NCBI GenBank assembly: GCA_031258135.1
Contig: JAIRNG010000083.1
Coordinates: 1-35,286, forward strand
DNA length: 35,286 nt
Source of the DNA: Mediterranea sp. (in: CFB group bacteria)
Lineage (GTDB): Bacteria > Bacteroidota > Bacteroidia > Bacteroidales > Bacteroidaceae
Direction: 5' to 3'
The notes beneath the pieces are model-generated. The model did no database searches. It worked only from the letters and a program-made list of their open reading frames with translations, and was not told where the DNA came from. Positions 1 through 35,286 of this stretch are shown one piece after another; position 1 is the first letter of the stretch, and every line of letters begins with the position of its first letter. The translations under genes and the position numbers were made by a program.

Positions 1-50
1 GCGCTCAGGATCATTGTGCTTAAAAGCGCCGGTAGTATCACTTTTCTCAT
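1..50 (-). CDS. Partial gene at left edge: N-terminal signal peptide of an exported protein
   Basis: Only the first 16-17 codons are in the window, reading leftward from an ATG at position 50. The peptide MRKVILPALLSTMILSA has a basic start followed by a hydrophobic run, as in a Sec signal peptide. The mature protein is outside the window, so no function can be given. A weak -7-like box (TATCTTCG, one mismatch to TAnnTTTG) lies upstream at 82-89 on the same strand, which supports a gene start here. The fragment is too short for the ORF track. Confidence 0.5.
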   Translation of the reverse strand, partial: MRKVILPALLSTMILS

Positions 51-222
51 GCGTATATCGTTTAAAAGTTATTTTATGCGACGAAGATACGGTATATTTG
101 GATAAAGACTATCATTTAATGGCCATTTTTCCATAGCTGTTTTTTTTCACTCATCTTTTGCAAGTTTTATACGGAATTTCTATAATAGTCGCGTAAATCC
201 ACATTTTAAAAATAAAAAATAA

Positions 223-534
223 GTCAATACAAACAGATTATAGCTTTATCATAGATAAAAATGAGACAATACAAATAGATTATAGCTTTATCATAGATAA
301 AAATGAGACAATATAAATAGATTATATCTTTCTCATAGATAAAAATAAGATAATACAAATAGATTATATCTTTCTCATAGATAAAAATGAGACAATATAA
401 ACGGATTATATCTTTCTCATAGATAAAAATAAGATAATACAAATGGATTATATCTTTCTCATAGATAAAAATGGAATAATACAAACGGATTGGAAATTTC
501 TCATAAATAAAAACATCATATAAAAATAGTTTTC
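223..534. repeat. 42-bp tandem repeat array with internal hairpins
   Basis: Six near-identical 42-bp units run from 241 to 492, with a partial unit before (223-240) and a degenerate one after (493-534). The region is strongly AT-rich. Each unit contains the inverted pair TATCT/AGATA. Some units also contain TCTCAT-N8-ATGAGA, a 6-bp stem; others carry one change in that stem. Because 42 is a multiple of three, the array reads through on the minus strand as a 112-residue ORF (224-562) of repeated IFIYEKDII peptides. I regard that ORF as a by-product of the repeat. Apart from this array and the edge gene, I see nothing in 1-609 beyond a small TGATC/GATCA palindrome at 556-570. Confidence 0.85.
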
Positions 535-609
535 CCGATTTTTTTAATAAATTTGTGATCATAAAGATCAGTTCTGCTTTTTTCTATACGACATTCATAT
601 AAAAAACCG

Positions 610-1356
610 ATGTATAAGAATTCTATCAAAGCATTTGCCTTTCGTTGCCTGACACTTCCTCCGTTTTTCGAGCTGGCGGACATCCTCGTGAATAAGGCGT
701 TGCCCGCCGACGTTGCGGACGAATTGGGACTCGGCGTGTCTTACCACAACGCGAAGCAATCGTTTGAGAAGCTGAAAGGCATCTTTCAGTATAATCCGGC
801 GATGCGACAAACGAAAGATGTGGTGGAAACCGTTACAAAAATCCGCCGGAAAATGATGCTGTTCAAAAGAATACTCCGCGAAATGGTGCTCGACACGGCA
901 GCGGGCGAACGGCTTGAAAACATTCGTCACATCAGATACATTGCGCATCCCTGTCTGGGAGAGATACAACACGGCGCGATGGCCGGCGTTGTAGCGAAAG
1001 CCCGGAAAATGGCCGATGCGCTGCGCACAACGGAGACCCTGCCGAAACTGACCGGGCTCGGACTGACCGCAATCGTGAACGACATTGCAACGTTGGCGGC
1101 CCAGGCCGACAACCTGCTGTTTCTGCGCGGCGAGGAAACGGCGTTCAAAAGAGCCCGGGGAACGGCCTGCAAGGTGCGCAAGACGCTGGAAAAGCAGCTC
1201 AGGTTCCTGTTTTACATCTACATCCCCGCCCATTATGTGGATGCCGCCGGACCGTTGGCCGCGAAATATGAACGGACCATCCTCGAAATCAACGGCACGC
1301 TCGACATCTACCGCCACCTCACCAAAGGCGGCAGCAGAAAAGGGTTTGAAAATTGA
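610..1356 (+). CDS. DUF6261-like hypothetical protein
   Basis: This is a 248-residue protein with no signal peptide or membrane segment. It is predicted to be largely helical and rich in Lys/Arg and Ala. The pattern GLTAIVNDIATLAAQADNLLFLR followed by a charged helix resembles the Bacteroidota family DUF6261, whose function is unknown. The match is from memory, so the family name is tentative. A 240-codon ORF lies antisense (595-1317). I prefer the plus strand because the protein reads like a known family and the start follows an AT-rich leader. The last two codons and the TGA stop lie inside the left inverted repeat of the next element, so the present C-terminus may have been set by that element. 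Confidence 0.55.
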   Translation: MYKNSIKAFAFRCLTLPPFFELADILVNKALPADVADELGLGVSYHNAKQSFEKLKGIFQYNPAMRQTKDVVETVTKIRRKMMLFKRILREMVLDTAAGERLENIRHIRYIAHPCLGEIQHGAMAGVVAKARKMADALRTTETLPKLTGLGLTAIVNDIATLAAQADNLLFLRGEETAFKRARGTACKVRKTLEKQLRFLFYIYIPAHYVDAAGPLAAKYERTILEINGTLDIYRHLTKGGSRKGFEN

Positions 1357-1699
1357 AAATTACGCTAAACTATAGAGACATGGAGGAAAAAGAGATAATA
1401 AAGAGGTAATAGAGGAAGTAGACACGGATTACACGGATTTTAAACACGGATAATAAATTATAAGGATGAATACGGATTTTCTGTGTTTAAAAAGATAAAA
1501 GCACTGCATTTAATCTGCGTAAATCCGCGTTAATCTGCGTTTCAAAAATCTTCATGAAATTGAAAAATCCGTGTAATCCGTGTAATCCGTGTCCCTTTCT
1601 TTTTATAAAGCGGATCAAGAGCGAAGCCTCTGTGCATCTCTCGTCTTCTTCATTAAAATTAAACCTGTGTCTCTGTGTTTAGCGTAATTTTCAATTTTC
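1348..1699. repeat. Intergenic element with nested inverted repeats (copy 1)
   Basis: The outer arms are an exact 23-bp inverted repeat: 1348-1370 begins GAAAATTGAAAATTACGC and 1677-1699 is its reverse complement. Further matches just inside (AGAGACA against TGTCTCT) extend it. An inner inverted repeat pairs 1422-1440 with 1575-1593, built from ACACGGATT words, and the spacer holds degenerate copies such as AATCTGCGT. No ORF of note lies inside. A second element of the same plan is at 31354-31555. It fills most of the gap between the DUF6261-like gene and cbiA. It may be a non-autonomous mobile or palindromic intergenic element, but no transposase or target duplication is visible. Confidence 0.8.
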
Positions 1700-1716
1700 A
1701 ACTTTCAATTTATTAC

Positions 1717-1724
1717 TATCTTTG
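1717..1724 (+). promoter_or_regulatory. Bacteroidota -7 box upstream of cbiA
   Basis: TATCTTTG matches the TAnnTTTG -7 consensus of the Bacteroidota housekeeping sigma factor. It ends 16 nt before the cbiA ATG at 1741, so transcription would begin around 1731. No clear TTTG -33 box is seen at the usual spacing. The box lies just outside the right arm of the inverted-repeat element. It argues for the start at 1741 rather than the ORF-track start at 1675. Confidence 0.55.
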
Positions 1725-1740
1725 CCGGAAACCGAAAAAG

Positions 1741-3072
1741 ATGGATTCAATCACACGTCCGCAATTTCTGATTGCCGCACCCGCTTCGGGAGCGGGGAAG
1801 ACCTCCCTGAGCATGGGGCTGATGAAACTGCTGGCCCGTAAGGGAAAGAAAGTCCAGCCCTTCAAATGCGGGCCGGACTACATCGACCCCTATTTTCACG
1901 AACTCGCCGCAGGACGTCCGTCCGTCAATCTGGACACCTTTATGGCTACCGAAAGTCATGTACGGCAATTGTACCGCCGGTATTCGGAGGCGGCGGACAT
2001 CTGCATCGCAGAAGGCATGATGGGGCTGTTCGACGGATACGACGGCCGGAAAGGATCGGCTGCGGACATCGCCCTGTTGCTGGGTCTCCCCATCGTCCTG
2101 GTGATAGACGCAAGCTCAACGTCATATTCGGTTGCCGCACAGATCTACGGTTTCAGGAACTTCGACCCCCGGTTGCAAATGGCCGGAGTGATCTTCAACC
2201 GCGTAGGGTCGGAGCGGCACGAGGCGATGCTGCGAAACGCTTGTGGAGATGTGGGCGTGGCTTGTCTGGGGTGTGTCCGCCGCAATGAAGAACTTCAGCT
2301 GAAATCCCGTTACCTGGGACTCGACATCAGTCCTAACGAAAACGGGCAAACCATCGACGCATGGGCCGGATTTCTGGAAGAACAGATTGATCCGGATTTA
2401 CTGTTGGAACAGACCATGCGGCCGCTTCCCGCATGCGATGCGCCCGCAACGGAGCCGCAAAACGGCAGGTTGCGCATAGCCGTGGCAAGAAACCGGGAGT
2501 CATTCGCCTTTATCTATGAGGAAACGCTGACCCGCCTGCGGGAATTGGGAAAAATCATCTTTTTCGACCCGGAAACCACCGAAAGGCTACCGCGCGACAT
2601 TGATTTGCTCTATCTGCCGGGCGGATACCCGGAGAAAAGAGCAAGCCGGCTTACCGCCGGCGGCATGCACGGGGATATCCGGCAATACATCGGGAATGGC
2701 GGCCGTACCCTGGCCGAATGTGGCGGAATGATATACCTGAGCCGGGGAATCACGGACGAAAAGACATTCAGTCCCATGGTTGGCGTATTCCCTTTCACCA
2801 TCGCAACGGGAAAGAACCGGAGACGCCTCACCCTGGGGTACAGGCAGTTCGAGTATAACGGGCAACAGCTCCGCGGCCACGAATTTCACTACACGCAGTT
2901 CGGGGACGACCAGCTGTCCATACCCTCTGCGGCACAGGTGTACGATGCCATGGGACAGCCCGTCGATACGCCGGTCTTCCGGTACAAAAACGTCATCGCA
3001 AGCTACACGCACCTGTACCTCGGCGAGGTTGACATCCTGAAATTATGGAACGACAATCATAACCCCCGATAA
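1741..3072 (+). CDS. cbiA: Cobyrinate a,c-diamide synthase (CbiA/CobB)
   Basis: This enzyme amidates the a and c side chains of cobyrinate using glutamine and ATP, an early step of the late cobalamin pathway. The 443 residues show an N-terminal dethiobiotin-synthetase-like ATPase domain with P-loop APASGAGKTS (about 13-22), then CGPDYIDPYFH and AEGMMGLFDGYDG. The C-terminal glutamine amidotransferase domain has LPGGYPE, the nucleophile Cys327 in AECGGM, and His424 in SYTHLY. The start at 1741 is preferred. The upstream 22 codons of the ORF-track version lie in the repeat and promoter region and do not resemble the family. It heads a five-gene operon, with 3 nt to the adenosyltransferase gene. 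Confidence 0.95.
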   Translation: MDSITRPQFLIAAPASGAGKTSLSMGLMKLLARKGKKVQPFKCGPDYIDPYFHELAAGRPSVNLDTFMATESHVRQLYRRYSEAADICIAEGMMGLFDGYDGRKGSAADIALLLGLPIVLVIDASSTSYSVAAQIYGFRNFDPRLQMAGVIFNRVGSERHEAMLRNACGDVGVACLGCVRRNEELQLKSRYLGLDISPNENGQTIDAWAGFLEEQIDPDLLLEQTMRPLPACDAPATEPQNGRLRIAVARNRESFAFIYEETLTRLRELGKIIFFDPETTERLPRDIDLLYLPGGYPEKRASRLTAGGMHGDIRQYIGNGGRTLAECGGMIYLSRGITDEKTFSPMVGVFPFTIATGKNRRRLTLGYRQFEYNGQQLRGHEFHYTQFGDDQLSIPSAAQVYDAMGQPVDTPVFRYKNVIASYTHLYLGEVDILKLWNDNHNPR

Positions 3073-3075
3073 CCC

Positions 3076-3657
3076 ATGAAACGGATATACACCCGGACGG
3101 GCGACCGCGGAACTACAGGCATCCACGGCGGCCAACGCGTAGATAAAGACGATATACGCATCGAAGCCAACGGATGCCTGGATGAACTGAATGCCGTGAT
3201 CGGCATCATCCGTTCGCTTCTTCCGGCGGAACATGCCTGGCAGGAAATGCTCCACCGGATACAACACGAAACAATGATCGTGATGAGCCACGTGGCCACC
3301 CCGTCGGCCATCCGGGAGAAGAACCCGAATGTGCTTCCGGAGAACCTCACGGCCTATTGTGAACAACAGATGGACGGGATGACCGCTCAACTGGAAGACA
3401 ACGGCTACTTCATCCTCCCCGGAGGCGCTCCCGTATCGGCGCAATGCCAATTCGCACGCACCGTAGCCCGGAGGGCGGAACGCCGGCTATGGACACTGAA
3501 CCGGAAAGACCCTGTCCCCCATGAGATACTGACCTTCATCAACCGGCTTTCCGACCTGCTCTTTGTGATGGCGCGTTTCGACATGCAACAACAAAACCTG
3601 CCGGAGGAACGGTGGCAGTCATTCGCATACAAGAAAAAACGATCACAACATGACTAA
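3076..3657 (+). CDS. pduO: ATP:cob(I)alamin adenosyltransferase, PduO type
   Basis: This enzyme transfers the 5'-deoxyadenosyl group of ATP to cob(I)inamide or cob(I)alamin to make the Co-C bond. The 193-residue protein has the PduO-family N-terminal ATP-binding motif TRTGDRGTT (residues 6-14). It also has the RRAER segment and the helix NRLSDLLFVMAR. The family's usual length is 180-200. The position between cbiA and cbiP fits adenosylation before the four amidations by CbiP. Its 3' end overlaps the cbiP start by 8 nt, which suggests translational coupling. CobA/CobO-type enzymes have a P-loop that is absent here. Confidence 0.93.
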   Translation: MKRIYTRTGDRGTTGIHGGQRVDKDDIRIEANGCLDELNAVIGIIRSLLPAEHAWQEMLHRIQHETMIVMSHVATPSAIREKNPNVLPENLTAYCEQQMDGMTAQLEDNGYFILPGGAPVSAQCQFARTVARRAERRLWTLNRKDPVPHEILTFINRLSDLLFVMARFDMQQQNLPEERWQSFAYKKKRSQHD

Positions 3658-5143
3658 GCAACGATTACATCCCATCATGTTTGCAGGTACGGGCAGCGAC
3701 GTAGGCAAGAGCGTCATTGCCACGGGATTCTGCCGGATATTCAAACAGGACGGTTATACTCCCGCTCCGTTCAAGGCGCAAAACATGGCGCTGAATTCCT
3801 ACGCTACCCCGGAAGGACTTGAGATAGGGCGCGCACAAGCCGTTCAGGCCGAAGCGGCAGGCATACCCTGCCATACGGATATGAACCCGCTACTGCTCAA
3901 ACCGTCGTCCGACCACACATCACAGGTGGTGCTGAACGGCAAACCGGCCGGCAATCGCAACGCTTACGATTATTTCCGCAAGGAAGGACGGGAAGAACTC
4001 CGCAGGGCCGTTCACGACGCTTTCGACCGGTTGGAGAAACGCTACAATCCGGTGGTCATGGAAGGAGCGGGAAGCATATCGGAGATCAATCTCCGCGAAA
4101 GCGACCTGGTCAACCTGCCGATGGCCATCCATGCGGGAGCGGACGTCATACTCGTCGCAGACATTGACCGGGGCGGCGTCTTTGCCGCTGTATACGGCTC
4201 AATCATGCTGCTCAATGACGAAGAGCGGCGCCACATCAAAGGCATACTTATCAATAAATTCAGAGGAGACATCCGGTTGTTCGAACCGGGAGTGAAAATG
4301 CTGGAAGAACTGTGCAAAGCGCCCGTCGTGGGAGTCGTACCGTATTACAGGGATATATACATTGAAGAAGAAGACTCCGTGGCGCTCCGGACGAAACAGA
4401 CGCAGGCGGAATATGGAAAAATAAACATTGCCGTGATTCTGCTCCGCCATCTGTCGAACTTCACGGATTTCAATACATTGGAACGCGACCCGCGCGTTCA
4501 TCTGTTCTACACAAACAATACGGAAGAGATCATGAAAGCGGATATTGTCCTGCTCCCGGGAAGCAAAAGTACGCTGTCCGACCTTTACGAACTGCGCCGT
4601 AACGGAGCGGCGCAGGCCATTGTCCGCGCACACCGGGAAGGAGCCACAGTCATGGGAATCTGCGGCGGCTATCAACTGATGGGACAAGAGGTCTGCGATC
4701 CCGACCGGATGGAAGGAGAAATCGAACGGCTGCCCGGACTGGGATTATTGCCCGTAACCACCCGCATACAGGGAGAAAAGATCACCCGGCGGGTGAAATT
4801 CCGTTTCCACGGCTCGGAAGACAGTTGTGAAGGATACGAAATACATACGGGCGTCACCACACCTGTGGAAGAAGGAAAGGAATCCCCCCTGACTTTCATT
4901 TCCGGCGAATCGCGGACAGACGGATACTTCAAAGATCATACGTGCATGGGAACATACATACACGGTATACTGGACAATCCGTCATTCATCGGCTACCTGC
5001 TGAAACCATTCGCAAACAAGCCGGAGAAAATGATGTTCGATTATAAGACATTCAAGGAAGAGCAATACGACAAACTGGCCGGCCACATACGCAACCACGT
5101 TGACCTTCCGTTAATTTACAACATCTTATCGGGACATGATTAA
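3650..5143 (+). CDS. cbiP: Cobyric acid synthase (CbiP/CobQ)
   Basis: This enzyme amidates side chains b, d, e and g of adenosylcobyrinate a,c-diamide, using glutamine and ATP. The 497 residues carry an N-terminal MFAGTGSDVGKSV P-loop, then PFKAQNMALNS and NPLLLKPSSD, which are typical of CobQ. The C-terminal type 1 glutamine amidotransferase domain has LLPGSKST, nucleophile Cys338 in GICGGYQLMG, and His438 in TYIHGILDN. Length matches the family (about 490). It overlaps the adenosyltransferase gene by 8 nt and the downstream cobD gene by 8 nt, so the operon is tightly packed. Confidence 0.96.
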   Translation: MTKQRLHPIMFAGTGSDVGKSVIATGFCRIFKQDGYTPAPFKAQNMALNSYATPEGLEIGRAQAVQAEAAGIPCHTDMNPLLLKPSSDHTSQVVLNGKPAGNRNAYDYFRKEGREELRRAVHDAFDRLEKRYNPVVMEGAGSISEINLRESDLVNLPMAIHAGADVILVADIDRGGVFAAVYGSIMLLNDEERRHIKGILINKFRGDIRLFEPGVKMLEELCKAPVVGVVPYYRDIYIEEEDSVALRTKQTQAEYGKINIAVILLRHLSNFTDFNTLERDPRVHLFYTNNTEEIMKADIVLLPGSKSTLSDLYELRRNGAAQAIVRAHREGATVMGICGGYQLMGQEVCDPDRMEGEIERLPGLGLLPVTTRIQGEKITRRVKFRFHGSEDSCEGYEIHTGVTTPVEEGKESPLTFISGESRTDGYFKDHTCMGTYIHGILDNPSFIGYLLKPFANKPEKMMFDYKTFKEEQYDKLAGHIRNHVDLPLIYNILSGHD

Positions 5144-6149
5144 AGGACACGGAGATGATATTCATGCGTACAACCGGCCCATTCTGAGCAATTTCAGCTC
5201 CAACGTATACCATGGAGCCGACCTGTCGGGGCTGAACGCGCACCTGTGCAGCCGGATTCCGTCGATAACGAATTATCCGGAACCGGAACCTTATACCCTG
5301 GAAAAGAAACTGGAAGAGGTCCATCATCTACCGCCCGGATCGGTTTGTGTGACGAATGGCGCAACGGAAGCGATCTACCTGATAGCCCAGACCTTCAGGG
5401 GAACACATTCGGCGATCTTTGTTCCGACATTCGGCGAATATGCCGACGCATGCCGCATACACGGACACCGGGTCACGTCAGTCCATACACCGGAACGCAT
5501 ACCCAAACAAGCGGGAATGGTGTGGATATGCAACCCCGGTAATCCTACCGGAACGGTGTGGGACAAAACGCAACTCACCGAACTTGTTCAATCCCATCCG
5601 AAAGCCTGCTTTGTCATTGACCAGGCGTATGAGCATTTCACCGCAAAGGAGATATTCTCTGCCGGAGAAGCCCGGCATTTTGCCAATGTGATACAACTGC
5701 ACTCCATGACCAAACGATACGCCATACCCGGATTACGGTTGGGATACATCACCGCCTCCGCCGGATGGATACGGCGCTTGCGGACAAACCGCATGCCATG
5801 GTCTGTGAACCGGCTGGCCATTGAAGCCGGTTTATATCTGACAACGCATCCTGTCGCATACAGCATGGACATACAGGCCTACCTGGCGGAAGCCAACAGA
5901 CTGAAAGAAGCGCTGGAAGCCACAGGAGCGATTGATGTCCGGCCGACGGATACGCACTACATGCTTGCCCGTCTGCGTTTCGGCAGAGCGAAAGCGCTGA
6001 AAGACTTTTTAGCCGGCGAATATGGCTTTCTTATTCGTGACGCCTCAAACTTTGAAGGACTGAGTGAAGCATTTTTCCGCGTCACGACGCAATCACCCGG
6101 AGAAAACAGGATATTGGTAGATCACATAAACGAATGGCTTGCCCTGTGA
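5136..6149 (+). CDS. cobD: L-threonine-O-3-phosphate decarboxylase (CobD-like PLP enzyme)
   Basis: This is a fold-type I PLP enzyme of 337 residues that probably makes (R)-1-amino-2-propanol O-2-phosphate, the linker between corrin ring and nucleotide loop. Visible motifs are SNFSSNVY near the N-terminus, TNGATEAIYL, CNPGNPTGT and an Asp in VIDQAYEHFT. The PLP-binding Lys193 lies in SMTKRYAIPGLRLGY. It resembles histidinol-phosphate aminotransferases, but the cobalamin operon and the NP(G)NPTG/SMTK pattern favour CobD. In the aerobic nomenclature the equivalent gene is cobC. It overlaps cbiP by 8 nt, and cbiB begins at its stop codon. Confidence 0.88.
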   Translation: MIKGHGDDIHAYNRPILSNFSSNVYHGADLSGLNAHLCSRIPSITNYPEPEPYTLEKKLEEVHHLPPGSVCVTNGATEAIYLIAQTFRGTHSAIFVPTFGEYADACRIHGHRVTSVHTPERIPKQAGMVWICNPGNPTGTVWDKTQLTELVQSHPKACFVIDQAYEHFTAKEIFSAGEARHFANVIQLHSMTKRYAIPGLRLGYITASAGWIRRLRTNRMPWSVNRLAIEAGLYLTTHPVAYSMDIQAYLAEANRLKEALEATGAIDVRPTDTHYMLARLRFGRAKALKDFLAGEYGFLIRDASNFEGLSEAFFRVTTQSPGENRILVDHINEWLAL

Positions 6150-7093
6150 TGACGGTCATTGCATATTTCACGCTTCCTTTACTCATCGGATGGACAGGAG
6201 ATAAAATTCTGGGAGACCCCGCCCGGCTCCCTCACCCTGTCGTGGGTTTCGGTAAACTCATAGCGTGGGGTGAGCGCCGGTTCAATAAAGGCGCCCATAA
6301 AGCGCTTAAGGGAGGAGCATGGTCTATCTTCTTGATTCTCCTGGCCTTTACTGTCTCCGGCCTCTTTCTATATGGCGCCGCTCAGCTGTCCATCCGGCTT
6401 TATATGATAATCGGCTCCGTATCCGTGTTCTACTGTCTGGCCGGAACGACACTGATCCGTGAAGTCCGCATGGTCTTTCGGGCGGTCGGCCGTTCTCTTG
6501 ACGAAGGCAGGCGACAGGTCGGACGTATCGTTGGCCGGGACACATCCGGATTGTCTGCACAGGAAGTACGCACCGCAGCGCTGGAAACATTGGCCGAGAA
6601 CCTGAGTGACGGCGTGATCGCTCCCCTGTTCTGGTACTTCATAGCGGGCGTGCCCGGCATGTTCGCCTACAAAATGATCAACACGCTGGATTCCATGATC
6701 GGATACAGGAATGAGCGGTATCTACAGTTCGGACGGATAGCTGCGCATATAGATGATGTTGCAAACTACATCCCGGCCCGCCTGACGGCAGGATTGATGG
6801 TCATAGTCAGCGGGCAATGGTCGCTTACGGGATTTGTCCGCAACTACGGCAACCAACATGCAAGCCCGAACTCAGGCTACCCGGAAGCTGCACTGGCCGG
6901 AATACTGGATTGCCGCTTTGGCGGTCCGCATGATTACTTTGGAGAACCGGTCTGCAAACCATATATCGGCCATAATGAACGGGAACTGACAGACAGTGAT
7001 ATGAAGAAAGCCATCCGTATCAATCAACGGACAGAAATTGCAATGATAACAGGGATCGTTATCATTCAATCAGCTATTATTTATGCTGTATAA
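6149..7093 (+). CDS. cbiB: Adenosylcobinamide-phosphate synthase (CbiB), inner membrane
   Basis: This enzyme joins aminopropanol (phosphate) to adenosylcobyric acid to give adenosylcobinamide (phosphate). It is a polytopic membrane protein with hydrophobic segments near the start, near residues 50-100, around 165-180 and at the C-terminus. Family motifs are GDPARLPHPVVGFGKLI, the ALETLAENLSDGVIAPLFWY segment, and GNQHASPNSGYPEAALAG. I chose the ATG at 6149 because it overlaps the cobD stop as TGATG, a usual coupling arrangement. The ORF-track start at 6134 adds five residues and remains possible. It is the last gene of the plus-strand cobalamin operon; the R-M pair follows in the opposite direction. 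Confidence 0.93.
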   Translation: MTVIAYFTLPLLIGWTGDKILGDPARLPHPVVGFGKLIAWGERRFNKGAHKALKGGAWSIFLILLAFTVSGLFLYGAAQLSIRLYMIIGSVSVFYCLAGTTLIREVRMVFRAVGRSLDEGRRQVGRIVGRDTSGLSAQEVRTAALETLAENLSDGVIAPLFWYFIAGVPGMFAYKMINTLDSMIGYRNERYLQFGRIAAHIDDVANYIPARLTAGLMVIVSGQWSLTGFVRNYGNQHASPNSGYPEAALAGILDCRFGGPHDYFGEPVCKPYIGHNERELTDSDMKKAIRINQRTEIAMITGIVIIQSAIIYAV

Positions 7094-7129
7094 AGGGGGG
7101 ATTAAGCATTGGAAGATATTGAACTCTTT

Positions 7130-7915
7130 TTATAAAATTACAGTCGCATCTTCGTATAGATTTGGAAAACAATTTCGTCTTAATCTGAACTTCGTTCCAT
7201 GATTATGTCTTGTTCTTGCATCAAAATCAACTAAAATATTGCCGCTTTCGAGTTCTTTCAAAAATCCTTCAAATGAAAACTTTTGCAGCATTGTAACTTT
7301 TGAATATTTATAGTATTCTTTACCGTTTTCTTTTTTGACTTCAGCTTGTACATAGAAACAATTCAAAAGTTTTGTCCCTGCCTTGTTTGCTAAATCGTCA
7401 AATCCCCAATATGGTTGAGGATTTAATTCAGTCAACCCAATTTTCTTTTCAACCGATTTAAGCCAATCTTTATGAATATCAGCTACTTTAGTGAAATCAA
7501 ACGAAATTAGAACTTTGCGATTTTCTCTGTCTATTTTTACCATAAACCCTCTGTCGCTTGTAGAGTTTCCATGAATCGTTTGGCGAAAACTCATTTCTTC
7601 ATCGGGAAACGAAAAACCCGCCTTTTGGTGCTTCCAACCATAATTCAACAGCAACATTTGTGGAACAAATTTGACTGCACGAGGTGAAGGCTCTGTATGA
7701 AACAAAGTCGTTAAGGATGAAGAGTTGAGTCGTTGGGTTTTCAATTCCCATTCGGCAGCATTTGGAATCGGCAGATTGTTTTCTTTAATACCTAATAATT
7801 TTTCAAGTGTATTGCCAATTCCGCCGACATTGCCTTCTCGAACATTTTCAATCCAACCCTGTTGGGCAATTTCCTTAAACTCGTTTATAAGAGTTTCTTT
7901 TGTGTATAATTTCAT
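7130..7915 (-). CDS. Type II restriction endonuclease, MvaI/BcnI family
   Basis: This 261-residue protein is likely a monomeric type II nuclease. GNVGGIGNTLEKLLGIKENN (about residues 24-43), followed by IPNAAEWELKTQR, is the signature of the MvaI/BcnI family, with the catalytic E-x-K within WELKT. Characterised members cut CCWGG (MvaI) or CCSGG (BcnI); the exact site here cannot be read from sequence. The ORF track starts 37 codons earlier, inside the methyltransferase gene. I chose the ATG at 7915, one nucleotide after the methyltransferase TAA, where MKLYTKETL begins family-like sequence. Co-transcription after the methyltransferase would delay the nuclease until modification is established. 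Confidence 0.85.
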   Translation of the reverse strand: MKLYTKETLINEFKEIAQQGWIENVREGNVGGIGNTLEKLLGIKENNLPIPNAAEWELKTQRLNSSSLTTLFHTEPSPRAVKFVPQMLLLNYGWKHQKAGFSFPDEEMSFRQTIHGNSTSDRGFMVKIDRENRKVLISFDFTKVADIHKDWLKSVEKKIGLTELNPQPYWGFDDLANKAGTKLLNCFYVQAEVKKENGKEYYKYSKVTMLQKFSFEGFLKELESGNILVDFDARTRHNHGTKFRLRRNCFPNLYEDATVIL

Positions 7916-7916
7916 T

Positions 7917-8693
7917 TTAGTCAAATAATTTAGGCGTATGAAATTTTGAGATTTCACTTTGTTTCTTGTTTTTAGCGATTCTTTTTTCTGCCATTTCACA
8001 ATAATCAGGCGATAATTCAATGCCAATATAATTTCGTTTCAGCCCCATTGCAACAATAGCTGTTGTACCGCTCCCCATAAACGGGTCTAAAATAACTTGT
8101 GCATTTGTAGAGCCGATAATTCTATCTATTAAAGCGACAGGGAAAGGTGCAGGATGTCCATTTTTCATTTCTTGCGTAAATTCCCAAACATCGCCTACGC
8201 CATTTGATTTGGGTACAAGTTTAAAATCAGGTTTGGCTATTAAATAAATCACTTCATAAGTTGGCAAAAAATAACCGGGGTTAAAGTTTATTCCGCCTTT
8301 TCGCCGCCAAATTATTATTTGCCTAACTGGAAAACCACTTACAATATCCTGTCTGTCTTGCAATAAACCGTCTTGTACCCGCCATTTATGATTGTAAAAA
8401 ACTGCACCGTCATTCTTTATCAAACGAAACATTTCAGTTAAACAATCGCGCTGCCACTGTGTATATTCTTCGTGTGGCATATTGTCATCATAATGGCTAT
8501 AACCATTTTGCAAAGCCGCATTTGCCCATTTTCCGCTTGTAGTACAAGGTTTCATTCCGTTGCCTGTGGAATTTTTGAGATTGTACGGTGGTGAAGTTAC
8601 GACCAAATCAATTGAATTGCTTGGCATTTCTTTCATTATTGGTAAGCAATCGCCGCAAATGATTTTATTTAATATTTCGGTTATATCTCGCAT
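7917..8693 (-). CDS. Type II DNA methyltransferase, beta-class, SPPY (probably N4-cytosine)
   Basis: This is an S-adenosylmethionine-dependent DNA methyltransferase with motif IV TSPPYN near the N-terminus and motif I-like DPFMGSGTT near the C-terminus, which is beta-class order. SPPY is typical of N4-methylcytosine enzymes and agrees with the N4mC partners of MvaI and BcnI, so it likely protects the site cut by the adjacent nuclease. The ORF track starts at 8714. The upstream -7 box would place transcription start near 8713, so the ATG at 8693 (MRDITEIL) is more likely, giving 258 residues. The stop lies 1 nt before the nuclease ATG. Base composition is AT-rich like its partner. Confidence 0.88.
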   Translation of the reverse strand: MRDITEILNKIICGDCLPIMKEMPSNSIDLVVTSPPYNLKNSTGNGMKPCTTSGKWANAALQNGYSHYDDNMPHEEYTQWQRDCLTEMFRLIKNDGAVFYNHKWRVQDGLLQDRQDIVSGFPVRQIIIWRRKGGINFNPGYFLPTYEVIYLIAKPDFKLVPKSNGVGDVWEFTQEMKNGHPAPFPVALIDRIIGSTNAQVILDPFMGSGTTAIVAMGLKRNYIGIELSPDYCEMAEKRIAKNKKQSEISKFHTPKLFD

Positions 8694-8719
8694 ATTTTTA
8701 CTTTTTAAATCCATATTGG

Positions 8720-8727
8720 CAAAGGTA
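8720..8727 (-). promoter_or_regulatory. -7 box of the R-M operon
   Basis: On the minus strand the sequence reads TACCTTTG, a perfect TAnnTTTG box. It lies between cobC and the methyltransferase, so the R-M pair seems to carry its own promoter. No good -33 TTTG at 19-21 nt is seen. Its position argues against translation from the ATG at 8714. Confidence 0.55.
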
Positions 8728-8748
8728 CAATTTTTTTCAAACTTAGCT

Positions 8749-9276
8749 TTAAATTTCTATCTGCACAACTGCGCCGTAAGGCGGGATCAGGCTGAAAGCC
8801 TCTTCCGGTTTCAATAGCCCTGCATAGACCTGAGCACAGGCAAGCACTCCGCCATGCGCAAAAACAGCAATATGCTGATGGCCTTGCTGCTTCATTTCGT
8901 CCAAGAAAGCAGAGACCCGTTGGAATTGCATCATAAACGATTCGCCTCCGGTAGCCGGCACATTCAGGAAATCATCGAACCATTCCTGCATCCGGGGATC
9001 GGCGATCCGGTCAAACCGTTGCATCTCCCATTCTCCGAAATCCAGTTCCTTCAGGCGATCGTCGCGGATAGCATCCGGATAACCGCAATAATCCGCAAGT
9101 TTCGTGCAACGGGATAGCGGACTTGTGAATACCCTGTCAAAATCATCTGTGGCAATGTGCTTGTGAGTAGCGGAAGCCTCTTGGGGAAACGTATCCTTTA
9201 ACGGTACATCCGTCTGCCCATAACAGATACCTTGGGGAACATCGACCGAAGTATGCCGTATCAGTTTAACTTTCAT
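8749..9276 (-). CDS. cobC: Alpha-ribazole phosphatase (CobC), histidine phosphatase superfamily
   Basis: This enzyme removes phosphate from alpha-ribazole 5'-phosphate or from adenosylcobalamin 5'-phosphate in nucleotide-loop assembly. The 175-residue protein has the phosphohistidine motif LIRHTSV with His8. It also has CYGQTDVPL, an arginine in TSPLSRC, ELDFGEWE with the acidic residue, and the second His141 in FAHGGVL. It is the last gene of the cobU-T-S-C operon, 11 nt downstream of cobS. Other histidine phosphatases look similar, so the operon decides the assignment. Confidence 0.9.
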   Translation of the reverse strand: MKVKLIRHTSVDVPQGICYGQTDVPLKDTFPQEASATHKHIATDDFDRVFTSPLSRCTKLADYCGYPDAIRDDRLKELDFGEWEMQRFDRIADPRMQEWFDDFLNVPATGGESFMMQFQRVSAFLDEMKQQGHQHIAVFAHGGVLACAQVYAGLLKPEEAFSLIPPYGAVVQIEI

Positions 9277-9287
9277 TGGTTTACGAA

Positions 9288-10040
9288 TTAAAAGGGATGA
9301 TTATGGATCAAAAGAACAATGCCGAGATAGAACGAAAGTTCACATAACAGGGCGGTTGCTCCGCAACAGTCGCCCGTATATCCCTGCAAGCGTCTTTTCA
9401 TGAGCAGATAGAGCAGATAGAGAACCGGCAAAGGCAGCAGGGCGGCCAACCACAAACCCGCCGGCAACACAACTAATAAAGGAACAATTCCACAGAGCAG
9501 GGCAAACACAAATGCACCGGCGCTCATCCGGTCATAAACCGTTTTGATCTTGCTCTCTTCCTCCTTACGGGCATAGGGAAGCAGATGGATCAACTGACCG
9601 GCGACAAATTTGCTCCAGGCATCTCCGGCGATAACCACCCAACAAACCAATGGTACGGAAATCGCACCGAGCAACGTCCACAAAAGAAGAAAATAAAGGA
9701 TCAGGCCAATGACCCCATAACTCCCGGTATGTGAATCTTTCATGATAGCCAATGTACGTTCTTTGGTGGTTGCACTGCCGAAAGCATCAAAGAAATCGGC
9801 CAGCCCGTCTTCATGCAACGCTCCCGTCAGACACAGGCGGCCGGTCATGGCCAATAACACGGCTATGCCCGCGGGTAAAACCATTGAAGAAGCCCACAAC
9901 ACGGCAGCGGTAAACCCTCCTGTCAGCCATCCGGCCAATGGCCAGTAGTCCACCACATGCTTAAAGTTTTCCGCGGGCGCCTCTTTTATTCTCCAGAAAG
10001 GCAACCGGGTAAAGAAGATAAAAGCTGCCAGTACTTTCAT
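9288..10040 (-). CDS. cobS: Adenosylcobinamide-GDP ribazoletransferase (cobalamin synthase, CobS)
   Basis: This membrane enzyme condenses adenosylcobinamide-GDP with alpha-ribazole (phosphate) to complete the nucleotide loop. The roughly 250-residue protein has several hydrophobic helices and the family motif GALHEDGLADFFDAFGS (near residue 75), whose acidic residues are thought to bind Mg2+. Near the N-terminus FFTRLPFW is also typical. The ORF track begins at a GTG (10043) overlapping the cobT TAG; the next codon is ATG (10040), which I use. Translation is probably coupled to cobT. Confidence 0.94.
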   Translation of the reverse strand: MKVLAAFIFFTRLPFWRIKEAPAENFKHVVDYWPLAGWLTGGFTAAVLWASSMVLPAGIAVLLAMTGRLCLTGALHEDGLADFFDAFGSATTKERTLAIMKDSHTGSYGVIGLILYFLLLWTLLGAISVPLVCWVVIAGDAWSKFVAGQLIHLLPYARKEEESKIKTVYDRMSAGAFVFALLCGIVPLLVVLPAGLWLAALLPLPVLYLLYLLMKRRLQGYTGDCCGATALLCELSFYLGIVLLIHNHPF

Positions 10041-10042
10041 CA

Positions 10043-11080
10043 CTAAAAATATTTGGTCACATTGGTTTCCTGAAAACTGTCCATCTCATTGATCATCCGC
10101 ACAGCCGAGTCCACAACCGGATAAGCGCATATTGCGCCCGTACCTTCGCCCAACCGTAATCCTAAGCTCAACAGCGGCTTAACGTTCATGTATTCCAATA
10201 GCTGTCTGTGCCCGGCTTCATCTCCCTGATGGGCGAATATGGCATAATCCAAAACCTGCGGATACAGCATGGATGCAACAAGGATACAATTGGTCATGAT
10301 AAAACCATCGACGAGAATGACCATTTTCAGTTCGGCGGCTTCCAACATGCCACCGATCGCCATGACCATCTCAAAACCGCCGAAATAAGAGACAATATCG
10401 AGCAGGGAGCGGTCTCCGGAATAGTTCTTCATGGCTTTTTTCAGAATGGAATATTTACGGCGAACGCCTTCACTGTCCAGGCCGCTGCCGGCTCCCACAC
10501 AATTCTCAAGGGGAATACCGGTGAAATAACTCATCCAGACGGAAGAGGGTGATGTATTCCCGATACCCATCTCACCGAAACTGATGATATTGCATCCTTC
10601 GTTGAAGCTGTCACGCACCACAGCCGCACCGTGTTCTATACACTGTTTCAATTCGGCTCTGGTCATCGCAGGCCCATAGCGGAAATTTGCGGTTCCCTTA
10701 CGTACTTTACGGTCAATGATCCCGCTACCGGCGGGAAAATCATAATCCACTCCGGCATCCACCACTTTCAATGTGAATCCATGCTGCCGGCAGAGGAAAT
10801 TCACGCCCCCCCCTCCTTTGAGGAAATGAAGGGTCTGTTGCCAGGTCACTTCTTTAGGCGACAGGCTGACGCCCTCATCGGCAATGCCATGATCGGCAGC
10901 AAAAATAATATTATGCGGATTCCTTAAAACCGGACTTGTCGTCTGCCGGATCATGGCCACCTGCAATGCGATCTCTTCCAGTCTTCCCAATGCGCCTTTC
11001 GGCTTGGTCAGGTTATCTATTTTACGGATGATCTTCCCGCGGATAGCGTCATCCGGTTTCGTTATATTGAATATCTTCAT
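10043..11080 (-). CDS. cobT: Nicotinate-nucleotide:dimethylbenzimidazole phosphoribosyltransferase (CobT)
   Basis: This enzyme transfers phosphoribose from nicotinate mononucleotide to the lower-ligand base, forming alpha-ribazole phosphate. The 345 residues show [14 protein letters not shown] near the N-terminus, [28 protein letters not shown], and the catalytic Glu312 in LRLGEGTGA near the C-terminus. Length matches the family. A run of eight G on the coding strand encodes the KGGGGVN stretch, where homologues usually have a GG-small-residue motif; the frame is intact. Only 3 nt separate it from cobU. No base-synthesis gene (bluB or bza) is in the window. Confidence 0.95.
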
Positions 11081-11083
11081 AAA

Positions 11084-11593
11084 CTATTTAATTTTCACAG
11101 GGATCCCCGATACCATAAGAACAACCTGACCGGCTTTCTGTGCGATGTACTGATTTACCCATCCCTGCAGGTCGGTGAATTTACGTTGCACCTCATTTTC
11201 AGCTACTCCTCCCATCCCGATCTCATTGGTGACAAAAATGAATGTGGCGTCCTGTGCCGTAAACTTATCAAATTCGGCCTTTATAGCATCGAGGGATTCG
11301 TCTATATCGGAATCGGAATCAAAAAAGAAATTGGTACTCCACAACGTTACGCAGTCAATCAAAACCACACGGCCTTCCAGTTGATGGCGGCTCAGCTGCT
11401 TTTCTTCTTCGATAGTGGTCCACTCTTTCCCCCGCCGGGATTGATGACGGACCACCCGCCGGCGAAACTCGTCATCCCATATCCGGGAGGTAGCCATATA
11501 GACCGGAGCCGCCGAAAGGGAAAGCGCCAGCTTCTCGGCATAACTGCTCTTCCCCGAACGGGAACCACCGGTAATAAGGATGATCTGTTTCAT
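11084..11593 (-). CDS. cobU: Adenosylcobinamide kinase / guanylyltransferase (CobU)
   Basis: This bifunctional enzyme phosphorylates adenosylcobinamide and then attaches GMP, activating it for CobS. The 169 residues carry the P-loop GGSRSGKS (9-16) and His50 in RRVVRHQSRRG, matching the guanylylated histidine. It also has LIDCVTLW and the long family motif VTNEIGMGGVAENEVQRKF. It is the first gene of the minus-strand cobalamin operon and has a -7 box 27 nt upstream of its ATG. Confidence 0.96.
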   Translation of the reverse strand: MKQIILITGGSRSGKSSYAEKLALSLSAAPVYMATSRIWDDEFRRRVVRHQSRRGKEWTTIEEEKQLSRHQLEGRVVLIDCVTLWSTNFFFDSDSDIDESLDAIKAEFDKFTAQDATFIFVTNEIGMGGVAENEVQRKFTDLQGWVNQYIAQKAGQVVLMVSGIPVKIK

Positions 11594-11620
11594 GTGGATT
11601 TAAGATAGATGAATGAACCG

Positions 11621-11628
11621 CAAAGATA
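11621..11628 (-). promoter_or_regulatory. -7 box of the cobUTSC operon
   Basis: The minus strand reads TATCTTTG, matching TAnnTTTG, 27 nt upstream of the cobU ATG. The predicted leader is only about 20 nt, too short for a cobalamin riboswitch, and no B12-box-like sequence was found. A -33 element is not convincing. Confidence 0.55.
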
Positions 11629-11701
11629 CTGTTTTTCAAAAAACAACGGAAGATTATTTACGGATATAGTGTAGCGCCTTATACGGGATTAGAAATTCCG
11701 G

Positions 11702-13801
11702 TTATTTCATGAACAGTTCCGACTCCGATACATTCGTATGATTATCTATATTCAGCCGGAATTGCTTCAGCCTTTTCAGATCGTGTATGGGAGGTTCTAC
11801 CCCGTAGGGTATCGGCCGGCCGGAGAGTTCCTGAAAGTAGAGCAAACAGGCGTCTCTCCACCAAACGGCATCGCGTATCTGTATTTTCAGTTTGTTCCGT
11901 ATGTGGACGAAACGTTCGGCATCCACATACTTCTCCAGCCTGCCCCAGGCCGTCCGGAAAGAGTTTACGCGCACCACTCCGCGACCGTAAGCATGGCAAA
12001 GTTCTTCCCATAGCGTATTTCCGCTTTTCATCCTGTGATCCCAGGGAACATGGTGGAACCAGAGAATCAATTCTTCGGGGCAAGTAGCCGGGTTGTCAAA
12101 CCGTTCAGCCAAACGGGCATGATACTGTGCCGTGGCATTGCTTCCCGTACGGCTGCGGTCGAATCCGATGCCTTCTGCATCCGCCTTGTGGTAGTAGCCG
12201 GGCATCCAGTCGGGACGGGCGCCGGGAATGTCGCACCAGGGTTCAGGCCCGTAATGGTGACCCCAGGCAAAAAGGTGATGCAATCCGAGAGGCATCATAT
12301 ATTCCACAACCGCTTCGCGGGATTCGAGCATCATACGGCTCAACTCTCCTTTAAAGAAGGAGAAATCCGCCGCTGTCCGATCAGTCGCATCCTTAAATGT
12401 CAACGTGATCCACTCGTCGGCAATTTCCTTTGAGGATAACTGATGATTCCAGGCCAGACGCCCAAAGGCATACCAGTTGGCCTGCGCCAGATGATGTCCG
12501 CACCAGTTCACATCCGTACCGGTATTCGCTACACCGGCTATGGCCTTTATCTTTTGCGGATAGATGCTGCCATCCGTTACGCGAGCCACAGTAGAGCCTT
12601 CTCCTTGCTGATAGGTATCGCTATCCAGACATTCCTTCCACATCGGAGCCAGATAAGCCAGATGATTGGAGAAGCCCAGATATTCCTGTGTGATCTGAAA
12701 TTCGGCCATTACGGGTGTCTTTTTCATTGCACCGAACAGCGGACTGAACGGCTCACGGGGCTGGAAATCCACCGGCCCGTTCTTTACCTGGACGATCACG
12801 TTATCACGGAACCGCCCATCGAAAGGCATAAATTCCCGGTAGGCCTGCTTCGCACGGTCTTCATCTCCGGGATTATAGACAAACGCACGCCACATCACGA
12901 TTCCTTTGTGGGGTTTCAGCGCATCGGCAATCATATTGGCGCCATCTGCGTGGGTACGTCCGAAGTCCTGCGGGCCGGGAAGCCCTTCGGAATTGGCTTT
13001 CACCAGGAAGCCGCCAAAGTCGGGAATGAGTTCATAGATTTCACCGGCTTTATCTTTCCACCAGCGCCGGACGGCTTTATCCGACGGATCGGAGGTTGGA
13101 AGACCTCCCAACTCCGTCGGCGAAGAGAAGTTGATGGACAAATAGACCCTGATGCCATAGGGACGGAATATATCCGCCAGCGCCTTCACTTTCGCAAGAT
13201 AAGCGGCAGAGAGTATCTGCGGACTCGCATTTACATTATTCAATACCGTTGCGTTGATACCGACAGAAGCATTGGCGCGGGCGTAGGCTTCATACCGGGG
13301 TGAGACGGTTGCGGGCAACTCCTCCCAGTTCCAAAGGGAAATTCCGGCATAGCCGCGTTCCACACTCCGGTCCGGGTTATCCCAGTGATTGAGGATACGG
13401 ATATCATAACGGGGGGATTCGACAACCTGAAGCTGTCCGTCGGCTTGCCCCATTTCCTGTAAACGCAACAAGTGATAAGCGCCATAAAGCAACCCTTGCT
13501 CCGTGGCCGACTCTATCGTCACGACATCATCCACCCCCCGGCAACGGATGGAATAACTATCCGGCGACAACCTGCCGCCGCCGGACTTACCCGCAGGTTG
13601 AATCTTTAACAGAACAGGCGTTCCGCCTCTCCACTGAGTACGGATCTCTTTCAATGCAATATCCGTAGTTGGCGATTGCTTATTACAGCTAACCTCTGCA
13701 TGAGCGGTAGCCGGCGCCCGAAGCCACAATCGGCTGCCATCTTCGGCCTGTATCTGTCCTGCGCAGATAATCAGGGAGATGATTGAAATTAATTTCTTCA
13801 T
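11702..13801 (-). CDS. Secreted alpha-glucuronidase, GH67
   Basis: This enzyme releases (4-O-methyl)glucuronic acid from the non-reducing end of glucuronoxylan oligosaccharides. The N-terminus MKKLISIISLIICAGQIQA is a signal peptide, so the protein is probably periplasmic. An N-terminal GH67 beta-sandwich domain is followed by a TIM barrel beginning near LNHWDNPDRSVERGYAG. Candidate catalytic residues are Glu272 in KANSEGLPGP (acid), Asp345 in NGPVDFQ and Glu373 in ITQEYLG. The spacings of 73 and 28 residues equal those in the Cellvibrio enzyme (E292, D365, E393). Length 699 fits the family. It follows the GHL10 gene by 26 nt and is probably co-transcribed. Confidence 0.95.
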   Translation of the reverse strand: MKKLISIISLIICAGQIQAEDGSRLWLRAPATAHAEVSCNKQSPTTDIALKEIRTQWRGGTPVLLKIQPAGKSGGGRLSPDSYSIRCRGVDDVVTIESATEQGLLYGAYHLLRLQEMGQADGQLQVVESPRYDIRILNHWDNPDRSVERGYAGISLWNWEELPATVSPRYEAYARANASVGINATVLNNVNASPQILSAAYLAKVKALADIFRPYGIRVYLSINFSSPTELGGLPTSDPSDKAVRRWWKDKAGEIYELIPDFGGFLVKANSEGLPGPQDFGRTHADGANMIADALKPHKGIVMWRAFVYNPGDEDRAKQAYREFMPFDGRFRDNVIVQVKNGPVDFQPREPFSPLFGAMKKTPVMAEFQITQEYLGFSNHLAYLAPMWKECLDSDTYQQGEGSTVARVTDGSIYPQKIKAIAGVANTGTDVNWCGHHLAQANWYAFGRLAWNHQLSSKEIADEWITLTFKDATDRTAADFSFFKGELSRMMLESREAVVEYMMPLGLHHLFAWGHHYGPEPWCDIPGARPDWMPGYYHKADAEGIGFDRSRTGSNATAQYHARLAERFDNPATCPEELILWFHHVPWDHRMKSGNTLWEELCHAYGRGVVRVNSFRTAWGRLEKYVDAERFVHIRNKLKIQIRDAVWWRDACLLYFQELSGRPIPYGVEPPIHDLKRLKQFRLNIDNHTNVSESELFMK

Positions 13802-13827
13802 AAATACATATTACTTCAGTACTCAAT

Positions 13828-15324
13828 CTATAATTTTATCTTCTTTGAAACAGGGCGTGATTCATTCTGCAACCGGTCTAACGCCGTTACGACATAGTGA
13901 CATTTCGTCTTTCCCTCAGTATAAGGCAGCTTATAGTACGTATTCCTTGTTATGCTCACGATACGTGACGGATCATCGAGATTCACTTTTTCTTTATGGC
14001 CGAACCGGTAGATAACATAATGAGTGGCGCGATTCATCTCATCTTTTACTTCCGGCGCTTCCCAGAAGAGCATATAGCCATCTTCCGTCCAGGCCTTCTT
14101 CAGCCTGCCGACCCTGCCGGGAGCTTCATTGTCCATAAATTCAAACACGGGCTGAAGCGCCGGATATTTATGATACTCCTGCATCAACGCATCGCGATAA
14201 CATCCTTCGTTGTTCACGACCGAACCGGCCGGCCACTGGCAACTGCCGCCAATCGTCCGGTATGAACGCTGGATACTCATCTTACGGGGCAACTGATTGA
14301 TATTCATGTTCTCCGGGTCGGCGTTCATTATCGTATTCGGAACAGACTGACCGATAAACAACGGACGGTTTTCCGCGTTGCACGCCCACCAGTCTACCAA
14401 TTTCCGATAATCGGCCAGCGGATGTCCTACGTGCCAGTAAATCTGAGGAATATTGTAATCTATCCAGCCTTCGCGAACCCATAAAAGCACATCGGCATAC
14501 AGATCGTCATAGTTCTGCAACGCTTTGGTATCGCTGCCCGACGGATCATTGCTCTGATTACGATATACGCCGAAAGGACTGACGCCAAACTTCACCCAGG
14601 GCTTCAATGCACGGACGGTTTCATGTATCTCCCTGATCAGCAGATTCACGTTGTTGCGCCTCCAGTCTCCCCTGTCGGTAAAATCACCCCCATAGACCGC
14701 GAAACTCCCGTCATCCGGATAATCCGTTCCGCCGTCCGGATACGGATAAAAATAATCATCCATGTGGATACCGTCGACATCATAACGGTTCACAATATCC
14801 GTAATCACTTTACATATATGTATGCGATTCTCCGTGAAAGCCGGATCGAAGAACAATTTATTGTCATATACGACAAACCGCTCAGGATACATATTATATA
14901 TATGTGTGGAGGCCAGCTCATGAGTTATATTCGTCTTTGCACGATACGGATTGATCCAGGCATGAAGTTCCATATTACGCCTGTGACATTCTTCCACCAT
15001 AAATTCCAACGGATCCCAATAGGGTTCCGGAGCCATACCCTGCACTCCCGTCAGGAAGCGGCTCCAAGGCTCGTAAGCCGAATTGTACAACGCATCCGCT
15101 TCCGGACGGACCTGGAACATAATCACATTCATACCTGCCGCCTGCAAGGCATCCAACTGACCGGTCAAGGCTGCCTTTACCGTTCCGGAAGGAAGACCGC
15201 AGAACTGCCCGTTCACCGTTTGTATCCAGGCGCCGCGGAATTCACGTTTAGGATAGATTGCCTGTGCATGTAACGGCAAACATGCGGAAAGTAATACAAA
15301 GAAAGGTAAGTACATCCTGGTCAT
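13828..15324 (-). CDS. Secreted GHL10 (DUF187) glycoside-hydrolase-like protein with C-terminal Fn3-like domain
   Basis: This is a 498-residue exported protein with a signal peptide ending near LPLHAQA. The body begins KREFRGAWIQTV and continues with NVIMFQVRPEADALY, LHAWINPYRAK and YDVDGIHMDDYFYP. This is the TIM-barrel GHL10/DUF187 pattern, in which acidic residues such as the Asp pair in HMDDYF may be catalytic. The last 90 residues look like a beta-sandwich Fn3-like module. Substrates of this family are poorly defined and some members act on cell-wall glycans. Operon linkage to GH67 suggests, but does not show, a role in glycan use. A good promoter lies just upstream. Confidence 0.88.
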   Translation of the reverse strand: MTRMYLPFFVLLSACLPLHAQAIYPKREFRGAWIQTVNGQFCGLPSGTVKAALTGQLDALQAAGMNVIMFQVRPEADALYNSAYEPWSRFLTGVQGMAPEPYWDPLEFMVEECHRRNMELHAWINPYRAKTNITHELASTHIYNMYPERFVVYDNKLFFDPAFTENRIHICKVITDIVNRYDVDGIHMDDYFYPYPDGGTDYPDDGSFAVYGGDFTDRGDWRRNNVNLLIREIHETVRALKPWVKFGVSPFGVYRNQSNDPSGSDTKALQNYDDLYADVLLWVREGWIDYNIPQIYWHVGHPLADYRKLVDWWACNAENRPLFIGQSVPNTIMNADPENMNINQLPRKMSIQRSYRTIGGSCQWPAGSVVNNEGCYRDALMQEYHKYPALQPVFEFMDNEAPGRVGRLKKAWTEDGYMLFWEAPEVKDEMNRATHYVIYRFGHKEKVNLDDPSRIVSITRNTYYKLPYTEGKTKCHYVVTALDRLQNESRPVSKKIKL

Positions 15325-15353
15325 AATATTCCTGTTTCTTATTTACCGGAAGG

Positions 15354-15382
15354 CAAAGATAAAGTTTATTTAGGATTGGCAA
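15354..15382 (-). promoter_or_regulatory. Promoter of the GHL10-GH67 operon
   Basis: On the minus strand a TTG (15382-15380) is followed after 18 nt by TATCTTTG (15361-15354), close to the Bacteroidota -33/-7 arrangement. The box is about 30 nt upstream of the GHL10 ATG. Confidence 0.6.
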
Positions 15383-15406
15383 CTACTCATTTCACTAAAT
15401 TAATAG

Positions 15407-15414
15407 TAACTTTG
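15407..15414 (+). promoter_or_regulatory. -7 box upstream of uvrA
   Basis: TAACTTTG matches TAnnTTTG and ends 29 nt before the uvrA ATG. It is divergent from the GHL10 promoter, with about 45 nt between the two boxes. No clear -33 element is seen. Confidence 0.5.
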
Positions 15415-15443
15415 GCGACCTGAAAACTTCTAACTTCTTCAAC

Positions 15444-18257
15444 ATGTCCGACAGTAAATATATAAGCATCAAGGGAGCGCGGGTGAATAACCTGAAAAAT
15501 ATCGATGTGAACATCCCACGCAATAAATTGGTCGTGATCACAGGACTTTCCGGTTCGGGCAAGTCATCCCTGGCTTTTGACACACTGTACGCCGAAGGAC
15601 AACGGCGTTACGTGGAAAGCCTGTCATCTTACGCCCGTCAATTCCTTGGACGTATGAGCAAGCCGGAATGTGATTTCATCAAAGGCATACCTCCCGCAAT
15701 CGCCATCGAGCAGAAAGTAAGCAGCCGGAACCCGCGTTCGACTGTGGGTACAAGCACCGAGATATATGAATATCTGCGCTTGCTCTTTGCCCGTATCGGA
15801 AAGACATTCAGTCCGGTGAGCGGACAAGAGGTCAGGAAGCATAACATAGAGGACATCGTGAACTGTATGCTATCTTATCCGGAAGGAACAAGATACGCCA
15901 TACTTACAACTTTCCGTTTACCCGGAGGCCGGACGCTGCAACAGCAACTGGAGATCGACCTGAAACAAGGTTTTAACCGTATCGAGGTCAATGGAGAAAC
16001 GGAGCGTATCGAGGACTATATTCCCCGGGACGGCGACACGGTCTACCTGTTGGTAGACCGCATGGCTGTGGACAGTACCAAAGACGCCATCAGCCGCCTG
16101 ACCGATTCCGCCGAGACAGCCATGTATGAAGGAGGCGGGATTTGCATGTTACGTTTCTATCTACCCGATGGGAGCAGCAAGCTGCACACATTCAGCACTA
16201 CATTCGAAGCCGACGGAATAACTTTTGAGGAGCCCAACGATCAGATGTTCTCCTTTAACTCTCCGGCAGGCGCTTGCCCGGAATGTGAGGGATTCGGAAC
16301 AGTCATCGGGATAGACGAACACCTGGTGGTTCCCAACCGGGCCTTATCCGTTTACGACGGGGCTGTTGTGTGCTGGCGCGGCGAAAAGATGGGCGAATGG
16401 AAAGACGAGTTGATATATAATGCCGATAAATTCAGCTTCCCCATATTCACCCCATACTACGAACTGACCCATGAACAACGCCGGACGCTTTGGGAGGGCA
16501 ACCGGTTTTTCCATGGCATAAATGATTTCTTCCACATGCTGGAAGAGAACCAGTATAAGATTCAGTATCGTGTCATACTGGCCCGTTACCGCGGCAAGAC
16601 CCTTTGTCCCGCATGTCACGGCACGCGCCTGAAGCCGGAAGCCGGTTATGTACGCGTAGGCGGCAGGCGTATCAGCGAACTGGTTGACCTGCCTGTCACC
16701 GAACTGAAACAATTCTTCGATACGCTGACGTTGGACAATCATGATAAAGCTGTTTCAACGCGTATATTGACGGAAATAAACAGCCGGATCAGTTTCCTTA
16801 TCAATGTCGGATTAGGATACCTGACCCTCAACCGGCTCAGCAATTCGCTCTCCGGCGGTGAAAGCCAGCGCATCAACCTGGCGACCTCATTGGGCAGCAG
16901 CTTGGTGGGTAGCCTGTATATCCTTGACGAACCGAGCATCGGGTTACACAGCCGCGACACGGACCGGCTCATAGCGGTGCTCCGGCAGTTACAGGAGTTG
17001 GGCAACACGGTGATCGTTGTAGAACATGATGAAGAGATCATCCGTGCCGCCGATTACATAATCGACATAGGCCCGAAGGCCGGCCGGCTGGGAGGTGAGA
17101 TCGTTTACGAAGGCGGGATGAACGACCTGAAAAAGGATAGCAACAGTTACACCGTACACTACCTGCTGGGAGAAGAGACGATACCCGTTCCCCCATCCCG
17201 CCGCCCGTGGAACAATTATATCAGGATTAAAGGCGCCCGCGAGAACAACCTGAAAGGCATCGACGTTAAGTTCCCGTTGAACGTGATGACGGTAGTGACC
17301 GGCGTGTCCGGTTCCGGAAAGAGCACATTGGTGCGCGACATCTTCTACAGGGCTCTGAGGCGGGAACTGGATGAGGGCAGCGACCGTCCCGGAGAATTTA
17401 CCGGCATTGAGGGCGACATCAGACATTTACACCATATCGAATTTGTCGATCAGAACCCGATAGGAAAATCCAGCCGCAGCAACCCTGCCACCTATCTTAG
17501 GGTTTACGATGAAATCCGTAAGCTATGGGCCGACCAGCCCCTGTCCAAACAGATGGGGTATTCCGCCGGGTATTTCAGTTTCAACAGTGAAGGTGGACGT
17601 TGCGAGGAATGTAAAGGTGAGGGTACGATAACGGTGGAGATGCAGTTCATGGCCGACCTGGTATTGGAATGTGAATCGTGCCACGGCAAACGTTTCAAGA
17701 CCGACACGCTGGACGTCCGGTTCCATGGGATGAACATCTGTGACGTACTCGACATGACAATCAACCAGGCCGTCGAGTTCTTCACGCAGCATGGGCAAAA
17801 AAAGATCGTCAGGAAGCTGCTCCCCTTACAGGACGTCGGGCTCGGATATATCAAGCTGGGACAAACCTCCTCGACACTGTCGGGCGGTGAGAATCAACGT
17901 GTAAAACTGGCCTATTACCTCAGTCAGGAAAAGGCGTGCCCCACCCTGTTTATCTTTGACGAACCCACGACAGGACTTCACTTCCATGACATCCGTAAAC
18001 TGCTGGAAGCTTTCGACGCGTTGATTCGCCGGGGTCATACTATTGTCATCATCGAGCACAATATGGACGTAATAAAATGTGCGGACCATGTTATCGACCT
18101 TGGCCCGGAAGGAGGAGACAAAGGCGGGAACCTGGTAGCGGCCGGCGCTCCGGAAGAAGTTGCCGCCTGTGCCGCCAGCTATACCGGACGGTTCCTGAAA
18201 GAGAAATTAAAGCACTCCTCCCCCCCCTTTTATCCACAACCTCACGGTCAGAAGTAA
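15444..18257 (+). CDS. uvrA: Excinuclease ABC subunit A (UvrA)
   Basis: This is the damage-recognition ATPase of nucleotide excision repair, acting as a dimer with UvrB. The 937 residues contain two ABC modules. The first has P-loop [10 protein letters not shown] (33-42) and signature [12 protein letters not shown] with [12 protein letters not shown]. The second has [11 protein letters not shown] and [12 protein letters not shown] with [11 protein letters not shown]. Zinc-binding cysteine pairs are visible as [24 protein letters not shown] and CESCHGKR. Some Bacteroidota carry more than one UvrA, so this may be one of two. The last codons contain a run of eight C, and the 3' end overlaps the convergent barrel gene by 10 nt. 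The C-terminal [15 protein letters not shown] looks like a lineage-specific tail. Confidence 0.96.
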
Positions 18258-18733
18258 AGCCCGAACCCCACTTTCAATCCGAATTTGGAATAGGCGCTGT
18301 CTTTGAAACTAAGATCGTAATAAACGGCCGGCTCCAATGTAATGGTTTTGGTAATGAAGAAGGCATACCCGGCCTCGGCAAAAGCGCCCAGGTCTGTTAC
18401 GGAACCGCTTGACTCCGGTTTCCAATACTCCATCTTAACTCCCGCACCGAGATAAACGCCTGTTGTCTGGAAGTAATAACGTCCGCTGACACTGGTGCGA
18501 TACGAATCGACGGGTCTCGTCCAGTTGCCTCCCACACCGACCATCAGCGCGGCATTATCTATCAGGAAAGCTCCCGCCTGTGTGTTTATACCGAAGCTGG
18601 TGCCCTCGTAGCTGCTCTGCGAATAGCTTAATCCTGTAACAGAAGGATTTACGACCCATTTCCCCTGCTCAAACTGCGCCTTGGCTGCAATTGACATACC
18701 CAACAGGCAAAGGCTAAAAACTACTTTTCTCAT
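18248..18733 (-). CDS. Small outer-membrane beta-barrel protein
   Basis: This 161-residue exported protein has signal peptide MRKVVFSLCLLGMSIAAKA. The mature part has alternating hydrophobic strands, many Tyr/Gly and a final aromatic residue in VGFGLYF, typical of outer-membrane barrels of about eight strands. It resembles the generic 'outer membrane beta-barrel' families of Bacteroidota, with no specific function visible. Its start overlaps the end of the upstream two-TM gene by 20 nt, so it is probably the third gene of the cstA operon. Its stop lies within the uvrA 3' end. Confidence 0.8.
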   Translation of the reverse strand: MRKVVFSLCLLGMSIAAKAQFEQGKWVVNPSVTGLSYSQSSYEGTSFGINTQAGAFLIDNAALMVGVGGNWTRPVDSYRTSVSGRYYFQTTGVYLGAGVKMEYWKPESSGSVTDLGAFAEAGYAFFITKTITLEPAVYYDLSFKDSAYSKFGLKVGFGLYF

Positions 18734-18965
18734 TCTTGTTTGTTTTTTTGTTCATTATATCTTCCTTGCGGCGCTCCCGCATTTCCTCCTTCTTCCTCAG
18801 GACAAACCAGAGAGCAAGAACAATAACGTAAGAAACGCCCAGGATTACATACTTTTCCGTACTCCCAATCTCCGTGTTACGCGGCAGAAAATAAACAGCC
18901 ATTGCGGTCACGTAGATAAATAATGCCAGAGTCAGCCAAACCGGCTTCTTTACTTTCCCTCTCAT
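18714..18965 (-). CDS. Small two-TM membrane protein encoded after cstA
   Basis: The ORF track gives a 156-residue ORF, but its first part lies in another frame inside cstA. The likely protein is 83 residues from the ATG at 18965. That ATG overlaps the cstA stop as ATGA and has AGGAG six nucleotides upstream. Two hydrophobic segments are visible, VWLTLALFIYVTAMAVYFL and YVILGVSYVIVLALWFVL, followed by a strongly charged tail KKEEMRERRKED. I do not recognise the family. Tight coupling to cstA suggests an accessory role in that transporter, but this is inference. An alternative ATG is at 18995. Confidence 0.65.
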   Translation of the reverse strand: MRGKVKKPVWLTLALFIYVTAMAVYFLPRNTEIGSTEKYVILGVSYVIVLALWFVLRKKEEMRERRKEDIMNKKTNKNEKSSF

Positions 18966-20401
18966 ATACATCTCCTGTTGAATCTCTTTCTCCATACCCT
19001 GTACCACACGGCGCTCACCGCCACACATACGCCTCCCGCAACATAAGAGTGCGTTTCGGAAAGGCCTAATCCCTCCGGTGCGACACAGATGTATGTTACA
19101 CAGACCGCAGTCATAAGCAATGCCGGAATAAGGGTGACCAAAAAAGGTTTCCCCGCCCGCGTAAGATAGACGGTCAACGCCCATAAGGTAAACACGGAAA
19201 GCGCCTGATTGGACCAGGCGAAATAACGCCAGATAACGTTAAAACCCTCCTTGTCCCTGAGGCTGAAGAGCAAAACGGCCATCGTTACTAAAAGTATCGG
19301 CACACAGACGATCAGGCGCTTCGACAAAGACCGCTGCCCGACCTTGAACATATCCGCCACCAGAAGGCGGGCGGACCGCAATGCCGTATCACCGGTAGAG
19401 ATGGGAGCCGCAATGATTCCCAGAATAGCCAGCAACCCGCCGAACGCGCCCAACCATCCGTTGGATATGCCGGAAGCCACATCGGCGCCGGTATAAAGCG
19501 TCTCTTTTCCGTCCAGCATATAGCTGACGCCGTTTTCCTTAAAGAAAGAAGTAGCCGCCGCCGCCCAGATCAAAGCAACGATGCCCTCGGCAACCATCGC
19601 CCCGTAGAAAACAGGGCGCCCTTGCCGCTCGCCGGTCATGCACCGGGCCATCAACGGCGATTGCGTGGCATGAAAACCGGAAATCGCTCCACAGGCAATG
19701 GAGACAAACATCATGGGGAAGACGGACAATCCCGTATAGTTCTCTCCCAGCCCCTCCGTAATCTCGGGCAATTGCGGATGACGCCAGAACAACATGAACA
19801 GAATGCCGAGAGCCATAAATAGCAAGACCACGGCGAAAACAGGATAGATCTTACCTATAACCTTATCTATCGGAAGCAACGTAGCCAGGACATAATAGAT
19901 AAAGATAACGATGATCCAGAACGTCGCGTCCAGGTGGGCAGGCGTCATGTTGGCCAGCAATCCGGCAGGGCCGGACACAAAGACAGCGCCGACAAGCACC
20001 AGCAGCACAACCGTGAAAACACGCATCACCCGCTTCGCGCCCAATCCCAGATAACGCCCGACCGTATCAGGCAATGACTCGCCGTTGTTGCGCAACGAAA
20101 GCATACCCGCCAGGTAATCGTGCGTAGCCCCCGCAAAAATAGTACCGGCCACAATCCAGATATAAGACGCCGTACCGAACTGCGCTCCCATGATCGCCCC
20201 GAAGACAGGCCCCAGGCCGGCGATATTCAGAAACTGTATCATGAAGAGCTTCCAGCCGGGCATAGGTATATAGTCAACCCCGTCGGGATGCAGAAGCGCC
20301 GGAGTAGGCTTGGCCGTCGGCCGGACAATACGCTCTATGATTTTACCGTATACGAAATATCCGCCGATAAGCAATAAGAGGCTGGCTGTAAATGTAATCA
20401 T
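18962..20401 (-). CDS. cstA: Carbon starvation protein A (CstA) family transporter
   Basis: This is a polytopic inner-membrane transporter of 479 residues with about a dozen hydrophobic segments. CstA proteins are linked to peptide and pyruvate uptake. Family motifs are FLNIAGLGPVFGAIMGAQFG, GATHDYLAGMLSLRNNGESLPD, CGAISGFHATQSPLMARC and GIIAAPISTGDTALRSARL. The ORF track starts at 20461. The ATG at 20401 (MITFTASLL) is better because it follows a purine-rich GGGGGGGAG and lies downstream of a -7 box. The seven-G run directly in the ribosome-binding region could vary by slippage. It leads an operon with the two-TM and barrel genes. Confidence 0.92.
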   Translation of the reverse strand: MITFTASLLLLIGGYFVYGKIIERIVRPTAKPTPALLHPDGVDYIPMPGWKLFMIQFLNIAGLGPVFGAIMGAQFGTASYIWIVAGTIFAGATHDYLAGMLSLRNNGESLPDTVGRYLGLGAKRVMRVFTVVLLVLVGAVFVSGPAGLLANMTPAHLDATFWIIVIFIYYVLATLLPIDKVIGKIYPVFAVVLLFMALGILFMLFWRHPQLPEITEGLGENYTGLSVFPMMFVSIACGAISGFHATQSPLMARCMTGERQGRPVFYGAMVAEGIVALIWAAAATSFFKENGVSYMLDGKETLYTGADVASGISNGWLGAFGGLLAILGIIAAPISTGDTALRSARLLVADMFKVGQRSLSKRLIVCVPILLVTMAVLLFSLRDKEGFNVIWRYFAWSNQALSVFTLWALTVYLTRAGKPFLVTLIPALLMTAVCVTYICVAPEGLGLSETHSYVAGGVCVAVSAVWYRVWRKRFNRRCI

Positions 20402-20430
20402 AATGGTTCTCCCCCCCGTTTTACGAAAGG

Positions 20431-20461
20431 CAAAAATAGTAATTCGGACGAAATAACACAA
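20431..20461 (-). promoter_or_regulatory. Promoter of cstA
   Basis: The minus strand has TTG (20461-20459), a 20-nt spacer, then TATTTTTG (20438-20431), which matches the Bacteroidota consensus. It lies 30 nt upstream of the chosen cstA ATG and supports that start. Confidence 0.6.
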
Positions 20462-20526
20462 GAATACAAGCCGTTTTGCTATACTTTACCCAAAAAACAA
20501 AGACACGACTCCTACGCTGTATCTGT

Positions 20527-20765
20527 CAAAGAGTATAGGTCTGACTGCCAAAGAGTCTATGTCTGACTGCCAAAGAGTATAAGTCTGTATTATCAACATG
20601 CACATGTTAGTATGACTTACATGCACATGTTAGTATTACCTACATGCACATGTTGGTATGACCTACATGCGCATGTTGGTATGACTTACATGCGCATGTA
20701 GGTAATGCAAACTTATACTCTTTGGCAGTCAGACTTATACTCTTTGGCAGTCAGACCTATACTCT
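20527..20765. repeat. Large composite palindrome between cstA and the AAA ATPase gene
   Basis: The left arm (20530-20582) and right arm (20713-20765) are inverted copies matching at 51 of 53 positions. Each arm is built from direct repeats of a 22-bp unit containing TGACTGCCAAAGAGTATAA: two full units plus a partial one per arm. Weaker complementarity (9 of 12) continues inward. The centre is a separate 23-bp tandem array. The structure lies upstream of both divergent genes and outside their predicted promoters. It has no ORF of note and no spacer diversity. It could be a cruciform, a multi-site operator, a structured RNA or a non-autonomous mobile element. Confidence 0.9.
20596..20710. repeat. 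Five 23-bp tandem repeats, each with a 12-bp palindrome
   Basis: Five units at exact 23-bp spacing begin at 20596, 20619, 20642, 20665 and 20688. Each starts with ACATGCRCATGT; units 4 and 5 have the perfect palindrome ACATGCGCATGT, and units 1-3 have A at the variable position. Linkers are variants of TAGTATGACTT. A spacing of about two helical turns would place the palindromes on nearly the same DNA face. Confidence 0.9.
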
Positions 20766-20820
20766 CCGGGAATCCCCGGAAGTCCTTCGCCACATGCTGC
20801 GCTCCGGCATACCCTGCCGG
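20765..20820. other. Two short GC-rich hairpins beside the composite palindrome
   Basis: TCCGGG-AATC-CCCGGA (20765-20780) and CCGGCA-TACCC-TGCCGG (20804-20820) are perfect 6-bp stems. They directly follow the right arm. Neither has a T-run, so they are not clear intrinsic terminators. Apart from the repeats and promoters, I see nothing else in the 20402-20920 gap. Confidence 0.55.
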
Positions 20821-20867
20821 AAACAACACAAACCACACGAAAAAATAGCTAATTCTGCTATCTCCGG

Positions 20868-20898
20868 TTTGCAATCTCTAAAAAAAGGATTATATTTG
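20868..20898 (+). promoter_or_regulatory. Canonical Bacteroidota promoter of the AAA ATPase gene
   Basis: TTTG (20868-20871), a 19-nt spacer and TATATTTG (20891-20898) match the TTTG-N19-TAnnTTTG consensus exactly. Transcription would begin near 20905, so the ATG at 20921 is the likely start rather than the GTG at 20900. Confidence 0.8.
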
Positions 20899-20920
20899 CG
20901 TGCCAAAAAAGAACAGCGAT

Positions 20921-22099
20921 ATGGAAGCATTCTACCGTACACACGCTTATCTCGTTGAACACACCAACGCCCCCGTACGCCGCGACCTTATGGACGAGAT
21001 CGACTGGAACGACCGTCTGATCGGCATTAAAGGCACGCGGGGCGTAGGCAAGACGACTTTCCTCCTGCAATACGCCAGGGAGAAATTCGGCGCAGACCGC
21101 TCCTGCCTCTTCATCAATATGAATAACCTCTATTTCTCCGCCAACTCCATCGTTGACTTTGCCGGAGCGTTCCGGAAGAGAGGCGGCAGGGTGCTGCTCA
21201 TCGACCAGGTTTTCAAGTATCCCGGCTGGAGCATGGAGCTGCGCAGATGCCACGACCTGTATCCGGAGCTGAAGATCGTGTTCACCGGCTCTTCCGTCAT
21301 GCGGTTGAAAGAAGAGAACGTCGAGCTGAGGGACATCGTAAAAAGCTATAACCTGCGCGGGTTCTCCTTCCGCGAGTTCCTGAACCTGCAGACCGGAATG
21401 AGGTTTCACGCCTACACGCTGGATGAGATACTGAACAACCACGAGCGGATAGCCCGTGGAATACTTTCAAAAGTACGGCCGTTGAACTACTTCCAGGACT
21501 ACCTGCACCACGGATTTTACCCGTTCTTCCTGGAGAAGCGCAATTTCTCGGAGAACCTGCTGAAGACCATGAACATGATGATCGAGGTAGACATCCTTCT
21601 GCTGAAGCAGATCGAACTCAAATACCTGTCCAAGATCAAGAAGCTGCTCTACCTGCTTGCCGTAGAGGGGCCGAAAGCGCCGAACATAAGCCGGTTGGCC
21701 GCAGAGATACAAACCTCGCGGGCTACGGTAATGAATTATATAAAATACCTGACGGACGCCCGCCTGATCAACATGGTCTATCCCTGGGGAGAAGAGTTCC
21801 CGAAGAAACCGGCCAAGATCATCATGCACAACACCAACCTGATGTATTCCATCTATCCGGTGACCGTGGAGGAACAGGACGTGCTGGATACATTTTTCCT
21901 CAACACCATGTATAAGGATCATAAGTTATACAAAGGAGAGAAAAACACATCTTTCCTGGTGGACGGAACCACACCGTTCAGGATCTGTTGCGAAGGACAA
22001 AAGATAAAGAATGATCCGGATACCATCCATGCGTTACACAAGATGGAAATAGGAAGGGGCAATCAAATCCCGCTATGGATATTCGGATTTTTGTATTAG
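20921..22099 (+). CDS. AAA-family ATPase with C-terminal helix-turn-helix/DUF4143-like region
   Basis: The 392-residue protein from the ATG at 20921 has Walker A GTRGVGKT (38-45) and Walker B VLLIDQV, followed by sensor-like IVFTGSS. The middle has NLRGFSFREFLNLQTG. A winged-helix-like part (NISRLAAEIQTSRATVMNYIKYL) and a C-terminal end finishing PLWIFGFLY are typical of the AAA_14/DUF4143 ATPases common in Bacteroidota. Their cellular role is not established. The residue after the Walker B Asp95 is Gln96 rather than the usual Glu, which may affect ATP hydrolysis. The gene is monocistronic with its own strong promoter. Confidence 0.85.
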   Translation: MEAFYRTHAYLVEHTNAPVRRDLMDEIDWNDRLIGIKGTRGVGKTTFLLQYAREKFGADRSCLFINMNNLYFSANSIVDFAGAFRKRGGRVLLIDQVFKYPGWSMELRRCHDLYPELKIVFTGSSVMRLKEENVELRDIVKSYNLRGFSFREFLNLQTGMRFHAYTLDEILNNHERIARGILSKVRPLNYFQDYLHHGFYPFFLEKRNFSENLLKTMNMMIEVDILLLKQIELKYLSKIKKLLYLLAVEGPKAPNISRLAAEIQTSRATVMNYIKYLTDARLINMVYPWGEEFPKKPAKIIMHNTNLMYSIYPVTVEEQDVLDTFFLNTMYKDHKLYKGEKNTSFLVDGTTPFRICCEGQKIKNDPDTIHALHKMEIGRGNQIPLWIFGFLY

Positions 22100-22155
22100 G
22101 ATACCCGGATAAGTGAATACGATAAATAAAATAAATAACAGTAGTAACCCGCTTA

Positions 22156-22190
22156 GCTCCGGCCTCCGGGAAGGCCGGGGCGAGGCTTTT
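22156..22190. repeat. GC-rich palindromic element, copy upstream of nifJ
   Basis: GGCCTCCGGGAAGGCC forms a stem, and GGCCGGGGCGAGGCTTTT matches the end of the elements near 28.7-28.9 kb (GGGTCGGGGTGAGGCTTT). It ends 11 nt before the nifJ ATG, where a ribosome-binding site would lie. The rest of the 22100-22201 gap is AT-rich, with no clear TAnnTTTG box. Confidence 0.6.
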
Positions 22191-22201
22191 ATCATTCAAT
22201 T

Positions 22202-25200
22202 ATGACTAAACGGAAGAAATTCATCACCTGTGATGGCAACCAGGCGGCGGCGCATATCTCGTATATGTTCTCCGAAGTGGCCGCAATCTACCCCATCACT
22301 CCTTCATCGACTATGGCAGAGTACGTAGACGAATGGGCGGCGAAAGGCCGCAAGAACATTTTCGGCGAAACGGTACTGGTACAGGAAATGCAGTCCGAAG
22401 GCGGCGCGGCAGGCGCTGTCCACGGTTCGCTTCAGGCCGGCGCACTGACCACTACCTACACCGCATCCCAGGGGCTTCTCCTGATGATACCCAACATGTA
22501 CAAGATTGCAGGCGAACTGCTTCCGTGCGTGTTCCATGTATCCGCACGCGCATTGGCCTCGCACGCGCTTTCCATCTTCGGCGACCACCAGGACGTAATG
22601 GCAGCCCGCCAGACAGGTTTCGCCATGCTTGCCGAAGGCTCCGTGCAGGAAGTCATGGACCTCTCCGCCGTTGCGCACCTGGCCACGCTGAAAAGCCGCG
22701 TTCCTTTCGTGAACTTCTTCGACGGCTTCCGCACATCGCATGAGATTCAGAAGATCGAATCGCTGGAGAATGAAGACCTGGCCCACCTGATCGACGCGGA
22801 AGCCCTGGCCGGATTCCGCAGCAGGGCGCTGAACCCGGACGCTCCCGTGGCCCGCGGCATGGCCGAAAACCCGGATGTCTACTTCCAGCACAGGGAAGCA
22901 TGCAACCCTTACTATGCTGCCGTTCCGGCCATCGTGGAAGAATATATGAACGAACTCTCGGCCATCACCGGCCGTAAATACGGTCTGTTTGACTACTACG
23001 GGGCCGGAGATGCAGAGCGCGTGGTGATCGCCATGGGCTCTGTGACCGAAGCGGCCCGTGAAGCCATTGACCACCTGACGGCCCAGGGTGAAAAAACAGG
23101 TATGGTTGCCGTACACCTGTACCGCCCGTTCTCTGCGAAACACTTCCTCGCCGCCGTTCCCAAGACGGCGAAACGCATTGCGGTGCTCGACAGGACGAAA
23201 GAACCGGGCGCCAACGGCGAACCCTTGTACCTGGACGTAAAAGACTGTTTCTATGGAAAAGCGGATGCTCCGGTAATCGTAGGCGGACGTTATGGCCTCT
23301 CCTCCAAAGACACCACTCCCGCCCAGGTGCTCTCCGTCTTTGAAAACCTGGCGCTGCCGGAACCCAGGAACCACTTTACGATCGGTATCGTAGACGACGT
23401 TACGTTCACTTCACTCCCCATGAAAGAGGAGATCGCCCTGGGCGGCGAAAGCCTGTACGAAGCCAAATTCTACGGCCTGGGCGCAGACGGCACCGTAGGC
23501 GCCAACAAGAACTCCATCAAGATCATCGGTGACAACACCGACAAATACTGCCAGGCCTATTTCTCTTACGACTCCAAGAAGTCGGGAGGGTTCACCTGCT
23601 CCCACCTCCGTTTCGGCGACGATCCGATCCGTTCCACCTATCTGGTAAACACGCCTAACTTCGTGGCATGCCACGTACAGGCTTACCTGAGGATGTACGA
23701 CGTGACCCGCGGCTTGCGCAAAAACGGAACATTCCTGCTGAACACCATCTGGAACGACGAAGAACTGGCTAAACACTTGCCGGACAAAGTGAAACGTTAC
23801 TTCGCAAGGAAAAACATCTCGGTCTACTGCATCAACGCTACCCAAATCGCCATGGAGATCGGTCTGGGCAACCGTACCAACACCATCCTTCAGTCGGCGT
23901 TCTTCCGCATCACGCAGGTCATCCCCGTCGACCAGGCAATCGAACAGATGAAGAAATTCATTGTCAAGTCGTATGGCAACAAAGGGGAAGACATCGTTAA
24001 CAAGAACTACGCGGCCGTCGACCGCGGCAGCGAGTACAGGCGGCTGGCCGTCGACCCGGCCTGGGCCAACCTTCCGGATGATGAAGCCGCTCCAAACAAC
24101 GACCCTGCGTTCATCAACGACGTCGTCCGTCCCATCAATGCACAGGATGGCGACCTGTTGCCGGTATCTGCGTTCAAAGGCCGCGAAGACGGTACATGGG
24201 ATCAGGGAACCGCCCAATACGAAAAGCGCGGCGTGGCGGCGTTCGTTCCTGAGTGGAATCCTGAAACCTGCATCCAATGCAACAAGTGCGCTTATGTTTG
24301 TCCTCACGCGGCTATCCGTCCGTTCGTGTTGGATGAAACGGAGCAGACCGGTGCAAACTTCGCTTCACTGAAAGCCACCGGTAAACAATTCGACGGCATG
24401 ACATTCCGTATGCAGGTTGACGTACTTGACTGTATGGGATGCGGCAACTGCGCCGACATCTGTCCGGGTAATCCCAGGAAAGGCGGCAAGGCGTTGACGA
24501 TGAAGACGCTCGAGTCCCAACTTGCCGAAGCTCCCAACTGGGAATATTGCTCAACCAAAGTAACCGGCAAACAACATCTGGTCGACATCAAAGCCAACGT
24601 GAAGAACTCCCAGTTCGCCACTCCGCTGTTCGAGTTCTCCGGCGCCTGTTCGGGTTGCGGCGAAACGCCTTATGTGAAACTGATCACGCAGTTGTTCGGA
24701 GACCGTCAGATGGTTGCCAACGCTACCGGATGTTCTTCCATTTACTCCGGCTCGGTTCCGTCGACGCCCTATACTACGAACGACAAAGGCCAGGGACCGG
24801 CATGGGCGAACTCCCTGTTTGAAGACTTCTGCGAATTTGGCCTGGGCATGGAACTGGCCAACGAGAAGATACGCGCACGCATAGTCGAGAAGACCAAAGC
24901 GCTGATAGCGATCGGATGGACGCAACAGCGTGTCAAAGACGCTGCGCAGGCGTGGCTCGACAACATGAACGACGGCGGCGAGGCAGGCAGGAAAGCAGCC
25001 GGCGACTACGCCGCCGCTCTCGGATGGGGCGTCGCTTCCATCGATGAAACAATCGCTTATCTTGAAAGCGCAGGCGCAGAACACGCCGAACAGCTCGCGC
25101 AAATGAAAACGCTGAAAGCAGCCGGCGCTACCACTTGCCCCTGCCCCGCCTGTACCCTGTGCAAGGAACTTCTGGAACTGAAGCATTACTTCGTGAAACG

Positions 25201-25873
25201 TTCGCAATGGATCATCGGTGGCGACGGAGCTTCCTATGACATCGGCTACGGCGGCCTCGACCACGTCATCGCCTCAGGAAAAGACGTAAACATCCTTGTC
25301 CTTGATACGGAGGTTTACTCCAACACCGGCGGACAGTCATCCAAAGCGACTCCTGTGGGAGCTATCGCCAAGTTCGCCGCGTCAGGCAAGAGGGTCCGTA
25401 AGAAAGACCTGGGTCTGATGGCCACCACCTACGGCTATGTATATGTCGCCCAGATCGCCATGGGCGCCGACCAGGCCCAGACACTGAAAGCAATCCGCGA
25501 AGCGGAAGCCTATCCGGGGCCATCATTGATCATTGCATACGCGCCATGTATCAACCACGGTCTGAGATCGGGCATGGGTAAATCACAGGAAGAAGAAGAA
25601 AAAGCCGTTAAGTGCGGCTACTGGCACCTGTGGCGCTACAACCCCGCATTGGAAGCCGAAGGAAAGAATCCGTTCTCCCTCGATTCCAAAGAACCCGAAT
25701 GGGCGGAGTTCCGGAACTTCCTGGAAGGTGAAGTGCGTTACACGTCACTGCTGAAACAATATCCTGCCGAAGCCGCTGAACTGTTCCAAGCCGCCGAAGA
25801 TAATGCGAAATGGAGATATAACAATTACAGGCGTCTGGCCCAACAGGCGTGGGGAGACGAAAGTGCCGGATAA
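22202..25873 (+). CDS. nifJ: Pyruvate:ferredoxin (flavodoxin) oxidoreductase
   Basis: This single-chain enzyme oxidises pyruvate with CoA to acetyl-CoA, CO2 and reduced ferredoxin in anaerobic metabolism. The 1223 residues hold the domains in the usual order. The N-terminal part begins CDGNQAAAHISYMFSEVAAIYPITPSS, followed by the CoA/gamma-type region. A two-cluster ferredoxin insert has CIQCNKCAYVCP (about 690) and CMGCGNCADICP (about 743). The C-terminal thiamine diphosphate domain has CSGCGETPY (about 817) and GDGASYDIGYGG (about 1006), then LDTEVYSNTGGQSS. Length matches the NifJ family. The gene stands alone, with a palindromic element before it and a strong hairpin after it. Confidence 0.97.
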   Translation: MTKRKKFITCDGNQAAAHISYMFSEVAAIYPITPSSTMAEYVDEWAAKGRKNIFGETVLVQEMQSEGGAAGAVHGSLQAGALTTTYTASQGLLLMIPNMYKIAGELLPCVFHVSARALASHALSIFGDHQDVMAARQTGFAMLAEGSVQEVMDLSAVAHLATLKSRVPFVNFFDGFRTSHEIQKIESLENEDLAHLIDAEALAGFRSRALNPDAPVARGMAENPDVYFQHREACNPYYAAVPAIVEEYMNELSAITGRKYGLFDYYGAGDAERVVIAMGSVTEAAREAIDHLTAQGEKTGMVAVHLYRPFSAKHFLAAVPKTAKRIAVLDRTKEPGANGEPLYLDVKDCFYGKADAPVIVGGRYGLSSKDTTPAQVLSVFENLALPEPRNHFTIGIVDDVTFTSLPMKEEIALGGESLYEAKFYGLGADGTVGANKNSIKIIGDNTDKYCQAYFSYDSKKSGGFTCSHLRFGDDPIRSTYLVNTPNFVACHVQAYLRMYDVTRGLRKNGTFLLNTIWNDEELAKHLPDKVKRYFARKNISVYCINATQIAMEIGLGNRTNTILQSAFFRITQVIPVDQAIEQMKKFIVKSYGNKGEDIVNKNYAAVDRGSEYRRLAVDPAWANLPDDEAAPNNDPAFINDVVRPINAQDGDLLPVSAFKGREDGTWDQGTAQYEKRGVAAFVPEWNPETCIQCNKCAYVCPHAAIRPFVLDETEQTGANFASLKATGKQFDGMTFRMQVDVLDCMGCGNCADICPGNPRKGGKALTMKTLESQLAEAPNWEYCSTKVTGKQHLVDIKANVKNSQFATPLFEFSGACSGCGETPYVKLITQLFGDRQMVANATGCSSIYSGSVPSTPYTTNDKGQGPAWANSLFEDFCEFGLGMELANEKIRARIVEKTKALIAIGWTQQRVKDAAQAWLDNMNDGGEAGRKAAGDYAAALGWGVASIDETIAYLESAGAEHAEQLAQMKTLKAAGATTCPCPACTLCKELLELKHYFVKRSQWIIGGDGASYDIGYGGLDHVIASGKDVNILVLDTEVYSNTGGQSSKATPVGAIAKFAASGKRVRKKDLGLMATTYGYVYVAQIAMGADQAQTLKAIREAEAYPGPSLIIAYAPCINHGLRSGMGKSQEEEEKAVKCGYWHLWRYNPALEAEGKNPFSLDSKEPEWAEFRNFLEGEVRYTSLLKQYPAEAAELFQAAEDNAKWRYNNYRRLAQQAWGDESAG

Positions 25874-25880
25874 TTATTTC

Positions 25881-25914
25881 GGGAGTGAACCGATAGGGGT
25901 ATCGGTTCACTCCC
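25881..25914. terminator. Perfect 15-bp hairpin between nifJ and the EamA gene
   Basis: GGGAGTGAACCGATA, loop GGGG, then its exact complement TATCGGTTCACTCCC. It lies 8 nt after the nifJ stop and between two converging genes. There is no long T-run on either side, so it may act as a bidirectional terminator or an mRNA 3'-end stabiliser. Confidence 0.7.
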
Positions 25915-25950
25915 ATTGATGCAGGTCGGGTAAAGGCCGTGGAAGAACTT

Positions 25951-26859
25951 TTACCCGGACTGTTTTGTACCGAAATACAGGAAGATCATGCCAATAAGGA
26001 CCAGGAGCAGGTCGATAGCTTTGCTCTTCAGGTTCTTTTCATGAAATACGATTGCGCCGAACAGGAAAGAAACGATCACGCTACTGCGCCGCACCATGGA
26101 CACAATGGAGACCATGGAATCTTCATGGCTTAAGGCGTAAAAGTAGACAAAATCGGCTGCGGACAGGAATACGGAGATCAGGATGATCATGCGGTCCCAC
26201 CGGAACGGCGTGGTGGTTTTACGTTTGGGAAGCCACAACAATAAAATGACGGGGCACATGATGAATGCCTGATAAACGTTGTACCACGACTGTACCAGCA
26301 TGGGGTTTAACCGGGTCATCAGGTATTTATCGTACAGTCCGCTGATGGCTCCCATGACAGAGGCCGCGATTACGAAGAATATCCATTTGTCATGTTTAAA
26401 ATCAATCCCTTCCTTCTTACCGGAACGGCTCAGCATGAAAAAGGAGAGGATAGCCAGCGTCACCCCAATCCATTGATACAGGTTCAACCGCTCGCCAAAC
26501 ACCAGCAAGGCGCCCATAAGCACCATCACCGGACGGGTGGCGTTGACCGGGCCGACAATGGTCAACGGCAAATGCTTCATCCCGAAGTAACCGAATATCC
26601 ACGAGGAGAGGACGATGAAGGATTTGACGATGATATACTTATGCTCCTCCCACCCTGCCACGGGTACGTTGAAGATCGTATCTTCCGGCACGCCCGGAAC
26701 GAAAGCCGAAACGAGGATAAACGGCAGGAAGATCAGGCTGGAGAAGATCGTGTTCAGGAACAGTACGGGAAGAACGGCATTGTCTTTCAGGGATTGCTTT
26801 TTGAACACGTCATAAAAGCCCAGCAATACGGCCGACAGGAAGGCGAGGAATAACCACAT
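25951..26859 (-). CDS. EamA/DMT-family permease
   Basis: This 302-residue membrane protein has about ten hydrophobic segments arranged as two halves, the EamA (drug/metabolite transporter) pattern. The first half contains GPVNATRPVMVLMGALLVFGERL and the second FVYFYALSHEDSMVSIVSMVRRSSVIVSFLFGAIVFHEKN; both carry the family's conserved glutamate-containing helix end. The substrate cannot be inferred. It is 36 nt downstream of truA and is probably the last gene of the tsaC-clc-fmt-truA run. Confidence 0.88.
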   Translation of the reverse strand: MWLFLAFLSAVLLGFYDVFKKQSLKDNAVLPVLFLNTIFSSLIFLPFILVSAFVPGVPEDTIFNVPVAGWEEHKYIIVKSFIVLSSWIFGYFGMKHLPLTIVGPVNATRPVMVLMGALLVFGERLNLYQWIGVTLAILSFFMLSRSGKKEGIDFKHDKWIFFVIAASVMGAISGLYDKYLMTRLNPMLVQSWYNVYQAFIMCPVILLLWLPKRKTTTPFRWDRMIILISVFLSAADFVYFYALSHEDSMVSIVSMVRRSSVIVSFLFGAIVFHEKNLKSKAIDLLLVLIGMIFLYFGTKQSG

Positions 26860-26895
26860 GTTATTTACGATTGGACGATTTGTTTTACTACATGT

Positions 26896-27675
26896 TTATT
26901 TGTGGCCGGAGGGAAACGGCTCTTCGTCGAAGATGTCTGCGGGATATTCTATGCCGGTCAGGAACAGCGCCTGTCCGGGAACAGAAGTCCCGGCTTTTCC
27001 CCGGTCTTTTTGCTCTATCACCCGGCGGAAACCGTCGACGGTCATCTTTCCGCATCCCACCTCAAGCAGCGTCCCCACAATGGCGCGTACCATGTTGCGC
27101 AGGAAACGGTCGGCGCGTATCGTGAAGACCCAAGTGGCTTCATCCTTCTGCGTCCACTCGGCATGGGTGATCTTGCAGTTATTGGTTTTGACGTCGGTGT
27201 GCAGTTTACTGAAGCTGGTGAAATCCGAATACCCGGGCAGGATTGCGGCGGCTTCGTTCATCAACCCGACATTCAATTCGCCCCGGACATGGTAACGGTA
27301 CTGACGATTGAAGGGACATTTACGGGTAGTCACGTAATAGTTGTACGTACGCGCCGTGGCATCAAAACGGGCATGGGCGCCGGGTTTGACTTTACGAATC
27401 CGGTAAACGGTAATATCCCGCGGCAGCATACGGTTCAGCTTGTCGGCAACCAGCACGGGGTCGAGCGGCCCGCCGTCGTGATCGAAATGCGCAACCATCA
27501 GTGAAGCATGCACTCCGGCATCGGTACGTCCGGCGCCCACGACTTCAATCTCTTCCCGCAAAAAGGCGGACAATGCCTCCATCAGACATTCCTGCACACT
27601 GATCCCGTTGGGCTGTATCTGCCAACCGTGATAGTTCGTCCCATCGTAAGCCAGATATATGAAATAGCGTTGCAC
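26896..27675 (-). CDS. truA: tRNA pseudouridine(38-40) synthase TruA
   Basis: This enzyme isomerises uridines 38-40 in the anticodon arm of tRNAs. The 259 residues begin [20 protein letters not shown]. The catalytic Asp52 lies in [13 protein letters not shown], and later motifs [16 protein letters not shown]-like and [17 protein letters not shown] fit the family. Length is usual. It begins 3 nt after the fmt stop, so the two tRNA-related genes are co-transcribed. Confidence 0.95.
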
Positions 27676-27678
27676 GTC

Positions 27679-28755
27679 TTACGGCTTTGGTTTCCGGATA
27701 CAAAAGTACGACTCCCCGCCTATCCTGAAGCCACGGAGCAATTCTCCGACCGCCAGCCGCTTCTTGCCTGAGACCTGCAACGATTTAACGGACAGGAAGC
27801 CATCGGCGGCGGCTACATTCAGATAACTCTTTCCGTCGGTAACGATGGTTCCGGGAGTCAGGTCATGTTCTTCCAACAGTTTCCCGCTCTCATAGATCTT
27901 CACGGCGGTGCGTTTACCGTCCGGCGTTTCCAGCTCCGTCCAGGCGGCGGGATAAGGAGAAAGCCCACGGATAAAGTCATAAACGCGTTTGGTCGACTGC
28001 GTCCAGTCGATCCGGCAAGTCTCTTTAAAAATCTTCGGAGCGGGACGAAGCTCGCCAACGACGGTCATTTCTTCCTGCGGAACGGACCTCGCCGCGCCAT
28101 TCAGTATGGCATCGACCGTCTCAACGACCAACGCTCCGCCAAGCGCCATCAGCCTGTCGTGAACCATACCCGCATTGTCGGTATCGGCTATCGGAACGCT
28201 CACCTGCCGGATCACCCCGCCCGTATCGATCTCATGGGTCAGAAAGAACGTGGTAACACCCGTCCGGGTATCGCCATTGATCACCGCCCAATGGATGGGA
28301 GCCGCGCCACGGTACTGCGGAAGCAGCGAAGCATGGAGGTTGAACGTGCCGAACCGGGGCATATCCCACACCACCTCCGGCAACATGCGGAAAGCGACAA
28401 CGATCTGCAGATCGGCTTTCCAGGCCCGCAAAGCATCGAGGAACTCCCCGTCCTTCAATTTCTCCGGTTGCAACAAAGGCAGGCCATGAGCCACGGCATA
28501 CTGTTTCACGGGCGAAGCCTGCAACTCATTGTGATGACGGCCGGCCGGCTTGTCGGGCATCGTAACCACACCCACTACATGGTATCCGCCCTCGACAAGT
28601 CTACGGAGAGGCTCCACCGCAAACTCCGGCGTACCCATATATACGATTCGTAAAGCTGAAGCCTCACCGAAAGCCTCAAAAGCCTCACCCCGACCCTCTC
28701 CAAAGGAGAGGGAGGAGGAAGATACTTCCTTTTGCTTTCCTATTTGTTTATCCAT
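27679..28755 (-). CDS. fmt: Methionyl-tRNA formyltransferase with repeat-derived N-terminal extension
   Basis: Fmt formylates Met-tRNAi for translation initiation. Family sequence begins at LRIVYMGTPEFAVEPL (residue 35 on) and includes PDKPAGR, LHASLLPQYRGAAPIHWA and HEIDTGGVI, then a C-terminal domain. The ORF is 358 residues, about 35 longer than usual. Residues 11-32 (SSSSLSFGEGRGEAFEAFGE) are encoded by one arm of a GC-rich palindromic repeat. No ATG lies between the repeat and the family sequence, except the internal Met in VYMGT. The only candidate upstream ATG is at 28755, beyond the repeat. So either the repeat is translated or a non-ATG start is used. Confidence 0.92.
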   Translation of the reverse strand: MDKQIGKQKEVSSSSLSFGEGRGEAFEAFGEASALRIVYMGTPEFAVEPLRRLVEGGYHVVGVVTMPDKPAGRHHNELQASPVKQYAVAHGLPLLQPEKLKDGEFLDALRAWKADLQIVVAFRMLPEVVWDMPRFGTFNLHASLLPQYRGAAPIHWAVINGDTRTGVTTFFLTHEIDTGGVIRQVSVPIADTDNAGMVHDRLMALGGALVVETVDAILNGAARSVPQEEMTVVGELRPAPKIFKETCRIDWTQSTKRVYDFIRGLSPYPAAWTELETPDGKRTAVKIYESGKLLEEHDLTPGTIVTDGKSYLNVAAADGFLSVKSLQVSGKKRLAVGELLRGFRIGGESYFCIRKPKP

Positions 28756-28857
28756 TTTATATCTTATATTCTCTAATCATTATTTCCAAGCTATCTTCCT
28801 TCTCCCTCTCCTTTGGAGAGGGTCGGGGTGAGGCTTTGAGGCTTTCGGGGTGAGGCT
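28660..28857. repeat. Inverted pair of GC-rich palindromic elements spanning the fmt start
   Basis: The left arm 28660-28724 and right arm 28792-28857 are near-perfect inverted copies, with only a few differences over about 65 bp. Each arm has its own 8-bp stem CCCTCTCC/GGAGAGGG and repeated GAGGCTTT words. The AT-rich loop (28725-28791) carries the fmt ATG. The left arm is coding (fmt residues 11-32); the right arm is intergenic. Confidence 0.88.
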
Positions 28858-28859
28858 GT

Positions 28860-28905
28860 TCTCCCTCTCCTTTGGAGAGGACCGGGGTGAGGCTTTGAGG
28901 CTTTC
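28860..28905. repeat. GC-rich palindromic element overlapping the end of the CLC gene
   Basis: CTCCCTCTCCTTTGGAGAGG followed by ACCGGGGTGAGGCTTTGAGG closely matches the right arm just upstream. Its last bases include part of the TGA stop of the minus-strand CLC gene. Together with the inverted pair, it fills most of the gap between clc and fmt. Confidence 0.85.
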
Positions 28906-30694
28906 AGTCTTCCGAAAACTGCACCAGTACGTCACGGTAAGCATTGAATATCTTCGATTTGGACACCATGCCCAGGTATTTCCCTTCCACGTTCACTACC
29001 GGAAGATTCCATGCCCCGGTTTCATCAAACGTGCGCATCACCTGCTCCATACTGTCCGTATCATAGAGCCGGACCGGTACAGCGGTCATCAGCTTGCGTA
29101 CCGTGAACCGGTGGTAAAGCTCCTGGCGGAACATGATGTTGCGTATATCGTCGAGCAGGACGAAGCCCAGCAACACCCCATCCTTATCGAGCGCCGGAAA
29201 GACGTTACGGCTTGAAGTGGAAATGGCCTTTACCAGTTCACCCAGATCCATGTCCGGACTGACGGTGGTAAAATTCCGCTCCACCACATGCTCCATCTTC
29301 ATCAACGTCAATACGGCTTTATCTTTATGGTGAGTCAGCAGTTCGCCCTTCTTTGCCAGACGCATGGAATAAATACTGTGCGGTTCAAAAATAATAATAG
29401 TAAGATAAGAGCTTACCGCCACCATCATCAACGGGAGGAACAGGTCATATCCTCCGGTAAGCTCGGCAATCAGGAACACACCCGTCAGCGGTGCATGCAT
29501 CACCCCGCTCATGACCCCGGCCATACCCATCAACGCAAAATTCTTCTCGGGCAGATCGGGTGTAAACTCAAAACGGTTGCTGAAATGGGAAAATACAAAA
29601 CCGGTGATACAACCCAGGAACAGTGAAGGTGCGAAAATACCGCCGCAACCGCCGCCGCCATTCGTAGCGCTCGAAGCGAACACCTTGAAGAGCACGACCA
29701 GGATCAGATAAAAAAGCAGGATACTCCCGGACCCATAGAACAGGGAGTTATTCATCACCGTGTCCCACTCCGTACTGTTCGTTCCGTTGAGCAACAACTC
29801 TATCGTGTCATAACCTTCGCCATAGAGCGACGGGAAAAGGAAGATCAGAACGCTTAGCATCAGTCCGCCGAGCGCCAGCCTGCGATATGGGCCTTTACAC
29901 CTGGCATAGAGGCTCTCGGTATAGTTCATCGCACGGGTAAAGTAAAGCGAGACCAATCCGCAAAAGATGCCCAGCAGAATAACATAAGGAATACGCCCGA
30001 ACTCGAAAGGCTGGTCCTGGCTGAACCTGAACATCGCCTCGGCGCCGGTAAGGATATAGGACATCGTCGCCGCCGTCACAGACGAGATGAGCAAAGGCAG
30101 TAACGAGGTCATGGTCAGATCGAGCATCAGCACCTCGACCGTAAACACCAGTCCGGCGATAGGTGCCTTAAAGATACCGGCGACGGCTCCGGCCGCTCCA
30201 CAGCCCACCAATAGCATGAGGGTACGCTGATCCATCCTGAACATACTTCCCAGGTTGGAACCGATGGCCGAACCCGTCAATACGATAGGAGCTTCCGCCC
30301 CCACCGATCCCCCGAAGCCGATCGTAATGGAACTGGCAATCAATGACGACCAGGCATTGTGCCGCTTGATACGCCCCTGACGGCGCGATATGGCATACAG
30401 TATCTTCGTCACTCCATGGCCGATATCGTCTTTAACGACATAACGCACAAACAGACCGGCCAGGAAAATACCCGCAACCGGATAAACCAGATAAAGGTAG
30501 TTGGCGCCCGTCGCACTGAAGTTATCCGTCAGGAAATCCTGTACCAGATGGATCATCTGTTTCAGCAATATAGCCGCCAATGCCGTGAGTATCCCCACCA
30601 CAAAGCTAAGCATCAGGACAAATTTCTTCCCCGCAACGTGCTTCTCCCGCCACACAAGCAGGCGTTGCATCAAACCGGTCTTTTCCTTTTTCAT
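28904..30694 (-). CDS. CLC-family chloride channel/transporter with C-terminal CBS pair
   Basis: This 596-residue inner-membrane protein has about 400 residues of CLC core, then two CBS domains that probably bind nucleotides. Motifs are GSVGAEAPIV, with Glu134 at the gating-glutamate position, and GGIFAPSLFLG. APIAGLVFTVEVLM has Val188 where E. coli CLC has its proton glutamate Glu203. The first anion-binding loop reads GHGVTK rather than GSGIP. These changes suggest channel-like or altered transport, but this is inference. The CBS region includes NVFPALDKDGVLLGFVLLDDIR and GAWNLPVVNVEGKYLGMVSKS. The stop codon is at the edge of a palindromic element. It begins 30 nt after tsaC. Confidence 0.93.
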   Translation of the reverse strand: MKKEKTGLMQRLLVWREKHVAGKKFVLMLSFVVGILTALAAILLKQMIHLVQDFLTDNFSATGANYLYLVYPVAGIFLAGLFVRYVVKDDIGHGVTKILYAISRRQGRIKRHNAWSSLIASSITIGFGGSVGAEAPIVLTGSAIGSNLGSMFRMDQRTLMLLVGCGAAGAVAGIFKAPIAGLVFTVEVLMLDLTMTSLLPLLISSVTAATMSYILTGAEAMFRFSQDQPFEFGRIPYVILLGIFCGLVSLYFTRAMNYTESLYARCKGPYRRLALGGLMLSVLIFLFPSLYGEGYDTIELLLNGTNSTEWDTVMNNSLFYGSGSILLFYLILVVLFKVFASSATNGGGGCGGIFAPSLFLGCITGFVFSHFSNRFEFTPDLPEKNFALMGMAGVMSGVMHAPLTGVFLIAELTGGYDLFLPLMMVAVSSYLTIIIFEPHSIYSMRLAKKGELLTHHKDKAVLTLMKMEHVVERNFTTVSPDMDLGELVKAISTSSRNVFPALDKDGVLLGFVLLDDIRNIMFRQELYHRFTVRKLMTAVPVRLYDTDSMEQVMRTFDETGAWNLPVVNVEGKYLGMVSKSKIFNAYRDVLVQFSED

Positions 30695-30724
30695 CAGAGA
30701 CGTTCCCTCCTTTATCTTTCCGTT

Positions 30725-31288
30725 TTATTTCCTTATTATATCGATCACCCCGCCTTTGCCCAGCCTGATGATATCCGAAGGCGCCGGACGGCTCATATCG
30801 TCCTGCCGGTACGCCACCACATAGTCCGCCAACGATCTGATCTCTTCGCTGATCTCACCGAAATTCGCCGGCGAGGGCTGCCCGCTCCTGTTGGCCGACG
30901 TAGACACAATCGCCTTACGGAAACGCCGGCATAACTGATGGGAGAATCTCTCGCGGGTGACGCGGATGCCTACGCTGCCGTCTTCCGCCAGAAGATTGGG
31001 GGCCAGGTTCCTGGCGCCCGGATAGATAATGGTCAACGGCTTATCGGCCAGCTCAATCAAATCCCAGGCCACAGAGGGGACATCATCCACATAGAAGTCA
31101 ACCTTCACGGAAGAATCCACCAACACCAGCATCGCCTTGCTATCGGCCCGTTGTTTGATTTCGTACACCCGCCGCACCGCCACGGGGTCCGTCGCATCAC
31201 AACCCAACCCCCACACCGTATCCGTAGGGTAAAGGATTACCCCGCCCCCGGCCATCACCTCACAAGCTTTCCTTATATCTTCTACCAT
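30725..31288 (-). CDS. Threonylcarbamoyl-AMP synthase (Sua5/YciO/YrdC family)
   Basis: This enzyme probably makes threonylcarbamoyl-AMP from threonine, bicarbonate and ATP for the t6A modification of tRNA. The 187 residues have the YrdC-domain motifs ILYPTDTVWGLGCDA (18-32), IKQRADSKAM with the K-x-R, DKPLTIIYPG, and VSTSANRSGQPSP. There is no C-terminal Sua5 domain. A YciO-type paralogue with unknown activity cannot be excluded. It is the first gene of the run with clc, fmt, truA and the EamA gene, all minus strand and closely spaced except at the clc-fmt repeats. Confidence 0.9.
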   Translation of the reverse strand: MVEDIRKACEVMAGGGVILYPTDTVWGLGCDATDPVAVRRVYEIKQRADSKAMLVLVDSSVKVDFYVDDVPSVAWDLIELADKPLTIIYPGARNLAPNLLAEDGSVGIRVTRERFSHQLCRRFRKAIVSTSANRSGQPSPANFGEISEEIRSLADYVVAYRQDDMSRPAPSDIIRLGKGGVIDIIRK

Positions 31289-31316
31289 AAACCGGTAAAC
31301 TAATACATACGAATCG

Positions 31317-31324
31317 CAAAAGTA
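31317..31324 (-). promoter_or_regulatory. -7 box upstream of the tsaC-like gene
   Basis: The minus strand reads TACTTTTG, matching TAnnTTTG, 28 nt upstream of the ATG at 31288. No -33 box is evident. The upstream DNA is the repeat element at 31354-31555. Confidence 0.5.
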
Positions 31325-31353
31325 CGCAAAAGAAACGGTAAATTGAGAATTGA

Positions 31354-31555
31354 AAATTGAAAATTACGATGCCGCATGGGAATAGGGTTAAGGACACGGA
31401 TTACACGGATGAACGCGGATTTAAAGCCCCGTAGGGGGCGGTGGTGCAGATGGATTTTGATACAGTATCCTTAGAAAAGCTGCCTGCAAATCGGAAAGCA
31501 AAGCGGTGACCCACGCAAAACACCGACTCCAATGCGGCATCGTAACTTTCAATTT
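31354..31555. repeat. Intergenic element with inverted repeats (copy 2)
   Basis: The outer arms 31354-31377 and 31532-31555 are inverted copies matching at 23 of 24 positions. They contain ATTGAAAATTACG next to ATGCCGCAT. The inside has GACACGGATTACACGGAT, the same word as in the element at 1348-1699. The outer ends of both elements share the ATTGAAAATTACG core, while the adjoining arm sequence differs (CTAAAC against ATGCCGCAT). It occupies most of the 317-nt gap between the tsaC-like gene and the GH2 gene. I see no ORF of note in it. Confidence 0.8.
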
Positions 31556-31593
31556 AATAAGTACGTTTTGTGCTTTTGAACGTCTATTTGTAA

Positions 31594-34908
<3,315 letters not shown>

Positions 34909-34975
34909 CGCATAAAAAAACAGGGGACGGAAATTGACTTCTCCTGCGTTCGCTCACATTAGGGAACAGGCCTTT

Positions 34976-35098
34976 CTTCCCGACATCGTCGACGAGCCGC
35001 CACATACATGTTTTTTCTTCCCGACGGCGTCGGCGAGCCGCCACATACATGTTTTTTCTTCCCGACGCCGTCGGCGGGCCGCCACATTTATATAATTT
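34976..35098. repeat. Three 41-bp tandem repeats after the GH2 gene
   Basis: Units begin at 34976, 35017 and 35058. Each has CTTCCCGAC, a GC-rich inverted core (CCGACGGCGTCGG in unit 2, its reverse complement CCGACGCCGTCGG in unit 3), then GCCGCCACAT. Units 1 and 2 end ACATACATGTTTTTT and unit 3 diverges to TTTATATAATTT. A hairpin plus T-run resembles an intrinsic terminator, repeated. The stretch 34909-34975 shows nothing recognisable. The stretch 35099-35208 is AT-rich leader with only an imperfect -7-like TATCTTTA at 35146. Confidence 0.85.
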
Positions 35099-35208
35099 AA
35101 CTGTTTTTTTTTGGAAAAAAAGAACCGGATATGAGAAAAGAGTCGTATCTTTATAGCATAAAACAATGCATTAGTCTTTGAATATTAATTTTTTAAACTC
35201 TACAAATC

Positions 35209-35286
35209 ATGTTAAAAGCCTTAGTCCGTGCATTTAAATTTGAAATGTTAGACATTTCCGCACTGCTGAAACTCTCATCGCTCCTG
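35209..35286 (+). CDS. Partial gene at right edge, unidentified
   Basis: An open frame of 26 codons runs from an ATG at 35209 to the window end (MLKALVRAFKFEMLDISALL...). It follows an AT-rich leader typical of Bacteroidota gene starts. Hydrophobic and charged residues alternate as in a helix, and it does not look like a signal peptide. I do not recognise the family. It is too short and open-ended for the ORF track. Confidence 0.45.
   Translation, partial: MLKALVRAFKFEMLDISALLKLSSLL

Follow-up and report, generated by a model that had tools for sequence, protein, structure and literature searches.

The window, a stretch of 35,286 nucleotides from Mediterranea sp., carries between a DUF6261-like gene and cbiA an element that is probably a cargo-less, nested derivative of intergenic hairpin elements with inverted ends made of arrays of short tandem words. 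These elements resemble the intervening sequences (IVS) of 23S rRNA. We present the finding as an IVS-like hairpin element, with a new class possible. It is assigned in this way because IVS, heptamer repeats and genes for the IVS protein (IVP) in cas loci are all known, and a literature search, with most subscription journals outside it, found no paper that joins the three or that names word arrays at GxxExxY genes. Several points were computed directly: the architecture of the elements, the dependence of word length on cargo, the inward orientation of the words, the concerted arms, the filled and empty junctions, the abundance of cargo-less copies and the trimming of the DUF6261 gene.

A nested hairpin of four word families

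The preliminary description had read this region as a single element with an exact 23-bp terminal inverted repeat enclosing a second inverted repeat of words. The nesting and the exactness of the outer repeat are borne out, but its length is 25 bp: positions 1346-1370 (TTGAAAATTGAAAATTACGCTAAAC) match 1677-1701 perfectly across a spacer of 306 nt. Inside it lie two exact pairs formed by ACACGGATT arrays, 1422-1441/1564-1583 (20 bp) and 1421-1439/1575-1593 (19 bp). The region is made of several word-array hairpins rather than one transposon. Four tandem-word families, A to D, make up this mosaic, and their hairpins are nested in each other.

Features of the window, with coordinates and strand, are as follows.
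610-1356, plus: DUF6261-like gene, its C-terminus trimmed at the element.
1346-1370, plus: family A, left arm of the outer hairpin; GAAAATT heptamers (7 nt), IVP type; exact inverted repeat with 1677-1701.
1365-1385, plus: family B, left arm; CTAAACTATAGAGACATGGAG, decayed CACAGAG words, GxxExxY type.
1421-1441, plus: family C, left arm; two ACACGGATT words (9 nt), GxxExxY type, a paired inner arm.
1510-1545, minus: family D, single arm without a left partner; TTAATCTGCG words (10 nt), GxxExxY type.
1564-1593, minus: family C, right arm; three AATCCGTGT words, located by inverted repeats and TRF.
1617-1684, minus: family B, right side, containing CCTCTGTGCATCTCTCGTCTTCTTC and CTGTGTCTCTGTGTTTAGC; part of a stretch repeated at many places in the genome.
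1677-1711, minus: family A, right arm of the outer hairpin, with one extra word (1700-1711) compared with the left arm.
1717-1724, plus: possible -7 box of a cbiA promoter, TATCTTTG, a consensus match.
1741-3072, plus: cbiA/cobB, cobyrinic acid a,c-diamide synthase (NCBIfam NF002204, 416.5 bits).
31343-31556, no strand assigned: a second nested element, with A-type arms (33 nt, 88% complementary) and a C-type array inside.

Folded as RNA, positions 1340-1715 form a single long hairpin of -133.8 kcal/mol, against -71.7 +/- 5.3 kcal/mol for dinucleotide shuffles (z = -11.8), and none of 100 shuffles reached its stability. This hairpin is not a product of chance. The words are likewise in excess: CRCRRATNNCRCRRAT occurs 4 times in the window where 0.07 copies are expected, and GAAAATTGAAAATT, with one mismatch allowed, 5 times where 0.01 are expected. 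TRF reports a 10-bp array of TTAATCTGCG at 1510-1541 and a 9-bp array of AATCCGTGT at 1566-1592.

The outermost word of the outer hairpin is kept in the right arm and missing from the left, and the last part of the left arm consists of the first bases of family B (GCTAAAC). Family B words (CACAGAG/CTCTGTGT) lie directly inside family A. Their CTAAACTATAGAGACATGGAG stretch reads CTAAACACAGAGACATGGAG in other copies in the genome, and the right-side stretch (query 288-375) has its best genome matches, 89-95% identical, at more than 10 places. The outer GAAAATT arms are inverted arrays of 7-8-nt words, as in elements with IVP genes, and families C (paired) and D (one arm) have the 9-10-nt words and inward core CRCRRAK of elements with GxxExxY genes. 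No IVP gene lies inside the window element, and no target duplication was read at it.

The trimmed DUF6261 gene and the cbiA side

The reading frame at 610-1356 ends GGG TTT GAA AAT TGA, and its last codons and stop codon (TGA, 1354-1356) fall within 1346-1370, so that the left terminus does encode the end of the gene, as first described. The profile PF19775 (DUF6261) gives the window copy 18.8 bits, below the cut-off of 27 bits, and two paralogues 27.9 and 38.9 bits, above it. Ten DUF6261 genes in the genome have a readable C-terminus, the window copy included. When these C-termini are compared, eight of the nine complete paralogues continue into a YIDPN[AV] tail that is absent from the window copy, which stops where the element starts and takes its stop from the element's AAATTGA. 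No paralogue without an element ends at the last residue of the window copy; such a gene had been named beforehand as counter-evidence to the proposed trimming.

The preliminary description had ascribed the trimming to insertion. Trimming at the element edge is confirmed, and a deletion into a neighbouring element already in place explains it equally well or better. Deletion from the gene tail into an element behind the gene is the simplest account, at least as likely as insertion, because at least four intact DUF6261 paralogues have a GAAAATT-type (A-type) element directly behind the stop codon, beyond the window element there is no remnant of a DUF6261 tail, and the right arm of the element has one word more than the left. 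Under this account about 29 codons would have been lost and the gene fused to the adjoining GAAAATT hairpin, whose AAATTGA would then provide the stop. That the element inserted into an intact DUF6261 gene we consider possible rather than probable; this view agrees with the loss of the tail of the eight paralogues exactly from the element edge and is opposed by the same three observations that favour deletion.

A second DUF6261 copy (contig C19, locus L038) has also lost the conserved tail, and its C-terminus reads into repeat-like sequence beside a D array. Two of the ten readable DUF6261 genes in the genome thus appear to end in repeat-element sequence, which illustrates the way such elements change genes. 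Just upstream of the window copy, positions 215-513 hold seven 42-bp tandem units (AAAAATGAGACAATACAAATAGATTATATCTTTCTCATAGAT).

On the other side, the element had been said to abut the cbiA promoter. The -7 consensus of Bacteroidetes promoters is TAnnTTTG, which TATCTTTG at 1717-1724 fits and may represent. This box lies 15 bp past the right arm and 16 bp ahead of the likely cbiA start at 1741; the putative promoter near the element is a consensus match only.

Relatives, their proteins and their words

The search for further copies returned 109 partial matches to the window element in its own genome, a draft that is 82% complete, and the stretches around the matches were examined. Many are small palindromes whose words differ but whose arms match, among them those on contigs C80, C9 and C149. 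No insertion sequence sharing these ends was found among the matches examined in this draft. The cargo genes of the genome are two for GxxExxY and one for IVP (23S-rRNA intervening-sequence protein). One GxxExxY gene lies between D arrays (ACGCAGATTA, 10 nt; contig C61) and the other between C arrays with the same words on both sides (ACACGGATT; contig C49), and the IVP gene lies between A arrays (GAAAATT, 7 nt; contig C113). B-type words surround GxxExxY genes in other genomes, such as Bacteroides finegoldii and the genome of locus L046. The genome contains a single Y1_Tnp gene, truncated by a contig end, and a fragment. This Y1 transposase fragment (L013, contig C37:513-641) runs straight into a D-type word array.

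IVP, or S23p, is a four-helix bundle (Pfam PF05635) that matches the solved structures 2gsc and 2rld. The first of these is reported to be a pentamer of four-helix bundles, homologous to Avd of diversity-generating retroelements (PMC4990558, PMC10053308). GxxExxY is a PD-(D/E)XK protein (PF13366/TIGR04256; Pfam name PDDEXK_3) in which D, ExK and QxxxY are invariant across eight diverse members; RecB-type nucleases conserve the same three motifs. Its AlphaFold model has a pLDDT of 59, and a PDB search with this model gave no significant match. Neither IVP nor GxxExxY contains a Y1 domain.

Of 248 Bacteroidota genomes, 122 have PF13366 and 194 have PF05635, frequently with many copies. The 200-nt flanks of 63 GxxExxY and 145 IVP loci from Bacteroidota were searched for tandem arrays by their period, a procedure that misses unevenly spaced arrays and makes the fractions that follow lower bounds. 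Arrays occur in 57 of 140 and 72 of 150 IVP flanks, with a period of 7 or 8 in 124 of the 129 arrays; in 17 of 126 GxxExxY flanks by a strict test, with periods of 8-10; in 3 of 54 antitoxin control flanks, with periods of 10 and 12; and in none of the 50 flanks of 25 Bacteroidota Y1_Tnp (RAYT) loci. In the period spectra, IVP has its peak at 7, with the multiple 14, and GxxExxY at 9-10; the RAYT and control spectra are flat there. Arms match better within a locus than between loci (p = 4e-23 for GxxExxY, 7e-23 and 6e-20 for IVP, 0.28 for the control), although some orthologous insertions are counted more than once in these word statistics and the loci are not all independent. The core CRCRRAK occurs 2.19 times per GxxExxY flank and about 0.1 times in controls, a roughly twenty-fold difference, and at the 63 GxxExxY loci 276 copies point inward and 51 outward. 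It is not enriched at the 25 Y1_Tnp loci. Protein and word length go together: IVP with words of 7-8 nt, GxxExxY with words of mostly 9-10 nt and the core CRCRRAK. The similarity of IVP proteins predicts that of their words weakly (r = 0.16, p = 0.003), mostly through pairs more than 65% identical.

The pattern extends to eleven named-locus genomes, mostly outside the Bacteroidota and including Thiobacillus, SAR324, Desulfosarcina, Chloroflexi, Polyangiaceae and an archaeal bin, where arrays occur at 33 of 59 IVP flanks (period 7 in 23, period 8 in 5); several of these genomes are metagenome bins and possibly misassigned. A 400-kb stretch of another genome contains 7 heptamer arrays, against 0 in one shuffle, and no further cargo family was found in that stretch. 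Spread by phage was considered and rejected: the count for GxxExxY was none in 50,697 phage records, eight plasmid records, four viral contigs. Cargo-less hairpins were also seen at individual junctions. At the groES-groEL junction of another genome (L141) about six copies of a heptamer hairpin of 80 nt stand in tandem next to an IVP gene, and CACAGAG-type hairpins occur in human gut Bacteroides between lptB and der in B. finegoldii (L384) and between gmd and the fucose synthase gene in B. ovatus (L385).

Orthologous sites reveal how the arms change. In a Flavobacterium-like genus, an IVP element occupies one gene junction in many species. Its words vary by species (for example GGTTCAAA and GATTCTAA) and agree between the two arms of one element, for which the similarity is 0.641 vs 0.427 (p = 0.0005); the agreement persists when the divergence of the gene inside is controlled for (partial Mantel r = 0.55, p = 0.001). 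Both arms share a word type in this series and are not exact mirrors. Other species have cargo-less heptamer hairpins at the junction, one has an IVP element of very different words, and one has a 31-bp spacer alone, without arrays. Similarly, the GxxExxY element of contig C61 lies between radA and an FAD-dependent gene, and in Bacteroides finegoldii a GxxExxY element with other words, whose protein is 52% identical, is found at the same junction. Filled radA-FAD junctions measure 478-590 bp, and empty ones (1-32 bp) occur in a congener of the window genome, in Parabacteroides distasonis and in four further genomes. Target duplications, which the preliminary description had suggested seeking at empty sites, did not appear: none was read between filled and empty junctions, whose intergenic bases are too diverged to exclude a short one. 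Elements can persist at one site throughout a genus, and for this reason some may be old and static.

Known systems and possible origins

IVS of 23S rRNA with S23p are known selfish elements, and in the Coxiella IVS tandem GACAGAT heptamers stand ahead of the ORF (PMC4990558). Like the IVS of Leptospira and Coxiella, the elements described here are small and have inverted ends around one IVP (PF05635) gene, and the inverted ends of the window element form a long stem. Unlike IVS, they occupy intergenic junctions rather than rRNA (the window element lies between the DUF6261-like gene and cbiA, not inside a 23S rRNA gene), their arms are arrays of 7-8-nt words, a second family with GxxExxY has the same design with 9-10-nt words, and many copies have no gene. 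Heptamer repeats have been reported as TAACTGA in Beggiatoaceae, cyanobacteria and Bacteroidetes and as GGGAATC in Xanthomonas and Nostoc (PMC4679880, PMC4692102). They too are intergenic tandem 7-mers, with 70 convergent (inverted) pairs in Xanthomonas (PMC4679880, PMC4692102). In those papers the repeats are not linked to IVP and no mechanism of mobility is given, whereas here arrays of period 7-8 are tied to IVP genes.

A full element has one small gene, for IVP or GxxExxY, between two inverted arrays of short tandem words. We propose that both arms would pair into one long stem, as RNA or single-stranded DNA, that the encoded protein would bind the word array with one unit per word, and that the protein, together with host factors, would move or copy the hairpin into gene junctions. 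Gene-less copies and nested composites such as the window element may have been moved in trans or be decaying. In the window, an IVP-type GAAAATT hairpin with GxxExxY-type arrays inside it is located at the 3' end of the DUF6261 gene. The fixed word length of each protein suggests that the array is read by repeated protein units. Since two different protein families share the design, the driver could also be a third, host factor.

Tentatively, mobile hairpins of this kind may form a new class with two lineages, one with IVP as its agent and one with GxxExxY. The protein would read arrays of short words of fixed length, and the pairing of the arms, not their exact sequence, would be what is preserved; heptamer repeats, 23S rRNA IVS and IVP genes in CRISPR loci would then be traces of this class. 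IVP genes have been recorded inside cas loci (PMC3936711; also listed in PMC10910872), as can be explained by the occurrence of the elements at junctions between adjacent genes of diverse kinds. The finding joins four loose ends: the unexplained heptamer repeats, the IVS of 23S rRNA, and the two protein families IVP/S23p and GxxExxY.

It is unlikely that no mobile element is involved and that polymerase slippage at gene ends produced the 7-10-nt repeats, which then persisted as hairpins serving as terminators or as RNase III or mRNA-end signals, with IVP and GxxExxY as passengers. In favour are an earlier attribution of the bacterial heptamer excess to slippage (cited in PMC4692102), the location of the elements between stop and start codons, and the differing number of words in the arms. 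Slippage, however, predicts neither a protein-dependent word length nor inverted pairs, inward polarity, a phylum-wide core or matched change of the arms.

Still less likely is a classical MITE that derives from an ordinary DDE insertion sequence, is non-autonomous and depends on the transposase of that sequence for movement in trans. The window element does have terminal inverted repeats without a transposase gene, and the perfection of these repeats, the high copy number, the small size and the nesting are all in character. MITEs, including BrickBuilt of Porphyromonas gingivalis with its 23-nt units (PMC4596501), are likewise short, non-coding, intergenic and multi-copy, with inverted ends and tandem units. 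In the elements described here, by contrast, the units measure 7-10 nt, the arms themselves consist of the repeats, and the relatives with a gene encode IVP or GxxExxY and not transposases. The ends are variable tandem words instead of fixed sequences, both arms change in concert over time, and no target duplication was seen.

Palindromes of the REP/REPIN kind moved by a Y1 (RAYT) transposase are very improbable: such palindromes are also small and high in copy number, RAYT flanks contain inverted repeats (p = 5e-5) and the genome has its Y1_Tnp gene and array-bound fragment, but the Bacteroidota Y1_Tnp flanks, free of tandem word arrays and not enriched in CRCRRAK, led us to reject RAYT as the driver, and the Y1 domain is absent from both cargo proteins.

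Two further repeats of other kinds occur in the window. At 20523-20774, inverted tandem units of 22-23 bp form arms of 117 nt that are 84% complementary and recall the BrickBuilt MITE of Porphyromonas gingivalis. Near the window end, GC-rich 41-bp tandem units lie at 34973-35087, downstream of a 1100-aa ORF.
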